From positions 13,197 to 67,948 of the forward strand of contig CADEDH010000034.1 in the NCBI GenBank assembly GCA_902826025.1: DNA of 54,752 bases, written 5' to 3'. The notes under the pieces are model-generated. The model was given only the letters and a program-made list of their open reading frames with translations. It ran no database searches and had not been told where the DNA came from. Shown here piece by piece: positions 1-54,752 of this stretch. A program made the position numbers and the translations under genes. Numbering within the stretch: position 1 is the first letter of the stretch; each line of letters opens with the position of its first letter. This DNA is from an uncultured Actinomycetes bacterium. Lineage in GTDB: Bacteria; Actinomycetota; Acidimicrobiia; Acidimicrobiales; SZUA-35.

Positions 1-1240
1 CTGCTCCTGCGACCAACAGAGAGCGCCACGGTGTTCCTCCAGCAGATCGGCCGCGGGTTGCGCCGCGCCCAGGGAAAGGACGTACTGACCGTCCTCGATT
101 TCGTCGGCACGCACAGGCGCGAGTTCCGGTTCGACCTCACGATTCCGGGGGTTGCTCGGCCGCACCCGTCGCCAAGTCGAAGACGACATCGTCAATGACT
201 TCCCGTACTTGCCAGCCGGGTGCGATCTGGAGCTCGACGACGTGGCTCGGGACATCGTGCTCGGGAACGTGAAGAACGCGCTGCCAACAAGATGGCGAAG
301 CCAGGTGGCAGAGCTCCGCCAGCTGGGCCACATCGACCTGGCGACCTACCTACACGAGACCGGCCTCGACCTCGATGACCTCTATCAGAACGGCAACTAC
401 TGGACGAAGCTCCGCCGGGATGCCGGTCTGGCAGCTGACGGCACACCGCCAGGCGAGGCGGGCATCGGCCGAGGTATAGGGCGTCTCCTCCACCTCGACG
501 ACAGCCACCGGATCGAGACCTACCGCTGGCTGCTTGACCGAGCGACTCCACCCACCGAGCCGGAGCTGGACGAACGACAACGTCGCCAGTTCGAGGGTCT
601 TCTCCTTACCGCCCTGGCCCCTCGTCGAGGTACCTTCGCCGAGCTCGACGCGGCTGCAGCTGAGCTGTGGGCTCATCCCGCTCTCCGGCTCGAGCTGCTG
701 GACGTGCTGTCGCTCCTCGACGACTCGGTGGCCCATCTTCACCAGCCCCTCGGCCTGCTCCACCCGGTGCCCCTTCAGGTACACGCCAGCTACAACCGCG
801 AAGAGATCCTGGCGGCCTTTGGAAACGCCACCGTCGACAAGCCTCCCTCGCTGCAGACCGGGGTGTTCTTCCATCAACCAACCAGTACCGACCTGCTTTT
901 CATCACCCTGCAGAAGTCGGAGCGGGACTATTCACCGACCACCCGGTACCTGGACTACGCCATCAGTGATCGGCTGTTCCACTGGGAGAGCCAGTCCACC
1001 ACCGCGGCGTCCAGCGAGCGGGGCCAGAACTACATCCATCACGTGAGCCGGGAGCGCTCGGTGGTCCTCTTCGTCCGCGCCACCAAGCAGGTGTCACGGG
1101 GAGCGACAACCCCCTATTTTTGCGCTGGCACTGCACGCTACGTCGAGCACCGGTCGGAGCGGCCGATGCAGATCACCTGGCTACTCGACCATCGACTGCC
1201 CGGCGACGTGTTCGCCGCCTATCGGGCGGCCGTCGCATGA
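1..1240 (+). CDS. DUF3427-type DEAD/DEAH helicase, C-terminal part, with apparent frameshift
   Basis: The 5' end lies outside the window. Frame 1 from base 1 reads a superfamily 2 helicase motif VI (FLQQIGRGLRRAQGK) followed by LTVLDFVGTHRREFRFDL, then runs into unrelated sequence and a stop. The frame that restores the family pattern (RFRGLLGRTRRQVEDD, then FPYLPAGCDLELDDVA) begins at about base 140, so one extra base near 139 breaks the gene. From there a DUF3427-like C-terminal region runs to the TGA at 1238-1240. A separate TTG start at 152 can be drawn but would give an isolated C-terminal piece. These proteins pair an SF2 helicase core with a DUF3427 tail and are often found in accessory or defence contexts; their role is unproven. 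The frameshift may be real or a sequencing error. Confidence 0.8.
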
Positions 1241-1257
1241 CAACAACGGAGGAACCC

Positions 1258-2043
1258 ATGACCGAATCGGTCGTCCTGTACGACGTGGCCGATCACGTGG
1301 CCACGATCACGATCAACCGGCCCGAGCGGTACAACTCGCTCAACTATGAGGCCTACGAGCTGCTCACCCGCCGCTTCGAGGCGGCCAACGCCGACGACGA
1401 TGTGCGTGCCATCATCTTCACCGGCAACGGCCGCGGCTTCTGTACCGGCGACGACGTCATCGAGCTCCTTGGGGCCGGGGCGGCCGAGCTGTCGCGCCGC
1501 ATCGCCACCGGCGAGCTCGAGTTGCCCAGCGCCCCCATGAAGCGGTCCGACAAGCCCATCATCGCCGCCGTCAACGGCGCCGCCGTCGGCTACGGCATGG
1601 AGCTGAGCCTGCTGGCCGACATCCGGATCGCCGGCGAGTCGGCCCGGTTCTCCGAGATGTTCGTGAAGCGGGCCATCGTGGCCGGCCCCGACAGCTTCGA
1701 GCTCCTTCCCCAGCTCGTCGGCACCGCAGCGGCGGCCGAGATCCTCCTCACCGGCGACCTGATCGACGCCCGCCGGGCCCACGAGATCGGCCTCGTGACC
1801 CAGGTGGTGCCCGACGCCGACCTCCCGGCCGCAGCCCGGGCCCTGGCCGCCCGCATGACGGTCAACGCCCCCCTCGCCGTCCGGGCGGCCAAGCGGGCCA
1901 TCTCCTATGCCCGCACCGGCCAGCGCGACGAGCTCCACCGTTACCTCGGCCCCCGCCTGGGCGAGCTGCTGGCCAGCGCCGACCACCGGGAGAGCGTGGC
2001 CGCCTTCCTCGAGAAGCGCGAGCCCACCTACCAGGGCCTCTGA
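1258..2043 (+). CDS. Enoyl-CoA hydratase/isomerase family protein
   Basis: A 261-residue crotonase-fold protein, normal length for the family. It has the substrate-loop and oxyanion-hole pattern IIFTGNGRGFCTGDDV followed by the second conserved block KPIIAAVNGAAVGYGMELSLLADIRIA. The usual role is hydration or isomerisation of enoyl-CoA intermediates in fatty-acid or aromatic-acid breakdown; the exact substrate cannot be read. An in-frame ATG at 1237 overlaps the helicase stop, but the ATG at 1258 has GGAGG at 1248-1252, an ideal spacing, so I chose it. It ends 37 bases before the kinase start. Confidence 0.93.
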   Translation: MTESVVLYDVADHVATITINRPERYNSLNYEAYELLTRRFEAANADDDVRAIIFTGNGRGFCTGDDVIELLGAGAAELSRRIATGELELPSAPMKRSDKPIIAAVNGAAVGYGMELSLLADIRIAGESARFSEMFVKRAIVAGPDSFELLPQLVGTAAAAEILLTGDLIDARRAHEIGLVTQVVPDADLPAAARALAARMTVNAPLAVRAAKRAISYARTGQRDELHRYLGPRLGELLASADHRESVAAFLEKREPTYQGL

Positions 2044-2080
2044 CCGGAGGCGGGGCGGCCGCCCCGCTAGTGTGGCCCCC

Positions 2081-4351
2081 GTGTCCGTGGGGCGACCAGC
2101 GAGCGAGAGCCAACATCAGCCGCCGTCCGCACCTGATCTCGACATCGACGGCCTCAGCGACTTCCGCCCCATCGGGACCGGCGGCTTCGCCACCGTCTAC
2201 TCGGCGCTGGAGGCCAACGCCGGCCGCCGGGTGGCGGTCAAGGTGCTGGCGGCGGTGGACGCATCGGGCCGCCGCCGTTTCGACCGGGAGTGCCTCACCA
2301 TGGGCACCGCCGGCGAGCACCAGCACGTCGTCACCCTGCTCCGGGCCGGCTATCTCCACCACACCGGTCAGCCCTACCTGGTGATGGAGCACATGGCCGG
2401 CGGTTCCCTGGCCCACCGCCTGGCCACCGAGGGCGCCATACCCTGGACCGACGCGGTCGAGGCCGCGCTAGCCATCGCCTCTGCCCTCGGCTTCACCCAC
2501 GGACGGGGCATCCTCCACAAGGACGTGAAGCCGGGCAACATCCTGGTATCGGGCGCCGGCACGGTGAAGCTCACCGACTTCGGCATCTCGGCCATTCGGG
2601 AGGCCAGCGGCACCAGCCAGCTGGCCTACTCGATCCACTACACGGCGCCCGAGATCTTCGGTGGCACGGCCGACCCCGACGCTGAGCTGATCATCGACCC
2701 CCGGGACGAGCGGTCCGACCTCTACTCCCTGGCCGCCTCCCTCTACACCCTCGGCGTCGGCCGCCCCCCGTTCCAGGCCCCCACCCATGTGGCCCTCATG
2801 CGCCAGATCCTGCTCGACCCGGTTCCGCCCACCGGCATCCCGGCCCTCGATGGATTCTTCGTCCGGGCCCTGGCCAAGGAGCCGACCCAGCGCCCGCTGA
2901 CCGCCGCCGACCTCACCGCCGAACTGCTCCGGCTCCGCGACACCGTCGCCCAACTCGGTGGCCTCACGAGCCAGTGGCCTTCGGGGCCCGCGCCACTTGT
3001 CGGCTCGGCCGGCCCCACCGGCCCGGCGCCGCTCGGACACGACGCCACCAGGGCAGACCACACGATCACGACCGTGCAGTCGCTCGTCGGCGGTGAGTCG
3101 GGGGGCCAGTCGGGCGGTACCGGGCCGCCGTCGGGTGTCGCCGGGTCGAGCGTGGAGCCCGACAGCCTGGCCCCGCCCGGGCGGCGCAGCCGACGGCGCT
3201 GGTTCATGATGGCGGCGACGGCCTTCGCCGCGGTGGCCGTGGCGGCCGGTGTGGTGGCGGCGGTTCAGCTGAGCGGCCGCGACCGGGACGGCGAGGAGGA
3301 GGCCTCCTCGACGCCGATCGTCGACCCCAGCCATCGCCAGCAGGCGGCCGATCCCGACGACGACGCCGTGCTGGGCGTCACCCAGCTCAGCGACGGCCGC
3401 CTGGCCTCGGTGTCGGCCGACGGGACGGTGATCGTGGCCGACCCGGCCCAGCCGCAGGATGCCGTGGTCTGGTCGGGCTACCGCGACACGGTGAACGATC
3501 CGGCGGGCGACGCTCTGTACGCCGTCACCGTCCTGGACGACGGGCGCTTGGCCCTGGCCGGGGCCGATGGCACCGTGCAGCTGTGGGACCCGGCCCACCC
3601 CGACGAGCCGCCTACCGCCTTCACCGGCCATCGCGACAACGCCAAAGACCCCAGCAACGACGACGTGTACGCCGTCATCCAGCTGGCCAACGGTCGGATG
3701 GCGTCGGGAGGCGACGACGGCACCGTGCAGGTCTGGGACCCGGACCAGCCAGGAAGCGCCACCGATCGCTACACCCAGCATCATGAGCGGGCCGGCAGCA
3801 ACGACGGCGACGCCGTCTGGTCACTGGCCGAGTTGCCCGACGGCCGAATCGCCTCGGGCAGTGCCGACGGCGAGGTCCACCTGTGGACACCCGGGCGGCC
3901 CGGCTCGACAGCCGTCATCTACACCGGGCATTTCGAGGCGGCGGCCAACCCCGACGACGACGCGGTACGAGCGATCGTCTCCCTGGCGGGCGACCTCATC
4001 GCCTCTGGCGGGGCCGACGGCACGGTACGGATCTGGGACCCGGCCCGAACCGACCAGACGATCGCCACCTTCACCGGCCACGCCGACCGGGCCACCGGAT
4101 CCGACACCGATTCGGTGCGGACCATCATCCAGCTCGCCGACAGCGGCTGGATCGCCTCGGCCGGCATGGACACCGAGATCCTGTTGTGGGATCCCGCCAA
4201 CCCCACCATCGTCATCGACGCCTACCCGGGCCACACCGAGCAGGTCACGGCGCTCGAGCAACTGGCCAACGGCCGGATTGCGTCCACCAGCGACGACGGC
4301 ACCGTGCAGGTCTGGGACCCGGCCCACGCCGGGGCCGGGTCCGTCAACTGA
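2081..4351 (+). CDS. Transmembrane Ser/Thr protein kinase with C-terminal seven-bladed propeller
   Basis: About 756 residues. The N-terminal Hanks-type kinase has a glycine loop IGTGGFATV (about residues 31-39), lysine K54 in VAVKVL, the catalytic loop HKDVKPGN (D148), TDFG (D166) and an APEIF block, so it should be active. A proline/glycine-rich linker leads to one membrane helix at about residues 374-398. The outer part holds seven WD40-like units with the recurring pattern DGRIASGSADGTVQVWDP, enough for a closed seven-bladed propeller. This matches the kinase-TM-propeller plan of mycobacterial PknD (an NHL propeller there), so it is likely a receptor kinase whose propeller senses an extracellular cue. 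GTG starts at 2072, 2081 and 2087 are all possible; none has a strong ribosome site. Confidence 0.9.
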   Translation: MSVGRPASESQHQPPSAPDLDIDGLSDFRPIGTGGFATVYSALEANAGRRVAVKVLAAVDASGRRRFDRECLTMGTAGEHQHVVTLLRAGYLHHTGQPYLVMEHMAGGSLAHRLATEGAIPWTDAVEAALAIASALGFTHGRGILHKDVKPGNILVSGAGTVKLTDFGISAIREASGTSQLAYSIHYTAPEIFGGTADPDAELIIDPRDERSDLYSLAASLYTLGVGRPPFQAPTHVALMRQILLDPVPPTGIPALDGFFVRALAKEPTQRPLTAADLTAELLRLRDTVAQLGGLTSQWPSGPAPLVGSAGPTGPAPLGHDATRADHTITTVQSLVGGESGGQSGGTGPPSGVAGSSVEPDSLAPPGRRSRRRWFMMAATAFAAVAVAAGVVAAVQLSGRDRDGEEEASSTPIVDPSHRQQAADPDDDAVLGVTQLSDGRLASVSADGTVIVADPAQPQDAVVWSGYRDTVNDPAGDALYAVTVLDDGRLALAGADGTVQLWDPAHPDEPPTAFTGHRDNAKDPSNDDVYAVIQLANGRMASGGDDGTVQVWDPDQPGSATDRYTQHHERAGSNDGDAVWSLAELPDGRIASGSADGEVHLWTPGRPGSTAVIYTGHFEAAANPDDDAVRAIVSLAGDLIASGGADGTVRIWDPARTDQTIATFTGHADRATGSDTDSVRTIIQLADSGWIASAGMDTEILLWDPANPTIVIDAYPGHTEQVTALEQLANGRIASTSDDGTVQVWDPAHAGAGSVN

Positions 4352-4363
4352 GTCAGCCGAGGA

Positions 4364-5539
4364 TCAGTTGTAGATCTCGACGAGACCGGCGGCGCCCTGG
4401 CCACCGCCGATGCACATGGTCACGACGCCCCAGCGGGCGCCCCGGCGGCGGCCCTCCTGCAGGATGTGGCCGGCGCAACGGGTGCCGGTCATGCCGAACG
4501 GGTGGCCGATGGCGATCGAGCCGCCGTTGACGTTGTACTTCTCGGGGTCGATGCCGAGGGTGTCACGGCTGTAGAGGCACTGGCTGGCGAAAGCCTCGTT
4601 GAGCTCCCACAGGTCGATGTCGTCGACAGTGAGGCCGTGCCGCTTGAGCAGCTTCGGCACGGCGAAGACGGGGCCGATACCCATCTCGTCGGGCTCACAG
4701 CCGGCCACGGCCCAACCCCGGAAGGCGCCAAGGGGCTCGATGTTGCGGCGGGCGGCCTCCTCGTCGGACATCATCACCACGGCCGCCGCGCCGTCGGACA
4801 GCTGGCTGGCGTTGCCGGCGGTGATGAACTTGCCCTCGCCCCGGACGGGCTTGAGCTTGGCCAGACCCTCGGCCGTGGTGTCGGGCCGGTTGCACTCGTC
4901 GCCGGTGACGGTGGCGTCGACGATCGACTCCTCACCGGTCTCCCGGTTCACCACCCGCATCTTGGTGTCCATGGGGACGATCTCGTCCTCGAACAGGCCC
5001 CGCTCCTGGGCCGAGGCCATCCGCTGCTGAGACTGGAGCGAGTACTCGTCCTGGTACTCGCGGGAGACCTTGTAGCGCTCGGCCACGATGTCGGCGGTCT
5101 CGATCATGGCCATGTAGATCGCCGGGTACATGTCGGTGAGCTGGGAGTCCATGTTGGCGCTGCCGCCGAAACCGGGGCTGGGGATCGAGATCGACTCGAC
5201 GCCACCGGCCACCACCACTTCGGCCCCGTCGTTGCGGATGTAGTTGGCGGCCAGGGCGATGGAGTTCAGGCCCGACGAGCAGTGCCGCTGCACGGTGGCC
5301 CCACCGGTGGTGATGGGCAGGCCGGCCAGCAGACCGGTCAGGCGGCCCAGGTTGCCGGCGCCGTGGGCGCCGTTACCGAGGTAGAAGTCCTCCACCGCTT
5401 CCGGCTCCACGCCCGACTTCTCCACCGCATGCTTCACGGCATGGGCGGCCATGCTCATCGCCGGGGTCATGTTGAACCCCCCTCGGGCGGCCTTGGCCAA
5501 CCCGGTGCGGGCGTAGGATACGAACACTGCTTCGCGCAC
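4364..5539 (-). CDS. Thiolase family protein (acetyl-CoA C-acyltransferase)
   Basis: About 391 residues, typical for the thiolase family. The nucleophilic cysteine lies in QRHCSSGLNS (about C87), the catalytic histidine in GHPFGMTG (about H346) and the second cysteine in MCIGGGQG (about C376), so all active-site residues are present. It should cleave 3-ketoacyl-CoA with CoA (or condense two acyl-CoAs) in beta-oxidation. A TTG start at 5551 is possible, but GTG at 5539 has GGAG six bases upstream and gives the usual family start (REAVFVSYARTG). It is convergent with the kinase gene (12 bases between them) and divergent from the next gene. Confidence 0.94.
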   Translation of the reverse strand: MREAVFVSYARTGLAKAARGGFNMTPAMSMAAHAVKHAVEKSGVEPEAVEDFYLGNGAHGAGNLGRLTGLLAGLPITTGGATVQRHCSSGLNSIALAANYIRNDGAEVVVAGGVESISIPSPGFGGSANMDSQLTDMYPAIYMAMIETADIVAERYKVSREYQDEYSLQSQQRMASAQERGLFEDEIVPMDTKMRVVNRETGEESIVDATVTGDECNRPDTTAEGLAKLKPVRGEGKFITAGNASQLSDGAAAVVMMSDEEAARRNIEPLGAFRGWAVAGCEPDEMGIGPVFAVPKLLKRHGLTVDDIDLWELNEAFASQCLYSRDTLGIDPEKYNVNGGSIAIGHPFGMTGTRCAGHILQEGRRRGARWGVVTMCIGGGQGAAGLVEIYN

Positions 5540-5646
5540 GATGAGCTCCAACTCTTGAATCGGCTCCGACGATCAAACGCTACCGAGCGCCGGTGACGCT
5601 GGCGAGTCCAGTCGGTTTTGACGTCACCACTAGTATCTCGGCCGTG

Positions 5647-6912
5647 ATGCTCTCGGACCGATCACTGGGGTGGTTGCGGTACCTCGACGGCAAGGCCCAC
5701 GTGCCCGATCGATGGGATCGGGAGGGCCGGCCCCACCCCCATTGGGACGGCGGACGGGCCGATCTCCTCGCTTCGGCCTGTGCTCTGGGGCTGACCGCCC
5801 AGCGCACTCCGGCCTGGGTCGAGCGTCACGTGGCCGTGCTCGATCTGCTGATCCAGCGGCATACGGCCTGGTGGTCGCTGGACGGCTGGATCGACGCCAG
5901 CGGCGGCGACGGCGCCGTGGCCGGCGATGCCCCGGATCCGGTCACCACGGCGGAGACGTTCGGGTGGACCGGCTCCCTGCTGGTCCTGCTCGGGCTCCGG
6001 GCCGTTCTCGCCGGCGGCGACCGCTGGAACGAGCCATTTGCCCTGGTGGAAGGGGGTGGACCGGACGGCGCCGGGTTCACCTGGACCCACACCGGGATCG
6101 CCGAGGCGGTGGCGGCCGGCTGGCCCGCCCCCGGCACGGGTGACACCGTCGAGGCGGTCGTGGCTGGGCTCGGCCTCCAGCTCCACGACCGCCGCCACGG
6201 CACCCGCCTGCACGCCGCTGCGTTCGCTCCGTGGTGGGCCGCGGTTCGGGAGCAGGCTTTGGGCCAGGCCGAGGGCGCTGCTCCCCCGGCCGACACCCTG
6301 ATAACGGCCGCCCTTCTTGCCCCCCAGGCGCCCGAAGACGCCCGGCGCCTGTTCGACGCCGGCCTTGCCGCCCTCGGTCCCGGCGGAGGGCTGCTACCGG
6401 GGGATCGGGGTGAGGCCGCCGGCGCCGCGCTGGCGCTCGCCCGGGAGTGGGCCCTGGGCGACAACGCCACTCAGCTGACGGCGACCATCGAGGCCTCCTA
6501 CCGGTCGACCGGGGACGACCAGGGCAGCCACACCTGGGCTCTGGAGGCCGACGAGGAGCACCCTGCGGGTCGGGCCAACGCCTGGTTGGCCGCCGGGGAA
6601 GTGGCCGGGCCCGGCCAGTGGACCAGCCTGTTCATCGGCCCGTGGAACCCTTGCCATCAGGTGGTGGGCGTCAACGCCCCCGACGTGATGTTGCGGCGGG
6701 CCGAGTGGATCAACGAGGTCCTGTACGTGGGCCTGGCCCCCCGGCAGGCCGATCCCGCCCGCTGGACGACGTTCCGCATCACAGGGGCCGAACCCCGCAT
6801 GTGGTATCTGACCGGGCTCAACGGCACCACGATGGACACCGCCGGTAACGCCACCATCGTCCGGGCCCCCATGGCCCACGGCGAGCTGGAATTCGCCCCC
6901 GGCAGCTACTGA
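5647..6912 (+). CDS. Uncharacterised protein, possible alpha/alpha-barrel enzyme
   Basis: About 421 residues from the ATG at 5647; GTG starts at 5593 and 5644 are also in frame and no ribosome site decides. No signal peptide or membrane segment is seen. The N-terminal two-thirds is helix-rich with many Trp/His residues (HPHWDGG near the start, TAWWSLDGWID), and the last about 100 residues look beta-rich (FRITGAEPRMWYLTGLNGTT). The layout of a helical barrel with HPAGRANAWLAAGEV before a beta C-terminal part reminds me of linalool dehydratase-isomerase-like proteins, but I cannot confirm that. It stands alone, divergent from the thiolase. Confidence 0.75.
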   Translation: MLSDRSLGWLRYLDGKAHVPDRWDREGRPHPHWDGGRADLLASACALGLTAQRTPAWVERHVAVLDLLIQRHTAWWSLDGWIDASGGDGAVAGDAPDPVTTAETFGWTGSLLVLLGLRAVLAGGDRWNEPFALVEGGGPDGAGFTWTHTGIAEAVAAGWPAPGTGDTVEAVVAGLGLQLHDRRHGTRLHAAAFAPWWAAVREQALGQAEGAAPPADTLITAALLAPQAPEDARRLFDAGLAALGPGGGLLPGDRGEAAGAALALAREWALGDNATQLTATIEASYRSTGDDQGSHTWALEADEEHPAGRANAWLAAGEVAGPGQWTSLFIGPWNPCHQVVGVNAPDVMLRRAEWINEVLYVGLAPRQADPARWTTFRITGAEPRMWYLTGLNGTTMDTAGNATIVRAPMAHGELEFAPGSY

Positions 6913-7183
6913 GCGGCTTCCGGCTCGGTTGCCATCCCCGGCCAGCGCCTCAGCCCCGGGCGCTCCGGCTCACGTTCCCGCCATAACCGATCCTGCCGTC
7001 TCCGGCACAGACCTGGTGCCGTGGGCCGAGCTGACCTCCGGTCCGTTGAAGGGCCGGCACGAGACGGCGAAGAACACGGTCCAGAACGTCCGGTAGCCAC
7101 CGATGCCGGGGCCGTTTTCCCGCTGTCACAGGGCCGAAGTAGCGTTGAGGTGTCAGCGGGGGCGAAGGGGATCGGAGCGCACC

Positions 7184-8152
7184 ATGGAGATCACGAGGAT
7201 CAAGGGCAAGGTGTTCGGGGCGGTCGTGACCGGGGTCGACCTGAACGACCTGACCGGCGAGGAGTTCGGCACCATCCACCGGGCCTTCCTGGAGCACGGG
7301 TTCCTCGTGTTCCCGGGGCAGAACCTGAACGAGGAGCAGAGCGCCGCCTTTGGTGAGCGCTTCGGACCGCTCGAGTTCGGCGGCGCAGCCATGTCCAACA
7401 TGAAGAAGGACAAGAACGGCACGCTCGGCGGCATCTACGACTTCGATACCCAGATGATGCGCACCAACATCGGCAACGAGACGTGGCACACCGACTCCAC
7501 GTACAAGCCGGTGAGCTCCAAGTGCGCCATGCTCTCGGCCGTGATCGTGCCCGACGAGGGCGGCGGCACCGAGCTGGCCGATGCCCGGGCCGGCTACGCC
7601 GCGCTCGACCAGGCCACCAAGGATCGCATCGAGCATCTGAGCGCCTACCACTCCACCCAGTACTCGCAGGCCAACGACATCGGCGACTTTCCCCCGATCA
7701 GTGAGGCCGGCGCCTACGGCAGCGTCTACCACGGCGAGGCCTACCTGCGACCACTGGTGAAGCTCCATCCCGAGACCGGGGTGAAGAACCTGTTCGTGGG
7801 CCGTCACGCCTTCGGCATCCCGGGCCTGAGCCGGAGCGAGAGCCGGGAACTCATTCGCCACCTGATGGACGTGATCGTGAGCGACGAGAGCCGCACCTAC
7901 CTCCACATGTGGACGCCGGGCGACACCATGATCTGGGACAACCGCAGCGTGCTGCACCGGGCCCGCCCGTACGACTACGCCAAGCCCCGTTACCTGATCG
8001 GCACCCGGATCGCCGGCGACGACACCGAGCTCTCCTACTGGCCCACCGATCCCGAGGCCGAGGCCGGCCGCCAGGCCCTGTCGGCCGAGCTGGCCATCCT
8101 GCGGGAGGAAGCCAAGGACCGCCTCTACGGCGCCACCACGGCCACCCGCTAA
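7184..8152 (+). CDS. TauD/TfdA family Fe(II)/2-oxoglutarate dioxygenase
   Basis: 322 residues. The iron-binding facial triad is visible: HTD in TWHTDSTYK (H102, D104) and the distal histidine in VLHRARPYDY (H258), followed by the arginine region RYLIGTRIAGD that binds 2-oxoglutarate. The family hydroxylates sulfonates, phenoxy acids and other small acids with O2 and 2-oxoglutarate; the substrate here is unknown. The ATG at 7184 is preceded by GGAG at 7174-7177. The 271 bases upstream (6913-7183) show no gene. Its stop codon overlaps the stop codon of the convergent GH15 gene. Confidence 0.92.
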   Translation: MEITRIKGKVFGAVVTGVDLNDLTGEEFGTIHRAFLEHGFLVFPGQNLNEEQSAAFGERFGPLEFGGAAMSNMKKDKNGTLGGIYDFDTQMMRTNIGNETWHTDSTYKPVSSKCAMLSAVIVPDEGGGTELADARAGYAALDQATKDRIEHLSAYHSTQYSQANDIGDFPPISEAGAYGSVYHGEAYLRPLVKLHPETGVKNLFVGRHAFGIPGLSRSESRELIRHLMDVIVSDESRTYLHMWTPGDTMIWDNRSVLHRARPYDYAKPRYLIGTRIAGDDTELSYWPTDPEAEAGRQALSAELAILREEAKDRLYGATTATR

Positions 8153-9951
8153 CCCCCCGCCTGCCGTCGGTCCTCGGCCGGGCCGCCGCCCTGCTGCGAC
8201 AGGTTGCGGGCGCCATTGACCAGCGACACGTGGGAGAAGGCCTGGGGGAAGTTGCCGAGCAGCCGCCCGGCTACAGGGTCGTACTCCTCGGCCAGCAGGC
8301 CCACGTCGTTGGCCAGCCCGGCCAACTTCTCGAACAAGGCCCGGCTTTCGGCCCGGCGTCCCAGCAGCATCAGGTTGTCGGCCAGCCAGAACGTGCAGGG
8401 CAGGAACGCCCCCTCCCCCGCCGGGAGCCCGTCGACCTCGCCATCGGTGTCGGTCCGGTAGCGGAGCACGAACCCGTCATGGCACAGGTCTCGCTGGACG
8501 GCGTCCACCGTGCCCGCCACCCGGGGATCGGACGGCGGGAGGAACCCCACCAGGGGGATCATCAGCAGTGAGGCATCGAGGTGGGGGGCGCCGTAGGACT
8601 GGGTGAACGTGTTGCGGTCGGGGTCGAAGCCATGACGGCACACATCGCGGTGGATCTCGGCCCGCAGCGACCGCCAGCGATCGACCGGGCCGTCGTAGCC
8701 GAACTGTTCCACCGTCTTCACCGCCCGGTCGGCCGCCACCCAGGCCATCACCTTGGAGTGGGTGAACTGGCGGCGAGAGCCCCGCACCTCCCATATGCCC
8801 TCGTCGGGTTCCCGCCACCGCCCCTCGAGTGTCTCCAGGAGAGCCCGCTGGAGATCCCAGCCGGCGGCCTCGTGCGGCACCCCGGCCCGGCGCGACTGAT
8901 GCATGGCGTCGAGGATCTCCCCGTAGATGTCGAGCTGGAACTGATTGGAGGCGGCGTTGCCGATCCGCACCGGGGCCGAGCCCTCGTAGCCAGGCAGCCA
9001 GGGCAGCTCATGCTCGGTGATACGCCGCTCGCCGGCCGGGCCGTACATGATCTGCATCTCGTCGGGCTCGCCGGCCACGGCCCGTAGCAGCCAGTCCCGC
9101 CAGGCCAGCGCCTCGTCCTCGTAACCGGCCACCAACAGGGAGTAGAGGGTGAAGGTGGCGTCTCGCAGCCAGCAGTACCGGTAGTCCCAGTTGCGGACGC
9201 CGCCGATCCATTCGGGCAGTGAGGTCGTGGGGGCAGCCACGATCCCGCCGGTCGGGGCGTAGGTGAGGGCCTTGAGCGTGAGCAGGGAGCGCATCACCAA
9301 CTCGGGCCATTCGCCGTCGTAGCGGCACCGCCCGGCCCACTCCTCCCACCAGGCCATCGAGTCGTCGAGCAAGGCCAGCCCGTCGATCGGGGGCGGCGGT
9401 GCCAGGTGCGACGGGTGCCAGGCCAGCACGAAGGCCAACCGGTCGCCCTCCCCCACGGACAGATCGGCCGTGATCAGATGGTCGAGGGCGTCGACGGGCA
9501 CGGGGCTGGAGAGGCATACGGCGTCGGGGCCGGCGACCGCCCGGAGCCGACCGTCATCGTGGCGGTAGACCCAGGGCGTGGCCGTCCCGTAGTCGAAGGC
9601 GATCGCCAGTTCGGACCGCAGGGCCACCTGACCCCGGACTCCCTCCACCACCCGCACCAGGTCGGGCTCGACCTGGCGGGGAGGCATGAAGTCGATGATC
9701 CGCACCGTGCCTTCGTCGGTGTCGAACTCGGTCTCCAGCACCAGGGTGTTCCCCCGGTACCGGCGCCGGACCGCGCGGATCCCACCACGTGGGGCGAGCC
9801 GCCAACGCCCGTGCTCCGGGGTGCCGAGCAGCTTGGCGAAGCACGAGGCCGAATCGAACCGGGGCAAGCACAGCCAGTCGATCGACCCGTCGTTGCCCAC
9901 CAGCGCCGCGGTCTGGGTGTCGCCGATCAGGGCATAGTCTTCGAGTCGCAC
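8149..9951 (-). CDS. Glycoside hydrolase family 15 protein (glucoamylase/trehalase-like)
   Basis: 600 residues, the usual size for bacterial GH15 enzymes. It begins with the characteristic DYALIGDTQTAALVGNDGSI and DWLCLPRFDS block of the N-terminal beta domain, and the (alpha/alpha)6 catalytic part carries family blocks such as GGVRNWDYRYCWLRDATFT and EYDPVAGRLLGNFPQAFSHV. Actinobacterial members of this clade are often trehalases or glucan hydrolases acting in the cytoplasm; there is no signal peptide. The ATG start at 9951 gives the standard N-terminus. It overlaps the dioxygenase stop by four bases, so there is no room for a separate terminator. Confidence 0.93.
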   Translation of the reverse strand: MRLEDYALIGDTQTAALVGNDGSIDWLCLPRFDSASCFAKLLGTPEHGRWRLAPRGGIRAVRRRYRGNTLVLETEFDTDEGTVRIIDFMPPRQVEPDLVRVVEGVRGQVALRSELAIAFDYGTATPWVYRHDDGRLRAVAGPDAVCLSSPVPVDALDHLITADLSVGEGDRLAFVLAWHPSHLAPPPPIDGLALLDDSMAWWEEWAGRCRYDGEWPELVMRSLLTLKALTYAPTGGIVAAPTTSLPEWIGGVRNWDYRYCWLRDATFTLYSLLVAGYEDEALAWRDWLLRAVAGEPDEMQIMYGPAGERRITEHELPWLPGYEGSAPVRIGNAASNQFQLDIYGEILDAMHQSRRAGVPHEAAGWDLQRALLETLEGRWREPDEGIWEVRGSRRQFTHSKVMAWVAADRAVKTVEQFGYDGPVDRWRSLRAEIHRDVCRHGFDPDRNTFTQSYGAPHLDASLLMIPLVGFLPPSDPRVAGTVDAVQRDLCHDGFVLRYRTDTDGEVDGLPAGEGAFLPCTFWLADNLMLLGRRAESRALFEKLAGLANDVGLLAEEYDPVAGRLLGNFPQAFSHVSLVNGARNLSQQGGGPAEDRRQAGG

Positions 9952-10000
9952 ACCCCGGTCTTCCCTCCCGGGCCCCCGCCGACACCCGCCCTGCTAGTGG

Positions 10001-10489
10001 TCAGGTGTTCCAGAGCCAGCCGTAGACGTACCAGGGTGGGCTGGTGGGTGGGATGGGGATGCCGTCGTGTTTGCGTTGGCGCCACGTCTGGGGGAACGGG
10101 GGTGGTGTCCGCTGTGAGCGGGCAACGATGACCCAGTCTCGGGAGCGGCGGGCGAGGATGGTGATCCGCCGGGACGTGGCCTGGGTGGCGTTCACCCATT
10201 GGTACACGCCGCGGGCGGGTCGGGTGATCCGGCCCCGGCGTACTTCCCACCGCAGGGCGTCGGAGATCAGTTTCGAGGCGCGGCCCGGGCCGAGGTGGAA
10301 CCCGTGGTCAGCGAGGATGCGGGCCATGGCGGCGACGGTGAGTTGGGTGTGGCGTTTGAGTTCGTCGAGCAGGACCCACCGCAGGCCCCGGCCCCGCAGG
10401 GGTGGATGGTCAGCCGGGTCGATCACCGTGACAGACATTGCGGTGAACAGTTCGGCGGGAGGAGAGGAGAACATCGACACGCTCACCAT
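10001..10489 (-). CDS. Hypothetical protein with winged-helix-like core
   Basis: About 162 residues from the ATG at 10489; starts at 10439 and 10522 are alternatives and none has a good ribosome site. The central region (RGLRWVLLDELKRHTQLTVA, then AAMARILADHGFHLGPGRAS) followed by GRITRPARGVYQW reads as a helix-turn-helix plus wing, suggesting DNA binding. The C-terminus is Arg/Pro-rich and ends in WYVYGWLWNT. I do not recognise the family. The gene sits directly next to a large inverted repeat (10527-10638), so it could be a mobile-element or regulatory passenger. Confidence 0.6.
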   Translation of the reverse strand: MVSVSMFSSPPAELFTAMSVTVIDPADHPPLRGRGLRWVLLDELKRHTQLTVAAMARILADHGFHLGPGRASKLISDALRWEVRRGRITRPARGVYQWVNATQATSRRITILARRSRDWVIVARSQRTPPPFPQTWRQRKHDGIPIPPTSPPWYVYGWLWNT

Positions 10490-10526
10490 TGTCCCCGGGG
10501 GGTGTGACAGTGAACCGCCCATCCAG

Positions 10527-10638
10527 CCCGGTCTCCCTCCCGTAGTTGATCTGAATTCGGGTCACAGCGACAACCCCACCGGCCCCCAACCCATTGTCGC
10601 TACGACCCGAATTCGAAGGACATACGGGAGAGACCGGG
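10527..10638. repeat. Large imperfect inverted repeat (about 45-base arms, 20-base loop)
   Basis: The left arm 10527-10573 and right arm 10594-10638 are inverted copies. Matching blocks from the outside inward are CCCGGTCTC, TCCCGTA, GAATTCGGGTC and GCGACAA, with one mismatched 8-base block and a two-base gap. The stop codon and last five codons of the upstream minus-strand gene lie inside the right arm. It is far longer than a usual intrinsic terminator and has no T run, so a miniature mobile element or long cruciform is more likely. Confidence 0.8.
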
Positions 10639-11256
10639 CCCGCTGTGAGATTCAGGACGGGACGGGTCGCCGTGGGGGCTGGACCGGTCGGGCTGGGGCA
10701 CTCGGAGGAGCGGGCGGCGCCGGTGGCTGGGGCGGGAGCGGGGCCGGGCTGGGGGTGGCGCCGACCGGGGGGTGGCGCCGACCGGGGGGTCGACGATCGT
10801 GCGCAGCAACCAGCGCAGGCCCGGGATCGGGGTCACCAGGTCGAGCACGCGCCGAACGGCCCGCTCGGGCAGCGCTGGGGGATCGGTCACGTCGAGGAAC
10901 CGCAGGAGCAGGGGCCCGAGGCCCACGGTGTGGCTGACGGCGACCGGGAGCGTCGGGCCGGGATCGACCTTGGCGAACAGCTCCCACAGCGGGGCGCCAC
11001 CGGCCAGATCCAGGTTCATCCGCTCGAACACGGCCACCGAGGTGCCACGGCTCTCTTCCGTGGCGCCGAGTGCGTCGAGGGCGTCGAGCTCGGGATCGAG
11101 ACCGGGATCCGGCACGTCCGGCGGGCCGTCGTCGCCCTCGATCAGGTCCCGCGTGCGGTCACGCAGGGAACGGACCCCGTCGCCCAGCCGACCGCCGACG
11201 CTCTCGCCGAGCCCGGCCAGCCGGCGCCGCCCTTCCTCGATTCGGTCCGGACCCAC
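10600..11256 (-). CDS. Hypothetical protein, third gene of the DUF1800/DUF1501 operon
   Basis: 218 residues from a GTG at 11256, 15 bases after the DUF1501 stop. There is a charged helical N-terminus, a central region with conserved-looking hydrophobic blocks (SHTVGLGPLLLRFLDVTDPP, LVTPIPGLRWLLRTIVDPP) and a Pro/Arg-rich low-complexity tail. The last residues (FEFGS) are encoded by the inverted repeat, so the natural C-terminus may have been replaced by insertion of that repeat. No signal peptide is obvious. I do not recognise a family; its position suggests a role with the two exported proteins. Confidence 0.6.
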   Translation of the reverse strand: MGPDRIEEGRRRLAGLGESVGGRLGDGVRSLRDRTRDLIEGDDGPPDVPDPGLDPELDALDALGATEESRGTSVAVFERMNLDLAGGAPLWELFAKVDPGPTLPVAVSHTVGLGPLLLRFLDVTDPPALPERAVRRVLDLVTPIPGLRWLLRTIVDPPVGATPRSAPPPARPRSRPSHRRRPLLRVPQPDRSSPHGDPSRPESHSGPGLSRMSFEFGS

Positions 11257-11271
11257 CGGGCGGGGAGCGTA

Positions 11272-12639
11272 TCAGAGCAGACCCAGCGGCTCCGGCGCGC
11301 CCGGCAGCACCGAGGCCGCCTCCACCCCCAGCCACTCCTGGGCCAGGGTGGCCAGATAGCGGTCGAACCCGATCGTGGTGCGCAGGTTGTCGTTCTCGTC
11401 GAGGTCGTCGAGCGGGGGCCGCTCCCCGGCCCGCCGGTCGCCCACCGGACCCGCCACCAACATGGTGGAGGCGTTGCCGTGGTCGAGCCCGCTGCCGTTC
11501 TCCGGCACCCGGCGCCCGAACTCACTGATCGTGGTCACCAGCACCCGGTCGGCGAACCCGAGCTCATCGGCCCGGCTGAGGAACCCGTCGACGGCCACGT
11601 CGAGCTGGGCCAGGTTGGCCTCGGCGGCGTAGGCGTGACCGGTGTGGGTGTCGTACCCTCCCACCCCGGCGTACACCACCCGGGTACCGAGCCCGGCCCC
11701 GATCAGGTCGGCGGCCAGGTAGAGCTGCCAGCCCAGCTCACCGCCCTCGGCCACCATGGGGTGGTCCCAATCCACGTCTCGACCGTCCGCGTCGCCGCCG
11801 GCCGACAGACGGCCAGCCAGATCGAGGAGCTGGCGGTAGGACCCGGCGGCCACCGCCGGGAACTGGTCGTCGCCGCCGAACGCGGCCAGGCCCTGTTGGT
11901 AGGCGGAGGCTTCCGACCAATCGGCCGGCTCCAGGAACCACAGGGCGTCGAGCGAGTCGAGCGACATGGTCGATGCCCGATCGTTGACCAGATGGGGGGT
12001 GGACCCGCCCAGGGCCACGCCGACCAGGGGCGATCCATCGTCGAGGGCGTCGGTGAGGCGGCCCAGGAAGCCGGTGCGGAGCCGGGTACCGGTGCCGTCC
12101 ACGTCGCCCCGCTGCCAGCGGGCCGACATGTCGAAGTGGGAGAGGTCGCCCGCCATCGGTCCCACCCCCTCCACCGTCACCAGACCCCGCCGGGCCAGCC
12201 GCTCGAGCGACGGGTGGAACCCGACCTCGCCGTCGCCCGCCAGCACCTCGTCGCCGGGCACGGCCAGGTTGGGCCGCAGGTCCCGGTAGCGGCTGGAGGT
12301 GTAGGGCACGAGGGTCGACAACCCGTCGTTGCCCCCTTGGAGGTCGACCACCACCAGCACCCGGCCGTCCACTGCACCCGGCACCACCCGGCCCACCGGG
12401 TCACCGGGTCCGGAACCCCCGGTCGGTCCGGCACCGCTGCCCCCCGGCCCCGAACCCCCCGGCGGCGCGGCCGACGGCCCGGAGGTGCACCCCGAGAGCG
12501 CACCCGCCCCGGCGGCCACAGCCCCGGCGGCGCCCAGCGCGCTGAGAAAGGCCCGGCGGCTGAGCAGCCGGCGGGCGGCGGCGCTTCCGGTCAGGGCGGC
12601 GGAGCCCGGTGGACCGAAGGGAAACGACGAGGATCTCAT
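11272..12639 (-). CDS. DUF1501 domain protein, Tat-exported lipoprotein
   Basis: 455 residues. The N-terminus carries a twin-arginine motif (SRRAFLSALG), an alanine-rich hydrophobic stretch and a lipobox-like LSGC, so it is probably exported folded and lipidated. The rest follows the DUF1501 pattern: VVVDLQGGNDGLSTLVPY near the start, then VVYAGVGGYDTHTGH and VLVTTISEFGRRVPENGSG, which resemble the alkaline-phosphatase/sulfatase superfamily core to which DUF1501 belongs. DUF1501 genes nearly always pair with DUF1800 genes, as here; the substrate is unknown. The ATG start overlaps the DUF1800 stop (ATGA), indicating translational coupling. Confidence 0.92.
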   Translation of the reverse strand: MRSSSFPFGPPGSAALTGSAAARRLLSRRAFLSALGAAGAVAAGAGALSGCTSGPSAAPPGGSGPGGSGAGPTGGSGPGDPVGRVVPGAVDGRVLVVVDLQGGNDGLSTLVPYTSSRYRDLRPNLAVPGDEVLAGDGEVGFHPSLERLARRGLVTVEGVGPMAGDLSHFDMSARWQRGDVDGTGTRLRTGFLGRLTDALDDGSPLVGVALGGSTPHLVNDRASTMSLDSLDALWFLEPADWSEASAYQQGLAAFGGDDQFPAVAAGSYRQLLDLAGRLSAGGDADGRDVDWDHPMVAEGGELGWQLYLAADLIGAGLGTRVVYAGVGGYDTHTGHAYAAEANLAQLDVAVDGFLSRADELGFADRVLVTTISEFGRRVPENGSGLDHGNASTMLVAGPVGDRRAGERPPLDDLDENDNLRTTIGFDRYLATLAQEWLGVEAASVLPGAPEPLGLL

Positions 12640-13856
12640 GCGAGGCTGAACTCCGGGCTCGACAGGGCGAGGCGCCACCGGGTGTGCTGGGCCTCCTCCA
12701 CCGGCAGCTCGTCCGACGAGCGAACGGCGTCGAGGGCGGCCCTGGTGGCGGTTGACAGTTCCTGCAGGCCGCAGCGGTCGAGGATGTCGTCCACCGTGCC
12801 CGAGCGGCCAGGGGCCATGGCCTCCCAGTCGGTGTCGAAGGCGAGCGACGCCCGGGCCAGCAGCGAGCCGGGGCTGAGCCAGCGCGGGCCGTCGGGCCAG
12901 CCTCCCACGTTGGGCGGTTGGTACGGCATCTGGCCCAGACTCTGGAGGGTCCAGGCATCGTCGGCCGGGGTGCCGACCACCGCCCGGTAGGCGGTGAACC
13001 ACTCCAGCCCGCTGCGGGGCCGGTTGAGGCGGGCGGTGGCGGCGGCCGGGTCGAGCAGAACGCGCTCCACCAGGTCGGGTACGGCCAGTTCCTGCTCCTG
13101 CCACCACTTCCCCAGGTCGGCGGCGGCCGCCGGATCGAGGTCGGTGCCCACCAGGTGGTGCCACAAGCGGGTGCTCACGCGCTGGGCCGTCTCCGGCTGG
13201 TCGCACAGGAAGTCGACCACCTTGGCGGTGTCCCAGTCGTCCTGCACCCCCTTGAACAGCAGGGGGGCCACGAAGGCGTTCTCCCGCCGCCAGCTCACCT
13301 CGCCGTCCTCCACCACCCAACCGGCCAGGGCCCGGGCGGCCGAGCGCACGTCATCCTCGGTGTAGGCGTCTCGGCCGACGGTGAACAGCTCCATCAGCTC
13401 CCGGGCCAGGTTCTCGTTCGGGTTGGCCGCCATCGAGCCGTCGGCGTCGAGGTACTGGACGAGGGCCCCGCCCGTCACGTAGGCGTGCAGGATCGTGCGG
13501 TAGTCGCCCAGGGCACCAGACCGCAGGTCGGTGAGCTGGCGGCGGATGAGGCCGGCCGACGACACCTTGTCGGCCGAGGTGGTGAGCAGCCCGTGCCAGA
13601 ACCAGGCCATCCGCTCCCGGAGACCGCTGGTGGGGTCGATCATCCGGTTCACCCACCAGGTGACGAGGTCGGTCCAGTCGTCGGTGGCCGGCGGGTCGTC
13701 GCCGGCGTCGGCACCGGTGGCACGGCTGAGCACGTCGGCCACGGCGTCGTCCCAGCTCAGATCGGCCAGTTGGTCGATCCGGGACGGGTTGACGGTGAGG
13801 CTGGTGCGTCGCAGGAGGTGGGCGGCCCGCGCCCGGCCCGGGTGGCGCTCGATCAT
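12636..13856 (-). CDS. DUF1800 domain-containing protein
   Basis: 406 residues from the ATG at 13856 (an open frame continues upstream but is only antisense to the response regulator). Family landmarks are HLLRRTSLTVNPSRIDQL at the N-terminus, the block MAWFWHGLLTTSADKV, NENLARELMELFTVGRDAYT in the middle and YQPPNVGGWPDGPRW near the end. DUF1800 proteins are partners of DUF1501 proteins and are thought to act at the envelope; the biochemical role is unknown. It leads a three-gene operon and is divergent from the response regulator, with about 105 bases between for both promoters. Confidence 0.92.
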   Translation of the reverse strand: MIERHPGRARAAHLLRRTSLTVNPSRIDQLADLSWDDAVADVLSRATGADAGDDPPATDDWTDLVTWWVNRMIDPTSGLRERMAWFWHGLLTTSADKVSSAGLIRRQLTDLRSGALGDYRTILHAYVTGGALVQYLDADGSMAANPNENLARELMELFTVGRDAYTEDDVRSAARALAGWVVEDGEVSWRRENAFVAPLLFKGVQDDWDTAKVVDFLCDQPETAQRVSTRLWHHLVGTDLDPAAAADLGKWWQEQELAVPDLVERVLLDPAAATARLNRPRSGLEWFTAYRAVVGTPADDAWTLQSLGQMPYQPPNVGGWPDGPRWLSPGSLLARASLAFDTDWEAMAPGRSGTVDDILDRCGLQELSTATRAALDAVRSSDELPVEEAQHTRWRLALSSPEFSLA

Positions 13857-13961
13857 GGGGTACACCCGCTCATGAGGTGCACCGTAGAGAACAGGCGATG
13901 ATGGCAGCGTGAAGGCGACCTTCATCCCGTCTTCATACGGCCCGTGAGAGACTCCCGGGGT

Positions 13962-14636
13962 ATGCGCGTGCTGCTGGTGGAGGACGACGACGCCCTGGCC
14001 CGGGTGCTGACCCGGGGTATGGCCGAGGAGGGCCACGCCGTCGACCACGCCGGCACCGTGGCCGCCGCCGCCGAGGCCCACGCCGTGAACCAGTACGATC
14101 TGGTCGTGCTCGACCTCGGCCTGCCCGACGGCGACGGCGTGGCCCTGTGCCGGGACCTGCGGGCCACCGGCGCCACCACCCCCATCCTGATGCTCACGGC
14201 CCGCGACGCCCTGTCGGACAAGGTGGCCGGGCTCGACGCCGGCGCCGACGACTACCTCACGAAGCCCTTTGCCTATCCCGAGCTGGCGGCCCGGGTGCGA
14301 GCCCTGCTGCGCCGACCTCGGGAGACGGTCAGTCCGGTGCTGGCCTGCGGCGACGTGCGGCTCGACCCGGCGGCCCACACGGCGTGGCGGGGGGCGATCA
14401 TGATCCCCCTCACTCCACGGGAGTTCAGCCTGCTCGACTACCTGCTGCGCCGGGCCGGGCAGGTCTGCACCCGGGAGGATCTGCTCGAGCACGTGTGGGA
14501 CGCCCACTACGACGGACTGTCGAACGTGGTGGACGTCCATATCGCCAACCTGCGGCGCAAGCTGGAGCAACCGGGGCGGCCCGACCCGCTGCAGACGGTT
14601 CGGGGTGTGGGCTACCGGCTAGTGGACGAGCGGTGA
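13962..14636 (+). CDS. OmpR/PhoB-family response regulator
   Basis: 224 residues. The receiver domain has the acidic pocket VEDDD, the phospho-acceptor D51 in LVVLDLGLPDGDG and the lysine in YLTKPF. The C-terminal winged helix is of OmpR type (LTPREFSLLDYLLRRAGQVC, then VVDVHIANLRRKLE and TVRGVGYRL). It should be phosphorylated by the kinase encoded immediately downstream, whose GTG start overlaps its stop. The divergent DUF1800 operon is an obvious candidate target. Confidence 0.95.
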   Translation: MRVLLVEDDDALARVLTRGMAEEGHAVDHAGTVAAAAEAHAVNQYDLVVLDLGLPDGDGVALCRDLRATGATTPILMLTARDALSDKVAGLDAGADDYLTKPFAYPELAARVRALLRRPRETVSPVLACGDVRLDPAAHTAWRGAIMIPLTPREFSLLDYLLRRAGQVCTREDLLEHVWDAHYDGLSNVVDVHIANLRRKLEQPGRPDPLQTVRGVGYRLVDER

Positions 14637-15835
14637 ACGCCGCTGCTGGCTCCGCCGCCGCCGTCGCCCGCAGCCGGTGGCGGTGGTCGGCCGCCGGGGC
14701 CGGGGTGGCGGCCGCCATCGCCCTGCCGCTGGCCGCCCTCAACTACCGCCACGACACGGCCGATGCCCGGGACCAGACACTGACCTGGGCGGCAGAGCGG
14801 ATCGACGCCGCTGAGCGAATTCGTTTCGGTGCCGAGGTGGAGCCGCCGGTGAACACCTGGGTGGTCAACACCGAGTACGGCAGCGCTGAGCCGGTGGGCG
14901 AGACCTACACCGACCCGCCCCTGTTGAGCCTGGCCGAGGAGGCGGGCGAGGGCGACGTGGTGCGGGACTACGAGTTCGCCGGTCGGTGGCTGGCCTACGG
15001 CCACTGGATCACCGGCACCGAGGTGATGGTGGCGGTGATCGAGCGCGACGACGAGTTGGGGGCGGTGACGGCCGCCCGGTTCCGGTGGACGCTGGCCACG
15101 CTGGGCGTGGCCGCCGCCGGCGGTGTAGCCGCCTGGCTGGTGGCGGGACGGATGCAGGCGCCGGTTCGGCGGGCTCACGCCGTGAACCGAGACTTCATCG
15201 CCGACGCCGCTCACGAGTTGCGGACGCCACTGTCGATCATCCAGGCCTCGGCCGGGTTCGCCCTCGACCGGGAGCGCTCTCCCGACGACTATCGGGAGTC
15301 GCTCAGCGAGATCCTCACCGCCAGCGAGCGAGCGGCGGCCAGCGTGGGTGACCTGTTGGAGTTCGCCCGGCTGGAGGCAGGGCAGGAGTCGCTGCGGCTG
15401 GCCCCGCTCCGGCTCGACCTGCTGGTGGAAGAGGTGGCGGCCTCGATCCGGGTCGACGGGGTGACGGTGGAGGCCGAGGCGGGCGAGGCGGTGGTGGTGG
15501 CCGCCGACTACAGCCTGGTTCGCCAGGCCATCGACAACATCGCCCGCAACGCCGCCGCCCGAGCCGGCAAGGTGAGGTTGTCGACACGGCTGGCGGCCCG
15601 AGAGGCCGTGATCGAGGTGGCCGACGACGGGCCGGGGTTCGACCCCGGCATGATCGACCACGTCTTCGAGCGCTTCCGGCGGGGCGACCGGGCGGGCTCG
15701 GTGGGCCTGGGCATGGCCATCGCCCGCACCATCGTGGACCTCCACGGGGGGAGTTGCACGGCGGCCAACCGGGCGCCGGCCGAAGGGGGCGGCGCCGTGG
15801 TGTCGATCCGGCTGCCCTACAACCCGGCGCTGTAG
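14633..15835 (+). CDS. Membrane sensor histidine kinase
   Basis: 400 residues from a GTG that overlaps the regulator stop (GTGA). A first membrane helix at about residues 16-32 and a second at about 152-172 enclose a roughly 115-residue extracytoplasmic sensor region. Then come the H-box DAAHELRTPLSII (H194), the N-box region AIDNIARNAAARA, the G1 box VADDGPGFDP and G2 GLGMAIARTIVDLHGG. It lacks an obvious HAMP motif between the second helix and the H-box. It pairs with the OmpR-type regulator; the signal is unknown. Confidence 0.94.
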   Translation: MNAAAGSAAAVARSRWRWSAAGAGVAAAIALPLAALNYRHDTADARDQTLTWAAERIDAAERIRFGAEVEPPVNTWVVNTEYGSAEPVGETYTDPPLLSLAEEAGEGDVVRDYEFAGRWLAYGHWITGTEVMVAVIERDDELGAVTAARFRWTLATLGVAAAGGVAAWLVAGRMQAPVRRAHAVNRDFIADAAHELRTPLSIIQASAGFALDRERSPDDYRESLSEILTASERAAASVGDLLEFARLEAGQESLRLAPLRLDLLVEEVAASIRVDGVTVEAEAGEAVVVAADYSLVRQAIDNIARNAAARAGKVRLSTRLAAREAVIEVADDGPGFDPGMIDHVFERFRRGDRAGSVGLGMAIARTIVDLHGGSCTAANRAPAEGGGAVVSIRLPYNPAL

Positions 15836-15964
15836 GGCGGGCACGGCTCGCGCTGCGGGCCCCGGCCCAGGCTTCGGCCCCGGCCGATGCGGGTAGCCGG
15901 AGGCAGAACTGTTCCCGGGAGATCCGATCGTGAACCACAGCCACTGGCCGGGCGGCGGTCGGCC

Positions 15965-16048
15965 ATGAGCCCTACCGTCGTCGTCTGGGTGATCGCCATC
16001 ATCATCGTGGCCGCTCTCGCGTTGGGCGTCCTCCGGGGCGGCCCGTGA
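15965..16048 (+). CDS. 27-residue single-helix membrane peptide
   Basis: An ATG at 15965 opens a 27-codon frame: MSPTVVVW, then a continuous hydrophobic segment (VIAIIIVAALALGVL) and a short basic-polar tail RGGP. Its TGA at 16046-16048 overlaps the GTG start of the esterase (GTGA), the coupling used by other real genes in this window. It reads as one transmembrane helix and may assemble with the membrane part of the esterase. No homologue is recognised, and a leader role for translation of the esterase is also possible. Confidence 0.5.
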   Translation: MSPTVVVWVIAIIIVAALALGVLRGGP

Positions 16049-17325
16049 CGGTCGGCTGGGCCGTCACGGCAATAGTGATGTCAGCCGTGCTCATGCTCGG
16101 GGTCACGCCGCTGGGCCGATCGGGATGGCGGGGCCGCGTGAGTTGGTTGGGCGGCCTGGTCTCGGCCGAGATGCCGTTCCTGCCTCTGGCCTGGTTGCTA
16201 CTCACGACGGCGGTGGCGGCAACCGCTGGCGACCTCCACGGCGCCGGCTGGTGGCTGGCGCTCGGATTGCAGGTGCCGGCCGGGGCGGCCGCGGCTGTGA
16301 TCACGGTGCGCAGCGTGAAAGCCCGGCCGATTCTGTACCGGGCCTTCGACGCCGAACTGGGTGCCGGTGAGCCCGGGCGGCAGGCCTGGGAGGAGGCCCG
16401 GGGCCAGCTCGGGCAGCGGCTCCGCTGGTGGCGGATCGTCCTGGCCCCTCTGCCGCTGACGGTCCCGCCGGCCCTTCGCCGCACCGCCGACGTGAGCTAC
16501 GGACCCGACGGCCGGTGGCACCGGCTCGACGTGTATCGCCACCGCCGCCGCCCGCTGACCGGACCGGTGCTCGTCCACCTCCACGGCGGCGGGTTCACCG
16601 GGGGGCGCAAGAGCTTCGAGGCCCGGCCGCTCGTGCACCGTCTGGCCCGGCACGGCTGGCTGTGTGTCAGCGTCGACTACCGTCGCCTGCCCCTCACCCC
16701 GTTTGCCGGCATGGTCGACGATGTACAACGGGCTCTGGCCTGGACCCGACGCCACGCCGCCCAGGTGGGAGCCGACCCCGACCTGGTGTTCCTGGCCGGC
16801 AGCTCAGCCGGAGCCCACCTGGCGCTGACGGCCGCCCTGGCCAACGCCGGGCCGCCAGTCGACAACAACCGGGCCGGTGACCGGGCCGTCGGCGATTGCA
16901 CCGAGGCTGGCCCGGTGGCCGGGGTGATCGGGCTCTACGGCTATTACGGCGCGGCCGCCATCGGCAGCGGCGTGCCCCCGGTGGCGAGCGGCGGCCCAGC
17001 CGCCACCCGTCCGATCGGGTCCGGCCGATCGTTCCCGGCCCTCATCGCCCACGGTGTGAACGACACGTTCGTTTCCCCCTCCAACGCCCGGGCGGCGGTG
17101 GACCGGTTGCGACGGGCGACGGCCGGACCGGTGGTCTACGTCGAGCTGCCGGGAGCCCAGCACTCGTTCGACCTGTTCCACTCGATCCGGTTCGAGATCT
17201 TGGTCAACGGCATCGAGACCTTCGCCCAGTGGGTGCTGGCCACCCGGGCGGCCGACACGGGCCAGGGCGTCGGCCCGGGCGCCCCGCCGCCGGTCAGAGG
17301 CGACCGGCGGCGAAGTCGGCCATGA
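16045..17325 (+). CDS. Membrane-anchored alpha/beta hydrolase (hormone-sensitive-lipase-like esterase)
   Basis: 426 residues. The first about 95 residues contain three hydrophobic segments, so the enzyme is membrane anchored. The catalytic part shows the oxyanion motif HGGGFTGG (H180), the nucleophile elbow GSSAG (S254), an acidic residue in GVNDTF (D340) and the histidine in AQHSFD (H373), the classic bacterial HSL-family triad. Probable function is hydrolysis of short or medium acyl esters. The GTG start overlaps the preceding peptide gene. Its 3' end overlaps the convergent TROVE gene by 32 bases. Confidence 0.9.
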   Translation: MTVGWAVTAIVMSAVLMLGVTPLGRSGWRGRVSWLGGLVSAEMPFLPLAWLLLTTAVAATAGDLHGAGWWLALGLQVPAGAAAAVITVRSVKARPILYRAFDAELGAGEPGRQAWEEARGQLGQRLRWWRIVLAPLPLTVPPALRRTADVSYGPDGRWHRLDVYRHRRRPLTGPVLVHLHGGGFTGGRKSFEARPLVHRLARHGWLCVSVDYRRLPLTPFAGMVDDVQRALAWTRRHAAQVGADPDLVFLAGSSAGAHLALTAALANAGPPVDNNRAGDRAVGDCTEAGPVAGVIGLYGYYGAAAIGSGVPPVASGGPAATRPIGSGRSFPALIAHGVNDTFVSPSNARAAVDRLRRATAGPVVYVELPGAQHSFDLFHSIRFEILVNGIETFAQWVLATRAADTGQGVGPGAPPPVRGDRRRSRP

Positions 17326-18958
17326 GCTGGGGTGCGGCCGTGTCGAACCCGACGACGTCGAGCATGCCGGCATCGGCCGGGTCGGCGATGGTGAACCCGT
17401 TCGACACCATGGCCACCACCGTGAGCCGGGCGGCGATGCCCGTTCGCTCCCGGTACCGCTGCAGGGCCTGGGCCGGATGGATGTCACCAGCCCACGTCTC
17501 GGAGTCGGTGTAGACCACGAAGTGGTCGACGGCCAGACCCCGTTCGAGGGCGTAGAGCATGGGCAGGGAGCAGTCGGTGCCGCAGAACGGGAACCCGTCC
17601 ACGGCGGCCAGGATGTCGTCGAGCCGCTGGCGGCGCGACAGAGGCAGCGGCGTGATCCCGTAATCCGAACCGCCGCGCCGGTGGTTGGGCGACACCCACG
17701 CCCCCTTGCCCGCGATGTTGAACGCCACCGTGATCACCTCGGGCTCGGTGGCCAGGGTGACGGCGGCCATGGCGGCCGACGCCAGCCTCGGCGTGAGCCC
17801 GGGCACCCCGGCCACCACGCCGCCCGACATCGAACCCGAGACGTCGAGGGCGGCCAGCGTACGGACACCGGCCGGCTTAACCGAAGCGAAGGCGCGGTAG
17901 AAGGTGTCGTCGAGCGCGTCGACAATGGCCGGAATTGGGTCCCACGTGAGCCGACCCCTCGCCCCCCGACCACTGCGGTAGGTGATGAGAGCGGCCAGCA
18001 CGGCGATCGGGTGGAGACGAGCGGACCGGATGGCACCGGTGTCGGCCAGGCGGGCCAGCACGGCATGGGTGCCGGGGCTGCCAGGGGCCAGAGTCCCGTT
18101 GGCCGTCATCCGGCCCAGGTTGCGGACCAGGGCGCCGAGGCCGGTCACCGGGATCAGAGCCTGCCACACCTCGGGCGCGGCCAGATGCTCCGAGCGCAGC
18201 GCCTCCCACGGGAGCCGGTGCTCGGTGATCAGGGGGATGACGTCGGCCGCCGTCGACGCCGCCTGGGCCGACCGGTGGGCGTGGAGGATGCGGGGGGTGC
18301 CGGCCGGGAGTGCGCCGTTCACCTCGGCCTTGCCCACCGCCCAGCGCAGGGCGAGGTCGGTGGCCGAGTCCCGCTCGGGGCGGGGCTTGGCCAGGCGCAG
18401 CAGGTCGCGGTGGGACCAGCCGTCCCGCTGCTGGTACTTGACCAGCTGGTAGGCCAGGGCGTCGGCGTCCTTGGTGGTGTACCAGTCGGCCACGGCCCGA
18501 CGCAGGCCGCGACCCCACCCCCGGAACTGCTCCACGTAGCCGGCGAACAGGAAGAGATGGGTGCCGGTGCGGCACACGGCGGGCAGGGCGGCCAGCGCCC
18601 GGGCCCTCGTGTCGGGATCGTGTGCGGCGGCGCAGGCGGCCAGGGCGAAGATCACCGGCTGATGGCGGGGGTTGCGGCCGGCGGTCGACACGGCGGTGAT
18701 CTCGTCGACCGTGCGGGGCCCGTCGAGCACGACACAGCGCAGAACGGCGGCCGCGCTCTCGGCCACCAGAGCGCTCTCAGAGGCGTAGTAGGACGGGCCG
18801 TCGACCCCGAGGATCAGGAAGCGGCGGAGGCGGGCCCAGTCGTCGACCGGCCAGACATAACCACCGGCCGAGTTCGGCACCTGGCCGCTACCAGGGATGC
18901 GCTGGCTCTGTGGGGTGGCGCGGGTGATGAACCCGGCGAGGGGGTTCCGGCTGGGCAT
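17294..18958 (-). CDS. rsr: TROVE domain protein (Ro60/Rsr-like RNA-binding protein)
   Basis: 554 residues, close to the length of Ro60. The N-terminal part is a HEAT-like TROVE module (blocks YYASESALVAESAAAVLRC, AVADWYTTKDADALAYQLVK), and the C-terminal part is a von Willebrand A fold with an intact MIDAS motif DVSGSMSG and the later VVYTDSETWAGDIHP. Ro proteins bind misfolded RNAs in a ring and Y RNAs on the outside; bacterial forms work with exonucleases in RNA maturation, decay and stress survival. I start at ATG 18958 (MPSRNPLAGF); a longer frame to 19075 has no family support. A tRNA-like RNA lies upstream on the same strand, as expected for a Y RNA. Confidence 0.93.
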   Translation of the reverse strand: MPSRNPLAGFITRATPQSQRIPGSGQVPNSAGGYVWPVDDWARLRRFLILGVDGPSYYASESALVAESAAAVLRCVVLDGPRTVDEITAVSTAGRNPRHQPVIFALAACAAAHDPDTRARALAALPAVCRTGTHLFLFAGYVEQFRGWGRGLRRAVADWYTTKDADALAYQLVKYQQRDGWSHRDLLRLAKPRPERDSATDLALRWAVGKAEVNGALPAGTPRILHAHRSAQAASTAADVIPLITEHRLPWEALRSEHLAAPEVWQALIPVTGLGALVRNLGRMTANGTLAPGSPGTHAVLARLADTGAIRSARLHPIAVLAALITYRSGRGARGRLTWDPIPAIVDALDDTFYRAFASVKPAGVRTLAALDVSGSMSGGVVAGVPGLTPRLASAAMAAVTLATEPEVITVAFNIAGKGAWVSPNHRRGGSDYGITPLPLSRRQRLDDILAAVDGFPFCGTDCSLPMLYALERGLAVDHFVVYTDSETWAGDIHPAQALQRYRERTGIAARLTVVAMVSNGFTIADPADAGMLDVVGFDTAAPQLMADFAAGRL

Positions 18959-19019
18959 GGCTCGCTCGCAGGTGTCGGACGGAGGGAGAGGCGTTACGGG
19001 CGAGAGATGGGACCCGGAA

Positions 19020-19038
19020 TTCGCCCCATGGGGGCGAA
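19020..19038. promoter_or_regulatory. Perfect palindrome upstream of the TROVE gene
   Basis: TTCGCCCC, a three-base spacer, then GGGGCGAA: eight-base perfect arms at 19020-19027 and 19031-19038. It lies between the RNA candidate and the TROVE start, about 60 bases upstream of the start codon. It may be an operator, or a hairpin ending or processing the upstream RNA. There is no T run on the minus strand. Confidence 0.4.
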
Positions 19039-19110
19039 CCATCCTGAGTGGTAACCGGAACCCGCCGGCCCGCAACGTGGGTCTGACGGTAGCAGCACGC
19101 TGTCATGCGG

Positions 19111-19198
19111 TGTCGTCGGGTTTCTGACGGGAGGGACTCGAACCCCCGACCCATTGAGTAGGAAAGTAACCGGCGCACGCCGGCCCGCAGCGCCGACA
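19111..19198 (-). ncRNA. Candidate bacterial Y RNA (YrlA-like) with tRNA-like T arm
   Basis: Read on the minus strand, about 88 bases fold as follows. The outer helix 19191-19198 with 19111-19118 pairs seven of eight positions (TGTCGGCG with CGACGACA). Next is an asymmetric loop AAACC on the 3' side, then an acceptor-like helix CTGCGG with CCGTCAG (one bulged U). Inside are a short hairpin CCGGC-GTGC-GCCGG and a canonical tRNA T arm, GGGGG-TTCGAGT-CCCTC (19131-19147). No anticodon arm can be formed, so it is not a tRNA. Known bacterial Y RNAs combine a Ro-binding end helix with a tRNA-like module and are encoded next to the Ro gene, as here. A decayed tRNA is the alternative. Confidence 0.6.
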
Positions 19199-19215
19199 TC
19201 GTACTGCGAGCCTCG

Positions 19216-20151
19216 TTATGCCGTCGGGGACTTCTTCACCCGGGTGGTGGCCCGGGCCTGGACCGTCAGGGTGGCTATCCCGGCCACCACGAGCCCGGCC
19301 ACGTTGACGACGAGCTGGAGGGCGGCACCTCCCACCTCCGGCCATTCCCCGTAGGCGGTGGCCACGCCGACATTGGCGGCGGCGGGGATGGTGGTCACGG
19401 AGACAAGCACCCCGATCAGGGCACCGCTGCGGGCTTCGGTGAGAGCCAGCATGCCGACGATCCCGGCCAGGACGGCCACGACCGCCGCCATCCCGTCAGG
19501 ATGGGCGATGAAGGCGGTCAGCTGCCGGTCGGTGATGTCGTAGGTGTCGGGCGCCAGATCGGTGACCCGGAAGATGGAGGTGGCCACCAGGGCGGCGACG
19601 GCGGCAGCCACCAGCCCGACGGTCAGGGTGACGGCGGCCTGGACCGCCGGCGGGCGACGCCAGCGGCAGACGGCCACGCACAGGGCGGACAGGGGACCGT
19701 ACTCGGGCCCGACCACCATTGCGCCCACGATGAGGATCGGGGCGTCGAGGAGGATGCCGATACCGGAGATGACGGCGGCCACGGCGATGAACACGAGGTA
19801 GGAAACGGTGAGCGAGGCATCGGACCGAGCCCTCGCTTCGAGCTCCTCCCAGATGAGGAAGTCGCCACCGTCGCCCGGAGCGACGTCAGCCGCTCGTTGG
19901 GCGGCGTCGGACACCACCGTGTCGAGCGCTTCGATGGTTATGGCGCCGACACGGTGGACCCCCTGACGCTGGAGCCACTCCACCACCCCGTTGGCCGCCT
20001 CCCGCGCCACGTCGCACAGGATGACCTCGCCCGGCGGGCTCACCTCGGCCGTCGGGAGCCGCACCACATGGGCCACCCCGGCGGTGCCGGCCAAGCGCTG
20101 GAACACGGCGGAGGCGATCTCAGCCGGCACGATCAAGCGGAGATGGATCAT
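19216..20151 (-). CDS. DUF389 family membrane protein
   Basis: 311 residues. A soluble ACT-like N-terminal domain of about 105 residues (MIHLRLIVPAEIASAVFQRL) precedes five to six membrane helices, including the family hallmark ILLDAPILIVGAMVVGPEYG with its acidic and glycine residues. DUF389 proteins are integral membrane proteins of unknown transport or sensing function. The stop lies only 17 bases before the Y RNA candidate on the same strand, so that RNA may be processed from a read-through transcript or have a promoter inside this gene. Confidence 0.9.
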   Translation of the reverse strand: MIHLRLIVPAEIASAVFQRLAGTAGVAHVVRLPTAEVSPPGEVILCDVAREAANGVVEWLQRQGVHRVGAITIEALDTVVSDAAQRAADVAPGDGGDFLIWEELEARARSDASLTVSYLVFIAVAAVISGIGILLDAPILIVGAMVVGPEYGPLSALCVAVCRWRRPPAVQAAVTLTVGLVAAAVAALVATSIFRVTDLAPDTYDITDRQLTAFIAHPDGMAAVVAVLAGIVGMLALTEARSGALIGVLVSVTTIPAAANVGVATAYGEWPEVGGAALQLVVNVAGLVVAGIATLTVQARATTRVKKSPTA

Positions 20152-20220
20152 CGACGGGTCAGGGCTGAGCGGCCGGCGCGGCCAGGTCGAGCAAACTGTC
20201 CATCAGGCCGTCGGTAGCGC

Positions 20221-21024
20221 TCACCACCCGAGAATACGCTCCAGCTCGACGGCCACGCCGTCATCGTCGTTGGAGCCCACCACCCGGTCGGCGGCGGCCA
20301 GCACCAGCTCGTGGGCGTTGGCCACGGCCAGACCGTGGCCGGCCCAGCGCAGCATGCCGATGTCGTTGGGCATGTCGCCGAAAGCCACCGCGGTAGCGGC
20401 GTCGATGCCGAGGCGGAGCGCCAGCTCGGCCAGGGCGAAGTCCTTGGTGATGCCGGGGGCACTCATCTCCAGCAGGTGGCTGCCGCCCGACCAGGTGACC
20501 TCGGCCAGACCGCTCACCTCGACGGTGGCGGCGGCCAGGGCAGCCTCGACCGGGTGGCCCTCCAGGCGGGCCAGGAGCTTGACCGGGGGCACGGCCACCA
20601 GCTCGTGGGCATCGGCCCGGACGGTGTTGTCGGGCACCGGGAAGGTGACCGGCCAGGAGGGTTCGAGGCCGAGATGGTCGATCGTCTCGACGGCGAAGAC
20701 GGCGTCGGGCCAGCGGCTTCGGATGCGGGCCACCACCTCCCGGGCGGCATCGGTGGCGATCGTGTGGTGGGCCAGCACCCGGTCCTGGTCGAGGTCGTAG
20801 ATCACGGCGCCGTTGGCGCACAGGGCGACGCCCCGGTGCCCGAGGCGGTCGCTGATGTCGCCGATCCAGCGGGGCGGACGGCCGGTGGCCAGCACGAACG
20901 TGACGCCGTCGGCCTCGCAGGCGGCGATGGCCGCCACCGTGCGGTCGCTGATCGTCTTGTCGGTGCGCAGCAGGGTCCCGTCGAGATCAGAGGCGACGAG
21001 CAGCGGAAGGTCATCGGATGCCAT
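20221..21024 (-). CDS. HAD-superfamily hydrolase, Cof type (subclass IIB)
   Basis: 267 residues. Motif I is LVASDLDGTLL, motif II follows in FVLATGRPP, the lysine is in PGITKDFAL and the acidic motif IV is in AVAFGDMPNDIGMLRWAG; the C2B-type cap lies between motifs II and III. This is the arrangement of Cof/YidA phosphatases that act on sugar phosphates or small phosphorylated cofactors. The ATG at 21024 gives the standard N-terminus. It begins two bases after the stop of the upstream unknown gene, so the two are probably cotranscribed. Confidence 0.92.
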   Translation of the reverse strand: MASDDLPLLVASDLDGTLLRTDKTISDRTVAAIAACEADGVTFVLATGRPPRWIGDISDRLGHRGVALCANGAVIYDLDQDRVLAHHTIATDAAREVVARIRSRWPDAVFAVETIDHLGLEPSWPVTFPVPDNTVRADAHELVAVPPVKLLARLEGHPVEAALAAATVEVSGLAEVTWSGGSHLLEMSAPGITKDFALAELALRLGIDAATAVAFGDMPNDIGMLRWAGHGLAVANAHELVLAAADRVVGSNDDDGVAVELERILGW

Positions 21025-21026
21025 GG

Positions 21027-22010
21027 TCACCCGCCATGCTGCCCCAGCCGGAGAGCAAATGCGTCACCATCATTTGTGACCGATCCCGAAGGGGCGGTTG
21101 GTCTGGCCGTCGCGCCAGGTGCCGTGCTGGTCGATCCACGCCCGCTCGGAGTGGGATCGGGAGGCCACGGCAGTACGGCCCGCATCCGATCGTCCCGCAC
21201 CCCGAACCCCTCGAGGTCGCTCCGCCCGATCAGCCCGTCGGTCTCCGACCAGTCGTACCCGGTAGGGGTGACGCCCTTGGTGCGGGCGGCGGCGTCGAGG
21301 TCGTTGAACAGGCCCGGGTCCGACGCCAACCGGTAGGCGGCATCCCGCAACTCGTCAGGCGCCCGCTCGTCATCGGCCACCGCCCGCAGCCCGGCCAGCG
21401 TCACCCCGTGCCCGTAGCCGTCGCTGGCCCGTTCGGCCTCGTCCCAGTGCTCCAGCACCACCGCCGCTACCGCCGCCCGCCCCAGCCCGAACGCCCGCCC
21501 CCGCCGCTCGAACTCCTCCTCCGACACTCCGGTAGCGGTGGCCGACGCCCGGCGCAACGCCTCGTGCACGGTCAACGACGGATCGTCCCCGACCAGCCGC
21601 ACCGTCTCGGCGGCGATGGCCGCCGCCAGCGGCTCCGTCATCCCGGCCCCCACCAGATCGACGGCCAGGTCGTCGGCCACACTGCGCCGGGCCTGGCCGA
21701 CCAGAGACCCGATGTCGATGACGACCGGCACCGGCCCGGCCAACGGCCCGAGCCCCCCGTCGGCGCCCACCAGTGCCTCACGCACGCTCGCCACCCCGGT
21801 TTCCGACAGCTCCCACTGGAGGGCCAGCGCCGCCAACCGCTCCACCAACGACGCCATCCCGGGCAGGCCGGAGTCGACACAGCCCGACTCGACCCACCGC
21901 ACGAGGTCATCAAGCTCTGCCGCTCGCTCCGACAGCTCAGCCCGTAGCCGGCCGCTCGTGGCCACGAAGCGGGCCAAGGCGTCGGAATCAGCCGACGTCG
22001 GCTCCGTCAT
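21027..22010 (-). CDS. Hypothetical protein, Ala/Glu-rich helical
   Basis: 327 residues from ATG 22010, which has a GAGGGTG-like ribosome site just upstream. The sequence is largely helical (ARFVATSGRLRAELSERAAE at the start), with a hydrophobic central block PVPVVIDIGSLVGQARRSV and a low-complexity Ser/Thr/Pro tail. There is no signal peptide. The central acidic-helical repeats and the block TPTGYDWSETDGLIGRSDL do not match a family I know. It is adjacent to and probably cotranscribed with the HAD phosphatase. Confidence 0.65.
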   Translation of the reverse strand: MTEPTSADSDALARFVATSGRLRAELSERAAELDDLVRWVESGCVDSGLPGMASLVERLAALALQWELSETGVASVREALVGADGGLGPLAGPVPVVIDIGSLVGQARRSVADDLAVDLVGAGMTEPLAAAIAAETVRLVGDDPSLTVHEALRRASATATGVSEEEFERRGRAFGLGRAAVAAVVLEHWDEAERASDGYGHGVTLAGLRAVADDERAPDELRDAAYRLASDPGLFNDLDAAARTKGVTPTGYDWSETDGLIGRSDLEGFGVRDDRMRAVLPWPPDPTPSGRGSTSTAPGATARPTAPSGSVTNDGDAFALRLGQHGG

Positions 22011-22198
22011 CAATCACCCTCGCCATCCCCGGTGGGCGGTCATCCCCCGCCGACCTCGGCCGCCCCGCCAATGCCCCGGGCGGCTCGCCGTCTCTGGCGG
22101 CGGCCCGTAGCCGCCGCAACACCCGACCAGGTCGGGACCCGCCTCGGAGCCTACCCGGCGGATGGCCGGGGGCACCGGCGGCGTGCTACCACGGGCGG

Positions 22199-23194
22199 AT
22201 GCGAGCATTCCATCTGACCGGGGGCGGTATCGACGGGCTGGAGCTGCGGGACGTCCCGACTCCCGAGCCGGGAGCAGGCCAGGTGGCGCTACGGGTGGAG
22301 GCGACGTCGCTCAACTACCGGGATCTCATGATCGCCCGGCGGTTGGGCGGCGACCGGATCCCGCTGTCCGACGGGGCCGGCGTGGTCACCGCCGTGGGCG
22401 ACCGGGTGAGCGAGGTGTCGGTGGGCGACCGGGTGGCGGCCACCTTCTTCGTCGACTGGGTGGACGGCACGCCGTTCGCAGCCGTCCACGACAAGGCCCG
22501 GGGCGGGACGGTGGACGGGATGCTGGCCGAGGTGGTGGTGGCTGACGCCCACAGCGTGGTCCCGGTGCCGGCCGGCTGGTCGTCGGCTCAGGCTGCCACC
22601 CTGCCCTGCGCCGCCCTGACGGCCTGGAACGCTCTCATGGAGGGCCGGCGCCTGCTCCCGGGCCAGACCGTGCTCCTGCTCGGCACCGGCGGGGTATCGG
22701 TCTTCGGGCTGCAGCTGGCCAAGGCGGCCGGGGCCCGGGTGATCATCACCTCGAGCAGCGACGAGAAGCTGGAGCGGATGCGGGCCCTGGGGGCCGACGT
22801 CACGGTCAACTACACGGCGGAACCCGACTGGGAGCGGGCGGTGCTCGACGCCACCGGCGGCGTCGGGGCCGACATCGTGCTGGAGGTGGGTGGAGCTGGC
22901 ACCCTCCCGAAATCGATCGCCGCCACCCGGTTCGGGGGCGAGATCGCCCTCATCGGCATCCTCACCGGGGCGGCGGGTGAGACCAACCCGTTCCCGCTGG
23001 TCACTCGGTGCCAGACGATGCGGGGGGTGTACGTGGGCAGCCGTCGGATGTTCGCCGACATGAACGCCGCCCTGGAGGCCAACGCCATCGAGCCGTTGAT
23101 CGACCGGGTGTTCCCCTTCGACCAGGCCCCCGACGCCTACCGCCACCTCACCAGCCAGCAGCACATCGGCAAGGTCGTGATCGACCACACCTGA
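22199..23194 (+). CDS. Zinc-independent MDR oxidoreductase (quinone-oxidoreductase-like)
   Basis: 331 residues. N-terminal GroES-like catalytic domain (LNYRDLMIARRLGG, then LSDGAGVVTAVGDRV) followed by a Rossmann domain with the nucleotide motif LLLGTGGVSVFGLQLAKAAG. The structural and catalytic zinc cysteines of alcohol dehydrogenases are missing, placing it with NADPH-quinone/enone reductases. It should reduce an activated double bond or carbonyl with NAD(P)H. It is followed 35 bases later by hrpB on the same strand. Confidence 0.92.
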   Translation: MRAFHLTGGGIDGLELRDVPTPEPGAGQVALRVEATSLNYRDLMIARRLGGDRIPLSDGAGVVTAVGDRVSEVSVGDRVAATFFVDWVDGTPFAAVHDKARGGTVDGMLAEVVVADAHSVVPVPAGWSSAQAATLPCAALTAWNALMEGRRLLPGQTVLLLGTGGVSVFGLQLAKAAGARVIITSSSDEKLERMRALGADVTVNYTAEPDWERAVLDATGGVGADIVLEVGGAGTLPKSIAATRFGGEIALIGILTGAAGETNPFPLVTRCQTMRGVYVGSRRMFADMNAALEANAIEPLIDRVFPFDQAPDAYRHLTSQQHIGKVVIDHT

Positions 23195-23229
23195 GCTGCT
23201 CGGCCCGGCCCTGGCAGACTGGGCCGGTT

Positions 23230-25755
23230 GTGACTGCCCGACGCCCCGAACTCATCGTGCCCGTGACCGGGCTGCCCGTCGAGACGGCCCGGGACGCCAT
23301 CGAGGGCGAGGTGCGAACCGCCGGAGCGGTGGTGGTGCGGGCTGAGCCGGGAGCCGGCAAGTCGAGCCTGGTGCCGTTGTTCGTTCTCGCCGCCCGTCCC
23401 GACGCCGGTCGGGTGATCGTCACCGAGCCCCGGCGATTGGCGGCCCGGGCGACGGCCACCCGGTTGGCCGACCTGCTGGGCGAGCCGGTGGGGCGGACCG
23501 TCGGGCTGACGATGCGGGGGGATCACAGCGTGAGCGACGCCACCCGGATCGAGGTGGTGACCGAGGCGGTCCTTACCAACCGGATCCAGCGCGACCCCGA
23601 GCTGGCCGGGGTGGGGGCCGTCGTGTTCGACGAGTTCCACGAGCGGAACCTGCACAGCGACCTCGGGCTGGCCATGGCCCTCGAGGCCCGGGCCGCACTG
23701 CGCGACGACCTGGCCATCGTGGTGATGTCGGCCACCCTCGACACCGGGCGGGTGGCCGCCCTGATCGGAGCGGACGCGGCGATCGACGTGCCGGGCCGCA
23801 CATTCCCGGTGACCACCCATCATCTGGCCCGGCCCGAGCGGGCCCGCTTCGCCGGGGCCGTGACCGATGCGGTGGTCACGGCCCTGGGTGCGGTGACGGG
23901 CGATGTGTTGGCCTTCGTGCCCGGTCGGCGCGAGATCGACGACGTGCTGGCGGCGCTGGTCCGGCGGGGCATCGGCGGGGCCGGGACCGGGGTAGGCCCC
24001 GCCGTCGAGTGCATGGGCCTGCACGGCAGCACACCGGTGGAGGTCCAGCGCTCGATCCTGCGGGGCAGCCCGCCGGCCGGGCGGCGGGTGATCGTGGCCA
24101 CCGCCGTGGCCGAGACGTCGGTGACGGTGCCCGGGGTGGAGGCGGTGGTGGACGGCGGGCTCCTGCGCCGGGCCCGGTTCGATCCGACCACCGGGCTGGG
24201 ACGTCTGGAGACCGGCTTCGTGACGGCGTTCGCCGCTGACCAGCGCCGGGGGCGGGCCGGGCGGGTGGGGCCGGGGGTGTGCTGGCGGTTGTGGTCGGCC
24301 GAGGAGCACCGGCACCTGGAGCCCTCGACCCCGCCCGAGATCATCGACGGCGATCCCCTGCCGGTGGCCTTCGAGCTGGCCCGGTGGGGTGACCCGTGGG
24401 CCCGGTCGCTGCCTCTGCTCGACCATCCGGGTGAGGCCCGGCTTGAGGCGGCGCAACGCCTGCTGGCCGGTCTGGGCCTCGCCGACGGCACCGGGCGGCT
24501 CACCGAGGCCGGGCAGCGGGCTTCCCGGCTGGGGCTCCATCCCCGCCTGGCCGTGCTGGTGCTCGTGGCCGAGACGCTGGGTTGGGGGGAGCTGGGCCGG
24601 CGGGTGGCGGCCCTTCTCGACGACGACACCTGGCCCGATCGGCCCGACCTGGCGGCCGAGCTGGACCGGCGGTGGTCATCGCTGGCCGGTCCCGCTGGCC
24701 GCCTGGCCGCCCCGCGCCTCGATCGCCGGTCGCGGTCGGACGCCCGGGCTTCGTCGGGGGCCCCGTCGGCGGCTGCCGGCCGGCTCGACGAGCTGGGGGC
24801 CCTCCTGGTCCGGGCCTGGCCCGACCGGGTGGCCATGGCCCGCCCCGACCGGCCGGGGCGTTTCCTGCTCTCCACCGGGCGGGAGGTGATGGTGGGTGGC
24901 GCCCCCGGCCCAAGCCACGGAAGCGGGCGGGGCGGCGACGAGCGCCTGGCCGGGGCGCCGTTCGTGGTGGTGGCCGAGGCCGACGGCGACCCCCGGGCGG
25001 CGCGGGTGCGGCGAGCGGTGGCGGTCGACCGGACCACGGTGCTGGCGGCGTCGACCGAGCGGATCGAGTGGGTGGAGCACGTGGCCTGGGACCAGCGGGA
25101 CGACACGTTGCGGGCCGAGCGTCAGCAGCGCCTGGGCGGGCTGGTGCTCCACCGCCAGCCGTTGGCCCGACCGGGGGCGGCGGCCGTGGCCGAGGCTCTG
25201 GCCGTGGGGTTGCGAACCAGCGGGCTCGGGCTGCTCCGATGGGGCGAGCGGGGTCCGTCGGTGCGGGCCCGGCTGGCCTGGCTCCACGAGCAGGACCCGA
25301 CCACCTGGCCCGATCTGGGCGACGAGGAGCTACTGGCCCGGCTCGACGAGTGGCTGGACCTGTCGAGGTGCCGGTCGGTGGCCGACCTGAGACGGATCGA
25401 CGCCACCGAGGCGGTGCTCGGGTTGCTGGGGTGGGAGCAACGGCGCCAGCTCGACGTGGTGGCGCCGCCTGAGCTGACCCCACCCGGGGGTCGGAGCCGC
25501 CCGGTGCGTTACGACAGCGGGCGGCCGGTGTGGTCGGTGCGGATCCAGCACCTGTTCGGGCTGGACGACCACCCCGTGGTGGGCCCGAACCGGGTACCGG
25601 TGGCGGTCGAGCTGCTGTCGCCAGCCGATCGCCCGGCCCAGGTCACGACCGATCTGCCGGGGTTCTGGCGGGGCTCGTACCGGGCGGTGCGGGCCGACCT
25701 GCGGGGCCGGTACCCCAAGCACGACTGGCCCGAGGATCCTCTGGCCGGGCGATGA
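23230..25755 (+). CDS. hrpB: ATP-dependent RNA helicase HrpB
   Basis: 841 residues from GTG 23230, the usual HrpB length. Walker A is GAGKSS (about residue 41), the DExH box has the HrpB-specific form DEFHER (D134), then VVMSATLD and motif VI DQRRGRAGRVGPG. The HA2/oligosaccharide-binding-like region and the HrpB C-terminal domain follow (VLGLLGWEQRRQLDVVAPPE, VPVAVELLSPADRPAQVTTD, ending FWRGSYRAVRADLRGRYPKH). HrpB is a dispensable DEAH/RHA-type RNA helicase in E. coli with an unclear role in RNA metabolism. Confidence 0.96.
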   Translation: MTARRPELIVPVTGLPVETARDAIEGEVRTAGAVVVRAEPGAGKSSLVPLFVLAARPDAGRVIVTEPRRLAARATATRLADLLGEPVGRTVGLTMRGDHSVSDATRIEVVTEAVLTNRIQRDPELAGVGAVVFDEFHERNLHSDLGLAMALEARAALRDDLAIVVMSATLDTGRVAALIGADAAIDVPGRTFPVTTHHLARPERARFAGAVTDAVVTALGAVTGDVLAFVPGRREIDDVLAALVRRGIGGAGTGVGPAVECMGLHGSTPVEVQRSILRGSPPAGRRVIVATAVAETSVTVPGVEAVVDGGLLRRARFDPTTGLGRLETGFVTAFAADQRRGRAGRVGPGVCWRLWSAEEHRHLEPSTPPEIIDGDPLPVAFELARWGDPWARSLPLLDHPGEARLEAAQRLLAGLGLADGTGRLTEAGQRASRLGLHPRLAVLVLVAETLGWGELGRRVAALLDDDTWPDRPDLAAELDRRWSSLAGPAGRLAAPRLDRRSRSDARASSGAPSAAAGRLDELGALLVRAWPDRVAMARPDRPGRFLLSTGREVMVGGAPGPSHGSGRGGDERLAGAPFVVVAEADGDPRAARVRRAVAVDRTTVLAASTERIEWVEHVAWDQRDDTLRAERQQRLGGLVLHRQPLARPGAAAVAEALAVGLRTSGLGLLRWGERGPSVRARLAWLHEQDPTTWPDLGDEELLARLDEWLDLSRCRSVADLRRIDATEAVLGLLGWEQRRQLDVVAPPELTPPGGRSRPVRYDSGRPVWSVRIQHLFGLDDHPVVGPNRVPVAVELLSPADRPAQVTTDLPGFWRGSYRAVRADLRGRYPKHDWPEDPLAGR

Positions 25756-25786
25756 GGGGGCGGCCGGCGGCCCGCCCGGCCGATGG

Positions 25787-26038
25787 TCAGAGGCGCGTGA
25801 CCAGGGGGATCAGCACCATCTGGATCACCAGCAGCACCACGAGCACCGAGAAGTCGAACGGGCCCAAGCTGGGCATGACCCGCCGAACGGGGCCCACCAC
25901 CGGTTCGGTGAGCGTCAGCAGCACCCCGTTGATCTGACCCAGGAAGGTGCTGGGATCGGGACGGATCCAGCTGAAGATCACCCGGCCGAACAGGACGAAG
26001 ACGTAGATCTCGAGGATGATGAGCAGCACTGAAGACAT
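25787..26038 (-). CDS. YggT family membrane protein
   Basis: 83 residues with two membrane helices (VLLIILEIYVFVLFGRVIFS and the C-terminal VLVVLLVIQMVLIPLV). Between them is the family motif pattern SWIRPDP and LTEPVVGPVRRVMP. YggT proteins are small envelope proteins; in actinobacteria and other Gram-positives they usually lie near division genes, but here the gene stands alone, convergent with hrpB. Confidence 0.92.
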   Translation of the reverse strand: MSSVLLIILEIYVFVLFGRVIFSWIRPDPSTFLGQINGVLLTLTEPVVGPVRRVMPSLGPFDFSVLVVLLVIQMVLIPLVTRL

Positions 26039-26113
26039 GGAGAACGGTCGCCTTTCGCGCCAGGTGTCGGCACCATGATGGCGCGTCCCCGGCCCCGACG
26101 GGGGACGGGACGC

Positions 26114-26518
26114 TCAGGCCCGAGCGCCCCGGACGCCGGAGAACACCGACACCTTCCACTCGCCGTCTCGCTTGTGGAGGATGTAGAAGCTGTCGATCGA
26201 CTCGATGATCGAGCCGTCGGCCCGGTGACGGGTGCCCTCGATCACGAGGTGGGCCCGGGTCTCCTCCAGGTGGACGATGCGGGTGGTGGTGTCGGCATGG
26301 TCGAAGTCGTTGGCCGCCCGCATCTTCACCGGGTCGAACGGGTAGCGGTCCCGCACCTGCGCTTCGGTCTCGCTGACATAGATCACCGGAAGGTGCACGA
26401 GGGCCTGTAGGTCGTCCCTGGTGCCGCCGGTGAACCCGGCGTGGTAGCGCTTCATCAACGCCTCGATCTCGGCCTCCAGCTCGGCCTGCCGTTCCGGGGT
26501 CAACCGGTTGTCGCTCAT
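26114..26518 (-). CDS. NTF2/SnoaL-fold protein
   Basis: 134 residues. The pattern of an N-terminal helix pair (AELEAEIEALMKRYHAGFTG), DDLQALVHLPVIYVSETEA and then strands ending with RDGEWKVSVFSGVRG is that of a cone-shaped NTF2-like fold. No catalytic residues can be assigned. It follows the DinB/MDMPI-type gene by 14 bases on the same strand, so the two are probably one transcript. Confidence 0.7.
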   Translation of the reverse strand: MSDNRLTPERQAELEAEIEALMKRYHAGFTGGTRDDLQALVHLPVIYVSETEAQVRDRYPFDPVKMRAANDFDHADTTTRIVHLEETRAHLVIEGTRHRADGSIIESIDSFYILHKRDGEWKVSVFSGVRGARA

Positions 26519-26532
26519 CTCGTCGCTCCCTC

Positions 26533-27402
26533 TCACATCCCGGTCAGGCGACCGGCGAGCACCCGCACCACATCGAGGTCGCCCTCGGCCCGCCCGTCGG
26601 CCACGGCGGCGGCCAGGTCGAGGCGGCCGGAGCAGCCAAGCGTGAAATCGGCGGCGTCGACCCGAAGGCGACCGTCGACGGTTCGCCCCTCGTCCACGGC
26701 GACCAGGCGGGTCTTGTCGGGTTCGAGGATGAGGTCCCGCTCCCCCACCACGGCCCCGGTTGTGGTCACCCGGATCGTCACGGCGCCGGGGCTGCGGCCG
26801 GGGTCGGTGACCCACCGCAGGGAGCCGGAGGCGATCTCCTCCTCCAGAGCCTGGAAGGCGGCGTCGGCCCCCCACCGGCTCATGACGCACGGTGGTTCGA
26901 GGGCTTCGAACATGTCCCACTCGTGGAGCCCCAACTCTTTGAGGAACAGGACCAGGAACCGGTTGGCGGGCACGAGGCCGCCGGGGTGGAAACAGGGGTA
27001 GCCGAGGTCGGCTTCGTCGCCGCTGAGGGCGTCGGCCAGTGCCTCGGCCGAGCGGCGGAACCGGCCGATCACGTCGTCGCTCTTGCGGGCCAGGGCCACC
27101 GCGCCCTTACGGATGCCCTCGGCCGCGATCTCACCCCGCCCGGTTCCGGCCGCCGTCGGGTGTCCGGCCCCCCCGGTGTCGCCGGCGGCGCCGCGCACAA
27201 CGCCGTCGGTGTAGAACTCGGGCACCACCGCCATGTGGGCCACCACCTCCCGCACCGTCCAGTCGCCGATGGCGGGTTGGTCGAGACGGTCGGGGCTCAG
27301 GGCCGACAAGCGGGCGGCCAGCCGGTCGATCTCGTGGCGCATGATCGAGACGCGCTCGGCCAGCGGCCGGGCGCCGAGCCGGGCATCAGAAGCGAGGTCC
27401 AT
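26533..27402 (-). CDS. Maleylpyruvate isomerase/DinB-fold (mycothiol-dependent type) family protein
   Basis: 289 residues. The N-terminal four-helix bundle shows the pattern LDQPAIGDWTVREVVAHMAV, with the histidine that contributes to metal binding, and a second block KELGLHEWDMFEAL with another histidine. The C-terminal about 90 residues resemble an SCP2/MDMPI-C-like domain (VTIRVTTTGAVVGERDLILE). In actinobacteria this family includes mycothiol-dependent isomerases and transferases. The substrate is unknown. It is divergent from surE. Confidence 0.82.
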   Translation of the reverse strand: MDLASDARLGARPLAERVSIMRHEIDRLAARLSALSPDRLDQPAIGDWTVREVVAHMAVVPEFYTDGVVRGAAGDTGGAGHPTAAGTGRGEIAAEGIRKGAVALARKSDDVIGRFRRSAEALADALSGDEADLGYPCFHPGGLVPANRFLVLFLKELGLHEWDMFEALEPPCVMSRWGADAAFQALEEEIASGSLRWVTDPGRSPGAVTIRVTTTGAVVGERDLILEPDKTRLVAVDEGRTVDGRLRVDAADFTLGCSGRLDLAAAVADGRAEGDLDVVRVLAGRLTGM

Positions 27403-27485
27403 ACCGGCCGACCCTAGCGGCCGCCGAGCGGGGCGGCCCAAGGCGGAGATGGCGGCGGCGGGCCGGGGCCTGCAAACTCGTCGAG

Positions 27486-28211
27486 GTGCGAATCCTGGTG
27501 ACGAACGACGACGGCATCGACTCCCCCGGGCTCCACGCCCTGGCCCAGCGGATGACCGAGCTGGGTGAGGTGATCGTGTTCGCCCCGAGCAGCGAGCACT
27601 CGGGGGCGGGGGCGGCCATCGGCCATCTGAGCGAGGGCGTGCCCGACGTCCACACGGTCGTGCGGCCGGAGATGCCCGACGTGGCCGCCGTCCATCATCT
27701 GGGCGGACCTCCGGCCCTGGCCGCGCTGTTGGCCTGCCAGGGCCTGTTCGGCCCCCCGCCCGACCTGGTGGTGTCGGGCATCAACCCCGGGTGGAACGTG
27801 GGCTGGTCGGTGTTGTTCTCGGGCACGATCGGGGCCTGCCTGACGGGCCGGGTGTGCGGGGTCAGCGGGATCGCCGTCAGCCAGCGACGCACGGGCGAGC
27901 CCCAGCGGTGGGAGGCGGCGGCCGAGCTCGTGGCCCACCTGGTGCCCGAGATCGTCGACCGCCCGGCCGGCGATCCGGTGGTGTGGAGCGTGAACGTGCC
28001 CAACGTCGACTACCCCCAGATCCTCGGGGTGCGCCGGGCCGCCCTGGCCGACCGCCTGCCGTACGGGCTGCACTCGGCCCGGCTGTCGGGCCGGGCGGTG
28101 ACGTTCGAGAGCAGCGACGAGCTCGACGAGTCGACCGACGTCGACACCGGTGTCGTGCTGGCCGGCTACGCCTCGCTCACCGAGCTGAGCCCGGTCGGCG
28201 TCTGGCTCTGA
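27486..28211 (+). CDS. surE: 5'/3'-nucleotidase SurE
   Basis: 241 residues from GTG 27486. The metal-binding N-terminus MRILVTNDDGIDSPGLHAL contains the adjacent aspartates, and the phosphate-site loop is VSGINPGWNVGWSVLFSGTI with its asparagine and serines. SurE proteins are survival-protein-type nucleotidases hydrolysing nucleoside 5'- and 3'-monophosphates and short polyphosphate. It stands alone between a divergent DinB-fold gene and a convergent flavoprotein gene. Confidence 0.93.
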   Translation: MRILVTNDDGIDSPGLHALAQRMTELGEVIVFAPSSEHSGAGAAIGHLSEGVPDVHTVVRPEMPDVAAVHHLGGPPALAALLACQGLFGPPPDLVVSGINPGWNVGWSVLFSGTIGACLTGRVCGVSGIAVSQRRTGEPQRWEAAAELVAHLVPEIVDRPAGDPVVWSVNVPNVDYPQILGVRRAALADRLPYGLHSARLSGRAVTFESSDELDESTDVDTGVVLAGYASLTELSPVGVWL

Positions 28212-28269
28212 TCGGTGACAGGCATCGCCGGCGCCCTGGCTTCGCTGGATCGAATCAGACCGGATCGGA

Positions 28270-29445
28270 TCAGAACAGCGGGTCTTCGGCGTCGAGGCCT
28301 AGCAGCACCCGGCCGACGTCGAGGCGATGGAAGCCGCCCACCATCACGTGCTGCGACACGGCCCGCACGTCGGCCAGACACCGTTGCAGGGTGGAGCCCC
28401 GCACGTTGGCACTGGTGCCGGCGGCGGTGCACAGCGTCTCGACGGCCTGCACACAGCTGGCCACGGCGTGGGAGCAGGCGAGCCGGGTGCGGGCGTGGAC
28501 ATCGGGGGGCACCCGGTCGCCCTGCTCGGCCAGGGCCCAGATCGTCTCCACCATCTCGGCGGCGAAATACCAACCGGCACCAACCAGCGCCTCGGCCTCG
28601 GCCATGGCCAGCTGGGCGTCGGGCCGGTCACGCAGGAGGGTGCGGCTGACCCGGGCCTTCTTGCCCTGGGCCAGGTCGCTGAAGGCCTCGATGGCCGACC
28701 GGGCGATCCCGGTGGCCACCCCGACCTTGGGGAACGGGAACCGCAGGGCCGGCGGCAGCCGGAACAGGGTGGCGTCGGGCACGGTGTGGCGGCCGGTGGC
28801 CACCACCCCGGTCCGCTCGGTGGGCACGAACACGTCGTGCAGCTCGACGTCGTGGGAGCCGGTGCCTCGCAGGCCAACCGTGTCCCACGTGTCGCAGATC
28901 TCCACCTCGTCCGCCGGCACCAGGGCGAAGCACAGGGGCCGCGGCCGCTCGTCGCCGGTCACGGTGGCCCCGATCACGATCTCGTCGGCCGCCGGGCCGC
29001 CGGTCACGAACGGCCACCGGCCGGTGATGCGGAACCCGCCGTCGACCGGGAGGGCCCGACCGAGGGTGGCGCCCGAGCCGGCCACGATCACGGCCGGCGA
29101 CGAGGAGCAGACGGCGGTCATCGTGGCCGGGTTGATGTAGCCGGCGGAGATCTCGATCTCCTCGTTGAGGGTCATCACGGTCCATCCGGCCGAACCGTCG
29201 GCCCGGGCCACGGCCTCGGTCAGCTCCATGAACTGGAGACCGGTGGCCTCCTCCCCGCCGTAGCTGCGAGGGGCCAGGATGCGCAGCAGGCCCTCGTCGG
29301 CGAAGGCCCGCATCACGGTGGGCGAGGGGCGACGGGCCTCCTGGGTCTCGTCGGCATGCCGGCGCACGAGATCGGCCAACGCCGCGGCCCGCACGGCCGG
29401 CGGTGCCAGGGTCGTGGGCACGGTGCTGGCCGGCGGCTCCCCCAT
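28270..29445 (-). CDS. Acyl-CoA-dehydrogenase-fold flavoprotein, probable group D monooxygenase type
   Basis: 391 residues. The fold is acyl-CoA dehydrogenase-like: an N-terminal helical block (FADEGLLRILAPRSYGGEEA), the middle beta domain with FRITGRWPFVTGGPAADEIV and DTVGLRGTGSHDVELHDVFV, and a C-terminal helical bundle ending HRLDVGRVLLGLDAEDPLF. The GTGSHD motif and C-terminus resemble HsaA/HpaB-type oxygenase components and related Acyl-CoA_dh_2 proteins rather than classic beta-oxidation dehydrogenases; no clear catalytic glutamate is seen. It may hydroxylate an aromatic or steroid-derived substrate with a separate flavin reductase, which is not nearby. Confidence 0.85.
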   Translation of the reverse strand: MGEPPASTVPTTLAPPAVRAAALADLVRRHADETQEARRPSPTVMRAFADEGLLRILAPRSYGGEEATGLQFMELTEAVARADGSAGWTVMTLNEEIEISAGYINPATMTAVCSSSPAVIVAGSGATLGRALPVDGGFRITGRWPFVTGGPAADEIVIGATVTGDERPRPLCFALVPADEVEICDTWDTVGLRGTGSHDVELHDVFVPTERTGVVATGRHTVPDATLFRLPPALRFPFPKVGVATGIARSAIEAFSDLAQGKKARVSRTLLRDRPDAQLAMAEAEALVGAGWYFAAEMVETIWALAEQGDRVPPDVHARTRLACSHAVASCVQAVETLCTAAGTSANVRGSTLQRCLADVRAVSQHVMVGGFHRLDVGRVLLGLDAEDPLF

Positions 29446-29573
29446 GGGGGCCGACGCTAGCCCAGCGGGCCGGAACCCTCCCAGCCCGTTGGGGCCTCCG
29501 AGGGGTGTGGCAACTAGGCTCGGCTCAGGCCGCCGGCGACAGACCACGCCGGGTCGGCGCAAGGGGGAACGCC

Positions 29574-30737
29574 ATGACCGCTGCGGAGACGACAGCGCCC
29601 ATCATCGATGCCGACGGGCACCTGGTGGAGATGCCCGACCTGTTCCGGGACCATACCGACGCCGCCCACGCCCACCTGGCGCTGGGGTTCGGGCCCGACG
29701 CCCTGGGATGGGACTGCGTCACCTTCGGCGGAGAGCCGATCATGCAGTGCCAGCTGACGATCCCGGGCGACCGCAGCACCCAGGGGGCGTTCATGGAGCA
29801 GCGCCGGGCGGGCCAGCCGGCCCCGTTCTCGGTGTTCGACCGGATGCCCGAGCCGTACTGGAACCCGGCGGCTCGGCGCGACCACCTGGCCGAATGGGGG
29901 GTCGACGCCACCATCCTGTTCCCCAACTGGGCCCTGACGTGGGAATACCTGCTCCGCCACGAGCCCGAAGCCCTGCAGGTGAACATGGCGGCGTGGAACC
30001 GGTGGGTGGTCACCGTCCAGGCCGAAGGTCGGGGGCGCCTGTTCCCCGTGGGTCACGTCAACCTGGAGGACGTCGACTGGGCTGTGGGCCAGATCCGGGC
30101 GCTGGCGGCGGGAGGCGTGCGGCTGGTCAAGATCCCCCACGGCCTGGCCGCCGGGCGGCGGCTGTCGCACCCCGACTTCGAACGGTTCTGGTCGGCCATG
30201 GAGGAGCTCGATCTGGCCGCCGTGTTCCACATCGGGGCCACGTACAACCGGATGATGGACGACGCCTGGACCGAGAACGACCCGTCACCGGCGGCGTCGC
30301 TGCTGTCGTTCCCCACCATGGCGGCCGACATGCAACTGGTGCTGGCCGACCTCATCCTCAACGGCGTGCTGCACCGCCACCCTGGACTGCGGGTGGGGGT
30401 GATGGAGCTGATGGTGGACTGGCTGCCGATGTTCCTGGGCCGCATCGACCGGGCGCCCCGGGCCCATGAGTCGTTCGGGGGGCGGCGGCTGTACGACTGC
30501 CCCGAGGATCCCAGCGAGTACTTCCGACGTCAGGTGCGGGTGGGCACGTTCGCCGGCGAAGACCCCGCCGGCCACCTGGCCCAGGTGGGACCGGTGCTCA
30601 TGTTCGGCGGCGACTTCCCCCACTCCGAGGGGGAGCCCAGCCTCGACGCCTACCGGGCCAAGGCCGGCCCGATCGACGCCGAGCACACCGACGCCTTCTA
30701 CGGGGGCAACGCCTCGTTCCTGCTCAACCTGGGGTAG
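29574..30737 (+). CDS. Amidohydrolase family protein (amidohydro-rel type)
   Basis: 387 residues. The metal-binding start IIDADGHLVEMPDLF has D-x-D-x-H in place of the common D-x-H-x-H, a variant found in ACMS-decarboxylase-like amidohydrolases. Later blocks are LVKIPHGLAAGR, AAVFHIGATYN (histidine ligand) and MFGGDFPHSEGEPSLDAY with the terminal aspartate. Members hydrolyse or decarboxylate aromatic-acid intermediates; the substrate is unknown. It is divergent from the flavoprotein gene, consistent with a shared catabolic route. Confidence 0.88.
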   Translation: MTAAETTAPIIDADGHLVEMPDLFRDHTDAAHAHLALGFGPDALGWDCVTFGGEPIMQCQLTIPGDRSTQGAFMEQRRAGQPAPFSVFDRMPEPYWNPAARRDHLAEWGVDATILFPNWALTWEYLLRHEPEALQVNMAAWNRWVVTVQAEGRGRLFPVGHVNLEDVDWAVGQIRALAAGGVRLVKIPHGLAAGRRLSHPDFERFWSAMEELDLAAVFHIGATYNRMMDDAWTENDPSPAASLLSFPTMAADMQLVLADLILNGVLHRHPGLRVGVMELMVDWLPMFLGRIDRAPRAHESFGGRRLYDCPEDPSEYFRRQVRVGTFAGEDPAGHLAQVGPVLMFGGDFPHSEGEPSLDAYRAKAGPIDAEHTDAFYGGNASFLLNLG

Positions 30738-30784
30738 GGAGGAACCCACTGAAGGTGGCTATGGCGCCCCGGGGGCGCCTCTGC

Positions 30785-31234
30785 TCAGGCGAGCCGGTAG
30801 ACGCGATAGGCGACACCGAAGCCGGCGCAGATCCGCCCCTCGCCGACGAAAACCGACTGGTTGAGCCAGGCGTAGCGGGGATGACCGGTCTCGAAGCGGG
30901 GTGCTGTGCGGAAGTATTGGTCGCCGAACTCGGTCTCACCACCGTTCATGGCCGCCACCACCTTCTCGTTCATCTCCAGCAGGCCGTGAAACGACAGGTA
31001 GACGAACGCTCCGTCGTCGGTCTCGATCTGGCCCCGGACGTCGAGCCGGGCGAACCCGTCGGCCCCGACCAGCGCCCAGTCGCCGCCGGCGCCGACGAAC
31101 CGGCCCCGGAGGCGGGGACCTTCGAACGTCCCCTCGGTGACGTCGAAGAACATCCGAGCTCCGAACGGGCCTGCGCCTACCACCACGGGTGGCTTGAGCA
31201 TGGCGTGGTAGGTGAACTCCTCGATCAGCTCCAT
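30785..31234 (-). CDS. DUF3237 domain-containing protein
   Basis: 149 residues from the ATG at 31234. The family pattern is clear: GPFGARMFFDVTEGTFEGPR, then LRGRFVGAGGDWALVGADGF, DDGAFVYLSFHGLLEM and FRTAPRFETGHPRYAWLNQS near the end. DUF3237 proteins are small beta-barrel proteins seen in catabolic clusters and of unknown activity. Convergent with the amidohydrolase, so possibly part of the same pathway. Confidence 0.9.
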   Translation of the reverse strand: MELIEEFTYHAMLKPPVVVGAGPFGARMFFDVTEGTFEGPRLRGRFVGAGGDWALVGADGFARLDVRGQIETDDGAFVYLSFHGLLEMNEKVVAAMNGGETEFGDQYFRTAPRFETGHPRYAWLNQSVFVGEGRICAGFGVAYRVYRLA

Positions 31235-31416
31235 GGGCTGCTCCCCCTCTTCAGCCGGCGACTCGACCGACACAACCAGCACAACAAACTGTTCCGTCAG
31301 CCTAGCAGTCGACCAGGCACGCGACCCGTCCAGACCTGGTCGGGGAGCTGTCGGGTATCGACAGAGCCGCCATCGCGATGCGAGCGGTCAGTTCTGCCGT
31401 CTGCCACCGATCCGGG

Positions 31417-31983
31417 TCACCCGTCGTCGCGCTGAAGGAGCAGACCTCGTTGGAGGGCGCCGAGGAGGTAGCGATACTCGGCGTCGTGCTCGGCCCGTGA
31501 GGCGGTGCTGTGCTCGATGGCCAGGAAGCCATGGATGGCGCTGCGCATCGCCCGGGCCGCCAGTTCCGATTCGGCTTCGTCAAGCCCGGCGGCCCGATAG
31601 ACGAGCACGAAGACCCGGAGCAGCTCGGCGTTGGCGTCGGCCAGATCGCCGTTACCGACCCGGGGGGGAAGAAGCGTGGAGGCGAACTGGCCCGGATGGT
31701 CGAGCGCGAACTCGCGGTAGGCCACGGCCATGGCCAGCAGGGCGTCGGGCCCAGAGATGCCGATGGCCGAGTTGCGCAGCTCGCCGGTGAGGTTGCGGGT
31801 GGCGGCTTCGGCCACGAGGTGCTTCAGGCCGTCGAGGCCGCCGATGTGGGTGTAGAGGGTGGAGGTGGCCACGCCCAGTTCGTCAGCCACGGCCGTCAAC
31901 GTGAGGGCGTCGAAGCCGCTGCGCTCGACCACACCGATGGCGGCGGAGGTCAGGGCGGCCAGGGTCAGACGGGTTGAGGCCAT
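31417..31983 (-). CDS. TetR-family transcriptional regulator
   Basis: 188 residues. The N-terminal helix-turn-helix is LTAVADELGVATSTLYTHIG, and the C-terminal part (FALDHPGQFASTLLPP, then ELAARAMRSAIHGFLAIE) matches the WHG-type TetR C-terminal domain. It usually acts as a ligand-responsive repressor of a neighbouring operon. It is divergent from groEL, with a 135-base gap holding a palindrome, so it may control itself and/or the groEL-slipin pair; that is inference. Confidence 0.93.
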   Translation of the reverse strand: MASTRLTLAALTSAAIGVVERSGFDALTLTAVADELGVATSTLYTHIGGLDGLKHLVAEAATRNLTGELRNSAIGISGPDALLAMAVAYREFALDHPGQFASTLLPPRVGNGDLADANAELLRVFVLVYRAAGLDEAESELAARAMRSAIHGFLAIEHSTASRAEHDAEYRYLLGALQRGLLLQRDDG

Positions 31984-32034
31984 AGCCGGACAGCGTAGCC
32001 CGTCCTGAGGGGGATTCGGCCTAAGTGAAGGTGA

Positions 32035-33723
<1,689 letters not shown>

Positions 33724-33736
33724 GGGGGAGTCTGTG

Positions 33737-34540
33737 ATGCCTGTCGTGATCGTGTTCGTTGCCGTCGTCCTGGTTCTTCTGCTGGGCCTGTCGTTGTCGG
33801 TCCGGATCGTCCAGCAGTACCAGGAAGGCGTGTTGTTCCGCCTGGGGCGGGTGGTGGCGGTGAAGTCGCCCGGTCTGAGCTTCGTGATCCCCGTGATCGA
33901 CGTGCTGCGGCGGGTGTCGTTGCGGATCGTGACCATGCCCATCCAGTCGCAGGGGATCATCACGCGGGACAACGTGAGCGTCGACGTGTCGGCCGTGGCC
34001 TACTACCAGGTGGTCGACGCAACGAAATCGGTGGTGGCCATCGAGAACGTGGCGGCGGCGATCAACCAGATCGCCCAGACCACCCTGCGGAAGGTCGTGG
34101 GCCAGCACACGCTGGACGAGATCCTGGCCGAGACCGACAGGATCAACGTCAGCATCCGGGAGATCCTCGACCAGGCCACCGAGAGCTGGGGCGTGGTGGT
34201 GACGCTGGTGGAGCTGAAGGACATCCAACTGCCCGAGAGCATGCAGCGGGCCATGGCCCGCCAGGCCGAGGCGGAGCGGGAGAAGCGGGCCAAGATCATC
34301 GCCGCCGAAGGCGAATCGCTGGCGGCCGCCGCGCTGGGTGACGCGTCGGACACGATGATGGATCATCCGCTGGCGCTCCAGTTGCGGGTGCTGCAGAGCC
34401 TGGTGGAGATCGGCGTGGACAAGAACACCACGGTGGTGTTCCCAGCGCCCCTCATGAGCACCATCCAGGAGATCGGCAGCTTCCTGTCGAGCGAGGCGCT
34501 GGCTTCGGCCACGGCCACCAGCAACGGGGCCCGCACCTAA
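33737..34540 (+). CDS. SPFH/band-7 slipin (stomatin-like) membrane protein
   Basis: 267 residues from ATG 33737, which has GAGGGGGAG just upstream. One N-terminal membrane segment ([20 protein letters not shown]) precedes the band-7 core ([20 protein letters not shown], then [20 protein letters not shown]), and a charged coiled region [20 protein letters not shown] follows. Slipins form membrane microdomain scaffolds and commonly pair with NfeD-type proteins, which is absent here. Tight coupling to groEL suggests a stress-linked operon. Confidence 0.93.
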
Positions 34541-34560
34541 CTGGTCCCGGTCAATCCACC

Positions 34561-34974
34561 TCACTCACCCGGTTCGGCCACGACCACCCGGCCGTGGATC
34601 TCGGTGGCGAGCTGGTGGATCGCCCGGGTGAGTTCGGTGTTGAGCTTGAGCTCCTGTTCCTGTTCGATGAAGTCATGGTCGGCCTTCGCCTGTTGGAAGG
34701 CCGACTGGCGGTTCTGGCCGATCATGACGAACGTCGACAGGAAGATCGCTTCGAGGGAGACGACCAGGGTCAGCTTGGGCCACGGGTCGGTCTCGACGAA
34801 CAGCATCCAGACGGCGAAGGCGACGGCGTGGATGTAGACGAACGGCATCGACCCGGCGAAGGCCGTGATGGCGTCGGCCACCCGTAGCTGGGCGTCGGCC
34901 GCCCGGCGCTCGAGGTGGGCGGCCACGATCGGATGGTGCTCGCCGTGGCGGTGTCGGGGGCTGGTAGCTGGCAT
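34561..34974 (-). CDS. DUF1003 domain-containing membrane protein
   Basis: 137 residues from ATG 34974. Two membrane segments (FVYIHAVAFAVWMLFV and LTLVVSLEAIFLSTFVMIGQ) are followed by the family motif NRQSAFQQAKADHDFIEQEQ and a helical tail. DUF1003 proteins are small inner-membrane proteins of unknown function. Convergent with the slipin gene, with a 20-base gap. Confidence 0.92.
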   Translation of the reverse strand: MPATSPRHRHGEHHPIVAAHLERRAADAQLRVADAITAFAGSMPFVYIHAVAFAVWMLFVETDPWPKLTLVVSLEAIFLSTFVMIGQNRQSAFQQAKADHDFIEQEQELKLNTELTRAIHQLATEIHGRVVVAEPGE

Positions 34975-35037
34975 GGCCCGATCCTCGCCCCCCACCCGGG
35001 CGGGCGACAACCGGTTGCTCCCGAGATCCCGATGGCG

Positions 35038-35841
35038 TCAGCTTCCGGTGAACCGGGGCGGGCGGCGTTCGGCGAACGCCTTCACCCCTTCCATGGTGTC
35101 CTCGCAGCCGAGTAGTGACAGGTTCAGGAGATTCTCGTGGTCGGTGTAGGCGTCGAGCTCCTGCAGGGCGGCCCGGTTCACGCTGGCCTTCCAGGCGGCG
35201 TACACCCGTGTGGGCCCGGTGGCCAGCTCGGTCACGAAGGAGTCGAGCTCGGTGGGGTAGTCGGCTTCGGACCAGACCCGGGCCACCAGGCCGTAGCGCT
35301 CGGCTTCGGCGGCTTCGATCACGCGGCCGGTCATCAGCAGGTCCATGGCCCGGGCCGAGCCGATCAGTTGGGGTAGGAGCAGGCCGACGCCCTGGTTGGC
35401 GAAGATGGCCTTGCCCGAGCGGATGTCGCCGATGAGGGCGTCGGCCCGGGCCACCCGGAAGTCGCAGCCGAGGGCGATGACGAACCCGGCACCGTGGCAC
35501 CGCCCATTGAGGGCGGCCACCACCGGCTTCGGGGTCGACAGCAGGGTCCTGACCAGCTCGTAGTGCCAGCCCCGCTGGTGGGCTCGGGCGATGCGGCTGC
35601 GGGCGTCGAGGGGGACTTCGGGGCCCATGCCGCCCACGATGTCGTCGCCGGAGGAGAAGGCCCGGCCGGCGCCGGTGATCACGATCACCCGGACGTCGGG
35701 GTCGGCGCCGGCCTGGCGGAGCAGGTCGACGAGGCCGATCACCATGTTCCAGCGGATGGCGTTGAGCTTGTCGGGCCGGTTGAGGGTGATGGTGGCCACC
35801 CCGTCGGCCTGGTCGTAGCGCAGGCCCTCGATCGTCTCCAT
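35038..35841 (-). CDS. Enoyl-CoA hydratase/isomerase family protein
   Basis: 267 residues. Crotonase landmarks are VIVITGAGRAFSSGDDIVGG (first oxyanion-hole block) and KPVVAALNGRCHGAGFVIAL (second), then GVGLLLPQLIGSARAMDLLM. The ATG at 35841 gives a standard N-terminus (METIEGLRYDQADGVATITL). It is a paralogue of the crotonase at 1258-2043 but clearly different in the middle loop. It stands alone. Confidence 0.93.
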   Translation of the reverse strand: METIEGLRYDQADGVATITLNRPDKLNAIRWNMVIGLVDLLRQAGADPDVRVIVITGAGRAFSSGDDIVGGMGPEVPLDARSRIARAHQRGWHYELVRTLLSTPKPVVAALNGRCHGAGFVIALGCDFRVARADALIGDIRSGKAIFANQGVGLLLPQLIGSARAMDLLMTGRVIEAAEAERYGLVARVWSEADYPTELDSFVTELATGPTRVYAAWKASVNRAALQELDAYTDHENLLNLSLLGCEDTMEGVKAFAERRPPRFTGS

Positions 35842-35951
35842 GGCTGTCCACGTCAGCCCAGATCGCCCAGACGGTCAAGATCTGGAGGCCAGGGTCGATC
35901 GCCCCTTCCGCCCCCGGGCGCCCGGGCATCTGGGCTAGGTTCGGTCCGAGC

Positions 35952-36536
35952 ATGCGCCGATCGATCTTCGCCGTGATCCCACTGGTCCTGATGGCGGCGG
36001 CGTGCAGCGGCGGTGATGGTGGGGGCCGGACCGAACCGACGGTGGCCACCGATGTTCCGGCCGATGGGGCCAGCACGGCGGTGTCGACCGATGCTGCGGT
36101 CTCGACGAGCGAGCCGGTGGACACGGCGCCGCCCGGCAGCGCCGCTCCGGCTCGTTTCACCGTCACCCCCGGCCCACCGGTGGGGCAGCTGCAGACCGAG
36201 CCCGACCCGGGCGAGGTGAAGCTCTGGCTGTCGAACCAGAGCTTCAGCGATGATCTCGTCTCGGTCAGCGTCGTCATCGACGGGGAGCCGGCGTTCGACG
36301 CCGACCTCGAGGTGATGGGCCAGCACAACTGGATTGCCTGGGAGATCGGCGGGCTGAACCCGGGGCGACACACGATCACGGCCCGCAGCGACACCGGGGC
36401 CGAGCTAACCAGTTCGTTCACCCTGCCCGCCGGCGAACCCCGATGGGTGGTGATCGACTACTGGTACGACCCCGCCGACCCCGAGGGCCGGCGGTTCACC
36501 CTCAACGAGTCCGACCAGGTGGTGGCGTTCGACTGA
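35952..36536 (+). CDS. Putative secreted lipoprotein
   Basis: 194 residues. A lipoprotein signal (MRRSIFAVIPLVLMAAAC) is followed by a Gly/Thr/Ser-rich linker of about 60 residues, then a compact beta-sandwich-like domain (VKLWLSNQSFSDDLVSVSVV, WEIGGLNPGRHTITARSDTG, WVVIDYWYDP). The pattern suggests an immunoglobulin-like fold exposed on the outer face of the membrane. No specific family is recognised. It is convergent with sppA. Confidence 0.8.
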   Translation: MRRSIFAVIPLVLMAAACSGGDGGGRTEPTVATDVPADGASTAVSTDAAVSTSEPVDTAPPGSAAPARFTVTPGPPVGQLQTEPDPGEVKLWLSNQSFSDDLVSVSVVIDGEPAFDADLEVMGQHNWIAWEIGGLNPGRHTITARSDTGAELTSSFTLPAGEPRWVVIDYWYDPADPEGRRFTLNESDQVVAFD

Positions 36537-36546
36537 CGAGGCCGGG

Positions 36547-37752
36547 TCAGCCCTGACGGCACCAGGCGGCGAGATCACCGAAATAGGCGTGGGCCATGGG
36601 TGTGGGCGAGCAGATGCTGCTGACGTCGGCCCGGTCGGGCTGGTCGCTCCGGCCCAGCAGCAGGCCGAGGACGCCGAGGTCGGGGGTGATGGATCGTACG
36701 TCGTAGGGTCCGGTTATCCCAGCCAACTCGGCGGCGACCTGGTGGGCCCGGTCGAAGTTCCCGGTCTCGTCGACCAGCTTGTTGTCGACGGCGTCGGAGG
36801 CGGTGAAGACCCCCGCTCCGAGCTCGTTGATGATGGTGGCGGGAGGAATGTCGCGGTTGGTGGCCACGTGGTTGACGAAGTCGTCGTAGCTGCCGTCGAC
36901 CAGGGCCTGGAACATGGCCTGCTCGCTCGGCGTGAGGTCCCGGAAGGGGTTACCGGCGTCCTTGCCCGTACCGGCGGTGATGTAGAACTGCTCGATGCCG
37001 CCGGTGGTCTCCACGCCGCCGCCGAGAATGCCGCCGTCGATGGCGACCACGTCGGTGTAGCGGGAGAGGGGGCCGAAGATGACCCCGATGGAGCCGACGA
37101 GGGAGCCGTTGGAGGCCACGATCCGATCGGCCGGGGCCATGGCCCACATGCCGCCCGAAGCGGAGATCTCGGTGACGTGGGCCACCACCGGCTTGCCGGC
37201 GGCCTGGACCGCCGCCACCCCGTCGACGATCAGCTCCGAGCCGACCACGGATCCGCCGGGCGTGTTCATCCGGAGGATCACGGCGTCGATGTCGGCGTCG
37301 GTGGCGGCCGCTTCCAGTTGCTCCTTGATCTGCTCGCCGCCGGCCACCAGCCCACCGAAGGGACCGATCCCGCCGTCGTCGGCCAGGATCACGCCCTGGA
37401 CGTCGACCACGAGGATCACCGCGTCGGCGCCCTCGTCGCCGTCGATGTGGTCGGTCACGGCGATGGGATCGCTGCTCGTGGACCCGGTGGCACCAGCGCC
37501 GAGGGCGGCCGTGCACCCGGCGGCCAGGATCACCAGGCCGAACAGCACCACGATGAAGCCGATCGGGGCGACGAGAGCAGCGGTGAGGGCACGGCCGAGG
37601 AACTGGCCGTAGCTCAGATGCCCGCTGGCCGCCGGTGCCATCGGAATCACGGGCCGGGTGGTGGGCGGCGGATACGAGCCGGGAGCCGGAGCCGGGCCAG
37701 GCGGACGGGCGGCGGGCCCAGGATCACCGGGTGGGGGCGTCGGAGCCGTCAT
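36547..37752 (-). CDS. sppA: Signal peptide peptidase SppA, S49 family
   Basis: 401 residues. A Pro-rich cytoplasmic N-terminus precedes one membrane helix (about residues 56-80). The S49 fold follows, with RMNTPGGSVVGSE, the catalytic serine in EISASGGMW (about S199) and the likely general-base lysine in TGKDAGNPF (about K264). It is the single-domain form known from Gram-positive bacteria and cleaves residual signal peptides in the membrane. It is divergent from the Wadjet operon, with 137 bases between. Confidence 0.93.
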   Translation of the reverse strand: MTAPTPPPGDPGPAARPPGPAPAPGSYPPPTTRPVIPMAPAASGHLSYGQFLGRALTAALVAPIGFIVVLFGLVILAAGCTAALGAGATGSTSSDPIAVTDHIDGDEGADAVILVVDVQGVILADDGGIGPFGGLVAGGEQIKEQLEAAATDADIDAVILRMNTPGGSVVGSELIVDGVAAVQAAGKPVVAHVTEISASGGMWAMAPADRIVASNGSLVGSIGVIFGPLSRYTDVVAIDGGILGGGVETTGGIEQFYITAGTGKDAGNPFRDLTPSEQAMFQALVDGSYDDFVNHVATNRDIPPATIINELGAGVFTASDAVDNKLVDETGNFDRAHQVAAELAGITGPYDVRSITPDLGVLGLLLGRSDQPDRADVSSICSPTPMAHAYFGDLAAWCRQG

Positions 37753-37889
37753 GGATGACGACGGTACTTCGCCGGCTCCGCAATCAGGGCGCGATGCCGC
37801 GCTGAGCCAGGTCCTGCCGGCCTCCGCCTCAATCGTCCAACTCGGCGTCGTCCCCCTCACCGTCACACCGCCTCACTATCGTCGATCCC

Positions 37890-39392
37890 ATGACCCTCGA
37901 CGACCGGCGGACGGGGCAGGAGGTGGCGACCTACCAGCGGCTCCGCGAGCAGAACCCGGCCTGGCGCCTCCTGGCCGCCCGGCGGGCCCCTCTCGTCCTG
38001 GCCTGCCTGAGCCGCCTGTTCGCCCACCCGGGGGAACGGGTCACGTTCGACGATGCCGTCCAGTTGCTGGCCGAGCTACTGGCTGAGCACGCCAACAATC
38101 CCGACTACGAAATCCGATCGGCCGAACTGGGCCGGCTGGCCCGCCGGGAGCTGCGCGACCAGATCCGGGCCAAGCTGCTGGTGGAGCGGGACGGCGAGCT
38201 GGCCGCCACCGATGCCCTCCAGCAGGTGTTCCGCTTCGTCGAACGGCTGGAAGACCGGATGATGAGCTCCACCGCCTCCCGCCTTGCCATGGTGCAGCAC
38301 CAGATCGCCGAGGTTGCGGCCCGGCTCGATCCCGACCCCGAGGCCCGGTCGGCCCGGATCCGGCAGCGGATCGCCGAGCTCGAGGCCGAGCTGGCGGCGG
38401 TCGACGCCGGCGACGTCCCGGTGCTGGAGGGCGAACCGGCGGTGGAAGCCATCCAGGACGTCTACGCCCTCACGTTGAGCCTGCGGGATGATTTCGGGCG
38501 GGTCGAAGACTCCTACCGCCGGGCCGACCAGGATCTCCGTATCGCCATCATCCGCGATCAGCAGCATCGGGGTCTGGTGGTCGACCGCTTGCTCGAAGGG
38601 CACGAGGCCCTGATCGAGACCTCCGAGGGGCGGGTGTTCCAGGCCTTCTACACCCAGCTGAACGCCAGCGAAGACCTGGAGCAGATGAGCCGGAACCTGG
38701 CCCGGATCCTCGAGTCGGAGGCGGCCCTGGCCGGCCTGTCCCGCCAGCAGCAGATCGACCTGCGCCGGATCCGCAGCCGCCTGGTGGCCGAGTCGACCAA
38801 CGTGGTCCGGGCCCGGGCCCGCAGCGAACGCGACGTCCGCAATTACCTCCGCAGCGGTCTCGGCCTCGAGCACCAGCGGGTCACCGAGCTCCTCGATGCC
38901 ATCCTGGAGCGGGCGCTCGACGTCGACTGGAGCCGCCAGGCGGTACGTCGCTCCCCCACCCCGCTCCCGCCGGTCGGGATACCGGTGGCGGTGCCCGTGC
39001 CCGAACGGCTCCGGGCCGCCGACATCGATATCGACGGGTCGGGCGATCTCGACTTCGTACCCCAACCGGCCCAGCTGGCCGACATCGACAACGAGTTGTG
39101 GCTCGCTCTCCAGGGGCTCGACCGCCAGGCCTGGGCCTCCCGCACGGTCGAGGTGCTGGTGCGGGAAGGTCGTCCCCTGACGATGGCCGAGCTGGCCGGG
39201 GCCCTGCCCCCCACCCACGACCTGGAGACGGTGACGGTGTGGATCGAGATGGCCAGTCAGGCGGAAGCGGCGGTGGGCGACGAGCCCGACTCGTTCGACG
39301 TCGAACCCGACGACGGGCCACCGCTGCGGTTCACGGTGCCCACCATCGTGTTCGAGCCGGAGGCGATGGCCGAACGGAGCTGGGAGCTGTGA
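37890..39392 (+). CDS. jetA: Wadjet system protein JetA (DUF3375)
   Basis: 500 residues. The N-terminal block YQRLREQNPAWRLLAARRAP, then LVLACLSRLF, is the DUF3375 signature; the rest is helical and ends in a short winged-helix-like region (VEVLVREGRPLTMAELAGAL). JetA is the kleisin-like subunit (MukF/MksF-like) that bridges the heads of the JetC SMC dimer. It leads the four-gene jet operon, and its stop is four bases before jetB. Wadjet complexes extrude DNA loops and cut small circular DNA, protecting against plasmids. Confidence 0.95.
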   Translation: MTLDDRRTGQEVATYQRLREQNPAWRLLAARRAPLVLACLSRLFAHPGERVTFDDAVQLLAELLAEHANNPDYEIRSAELGRLARRELRDQIRAKLLVERDGELAATDALQQVFRFVERLEDRMMSSTASRLAMVQHQIAEVAARLDPDPEARSARIRQRIAELEAELAAVDAGDVPVLEGEPAVEAIQDVYALTLSLRDDFGRVEDSYRRADQDLRIAIIRDQQHRGLVVDRLLEGHEALIETSEGRVFQAFYTQLNASEDLEQMSRNLARILESEAALAGLSRQQQIDLRRIRSRLVAESTNVVRARARSERDVRNYLRSGLGLEHQRVTELLDAILERALDVDWSRQAVRRSPTPLPPVGIPVAVPVPERLRAADIDIDGSGDLDFVPQPAQLADIDNELWLALQGLDRQAWASRTVEVLVREGRPLTMAELAGALPPTHDLETVTVWIEMASQAEAAVGDEPDSFDVEPDDGPPLRFTVPTIVFEPEAMAERSWEL

Positions 39393-39396
39393 GGCG

Positions 39397-40185
39397 ATGA
39401 CGACGGAAATCAACGAGCCACCCCGATCGGTGTTCGACGAGCTGACGCTCGGTGTGCCGGCCGGGCCGGGCCCCACCGGTGCAGCCGTTGCAACCGTCGT
39501 TGCCCCGGTGGCGCCGGCCATCCCCCCGGCCGGACCCCCCGAGGGAACACCGGCCCGGGTCAAGCAGGCCACCCAGGAGCTGTTGCGTCTCGGGGCCCTC
39601 TACGCCGAGGCCAAACCGAACCTCTACCAGGCGGTGCTGGCCAACCGGACCCTGGTGGCGGCCGCCCTGGAACCGCTCGACCTGGCCTTCCGGGTCGACG
39701 AGGTGCGGGGCCTCGTGGTGCTCGTGGTGTCCCCGTCGATCAAGGCCGGAGCGGCGGCCGAGCCGGGTGCCGGCGACTCGGGCCCGACCGGCCAGCGTCC
39801 GGGCGATCCGGGCGAGGAGTGGCAGCATCCACTGGTGCGACGGCAACGGCTCACGCTGGCCCAGTCGCTGCTGCTGGCCATCCTGCGCCGGCGGTATGTA
39901 GAGCACGAGAAGACGGCGTCGGGCACCACGGCGGCCCGGGTGCCGGTCGACGAGCTCGTACCCGAGCTGGCCACCTACCTGGGAGACGAGGGGAGCGACT
40001 CGGCCAACCAGTCCCGCCTTCGGCGGCTGCTGGACCAGCTACGGGATCACGGCATCGTGTCCGCCGTCGACGACGACGAGCAGGTCACCATCCGGCCCCT
40101 CATCTGTCACGTGGCCGACCCGACGTCGCTGGCCCTGCTCCTGCACCACTACAACCAGCTGACCGGTGGAGGTGACGAGCGGTGA
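39397..40185 (+). CDS. jetB: Wadjet system protein JetB (DUF4194)
   Basis: 262 residues. A proline/alanine-rich N-terminus is followed by the DUF4194 region: ATQELLRLGALYAEAKPNLY, VRRQRLTLAQSLLLAILRRR and RRLLDQLRDHGIVSAVDDDE, a winged-helix KITE-like (MukE/MksE) arrangement. It binds JetA in the SMC complex. Its stop overlaps the jetC GTG (GTGA). Confidence 0.94.
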   Translation: MTTEINEPPRSVFDELTLGVPAGPGPTGAAVATVVAPVAPAIPPAGPPEGTPARVKQATQELLRLGALYAEAKPNLYQAVLANRTLVAAALEPLDLAFRVDEVRGLVVLVVSPSIKAGAAAEPGAGDSGPTGQRPGDPGEEWQHPLVRRQRLTLAQSLLLAILRRRYVEHEKTASGTTAARVPVDELVPELATYLGDEGSDSANQSRLRRLLDQLRDHGIVSAVDDDEQVTIRPLICHVADPTSLALLLHHYNQLTGGGDER

Positions 40186-43100
40186 CGGTCAACGCGCTCG
40201 CCCTGGACTTCGACGACCTGCACGAGACGCTGATCCTGCGGCAACTGGAGGTCTACAACTGGGGCCCGTTCGCCCGTAGCCACCGGGCCGAGATCGACCC
40301 CCGGGGCACCGCCATCGTGGGGCCCACCGGCAGCGGCAAGACCACCCTGGTCGACGCGCTCATGACCCTCATCGTCGGCCAGCCCCGGTACAACCTGGCA
40401 TCCACCGGAGGCCACGACAGTGACCGCGATCTCATGTCCTACGTGCGGGGTGTGGTGGGCCACGGAAACGACACGGGCGACGTCAGCCACGTGTCACGCC
40501 CCGGTCGCACGGTCACCGGCCTGGCGGCCACCTTCAGCCGCCCCGGCCGGACCGTCATACTCGGCGCGCTGCTGTGGACCGACGGCACCTCCATGTCGGC
40601 GGCGGACTGCAAGAAGCGGTGGCTCATAGCCGAAGACGCCGGGGAGAGCCTGGAGCAGTGGTTGCGGGTCCATCACGAAGGCGGCGCCCGGGCGCTGGGC
40701 CGCTACGAGTCCGAGCGGCCCCGGCTGGCGATCTTCGAGTCGAAGAAGACCTACCTGGCCCGGGTGCGCCGCCTGTTCGACATCAGCGAGAACGCCTTCG
40801 ATCTGCTCAACCGGGCGGCCGGCCTCAAGCAGCTCGACAGTGTCGACCATCTGTTCCGGGAGCTGGTGCTCGACGACCATTCGGCCTTTCGCCGGGCCAC
40901 CCAGGTGGTGGCCGAGTTCGACGACCTGGCCGGCATCCGGGCCGAGCTGGAGACGGCCCGCCGCCAGCAGGCCTCGTTGGCCCCCCTCGTCCGCTTGGAG
41001 GAGCGGCACCGGCTGCTTACCGGTGAGCGGGTCGAACAGGAACAGGCCGGGGCGCTCCTCGGGCGGTGGGTGGCGCGGGCCGGCCAGCGCCTGTGGCGGG
41101 CCCGGCGTGATGAGCTGATCGCTGATCTGGCCCGGCTGGAGGCCGAGGGCGACGAGCTGGCCCGCCGCATCTCCCAGGCCCAGGCCGAGGCTGAGGAGCG
41201 TCACGCCGCCTATCTGCAGGCCGGGGGCGCCAACCTCGACCAGCTGGAGGCCACGATGGCCCACCAGCGACGGCTGCTGGCCGATCGGGAGCGGGCCTTG
41301 GCCCACCACGGCCAGGTGGTGAGCCAGCTGCGGGCCGTGCTGGGCCTGGCCGTTGCGGACCCCGGTCCCGAGCCGTCGGCGGCGTGGCTGAGCGGGCTGC
41401 AGGCCGAGGCCCGACGGCTCGAGCCCACCCTGAACGACAGCCGAGAGGAGACCGAGGCCGAGTTCCAGCGGGCGGCTTCGGCGGTGGGGACGGCCAGCAC
41501 CGAGCTGGAGGCGGCCCGCCACGACCTGGAACAGATCAGGTCTCGGCCGGGATCGAACATCCCGCCCGCCTACCAGGACTTCCGGGCCGACCTGGCGGCA
41601 GCGGTGGGGGCCGACCCGTTCGAGCTGCCGTTCGTGGCCGAGCTGGTGTCGGTGCGGGCCAGCGAGCAGGCGTGGCGGGGGGCGATCGAGCGGGCCATCG
41701 GCGCCCACCGGCTGCGGATCCTGGTGCCCGAGGTCCGGCTGGGTGAGGCACTGCGATGGGTGAATGACCGCCACCACGGGCTGCACGTGCGGTTGGAGCA
41801 GGGTGACGGATCCGTCGGCCGATCGGCCGACCGGCAGGGCGAGCCGTTCGACGACAGCTTCCTCCACAAGCTCGACCGGCGCGACCATCCGCTCGCCGGT
41901 GGGCTGTGGCGGCTCCTGGTGTCGGTCGACCGGCACTGCGTCGAGCGGGCCAGCGACCTGGAGCGTACGCCGTTCGCCATGACCCGGGAGGGTTTGCTGT
42001 CGGGCCCGACCGGGCGGTTCGACAAGCAGGATCAGCGGCGGCTCACCGACGATTGGCTCACCGGGTTCGACAACCGGGCCCAGCTGGCGGCGCTCGGCGA
42101 ACGGGTGGCGGAGTTGGAGGTGGAGACCGCCTCGGCTCAGGCCCGGTACCGGGCCGCCGCCGTCCGACGCGATGGTTTCGTCCGCGGTCTCGAGCTGCTC
42201 GACGGCCTGGAGCGGCTCACGTTCGACGAGATCGACGTGGCCGGCGCCCGGCGGGAGCTGGAAACGCTGGAGCAGCGGCACCAGCGCCTGAGCGACCCTG
42301 CGGGCGACGCCGCCCAGGCCCAGCTCAGGTACCGGGAAGCCCAGCAGGCCGTCGGCGAGCTGCAAGCCGAGGAGGCGGCCCGGCTCAAGGCGGTGGGGGC
42401 CACCGACCGCGACCAGCAGCAGGCGGCGGCCGAGCTGGCCCAGGCCGAGGCGGGGATGGGGGATGAGTTCAGCGGGGCCGAGGCCGAGCTGGCGGCACGG
42501 ATCCTGCCCGACCTCAGCGACCAGGCTCCAGCGGGGCTGGCCGGGGTGGAACGGGAGTGGCGGGGGCGGATCGGGGCCAGGGTGGTGGAGTTGGGTGACG
42601 AGCTGGGTCGGGTCGGTCAGCTGCTGGTCCGGCAGATGACGGCGGCCAAGGGAGAAGACACGGGCGAGCTGGCCGAGGCCGGTACCGACCTGATCGACCT
42701 GCCGGTGTACCTCAACCGCCTGGAGGTGCTGACCACCGAGGCGCTGCCCAAGCGTCAGCAGCGCTTCCTCGAGTACCTGAACCTGTCGTCGGACCAGGGG
42801 GTGTCGTCGCTGCTGGCCACGATCGACGCCGAGGTCGATGCCATCGTGAACCGGATCGCCGACCTTAACCGCACGCTGGAGAAGGTCGACTTCCAACCCG
42901 AGCGGTTCCTGCAACTGCGGCCCCGGCGGGTCACCCAGCAGGTGCTGGCCGAGCTGGTGCGGGCCCAGAAGGCGCTGGCGGCGGCCCGGTTCACCGACGA
43001 GACAGGGGAAGCCCAGTATCGGGCGCTGCAGGTGGTGATCGGTTTGCTGCGCCAGGCGGCCGACAACCGGGGGACGGTGGCGGCCCGGGCCCTGCTCGAC

Positions 43101-43529
43101 CCGCGGCACCGGCTGACGTTCTCGGTGGCGGTGGTGGAGCGGCAGTCGGGGGCGACGGTGGAGGTACGCACCAGCTCGGAGGGGGGCAGCGGCGGCGAGA
43201 AGGAGATCATCGCCAGCTACATCCTCACCGCCTCGCTGTCGTACGCGCTGTGCCTCGACGGGGCGGCCCAGCCGTTGTTCGGCACGATCGTGCTCGACGA
43301 GGCGTTCTCCAAGAGCTCGCAGACGGTGGCGGGGCGGATCATCGATGCGCTGGCCGTGTTCGGGTTGCATCCGCTGTTCGTCACACCGAACAAGGAGGTG
43401 CGGTTGCTGCGGGCCAACACCCGGTCGGCCATCGTGGTGAGCCGCCGAGGGCAGGAGTCGAGGTTGGTGGCCGTGTCGTGGGAGGAGCTCGACCAGTTGG
43501 CGGCCCGGGCCGGCGACGGCCCGTCGTGA
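40182..43529 (+). CDS. jetC: Wadjet system protein JetC, SMC-like ATPase
   Basis: 1115 residues. The N-terminal ATPase half has Walker A GPTGSGKTT (residues 47-55). Two long Ala/Glu/Arg-rich coiled-coil stretches lie either side of a hinge near residues 450-620. The C-terminal half supplies the ABC signature GGSGGEKE (about 1001-1008) and Walker B TIVLDEAF (about 1035-1042). This is the MukB/MksB/Rad50-like motor that extrudes DNA in Wadjet. All ATPase motifs are intact. Confidence 0.95.
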   Translation: MTVNALALDFDDLHETLILRQLEVYNWGPFARSHRAEIDPRGTAIVGPTGSGKTTLVDALMTLIVGQPRYNLASTGGHDSDRDLMSYVRGVVGHGNDTGDVSHVSRPGRTVTGLAATFSRPGRTVILGALLWTDGTSMSAADCKKRWLIAEDAGESLEQWLRVHHEGGARALGRYESERPRLAIFESKKTYLARVRRLFDISENAFDLLNRAAGLKQLDSVDHLFRELVLDDHSAFRRATQVVAEFDDLAGIRAELETARRQQASLAPLVRLEERHRLLTGERVEQEQAGALLGRWVARAGQRLWRARRDELIADLARLEAEGDELARRISQAQAEAEERHAAYLQAGGANLDQLEATMAHQRRLLADRERALAHHGQVVSQLRAVLGLAVADPGPEPSAAWLSGLQAEARRLEPTLNDSREETEAEFQRAASAVGTASTELEAARHDLEQIRSRPGSNIPPAYQDFRADLAAAVGADPFELPFVAELVSVRASEQAWRGAIERAIGAHRLRILVPEVRLGEALRWVNDRHHGLHVRLEQGDGSVGRSADRQGEPFDDSFLHKLDRRDHPLAGGLWRLLVSVDRHCVERASDLERTPFAMTREGLLSGPTGRFDKQDQRRLTDDWLTGFDNRAQLAALGERVAELEVETASAQARYRAAAVRRDGFVRGLELLDGLERLTFDEIDVAGARRELETLEQRHQRLSDPAGDAAQAQLRYREAQQAVGELQAEEAARLKAVGATDRDQQQAAAELAQAEAGMGDEFSGAEAELAARILPDLSDQAPAGLAGVEREWRGRIGARVVELGDELGRVGQLLVRQMTAAKGEDTGELAEAGTDLIDLPVYLNRLEVLTTEALPKRQQRFLEYLNLSSDQGVSSLLATIDAEVDAIVNRIADLNRTLEKVDFQPERFLQLRPRRVTQQVLAELVRAQKALAAARFTDETGEAQYRALQVVIGLLRQAADNRGTVAARALLDPRHRLTFSVAVVERQSGATVEVRTSSEGGSGGEKEIIASYILTASLSYALCLDGAAQPLFGTIVLDEAFSKSSQTVAGRIIDALAVFGLHPLFVTPNKEVRLLRANTRSAIVVSRRGQESRLVAVSWEELDQLAARAGDGPS

Positions 43530-44668
43530 GATCGCCCGACGAGGAGGCCCGACGGTTGGCCCGCCAGTGGGCTACCACCCGCACCCGGGCGGCCCGTTTG
43601 CTCGACGCCGGGCAGTGGCCGCTGGTGGTGACGTTGCCGCGGCCGCCGGCGGGCCTGGTGGCGGGGGGTGGCTGGGCCGAGGTGCGGGCCCATCTCGACG
43701 CCTGGCGGCGGGTGACGGTGGGAGAGGTGGTGTGGGAGCCGGTGTCGTACCGGGCCACCGGGGAGCCGATCGACGTGCCGGTGCGGTGGGTGCTGCGCTC
43801 CCCCACCGAATGGGTGGCGGCCACTGGTAGCGAGGTCGTGCGCCGGGAGCACGACGTGCTGGCCCGGCTGGTGGCCGGGGCCGATGCCCGGTACCGGCAG
43901 TTCCTGGTGGAGCGGAGCCCGTTGGTGCTGCGGCACCCGGAGGGCGAGGTGGCGGCGGCACTGCGGGTAGTGGAGGAGCTCGATGAGGGCTGCGCCGGCG
44001 GGGTCCCGCTGCGGGCGTTGCCGGTGGCGGGAGTCGACACCAAGTTCTTCGAGCGGAACCGGGCCCTGGTCACGGCCCTGCTCGACGTCCGGTTCGGGGG
44101 CGAGGTGTCGGCCCGGGGCCTGGAGGGGTTCCTGGGGGCGGCGGGGCCCGATGGCCACTGGTTGCTGGTAGCCGACCTCGACGGGGGGCTACTGCCATAC
44201 CGGCGGATGCGGGTGACCGACGGTGACCTGGCCGCCCACGGTGTGGCCGGACATCGCCTTCTGGTGGTGGAGAACGAGCGGTGCCTGCACGTGTTGCCGG
44301 CGGTGGCCGGCACGGTTGGCGTGCTGGGAGCCGGGCTCAACGTGGGGTGGGTGGCGGGGCCGGGCCTGGCCGGTCACGCCGTGGCCTACTGGGGTGATCT
44401 CGACACCTGGGGGTTGACGATGCTGGCCCGGGCCCGGGCGGCCCGGCCCGATCTGGTGGCGCTGTTGATGGACGGCGCCACGTTCGATGCGCACGAAGGC
44501 CGGGCGGTGCCCGAGCCCCAGCCGGCCCGGGCGCCCGAAGCCGGGCTGCAACCGGCGGAGGCGGCCCTGTTCGCCCGGTTGGCCGCGGCTGAGCGGGGCC
44601 GGCTGGAACAGGAACTGCTCCCAGCCGATCTCGTCGCTGCTGCGGTTGCCCGCTGGGCCTCTTGCTGA
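43526..44668 (+). CDS. jetD: Wadjet system nuclease JetD (DUF3322/DUF2220, Toprim)
   Basis: 380 residues from a GTG overlapping the jetC stop. The N-terminal DUF3322-like part contains VDTKFFERNRALVTALLD. The C-terminal Toprim fold shows its conserved glutamate in VVENERCLHVL and the DxD pair in YWGDLDTWGLTML, so the nuclease looks active. JetD cuts DNA after the JetABC motor has tested its size and topology. The four jet genes are complete, in order and tightly coupled. Confidence 0.94.
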   Translation: MRSPDEEARRLARQWATTRTRAARLLDAGQWPLVVTLPRPPAGLVAGGGWAEVRAHLDAWRRVTVGEVVWEPVSYRATGEPIDVPVRWVLRSPTEWVAATGSEVVRREHDVLARLVAGADARYRQFLVERSPLVLRHPEGEVAAALRVVEELDEGCAGGVPLRALPVAGVDTKFFERNRALVTALLDVRFGGEVSARGLEGFLGAAGPDGHWLLVADLDGGLLPYRRMRVTDGDLAAHGVAGHRLLVVENERCLHVLPAVAGTVGVLGAGLNVGWVAGPGLAGHAVAYWGDLDTWGLTMLARARAARPDLVALLMDGATFDAHEGRAVPEPQPARAPEAGLQPAEAALFARLAAAERGRLEQELLPADLVAAAVARWASC

Positions 44669-44702
44669 GCGGCGCTCCCTGTCTTTTCCTTCCTCGCTGT
44701 TG

Positions 44703-44927
44703 TCAGAAATGGGCCTCGGCGCACGGCAGCTTCGAGTTGCTCGTCGTCGTGACCTCGCCGTTCCAGGTGACGGGCCAGCTCTTGGCGGGGGAGTACTTGG
44801 CGATCTCGTCCAGGAAGATCCGCAGCCCGAAGCTGGAGTGCCCATTGCGACGAAGAGCGCCGAAAACGAAGCTGGATACCGTTCGCAGCCGACCCGACAG
44901 CGAGGTCCAGTAGTAGAGCCGAGCCGG
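44703..44927 (-). pseudogene. Coding-like fragment without a start, 3' of the CHAT gene
   Basis: In the frame that continues after the CHAT stop codon, 74 codons run without a stop and read protein-like, with aromatic-rich blocks YYWTSLSGRLRTVSSFVFGA and FLDEIAKYSPAKSWPVTWNG, ending in CAEAHF. There is no ATG, GTG or TTG in frame. It may be the tail of a gene whose start was lost; I do not recognise its family. The rest of the jetD-CHAT gap shows nothing. Confidence 0.3.
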
Positions 44928-47573
44928 TTACCGGACCTCGATACCGCTCGAGGTCTGTCGCAGCGGGAGGCGGGTGGCCTGGTCGCCGAGGAGCTGGAAC
45001 GAGACCGCTGCTGCCATCCAGGCCGGCTCGCCCCGGTCCAGCATCGAGAGCCGCGCCCCGAGGACGGCGTCGTCCATGGGCATCCGGTCGACCAGGCCCC
45101 GGTGCACCAGTACGGCATACTCGGCCGCAGCGGAGTCCTGCACGATGGCCGAGGGGGCCAGCACCGCTCGGGCACCCAGGCCACGGAGTTCGAGGGCGGT
45201 ACCGATCACCACATCACCATCGCTGCGGCGGGCCACGGCCGTGGCCCCAGCATCGCACGATGCGAGGACCACGATCGACGGCACCCGATCGAGAGAACCC
45301 ATCTCCAGCAATGAGAGCTCTCCGTCAGCGAACACCAGTGAGGAGAAGAAGGGATTGTCGGTACGGAACGAGCCATGGGCGGCGATGTGCACAAGGTCGG
45401 ATGAGCGCAGCGCCGCCATGGCGTCGGCGCAGGTGGTCTCGGCGTCGGCCATGGACGGCTGGTTCCACATCGAGCGGATTCGAGCCAGCTCGCCGGCCGC
45501 GGCGGCCAGGTCGGGCCCGCTGAGGAGCGCGAGCCGCTCCACCGTCAGCGGTTCGGTACCGGCCAGCCATGATGCCAATGTCGGGGTGAAGGTGAGGGGG
45601 CGGCGCTGGAGCGAGGGAAGGGCGGCCCAGGTGACGTCGCGGAGCGCGGTCGGCACCGTCATCACCACCCGGGCTTGGCTGTCCAGGTCGAGCGGCCTGA
45701 CGAGGAGATGATCGAGGGCCCGGCTCGCGTCGAGCAGGCGGGCGGTCTGACCCAGGGAGCGCTGCGGGGGGCCAGAGGCCAACCCCCGCAGCGCGCTCCG
45801 CTGGGAGCGCACCGCAGGACCGATGCTGTCCACCGGGCCCACGTCACGCAGCACCGTGGCGCCGGTGGTGTGGACGACCGCCATGACCTGCCCGGCGTGT
45901 ACCGCGTAGGTGACGTAGACGGTGTCCGCCGGCAGGCCCTGGTGGCCAACCGGAGGATCAGCGGCTCGGGCCGCCAGCAGCGCACCTTCTGTGCGACGGG
46001 ATCGGAGGATCTCGTGTTCCGCCGTCCGCAGCTCGGCGGCCCAGGGCGTTGGATCGCCCCCGGTGATCTTGGCTTCCGCCACCTGCACCCGGAGGTGACG
46101 GAGCCGGGCCAGTGCGGCGTCGTGGCCCGCCAGCGAACCCGGGCGTGAGGCGGCTGTGGCCTGGACGCTGCGAACCCGCTCCAACACCTCGAGTACCGCA
46201 GGCGCGCGATCCTCGGCCCGGAGGGCCAGCCCCAGAGCCAGCTCCTGGATGGGTTGGGCCCGTTCCACGATCACTCGCCGCAGCTCAGCCGAGCCGAGCA
46301 GGTCCCGCTGGCGGTGCAGCGCATCCAGAGCCTCGTCGAAGGCGCGGCGGGCACTGTCGACATCGTGATCGAGGCTGGCCTGGAGCAGGGCGCAGACCGA
46401 CCGGTCGAGGGGGTCCACGTCGACGCCGGTCGTGCTTCGGCTCACCAGCGCCAGCAGGTGTCGAGCGCCTTCGGGATCGCTGGTCTGGCGGGCCATGGCC
46501 TGGCCCAGGCCGTAGGCGAACGCTTCGCGCGCCCAACCGGAGCGGAGGAACCGTTGGAGCTGTTTCTCCACGTCGCCCCGGTCGAGCTGATGCGATGGGT
46601 CCAAGTCGGCGGTGAGCTGCAGGGCCCGGAGCTGCCACGTCTCCTGCCCCACCTGCCGGGCCAGGACGGCTCCTCGCTCGATGGCCTGACGGGCCCCACG
46701 CCGATCGTTCAGCCGGACGAGGGCTTCGGCCAGGACGAGCTGGGCCTGGGTCTCGAGCATCTGGTTGGCACCCTCCCCGGCCAACCGGGCGGACCGCTGA
46801 GCCGCCTCGGCCGCATCGACCAGCAGGCCGACATCGAGCAAGGTTCGAGCGTGGTCGAGCTCGAGCACCGCCACCAGGAGCTCCACGTTGCCGAACTTCT
46901 CGAACCGAGCCCGTGCCAGCTCATACCACCGAAGGGCGGCGGCGAAGTCACCCCGCCGGGAGGCGAGGTCGCCCAGGTTGCCCTCGATCCCGGCGGCCAC
47001 CACGTGCTGCTCGGTGGTCACGGCCAGCTCCAGCGCCTGGGCGTACCAGCGCTCAGCGTCGTCCAGGTGGCCCATCAGGGCGGCGATGACCGCCAGGTTC
47101 ACCATGGCCCGGGCCTCACGGTTCTGGTCTCCAGCCTCGCGCAGCAAGTGCACGGCTTCCGTGGCCTGGTCCCGCGCCTCGTGCAGGCGACCCATCTCGA
47201 GGAGGATGACACCGCGTTGGTTGCGCAGCTGCCCGGCATGCCCGTGGCCCAGCTCCAGATCAGAGCGGTCCAGCAGAGCCAATGCCTCGTCGGGGTGGCC
47301 CTCCTTGCTCAGCACCGGCGCCAGTGAGAGCAGGATCTCGGTGACGAGAGCCGGTTCGACGGCAAGCTGCCGTGCCTCGGACAGGAGGCGAACGGCATCG
47401 GCGATCCGGTTCCCGTACTGCGCGGCCCGACCCAGTACCAGCAGGGCGCGGGCACGGTCGGTGGACGACGCATCATGTCTCGCCAGGACGGCTCTGGCGT
47501 GGGCCAGCGCCTCGGCTGGAGCCGAGTAGATCCCTTCGGCGCCAGTGTTGTCCGGAGTGGATCCTTGTCCCAT
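44928..47573 (-). CDS. TPR-CHAT caspase-like protease
   Basis: 881 residues. The first about 450 residues are tetratricopeptide-type helical repeats (GHPDEALALLDRSDLELGHG, then GHLDDAERWYAQALELAVTT, DFAAALRWYELARARFEKFG). The C-terminal third is a CHAT (HetF-associated) peptidase. The catalytic dyad is present: histidine H733 in IAAHGSF and cysteine C773 in VLASCDAG, followed by the CHAT block GLGARAVLAPSAIVQDSAAA. No signal peptide, so cytoplasmic. CHAT proteases cleave partner proteins after sensing a trigger through the TPR part, for example in Craspase. It is divergent from the S8-sigma operon (126-base gap with a palindrome) and next to Wadjet. Confidence 0.93.
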   Translation of the reverse strand: MGQGSTPDNTGAEGIYSAPAEALAHARAVLARHDASSTDRARALLVLGRAAQYGNRIADAVRLLSEARQLAVEPALVTEILLSLAPVLSKEGHPDEALALLDRSDLELGHGHAGQLRNQRGVILLEMGRLHEARDQATEAVHLLREAGDQNREARAMVNLAVIAALMGHLDDAERWYAQALELAVTTEQHVVAAGIEGNLGDLASRRGDFAAALRWYELARARFEKFGNVELLVAVLELDHARTLLDVGLLVDAAEAAQRSARLAGEGANQMLETQAQLVLAEALVRLNDRRGARQAIERGAVLARQVGQETWQLRALQLTADLDPSHQLDRGDVEKQLQRFLRSGWAREAFAYGLGQAMARQTSDPEGARHLLALVSRSTTGVDVDPLDRSVCALLQASLDHDVDSARRAFDEALDALHRQRDLLGSAELRRVIVERAQPIQELALGLALRAEDRAPAVLEVLERVRSVQATAASRPGSLAGHDAALARLRHLRVQVAEAKITGGDPTPWAAELRTAEHEILRSRRTEGALLAARAADPPVGHQGLPADTVYVTYAVHAGQVMAVVHTTGATVLRDVGPVDSIGPAVRSQRSALRGLASGPPQRSLGQTARLLDASRALDHLLVRPLDLDSQARVVMTVPTALRDVTWAALPSLQRRPLTFTPTLASWLAGTEPLTVERLALLSGPDLAAAAGELARIRSMWNQPSMADAETTCADAMAALRSSDLVHIAAHGSFRTDNPFFSSLVFADGELSLLEMGSLDRVPSIVVLASCDAGATAVARRSDGDVVIGTALELRGLGARAVLAPSAIVQDSAAAEYAVLVHRGLVDRMPMDDAVLGARLSMLDRGEPAWMAAAVSFQLLGDQATRLPLRQTSSGIEVR

Positions 47574-47585
47574 GAGCTGGTGGAA

Positions 47586-47599
47586 CGTAGATTTCTACG
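47586..47599. promoter_or_regulatory. Palindrome between the divergent CHAT and S8 operons
   Basis: CGTAGA, TT, TCTACG: perfect six-base arms with a two-base spacer, 12 bases upstream of the CHAT start codon. It is in the only intergenic gap of the cassette and is a candidate operator or leader hairpin controlling the CHAT gene or both operons. A GGAAC (47582-47586) with CGTC (47608-47611) on the plus strand loosely resembles an ECF promoter, but the spacing is long. Confidence 0.4.
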
Positions 47600-47699
47600 G
47601 CCCTACCCGTCCTTTTTGTATCTGGCCCGCGCCAGCGGCGTTCTTGCTTTCAGCACCGCTTGGCCTAGTTGCCATCGCCATCCCTCATGGAGAACCAAC

Positions 47700-49241
47700 G
47701 TGGCAATCGACAGTAACCTCTTGAACGATGCGGATCCATCTGACTATCCCGCCGACCGGTTCCAGTTTCGAGCTGATTCCGCGGGGCGTCCGATTGTCAT
47801 TCGCCCCCGGGAGTTCCTCGCCAGTGGTGATCCGGTACAGGTGCGCGCTGCACTGAGCGCTGTCGCTCAGGAGCTCAACGTCGGGTCGAGCGCTGTCGAC
47901 CCCGTCTCGTTGCGGCGAACGGTGAACGACCCCGAGACACCGTGGTTCCGCTATGTCCTCACCGGCCCCGAAGACACTGACGTGTTGAGGCTGGTCCAGG
48001 GCCTGCGCCAACGTGGAATCCCGGCCCAGCCGAACCACGTCTATTTCATAGCTTCCCTGTCGGCCCAGGGCACCACGGTGTCGGCGCCGAACACGTTCAC
48101 CCCGAACACGTTCACCGGTCAGGTGTTCGCCCCCAACACCTTTACTCCCAACACGTTCACCCCCAACACGTTCACCGGTGGAGCTTGGGGTGGGGGCGGG
48201 TGCTGCTGTGAGGCCGGACCGGCCGAAACGGTGTCGGTCCCGGTGCCGCAGTTCGGTGCCCGACCCGCAGAGGCACCCGCTGCCGACCCCGCCGTGGCGG
48301 AACCGGCTGGCCACGATCGCCTGGACGTCCACGTCATCGACATCGCAAGCCCATTGGCGGCCGAGCACAAGGCCAACGCGGTCGGCGAGCTGGACAAGGC
48401 GACCATCGATCCGCCTGGCAATCCGGGCAAGGGCGAGATCGATTTTCGCAACACAAGCTGGAACGTGAACGAGAACCTCGACGATTGGGCCGACCCGGCC
48501 ACCGGCCACGGCGACTTTGTCAGGAGCGTGCTGCGGCTGCACTCGGGCCTCAAGGCCCCGAACCTGACCTTGTGGCACGCCGCCGGTCCACTCGGTGACA
48601 TCGACGACGCTGCACTCGTGAGCGCCCTCAATCACGCGGTTGCCAAAAGCAAGCCTGATTGCTGGCGCATTCTCAACCTGTCGCTCTGCGGCTACAACGA
48701 CGGTGACCTCTCCGCGCTGTACCTGGCGGACCGGATCCGGACGATGGTCGACGACGGTTGGGTGATCGTCGCCGCTGCGGGCAACAACGCCAGCTGCCGA
48801 CCGGCGTATCCTGCCGCCCTTCCAGGGGTGGTGGCGGTTGCGGCCCTCAGCCGGTGCGTGCCGGCCTGGTTCTCCAACTTCGGCCCCTGGGTGGACGTGG
48901 CGGTCCGTGGCGTGGATGTCCTCGCTGAGCTCCCGGACATGTCTCAAGAGGACCCCGGCGTCAAGGCTCTGAAGGTCGGTATAGGTGAGCTCCCGTCCAA
49001 TCCCGGAACGAAGGTGATGCTGCAGCTGGGCGATTTCAACACGGGTTGGGCGACCTGGAGCGGTACCAGCTTCGCGGCGCCCCGGGTGGCGGCCTGGATC
49101 GGACGGGCACTTGCCGACGAGGATCCGGCCCAGGCGGCCGACAGCGCGGCGAAGCGGGCTGTCATCGCCTCGGTGCTCAAGCGTGTGATCGACAATGAAG
49201 ACTGCGACTGGCTGCCCTATTACGGCCGGCTGATGCCATGA
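47700..49241 (+). CDS. S8 family subtilisin-like protease with PNTFT-repeat linker
   Basis: 513 residues from GTG 47700, with GGAG at 47690-47693. No signal peptide. Residues 1-125 look like a propeptide-type domain (TDVLRLVQGLRQRGIPAQPN). Residues 130-159 are PNTFT repeats, then a Gly stretch and three cysteines (GGGGCCC). The peptidase carries a full triad: D214 in VHVIDIAS, H270 in TGHGDFV, S457 in SGTSFAAP, with the oxyanion N362 in AAGNNAS. The protease is probably made as a zymogen whose linker is a cleavage target, a natural partner for the divergent CHAT protease. Its stop overlaps the sigma gene ATG. Confidence 0.92.
   Translation: MAIDSNLLNDADPSDYPADRFQFRADSAGRPIVIRPREFLASGDPVQVRAALSAVAQELNVGSSAVDPVSLRRTVNDPETPWFRYVLTGPEDTDVLRLVQGLRQRGIPAQPNHVYFIASLSAQGTTVSAPNTFTPNTFTGQVFAPNTFTPNTFTPNTFTGGAWGGGGCCCEAGPAETVSVPVPQFGARPAEAPAADPAVAEPAGHDRLDVHVIDIASPLAAEHKANAVGELDKATIDPPGNPGKGEIDFRNTSWNVNENLDDWADPATGHGDFVRSVLRLHSGLKAPNLTLWHAAGPLGDIDDAALVSALNHAVAKSKPDCWRILNLSLCGYNDGDLSALYLADRIRTMVDDGWVIVAAAGNNASCRPAYPAALPGVVAVAALSRCVPAWFSNFGPWVDVAVRGVDVLAELPDMSQEDPGVKALKVGIGELPSNPGTKVMLQLGDFNTGWATWSGTSFAAPRVAAWIGRALADEDPAQAADSAAKRAVIASVLKRVIDNEDCDWLPYYGRLMP
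48087..48176 (+). repeat. In-frame PNTFT pentapeptide repeats of the S8 protease
   Basis: Thirty codons encode PNTFT twice, GQVFA once, then PNTFT three times. The DNA copies differ mainly at third positions (for example CCGAACACGTTCACC against CCCAACACCTTTACT), so protein-level selection rather than recent duplication keeps them alike. They sit between the propeptide-like domain and the catalytic domain. Confidence 0.9.
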
Positions 49242-49843
49242 CGGTTCAGGCAGCATCGGGGAGGCCCGGCTCCGGCACGAGAGCTACGGTGGGCCCAGTG
49301 GACGGGGAGTCGACGACCGCCGGGCTGCTCGCAGCGGCCCTCGCCGGCGATGCGGAAGCTTGGGCCGAGATCGTGGCCGAACACACGCAGATGCTGTGGT
49401 GGATAGCGCGCGGTTACCGGCTCGATGACGCCACGGCCATGGACGTCGTCCAGACGGTGTGGTTGCAGCTCCTCCGGTTCGGTGACCGGATTCAGGACCA
49501 CTCGCGGTTGCCCGGCTGGCTGGCCACCACCGCACGGCGTGAGTCGCTGCGGCGCTTGTCGGGCCACGAGGTGCTTCCCGGCCGGCCGCTCGACGTGGTC
49601 GACACGACTGCCCCCTCCCCGGAGGAGTTGGCGGTGGACGACGACCAGGTGGGCCGGGCGCTGGCGGCCTTCGCCCAACTCGATCCGGCCGACCAACGGC
49701 TGCTCCGGCTCGTCTGCGCCGTGCCGCCTAAGAGCTACAAAGAGATCGCGGCTCTCCTGAACTGGCCGGTTGGTTCCATCGGCCCGTCCCGCCAGCGGGC
49801 GATCCGTCGACTGAAAGCGTTCTTGAACGAGGAGGACTTGTGA
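49238..49843 (+). CDS. ECF-like sigma-70 family RNA polymerase sigma factor
   Basis: 201 residues. Region 2 is visible as DAEAWAEIVAEHTQMLWWIA and TAMDVVQTVWLQLLRF, and region 4 as SYKEIAALLNWPVGSIGPSR with the recognition helix and RAIRRLKAFL. The ATG at 49238 overlaps the S8 stop (ATGA); a GTG at 49298 would give a more typical N-terminus. No classical anti-sigma gene with a membrane helix follows; instead there is a small soluble protein. It likely drives its own divergent cassette and perhaps other genes. Confidence 0.9.
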   Translation: MTVQAASGRPGSGTRATVGPVDGESTTAGLLAAALAGDAEAWAEIVAEHTQMLWWIARGYRLDDATAMDVVQTVWLQLLRFGDRIQDHSRLPGWLATTARRESLRRLSGHEVLPGRPLDVVDTTAPSPEELAVDDDQVGRALAAFAQLDPADQRLLRLVCAVPPKSYKEIAALLNWPVGSIGPSRQRAIRRLKAFLNEEDL

Positions 49844-50322
49844 CCAACGATCCGGTGACGTCGGACGACGACATGCTGGCGTTGCTCCGCTCCGCCTTCC
49901 GAGGGTTCACGCCGGGCACCGTTCCGGCCGATGCCGAGCCGCCACCATCGCTCTTGGAGGGTTCGCTCTGGGTCCACCAGTGGCACAACATGGAATCGGA
50001 GCTTGCTGAGCTGACCTATGACTCATCCGTCCAGTCCCCAGTGAGCGTGCGATCGGGCAGCTCCCTCCGTCAGCTCACGTTCAGAAGCGGCGACCGCTCG
50101 ATCGAGATGGCGATCGAGCCCGCCGGGCGTAGCGTCGTGGTGTCGGGAGAGATCAGTCCCCCGCTCATCGGCACCATGCAACTGCTGGTGGGCGGCGAAA
50201 TGTTCGTGGCGGAGATCGATCCCAGTGGCAGCTTCATCGTCGAGGACGTGCCATTCGGCACGGTGTTGGCCTTCGTCGCCACGACGGGGATGAAGATCCG
50301 TCTCGGTGCCTTCGAGGTGTGA
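49840..50322 (+). CDS. Small beta-rich protein, possible sigma-factor regulator
   Basis: 160 residues from a GTG overlapping the sigma stop (GTGA). The acidic N-terminus (MTNDPVTSDDDMLALLRSAF) could pair with a sigma factor. The C-terminal half is beta-rich (RSVVVSGEISPPLIGTMQLL, FVAEIDPSGSFIVEDVPFGT) and looks like a transthyretin-like or carboxypeptidase-regulatory-like domain. No signal peptide or membrane helix, so it would be cytoplasmic. By position it is the candidate anti-sigma or protease substrate of the cassette; function is inferred only. Confidence 0.75.
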   Translation: MTNDPVTSDDDMLALLRSAFRGFTPGTVPADAEPPPSLLEGSLWVHQWHNMESELAELTYDSSVQSPVSVRSGSSLRQLTFRSGDRSIEMAIEPAGRSVVVSGEISPPLIGTMQLLVGGEMFVAEIDPSGSFIVEDVPFGTVLAFVATTGMKIRLGAFEV

Positions 50323-50523
50323 ACGCTTTGCCGCGCGGCACCCCGAGGGTCCCCTGCATGATAAGGCCAACGCCCCGCGGGGTGACCGCTGACGCGGCCA
50401 CCGGACGTGAACGCCGCCGGTCATCCAGGCCGGACGCCCGCGCCCATTGCCGAGCCGGCGGTCGGAGAACGTGGGAATCTAGGGGGAATCGTAGCTGCTC
50501 TCGTAATCTCTGGACTTCTGACG

Positions 50524-50589
50524 TTCGCAGCTGCATCTTTCGTATCTGGCTCGGTTTCGTCCTAGGGTCACAAAAGAGCCAGCTGCGAA
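50524..50589. repeat. Inverted repeat in the gene-poor stretch after the cassette
   Basis: Arms TTCGCAGCTG (50524-50533) and CAGCTGCGAA (50580-50589) are perfect inverses, with a nested pair TGGCTC/GAGCCA (50547-50552 and 50576-50581). It may be a transcription end for the sigma operon or a mobile-element edge. The rest of 50323-50600 shows no gene. The loop contains TTTCGTATCTGGC, close to TTTTGTATCTGGC at 47613-47625 in the cassette promoter region. Confidence 0.35.
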
Positions 50590-50600
50590 TCTCATCGTGC

Positions 50601-50672
50601 TTAGCGAAGATCGGCGGCTTGGACGGCTCGGATTAGGGCGGCTGGGCTGTCGTCGAGCGGTGTCAACGGCGC
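50601..50672 (-). pseudogene. Relic of a paralogue of the 52882-53247 gene
   Basis: The minus strand reads LTPLDDSPAALIRAVQAADL then a stop, matching LTSLDDDGPTALIRAVRAAD of the intact gene 2.3 kb away. The DNA (50611-50671 against 52964-53030) is nearly 90% identical, with one in-frame codon missing. Only this short piece remains. Confidence 0.65.
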
Positions 50673-50780
50673 CGACGCCGAACTCAGGAAGCGCCCCGGC
50701 GGTGTGGCCCAGGGCGTTCGAGGCGAAGGCGTCCTTGGACGCCGTGCCGGAACTAGTTGGTCCAGCCTCGGAGCACCCGT

Positions 50781-50984
50781 TTAGTTGGCGCTGAGTCCGG
50801 AGAGCTGGTTGTTCGTTCCCTGCCGGGTGATCATCTTCAGCTTGGCCTTGATCGGAGCGAGTGACTTCTCCGACGGCCAGGTGTAGACGAACGCCTTGTT
50901 CGAGCCTCGCTTGGGTTGCCGTTGGATACGGAAACCGAGGAAGTCGAACCCATCGTCGATGTGGACGGTCATCGCCTTTCCTCC
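50781..50984 (-). pseudogene. Group II intron reverse transcriptase/maturase relic
   Basis: The minus strand encodes MTVHIDDGFDFLGFRIQRQP, then AFVYTWPSEKSLAPIKAKLK and MITRQGTNNQLS before a premature stop at 50781. This is the region around the end of the RT domain and start of the maturase (X) domain of group II intron proteins, where D-G-F-D-F-L-G-F and the Tyr-x-x-Pro-S pattern are typical. Both ends are lost: no RT catalytic YADD and no C-terminal maturase or HNH. No intron RNA domain was seen nearby. Confidence 0.75.
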
Positions 50985-51122
50985 GACAGGCGCTGGGGTG
51001 GCCTGTGGATGCTCGCGCCAGGCGTGGTGTCGGTACGGCCTCCGACGCGCAGAAGTCCGAGGGACTGACGCGGCGCCGGATAGGATTCCCCACACTCGCC
51101 ACAACCCCTTCTGGGAGAAAAA

Positions 51123-51686
51123 ATGCAGATTGGAAATCCAGTCCGATCACTTGCCTCCGATCAGCTCGCTGAGATCGGCCAATTCTTCGCCGACTACCAG
51201 CCAGGATTGGAGGACCGCATCTCACTGGAGCACGACACATTCCTCCTGGGAGCCATCAACTGGCGGAAGAGCCTTGGCCGTCCTGTCCGAGGCGGCATCA
51301 CGGCCGGCTTCAAGATCCTCGTGACGCACTACGAATCCGTCTTCGACAACGGCCCCCCGCCCCATCACATCGAGCTTCCCTTCGTGCAGGTGATCACTGG
51401 AACATGGGATGCGACGCAGGACGGGAGCGAAGACTACAGCGTGGGCTTCGCTGCCAGCGAGTTCGAGAACGACGAACGCGCTTCACCACGGCGGATCTAT
51501 TCGGTCGAGGTGATCCTCAGCGAAACGGTCGAGTGGACCGACGAGGTGCCGTTCGTCCTTCGTCGCGTCTCGCCACCAGGTCGCAACTTCACGAAGGGCC
51601 CGACCAATGTCTGGCTCGAGCCGTTTCGAGTGGTGAAGCGCTCGCTGGTTGAGCTGGAGTCCGCCATCGCCGCCGCCGTCGATTAG
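51123..51686 (+). CDS. Hypothetical protein
   Basis: 187 residues from an ATG preceded by GGGAGAAAAA (51113-51122). The sequence is mixed alpha/beta with no signal or membrane segment (DYQPGLEDRISLEHDTFLLG, PFVQVITGTWDATQDGSEDY, RRIYSVEVILSETVEWTDEV). I do not recognise it. Its composition is less GC-rich than the core genes and it sits among mobile relics, so it is probably acquired. Confidence 0.65.
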   Translation: MQIGNPVRSLASDQLAEIGQFFADYQPGLEDRISLEHDTFLLGAINWRKSLGRPVRGGITAGFKILVTHYESVFDNGPPPHHIELPFVQVITGTWDATQDGSEDYSVGFAASEFENDERASPRRIYSVEVILSETVEWTDEVPFVLRRVSPPGRNFTKGPTNVWLEPFRVVKRSLVELESAIAAAVD

Positions 51687-52033
51687 GCCCGTCTTGACCA
51701 GTTAGGGGCCATTCGAAGCCAAACTGGCGCAATCTGACTCAGGGTGCTCGCCAGTCGAGCGTCACAATCAACCCCTGTGTCAGGGTGCCAAACTCGCAGA
51801 ACGACACATCGCTGCAACTCGAAGTCGACGCTGCACAACCGCCACCACCCCTCGGTCCGGTCCGACGGCGCTACAACGTCGTCGGGCTGAGGTGCAGCGA
51901 CTCCGTAGTCGTGAATCACGACGGGCTGTCCTTCCGGCAGTCAGATTCGGAGGGAACGTCTTGGTAGATCGGTCAGGTCGAGGCACGGTGAAGCACGGTA
52001 AGGTGGGCGAACGACTGTCTGGAGGTCACGTCA
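51687..52033. other. Gene-poor stretch
   Basis: Between the hypothetical gene and the hydrolase I see no convincing gene. A 78-codon minus-strand frame (51683-51919) has no ribosome site or family pattern. Short imperfect repeats of TCAGGGTGC occur at 51741-51749 and 51780-51788. The promoter of the hydrolase is probably here, with GGAGGT at 52021-52026 as its ribosome site. Confidence 0.4.
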
Positions 52034-52816
52034 GTGCCGTTCGCCGATAGGCGAGGTACGAACATCTACTATGAGGTTGAAGGTTCGGGAGAAGCAGTAG
52101 TGCTTCAGCACGGCTTCTCTGACAGCCTCGAAACCTGGCGAGAGTACGGCTATGTCGGCGCACTTTCACGATCCCTCAAGGTGATTCTGATCGATGCCCG
52201 GGGCCATGGCGCTAGTGACAAGCCGCATGATCCGATGCAGTATAAGTTCAGGACGCTAGTCGACGATGTCAGGGCCGTTCTCGACGCTGTCGGAGTACAG
52301 AAGTGCCACTTCTTTGGTGTGTCGATGGGAGGTCAATATGGGTTCGGCATGGCCCGTTTCGCCCCGGAGCGGCTGTCGTCCTTGATGATCGGGGCGTGCA
52401 ACCCCTTTCTGAACTCCGACTCGGGAGAGGCCTTCGCCTCGTTCCTGCGGCAGGAAGGTCCCGAAGCCTTGATTCCGATATGGGAGTCACAGGCCCCTAT
52501 CTCTGACGCACTAAAGAGCCGGCTCAGAGCAAATGACATCGAGGCCCTGGCAGCGATGCAGCGGGCGGGAAGACTCGACGAATACGAAGACAGTGCACCT
52601 GCGGAGTGGCTCTCGTCCCTTTCTTGCCCCTATCAGCTCATCGCTGGCGAGGAGGACGAGGACTACCCTGAGATTACTCAGTTGGCTCGACAGTTGACCC
52701 CAGGAAAGCTCATCTCCTTACAGGGGATAAATCACCTGCAATCAATGCAGCGCATCGATCTGGTGCTGCCCTATCTCGAGTCCGTCTTTGATGAGGCCAG
52801 AGAGCGGCGCGCTTGA
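52034..52816 (+). CDS. Alpha/beta fold hydrolase
   Basis: 260 residues from GTG 52034 with GGAGGT eight bases upstream. The pattern is typical: VVLQHGFSDSLETW (oxyanion region), the nucleophile GVSMGG (S97), an acidic residue in LIAGEEDEDYP and the histidine in GINHLQS (H234). The substrate is unknown; homologues range from esterases to C-C hydrolases. Its codon use is lower in GC than the core genes, in keeping with transfer. Confidence 0.9.
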   Translation: MPFADRRGTNIYYEVEGSGEAVVLQHGFSDSLETWREYGYVGALSRSLKVILIDARGHGASDKPHDPMQYKFRTLVDDVRAVLDAVGVQKCHFFGVSMGGQYGFGMARFAPERLSSLMIGACNPFLNSDSGEAFASFLRQEGPEALIPIWESQAPISDALKSRLRANDIEALAAMQRAGRLDEYEDSAPAEWLSSLSCPYQLIAGEEDEDYPEITQLARQLTPGKLISLQGINHLQSMQRIDLVLPYLESVFDEARERRA

Positions 52817-52881
52817 GGCACACACCAGGCGCCCGAGTCCGGCGCGAGTGTTGTGCTCGCAGATGACGGGCCGAAGCCTGC

Positions 52882-53247
52882 TTACCCCAGCGCGGCGAAG
52901 GCGACCGTGGCATCGTCGGAAAGCTTCGAGCGGGGCCAGCGCTGGGTGCTCTGATCGCTTGCGTCGGCGGCTCGGACCGCTCGGATCAGGGCGGTTGGGC
53001 CGTCGTCGTCGAGCGATGTCAACAGCGCCGGCCACGTCGTCAGGCCGTAGAGCACGACGGCCCGGGCCGCATCGTCGGTGAGTAGAGCGGCAGAGTGCAC
53101 GGCGCCGGCGTCGAAGGCGCGAGTTGCAGACTCGACGGCCTCCGTCGGGTCGCTGCTGGCGACGTAGTACCTGCCCGGCTTGTTCTTCCCAGCGAGCTGG
53201 ATCTGCTTCGCTGCTCTCAGAGCATCCTGCCGGGGTTCCTCCGACAC
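52882..53247 (-). CDS. Hypothetical protein
   Basis: 121 residues. Helical and soluble: ALRAAKQIQLAGKNKPGRYY, DAGAVHSAALLTDDAARAVV, LTSLDDDGPTALIRAVRAAD. No family recognised. A decayed copy of its C-terminal part lies at 50601-50672, so this gene has duplicated locally. Confidence 0.6.
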   Translation of the reverse strand: MSEEPRQDALRAAKQIQLAGKNKPGRYYVASSDPTEAVESATRAFDAGAVHSAALLTDDAARAVVLYGLTTWPALLTSLDDDGPTALIRAVRAADASDQSTQRWPRSKLSDDATVAFAALG

Positions 53248-53421
53248 GGGCCGGGCCGGGGCCTCGGCCAGCTTGGGTGCCGCCCGATCTGGGCCTGTCG
53301 TCCGTCAGGAGCTACACCGCTCCGTCGTCGGTCAACACGACTGCGGTGACGTCGGCCAGGGTCAGGGCTTCGAGCCGGACGGCCCGCAGTCGCAGTAGAC
53401 CGACGGCGCGCCGATCAACCG

Positions 53422-53647
53422 CGCAACGTTCACCGCTCGCTGGCCATCGCCTGCAAGCGGGCCGACATCGCACCGGCCGCCTCGGGCTACTATCCCCGGC
53501 ACACCGCCATCACGTTCCAGATCGAGCGGGGCTACCCCGTCCACCAGATCGCCGACTGGGCCGACACCTCCGAGCGTATGATCATCGACGTCTACCGGCA
53601 CAAAGCTCACCGACGTCATCGACCTAGGCCCGAGCGACTACCAGTAG
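53422..53647 (+). pseudogene. Tyrosine recombinase (phage integrase) C-terminal relic with frameshift
   Basis: The plus strand reads IACKRADIAPAASGYYPRHT and then ITFQIERGYPVHQIADWADT, ending VYRHK. This contains the box II arginine-histidine pair (PRHT) and the catalytic tyrosine (DVYRH). An extra base near 53602 moves the true tail LTDVIDLGPSDYQ to the next frame, ending at 53645-53647. The N-terminal part is gone. Confidence 0.75.
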
Positions 53648-53677
53648 AAGGCCCGGCCAGGCCACCCACCGGCTCCC

Positions 53678-54208
53678 CTACGGGACAGCGATAGTGGTGG
53701 TCACGCCTACGTCCTGCGGCCGGACGTCGGTCCATTCATTGCCGTCCCACCGGAAGAGGTACGGCTGAAGGACCCCCGAGTCGGGCGTTGCTGCGATCCA
53801 GACCTCGACGCTGCGGACGTCGGTCTTCTCGGTCAGCTTCACACCGGCCACGCGTACAACCACCACATCGTGGTCCGGGTAGTTCGGCACCGGGCCGGCC
53901 ATCGCCTGCAGCTCGTCCTCGCTCACGAACTCGGCCGCCGGGAGTCTCTCGGCGATGGCCCTCTGCACGGCCTCCTCGGTGTTGCTCGGAAGCAGGAGGC
54001 GTCGGTCCGTACAAGAGTGTTCTTCACACGCTCGCTCGAGGGCCCTGGCCTGAAGCTCAGCCGAAGCCAGGACATCGATCACCGGCACCGAGTCAGCGAT
54101 GGCACCTGACTCCGAGGTTGGCGGCTCATCAACAGGCGATGAATCCGTACACCCACCGCCGGCCAGCATCGCCAGCATCAGCACCGTCAATGAGCGTGGG
54201 TTCCTCAT
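53678..54208 (-). CDS. Putative lipoprotein
   Basis: 176 residues. The signal peptide (RSLTVLMLAMLAGGGC) ends in a lipobox-like GGGC; a Ser/Pro/Glu-rich linker follows. The mature part has a disulfide candidate pair in CEEHSC, a central EFVSEDELQAMAGPVPNY and a beta-rich C-terminus (VVVVRVAGVKLTEKTDV, PYLFRWDGNEWTDV). No family recognised. Confidence 0.72.
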   Translation of the reverse strand: MRNPRSLTVLMLAMLAGGGCTDSSPVDEPPTSESGAIADSVPVIDVLASAELQARALERACEEHSCTDRRLLLPSNTEEAVQRAIAERLPAAEFVSEDELQAMAGPVPNYPDHDVVVVRVAGVKLTEKTDVRSVEVWIAATPDSGVLQPYLFRWDGNEWTDVRPQDVGVTTTIAVP

Positions 54209-54242
54209 GGTCCTCCGACGTTCCTAGCCTGGGCGCAGTTCC

Positions 54243-54434
54243 GAGCCCCGGCGCTTCGTCCCACAACGGTCCCACAACCGTTGCTTCCGCGGTTGCTCCC
54301 AAAAGCGCTTTGCGGGGACCGACCAGCTGCTCCGAACAGGTGAGCTGGGGAGTATCAAGATCGGTCACCGCCGACTGATCACCCGGGCCGACCTCGATGC
54401 GTTCATCGCTTCGCTGCGGAGTGACGCAGCATGA
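54243..54434 (+). pseudogene. Excisionase (helix-turn-helix) C-terminal part
   Basis: The frame ends LLRTGELGSIKIGHRRLITR, then ADLDAFIASL and a TGA at 54432-54434. The G-E-L-x-S-x-K-I-G-x-R-R-L-I pattern is typical of the recognition helix and wing of Xis/MerR-like excisionases. The upstream sequence (54243-54320) is not recognisable as the usual N-terminal helices and no start is clear, so the gene is probably 5'-decayed. Its stop overlaps the integrase ATG. Confidence 0.6.
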
Positions 54435-54745
54435 GCCGGCGGGCCAACGGCGATGGCTCGGTGTACCGGGCGGCCAACGGCTGGATGGCGCAGGTCACGT
54501 TCATCGACCCGACCTCGGGAACGACGAAGCTGCGGCGCCGGCGAGCGCGCACGAAGGCTGATGCGGTCCAACGACTGCGGGCGATGCTTCGAGAGCTGGA
54601 GGACTTCGGCCAGGTGCCGGACGCCTCCCGAGTTGTCGAGACGATGGTGGGTGACTATCTCGCCGCCAGGGCCGGCCGGCCACTCGAGCTGGGCGCCCGG
54701 AACCTGTCAAGGGTGGTGAGACAGTTTCTTGCTATTCGGTTGTGA
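54431..54745 (+). pseudogene. Tyrosine recombinase, N-terminal part, truncated
   Basis: 104 residues: MSRRANGDGSVYRAANGWMA and the ARTKADAVQRLRAMLRELED block are the Arm-binding domain of phage-type integrases. It then stops at a TGA at 54743-54745 after FLAIRL, far short of the usual 350-420 residues, with no catalytic domain. The premature stop is in the last ten bases of the window. The ATGA overlap with the excisionase is the classic xis-int arrangement. Confidence 0.7.
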
Positions 54746-54752
54746 TGAGTGC

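Follow-up and report, generated by a model that had tools for sequence, protein, structure and literature searches.

What could a TPR-CHAT protease gene and, facing it, the genes for a subtilisin-like protease, a sigma factor and a small protein be doing together? This question is raised by one locus in the 54,752-nucleotide stretch of DNA analysed here (the window). In the first-pass annotation the four genes were read as a candidate new system in which a protease cascade switches transcription, or kills the cell, on infection. The open reading frames bear out the gene arrangement described there: S8 and sigma factor genes overlap at ATGA, sigma factor and small protein genes at GTGA, and one 126-base upstream region serves both divergent units. 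The features are as follows.

44928..47573, minus strand: TPR-CHAT cysteine protease, 881 aa, with H733 and C773 (ORF, Pfam)
47574..47699, no strand assigned: 126-base upstream region common to the divergent CHAT and S8-sigma-small protein units
47616..47646, plus strand: predicted sigma promoter (motif matrix, 12.8 bits)
47700..49241, plus strand: S8 (subtilisin-like) protease, 513 aa, GTG start, with D214, H270, N362 and S457 (ORF, Pfam)
47757..48047, plus strand: prodomain-like N-terminal domain of the S8 protein, residues 20-116, beta-alpha-beta-beta-alpha-beta
48060..48209, plus strand: predicted disordered linker of the S8 protein (pLDDT), containing NTFTP repeats in tandem followed by a Gly-rich stretch and CCC
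48201-48209, plus strand: the CCC that ends this linker
49238..49843, plus strand: ECF-type sigma-70 factor, 201 aa (Pfam, NCBIfam)
49840..50322, plus strand: small, likely anti-sigma protein, 160 aa, GTG start (predicted structure)
50050..50052, plus strand: codon of R71, candidate CHAT cleavage site in the predicted disordered loop of the small protein

Both proteases have intact catalytic residues, as had been proposed. The TPR-CHAT protein matches TPR_12 (7.6e-17) and CHAT (PF12770, 9.9e-17) in Pfam and carries the His-Cys dyad, which every one of the 48 CHAT domains in the fetched loci retains. The S8 protein matches Peptidase_S8 (6.8e-13), and its catalytic triad and oxyanion Asn are invariant in 74/74 aligned S8 relatives; among the fetched loci H is found in 47/48, N in 47/48 and S in 46/48, two of the misses being gaps (L055, L063) and one a different S8 protein (L103). 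No signal peptide is visible by eye in the S8 protein. In its predicted structure the prodomain-like N-terminal domain lies against the catalytic domain as the inhibitory prodomain of an S8 zymogen does, and residues 121-167 of the linker have pLDDT below 50. The earlier suggestion of a possible zymogen carrying a repeat linker is upheld by the predicted shape, which is that of an unprocessed zymogen. Against PADLOC models the four proteins gave weak generic matches only, the best being to a TPR model (8.2e-6).

The four genes are a conserved actinobacterial unit. Across 295 genomes of the class, CHAT and the small protein occur together in 34, the small protein alone in 7, CHAT alone in 7 and neither in 247 (Fisher p 9.5e-31), and CHAT lies within 10 kb on the contig for 37 of 51 small-protein matches. 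The co-occurrence that the annotation had named as a check is found, and since L012, a genome of the same family, has the entire unit in identical order and orientation, the arrangement is not due to chance. The 64 loci fetched with the small protein contain CHAT in 48 cases, S8 in 46 and both proteases in 42; at least 4 of the 48 CHAT loci (L052, L085, L092, L093) have sigma factor and small protein without an S8 match in the fetched stretch.

By its domains the sigma factor is of the ECF type, which has region 2 and an ECF-type region 4 and no other domain. Sigma70_r2 is matched above the Pfam cut-off (3.1e-10) and region 4 below it, the NCBIfam sigma70-ECF model scores 60.4 bits against a cut-off of 42.9, and SigE is matched in the PDB (4e-7). 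As for the claim of novelty, the neighbourhood already fits the description of ECF54 in a review (PMC8999054, citing Huang 2015 and Casas-Pastor 2021), where the conserved context comprises CHAT, subtilase and 'carboxypeptidase' proteins and control by proteolysis is proposed; the likeness of our unit to ECF54 rests on this gene context, in which all three are conserved nearby. In that text a carboxypeptidase is counted and no anti-sigma factor is assumed, whereas the third protein here appears to be of a non-catalytic CarboxypepD_reg type and likely an anti-sigma factor. What is new here is the promoter-like motif, the conserved linker arginine and the prediction of an S8 zymogen with a repeat linker.

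The identity of the small protein is central to any reading of the locus. It is predicted to consist of two helices (residues 9-21 and 36-63), a disordered loop and an eight-stranded beta-sandwich (77-159). The window's protein has no Pfam or NCBIfam match, CarboxypepD_reg included; that domain, which is non-catalytic, is weakly matched by 12 of 40 relatives (E 0.01, best 1.4e-5) and is the precomputed annotation of 1 of the 120 matches listed. No family match makes the small protein a peptidase. From these sequence comparisons we infer that the small protein is the 'carboxypeptidase' of the review, which suggests that the published name could be an artefact of domain naming and ECF54 may possess an anti-sigma factor after all. 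The annotation's pairing of this protein with the sigma factor holds: the sigma profile is matched in 58 of the 64 loci, and the small-protein start overlaps the sigma stop in 40/64, by a script that favours such starts. On the basis of this overlap and co-occurrence the small protein is likely an anti-sigma factor. Foldseek gave no match at E 0.001 or better, the VIA rows for the protein span residues 73-160 only, and the searches brought up neither a known anti-sigma fold nor a known anti-sigma relative. No transmembrane segment is visible by eye. Four Acrocarpospora loci place the small protein after S8, with no sigma-profile match.

In 40 of 58 loci scored with the full matrix, a promoter-like motif, GTATCA-N16/17-CTC, stands before S8 or sigma. 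The matrix was derived from the very sequences on which it was scored; the motif is missing in the other 18/58, and two divergent paralogue groups (L195-L209) lack it too. With a threshold of 12 bits or more and a matrix that leaves out the test locus, it was found before 26/44 S8, 19/38 sigma and 0/37 CHAT genes, one of the 37 CHAT upstreams being too short to score. Controls with the full matrix gave 18/360 for the remaining genes in these loci and 6/410 for shuffled S8/sigma upstreams, and none of the 28 motif loci with a scorable CHAT upstream carries the motif there. The window's copy (TTGTATCTG, a 14-base gap, CGTTCTTG) lies 84 bases ahead of the start codon of S8 and, with 12.8 bits, matches the family motif weakly. 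As the motif lies before the S8-sigma-small protein unit, or before S8 or sigma where these are separated, and not before CHAT, the TPR-CHAT protein is likely a sensor outside the predicted sigma regulon and S8 looks like a usual output of the switch. S8 does not always seem to be a target, since of 23 loci where S8 and sigma head separate units, 5 have the motif at both genes and 3 at neither, with 10 having it at sigma alone and 5 at S8 alone.

These observations lead us to favour, with moderate confidence, a protease-gated transcription switch. In this model a signal detected by the TPR-CHAT protein would lead it to cleave the small protein, the likely anti-sigma factor, at a conserved arginine, so freeing the sigma factor, which would read the motif and raise the sigma factor, the small protein and often S8. 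The circuit would be a positive loop with a built-in brake, having S8 as an output and CHAT made independently of the loop. The arginine in question, R71, falls in a region with pLDDT below 50 between the two predicted structured parts, and is kept in 46/46 small proteins with CHAT in the locus against 12/17 without (p 0.0009); by genome the figures are 38/39 where CHAT is present and 3/7 where it is absent (p 0.001). In further CHAT-bearing loci an arginine is found by eye in that loop in 18/18 cases, and in further loci without CHAT in the fetched stretch it is kept in 3/3. Divergence is a confounder in these comparisons, because two of 12 other conserved columns, D127 (p 0.0035) and A56 (p 0.017), also depart in CHAT-less loci. 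R71, in its predicted disordered linker, is a candidate CHAT cleavage site.

The first-pass annotation had the CHAT protease acting on S8. In a version of this idea CHAT would cut and activate the S8 zymogen, S8 would in turn attack the small protein or proteins of the cell, and the sigma factor would merely supply more components. The prodomain and long disordered linker predicted for S8, the presence of both proteases in 42/64 loci, and the lack of the motif at S8 in 13 of the 23 loci where S8 heads a unit apart from sigma are all in keeping with it. However, the alignment of 74 S8 relatives has no near-invariant residue in linker 117-188, whose length and sequence vary freely, and the CHAT loci with sigma factor and small protein but no S8 match also count against it; we consider it unlikely. 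The small protein is the likelier CHAT substrate, because its linker has a conserved arginine and that of S8 has no such residue, and since in many loci the motif places S8 after the sigma factor in the cascade, the order of events looks different from that first proposed. A more improbable alternative, following the literature on ECF54, is that control comes from degradation of the sigma factor by S8 or by CHAT, with no anti-sigma factor involved and the small protein serving as chaperone or adaptor. Against this, the small gene lies directly behind sigma with its start so often overlapping the sigma stop codon, and its product resembles no peptidase family; an anti-sigma factor fits, since the small protein is a dedicated soluble partner encoded directly behind sigma.

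It was also suggested that the locus lies in a defence setting, and a complete Wadjet system does adjoin it: JetA-D, at 37890-44668, are confirmed by Pfam (DUF3375; DUF4194; SbcC_Walker_B with AAA_29; DUF3322 with JetD_C). This adjacency, the use of CHAT proteases in type III CRISPR (available text of PMC10028731 and PMC11229360) and a holin-like gene carrying the promoter motif in three Nonomuraea would suit an abortive-infection or anti-phage system. However, the window's copy is the only one of 64 to adjoin Wadjet, whose proteins were found in 0/63 other loci; of 108 adjacent proteins no more than 4 reach 1e-10 against a PADLOC model, and those are of generic kinds; and the recurrent neighbours are by eye metabolic or housekeeping genes. 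The adjacent genes therefore do not support a defence-island location, and an anti-phage role seems improbable. Nor is the unit part of a type III-E CRISPR Craspase, as the window's genome has no Cas7-11/RAMP effector. Type III RAMP (PF03787, 1e-5) was found neither there nor in 13 of the 14 further genomes with the module that were tested, so that 14 of 15 lack it, which likewise speaks against a defence role. As an analogy, the proposal of CRISPR-like protease-sigma logic operating apart from CRISPR stands; of the annotation's interpretation as a whole, which is partly supported, this analogy, the co-occurrence, the sigma pairing and the zymogen shape survive, the novelty and the defence island do not, and the cascade order looks different.

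Comparison with known systems places the proposed switch among precedents for protease-cut anti-sigma factors, as far as these are set out in the available parts of PMC10028731 and PMC11417357. Craspase (Csx29 TPR-CHAT, Csx30, CASP-sigma), as the former presents it, likewise has a TPR-CHAT protease, a two-domain inhibitor with a flexible linker and a sigma factor whose own locus carries binding motifs. It differs in that Csx30 has at least 565 residues and is cleaved within a C-terminal-domain loop, whereas the small protein has 160; the unit here also has an S8 protein, predicted to be a zymogen and in many loci preceded by the predicted promoter, and its genome lacks a RAMP. In CalpL/CalpT/CalpS of type III CRISPR a protease also cuts an ECF-bound anti-sigma factor (PMC11417357, available text), but there it is a Lon protease with a SAVED sensor and depends on CRISPR, and here it would be TPR-CHAT. 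SAVED-CHAT of type III CRISPR similarly employs a CHAT protease in a proteolytic cascade (PMC11229360, in the text available) and has a SAVED sensor for cA3 where our protein has TPR repeats and no CRISPR. RseA/DegS/RpoE has in common an anti-sigma factor destroyed by regulated proteolysis (PMC10028731, available portion); that anti-sigma factor is transmembrane and the signal is envelope stress, unlike the small protein, in which no such segment is seen by eye.

Going further, the unit could be a widespread CRISPR-free counterpart of Craspase, in which a stand-alone TPR-CHAT protease cleaves a beta-sandwich anti-sigma factor at one near-invariant arginine, and the sigma factor thus released sets off a regulon that amplifies itself. 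The usual output of the regulon would be an S8 zymogen whose prodomain hinge has a repeat linker and Cys cluster, some lineages having also recruited haem peroxidase and holin-like genes. This fuller picture is speculative and, we think, somewhat doubtful. If true, it would amount to a bacterial caspase-to-executioner cascade wired via transcription. Switches in which a protease gates a sigma factor have been described for a few CRISPR loci and for envelope-stress systems. With the small protein in 41/295 genomes of the class, the unit would be common in actinobacteria, and would give them a soluble, CRISPR-free protease-to-sigma switch.

The unit in the window consists of four genes, whose coordinates, overlaps and 126-base common region, read again from the sequence, agree with those of the first-pass annotation:

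44928-47573, minus strand: TPR-CHAT protease
47700-49241, plus strand: S8 protease
49238-49843, plus strand: sigma factor
49840-50322, plus strand: small protein of 160 residues, a candidate anti-sigma factor

By Pfam and NCBIfam, the first protein has TPR and CHAT domains, the second is a Peptidase_S8 and the third an ECF-type sigma factor; the small protein of the window has no match of its own in either. The 4-base overlap between the sigma and small-protein genes was read directly, and Wadjet JetA-D adjoins the unit directly on its upstream side, as had been claimed. An inverted repeat, CGTAGA-TT-TCTACG, lies at 47586-47599 in the common control region, close to the CHAT start. An open frame at 50781-51104 (minus strand) resembles by eye a fragment of a group II intron reverse transcriptase/maturase, with no match in Pfam.

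One check suggested earlier was whether these genes co-occur elsewhere in conserved order and near defence genes. With the small protein as the search anchor, matches were found in 9 of 61 genomes close to the window's and in 41 of the 295 genomes of the class, and CHAT is present in 41 of the latter. Co-occurrence is borne out: 34 class genomes hold both, 7 the small protein only, 7 CHAT only and 247 neither (Fisher p 9.5e-31). In these genomes CHAT lies within 10 kb of 37 of the 51 small-protein matches, and 37 of the 72 CHAT matches have a small protein within that distance. Besides the window, 63 loci were fetched, comprising the 10 other matches from the 61-genome search, 40 class stretches and 13 named loci in further actinobacteria, including Acrocarpospora, Nonomuraea, Cellulomonas and one Thermoleophilia MAG. 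Profiles built from these loci found sigma in 58 of the 64, CHAT in 48, S8 in 46, both proteases in 42 and either in 52, part of the misses falling at contig ends. Sigma is unmatched in six loci: L088, L104 and four orthologues from Acrocarpospora in which the small protein directly follows S8. A conserved order holds in L012, from the window's own family, where the complete set has identical order and orientation, but not between lineages, where the order is reshuffled. No extra recurrent gene was found within the unit across the 64 loci, the five unmatched genes inside being spread over four of them; a TPR piece in five loci resembles by eye the N-terminal part of CHAT. Contig C5 of the window's genome carries a degraded-looking paralogue pair (L102), with an in-frame stop in the sigma match and a small protein that lacks the linker arginine.

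A location near defence genes, the second point of that check, does not recur. Wadjet proteins are absent from all 63 other loci, and the recurrent flanking genes are by eye metabolic or housekeeping, an aminotransferase being the commonest (7 loci). PADLOC at 1e-10 matched at most four, probably two, of 108 directly adjacent proteins from our own gene calls (109 listed, one very long protein omitted; contig-end genes, the window, L020 and L104 left out), through one oxidoreductase model and three MotB/ZorB models. RAMP proteins (PF03787) were not found in the window's genome nor in 13 of 14 other unit-bearing genomes tested, in keeping with the claim that the unit occurs without CRISPR. For these reasons, links to defence islands and to CRISPR are not supported.

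A two-block motif (atGTATCAg, gap 13-15, cnCTCcgt), mostly 50-125 bases 5' of the called start codon, emerged from 119 upstream regions, taken from S8, sigma and CHAT genes at the head of a transcription unit; L020 and L104, which have no anchor gene, were omitted. The motif was derived from these very sequences; at 12 bits or more, with the test locus excluded from the matrix, it precedes 26 of 44 S8 genes, 19 of 38 sigma genes and none of 37 CHAT genes (for one of the 37 the upstream was of insufficient length for scoring). The full matrix gave 18 of 360 for other genes of the loci and 6 of 410 for shuffled S8 and sigma upstreams. With this matrix the motif occurs at S8 or sigma in 40 of the 58 loci having such an upstream, and before CHAT in none of the 28 motif-positive loci that also have a CHAT upstream. 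The loci lack independence, Acrocarpospora contributing five and Nonomuraea three. In 23 loci S8 and sigma head separate units; of these, 5 carry the motif before both genes, 10 before sigma alone, 5 before S8 alone and 3 before neither. The window's predicted site (47616-47646) is weak at 12.8 bits; that in L012 is strong at 19.7 bits. Acrocarpospora and Nonomuraea also hold two diverged groups of paralogous units (L195-L209), which lack the motif and perhaps have another promoter specificity.

A strict form of the motif was found at 25 places in 12 named unit-bearing genomes, and its reversed form at 9. Of the 25 sites, eight lie before S8 genes and three before sigma genes of such units; the other 14 are elsewhere, two of these with no convincing gene. 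Genes behind sites among these 14 encode a haem peroxidase (two Acrocarpospora, Pfam on one), an AAA_16 protein (three Nonomuraea, Pfam on one) and a holin-like protein (three Nonomuraea, searched on two; phrog_9752, best 2.1e-20), the site of the last lying 63-67 bases 5' of its start. The holin-like gene (L113, L120, L124) stands alone on the chromosome behind the motif with ordinary genes on either side, and no prophage is visible in the 10-11 kb read around it. Peroxidases adjoining the unit have a site 75-77 bases upstream in two Nonomuraea and none in L078 and L012. In L214 and L215 CHAT is flanked by an S8 gene and a peroxidase, each with a site, and no site faces CHAT. Sites in related species may be shared by descent, although their spacers differ. 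On contig C90 of the window's genome, a strict match 78 bases before a gene that is by eye serine/threonine kinase-like (L160) may be due to chance.

With the small-protein start that the script picked, the gene overlaps the sigma stop codon in 40 of the 64 loci, and in 28 the overlap is exactly 4 bases; such starts are favoured by the script. PF13620 (CarboxypepD_reg), a non-catalytic beta-sandwich domain, was matched at E 0.01 or better by 12 of 40 aligned relatives (best 1.4e-5), the window's protein not among them; we count this match as weak because the domain is precomputed in only one of 120 relatives listed. The AlphaFold2 model (92 sequences, mean pLDDT 82, pTM 0.59) has helices at 9-21 and 36-63, a loop at 65-72 with pLDDT below 50 and an eight-strand sandwich at 77-159, with no confident PDB relative in Foldseek. 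The loop is variable apart from R71, a candidate site for cleavage by CHAT. Arginine specificity is known for clan CD proteases. Among the small proteins of the loci, with one truncated protein omitted, 58 of 63 have arginine at position 71, as do all 123 in a similarity-picked set (window's protein counted twice). R71 is retained in 46 of 46 small proteins whose locus holds CHAT and in 12 of 17 whose locus does not, and, by genome, in 38 of 39 small proteins with CHAT and 3 of 7 without. In 21 further loci, many of them close orthologues, the loop arginine was seen by eye in all 21, and CHAT lies in the stretch in 18. Twelve other conserved columns served as a control; at two of them, D127 and A56, loci that lack CHAT likewise depart, and general divergence may therefore account for part of the R71 pattern.

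All 74 S8 sequences compared (74 of 120 listed relatives, window included) share the catalytic residues without exception, and inspection by eye shows no signal peptide. The AlphaFold2 model (pTM 0.87) has a beta-alpha-beta-beta-alpha-beta N-domain, a linker at 121-167 with pLDDT about 40, and then the subtilisin domain; VIA matches to PCSK9 and unprocessed pro-subtilisins cover both parts. The prodomain-like N-domain and low-pLDDT linker favour the earlier suggestion that S8 may be a zymogen with a repeat linker. The 30 nearest relatives (P0123-P0152, with the window's protein as P0123) include 27 with tandem pentapeptides (PNMFA, PNLFA, PNTFT, PNTLT and similar), usually followed by CCC, and such repeats were seen by eye in 12 S8 proteins of the 64 loci. 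The repeat region, at 48080-48209 in the window, lies between prodomain and catalytic domain in these and other relatives; its units have 5 or 6 residues (PNMFA, PNLFA, PNTFT, NPVYA, SPVYA, GNPVYL, SHGHYF, PYPGGT), copy number varies, and PN-type repeats lead into a Gly-rich stretch, usually with CCC.

The neighbourhood of the unit is already in print (PMC8999054), and anti-sigma factors cut by proteases are known from CRISPR loci (PMC10028731, PMC11417357, PMC11229360). Our literature search, outside the two primary ECF papers, did not find the view of the small protein as an anti-sigma, its arginine site, the promoter motif separating CHAT from the regulon or the S8 linker. Binding, cleavage and transcription in the proposed switch are steps that we infer. 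The parts are consistent with a protease-gated sigma switch, in which CHAT would be the upstream element, the small protein the gate, sigma the relay and S8 a usual output.
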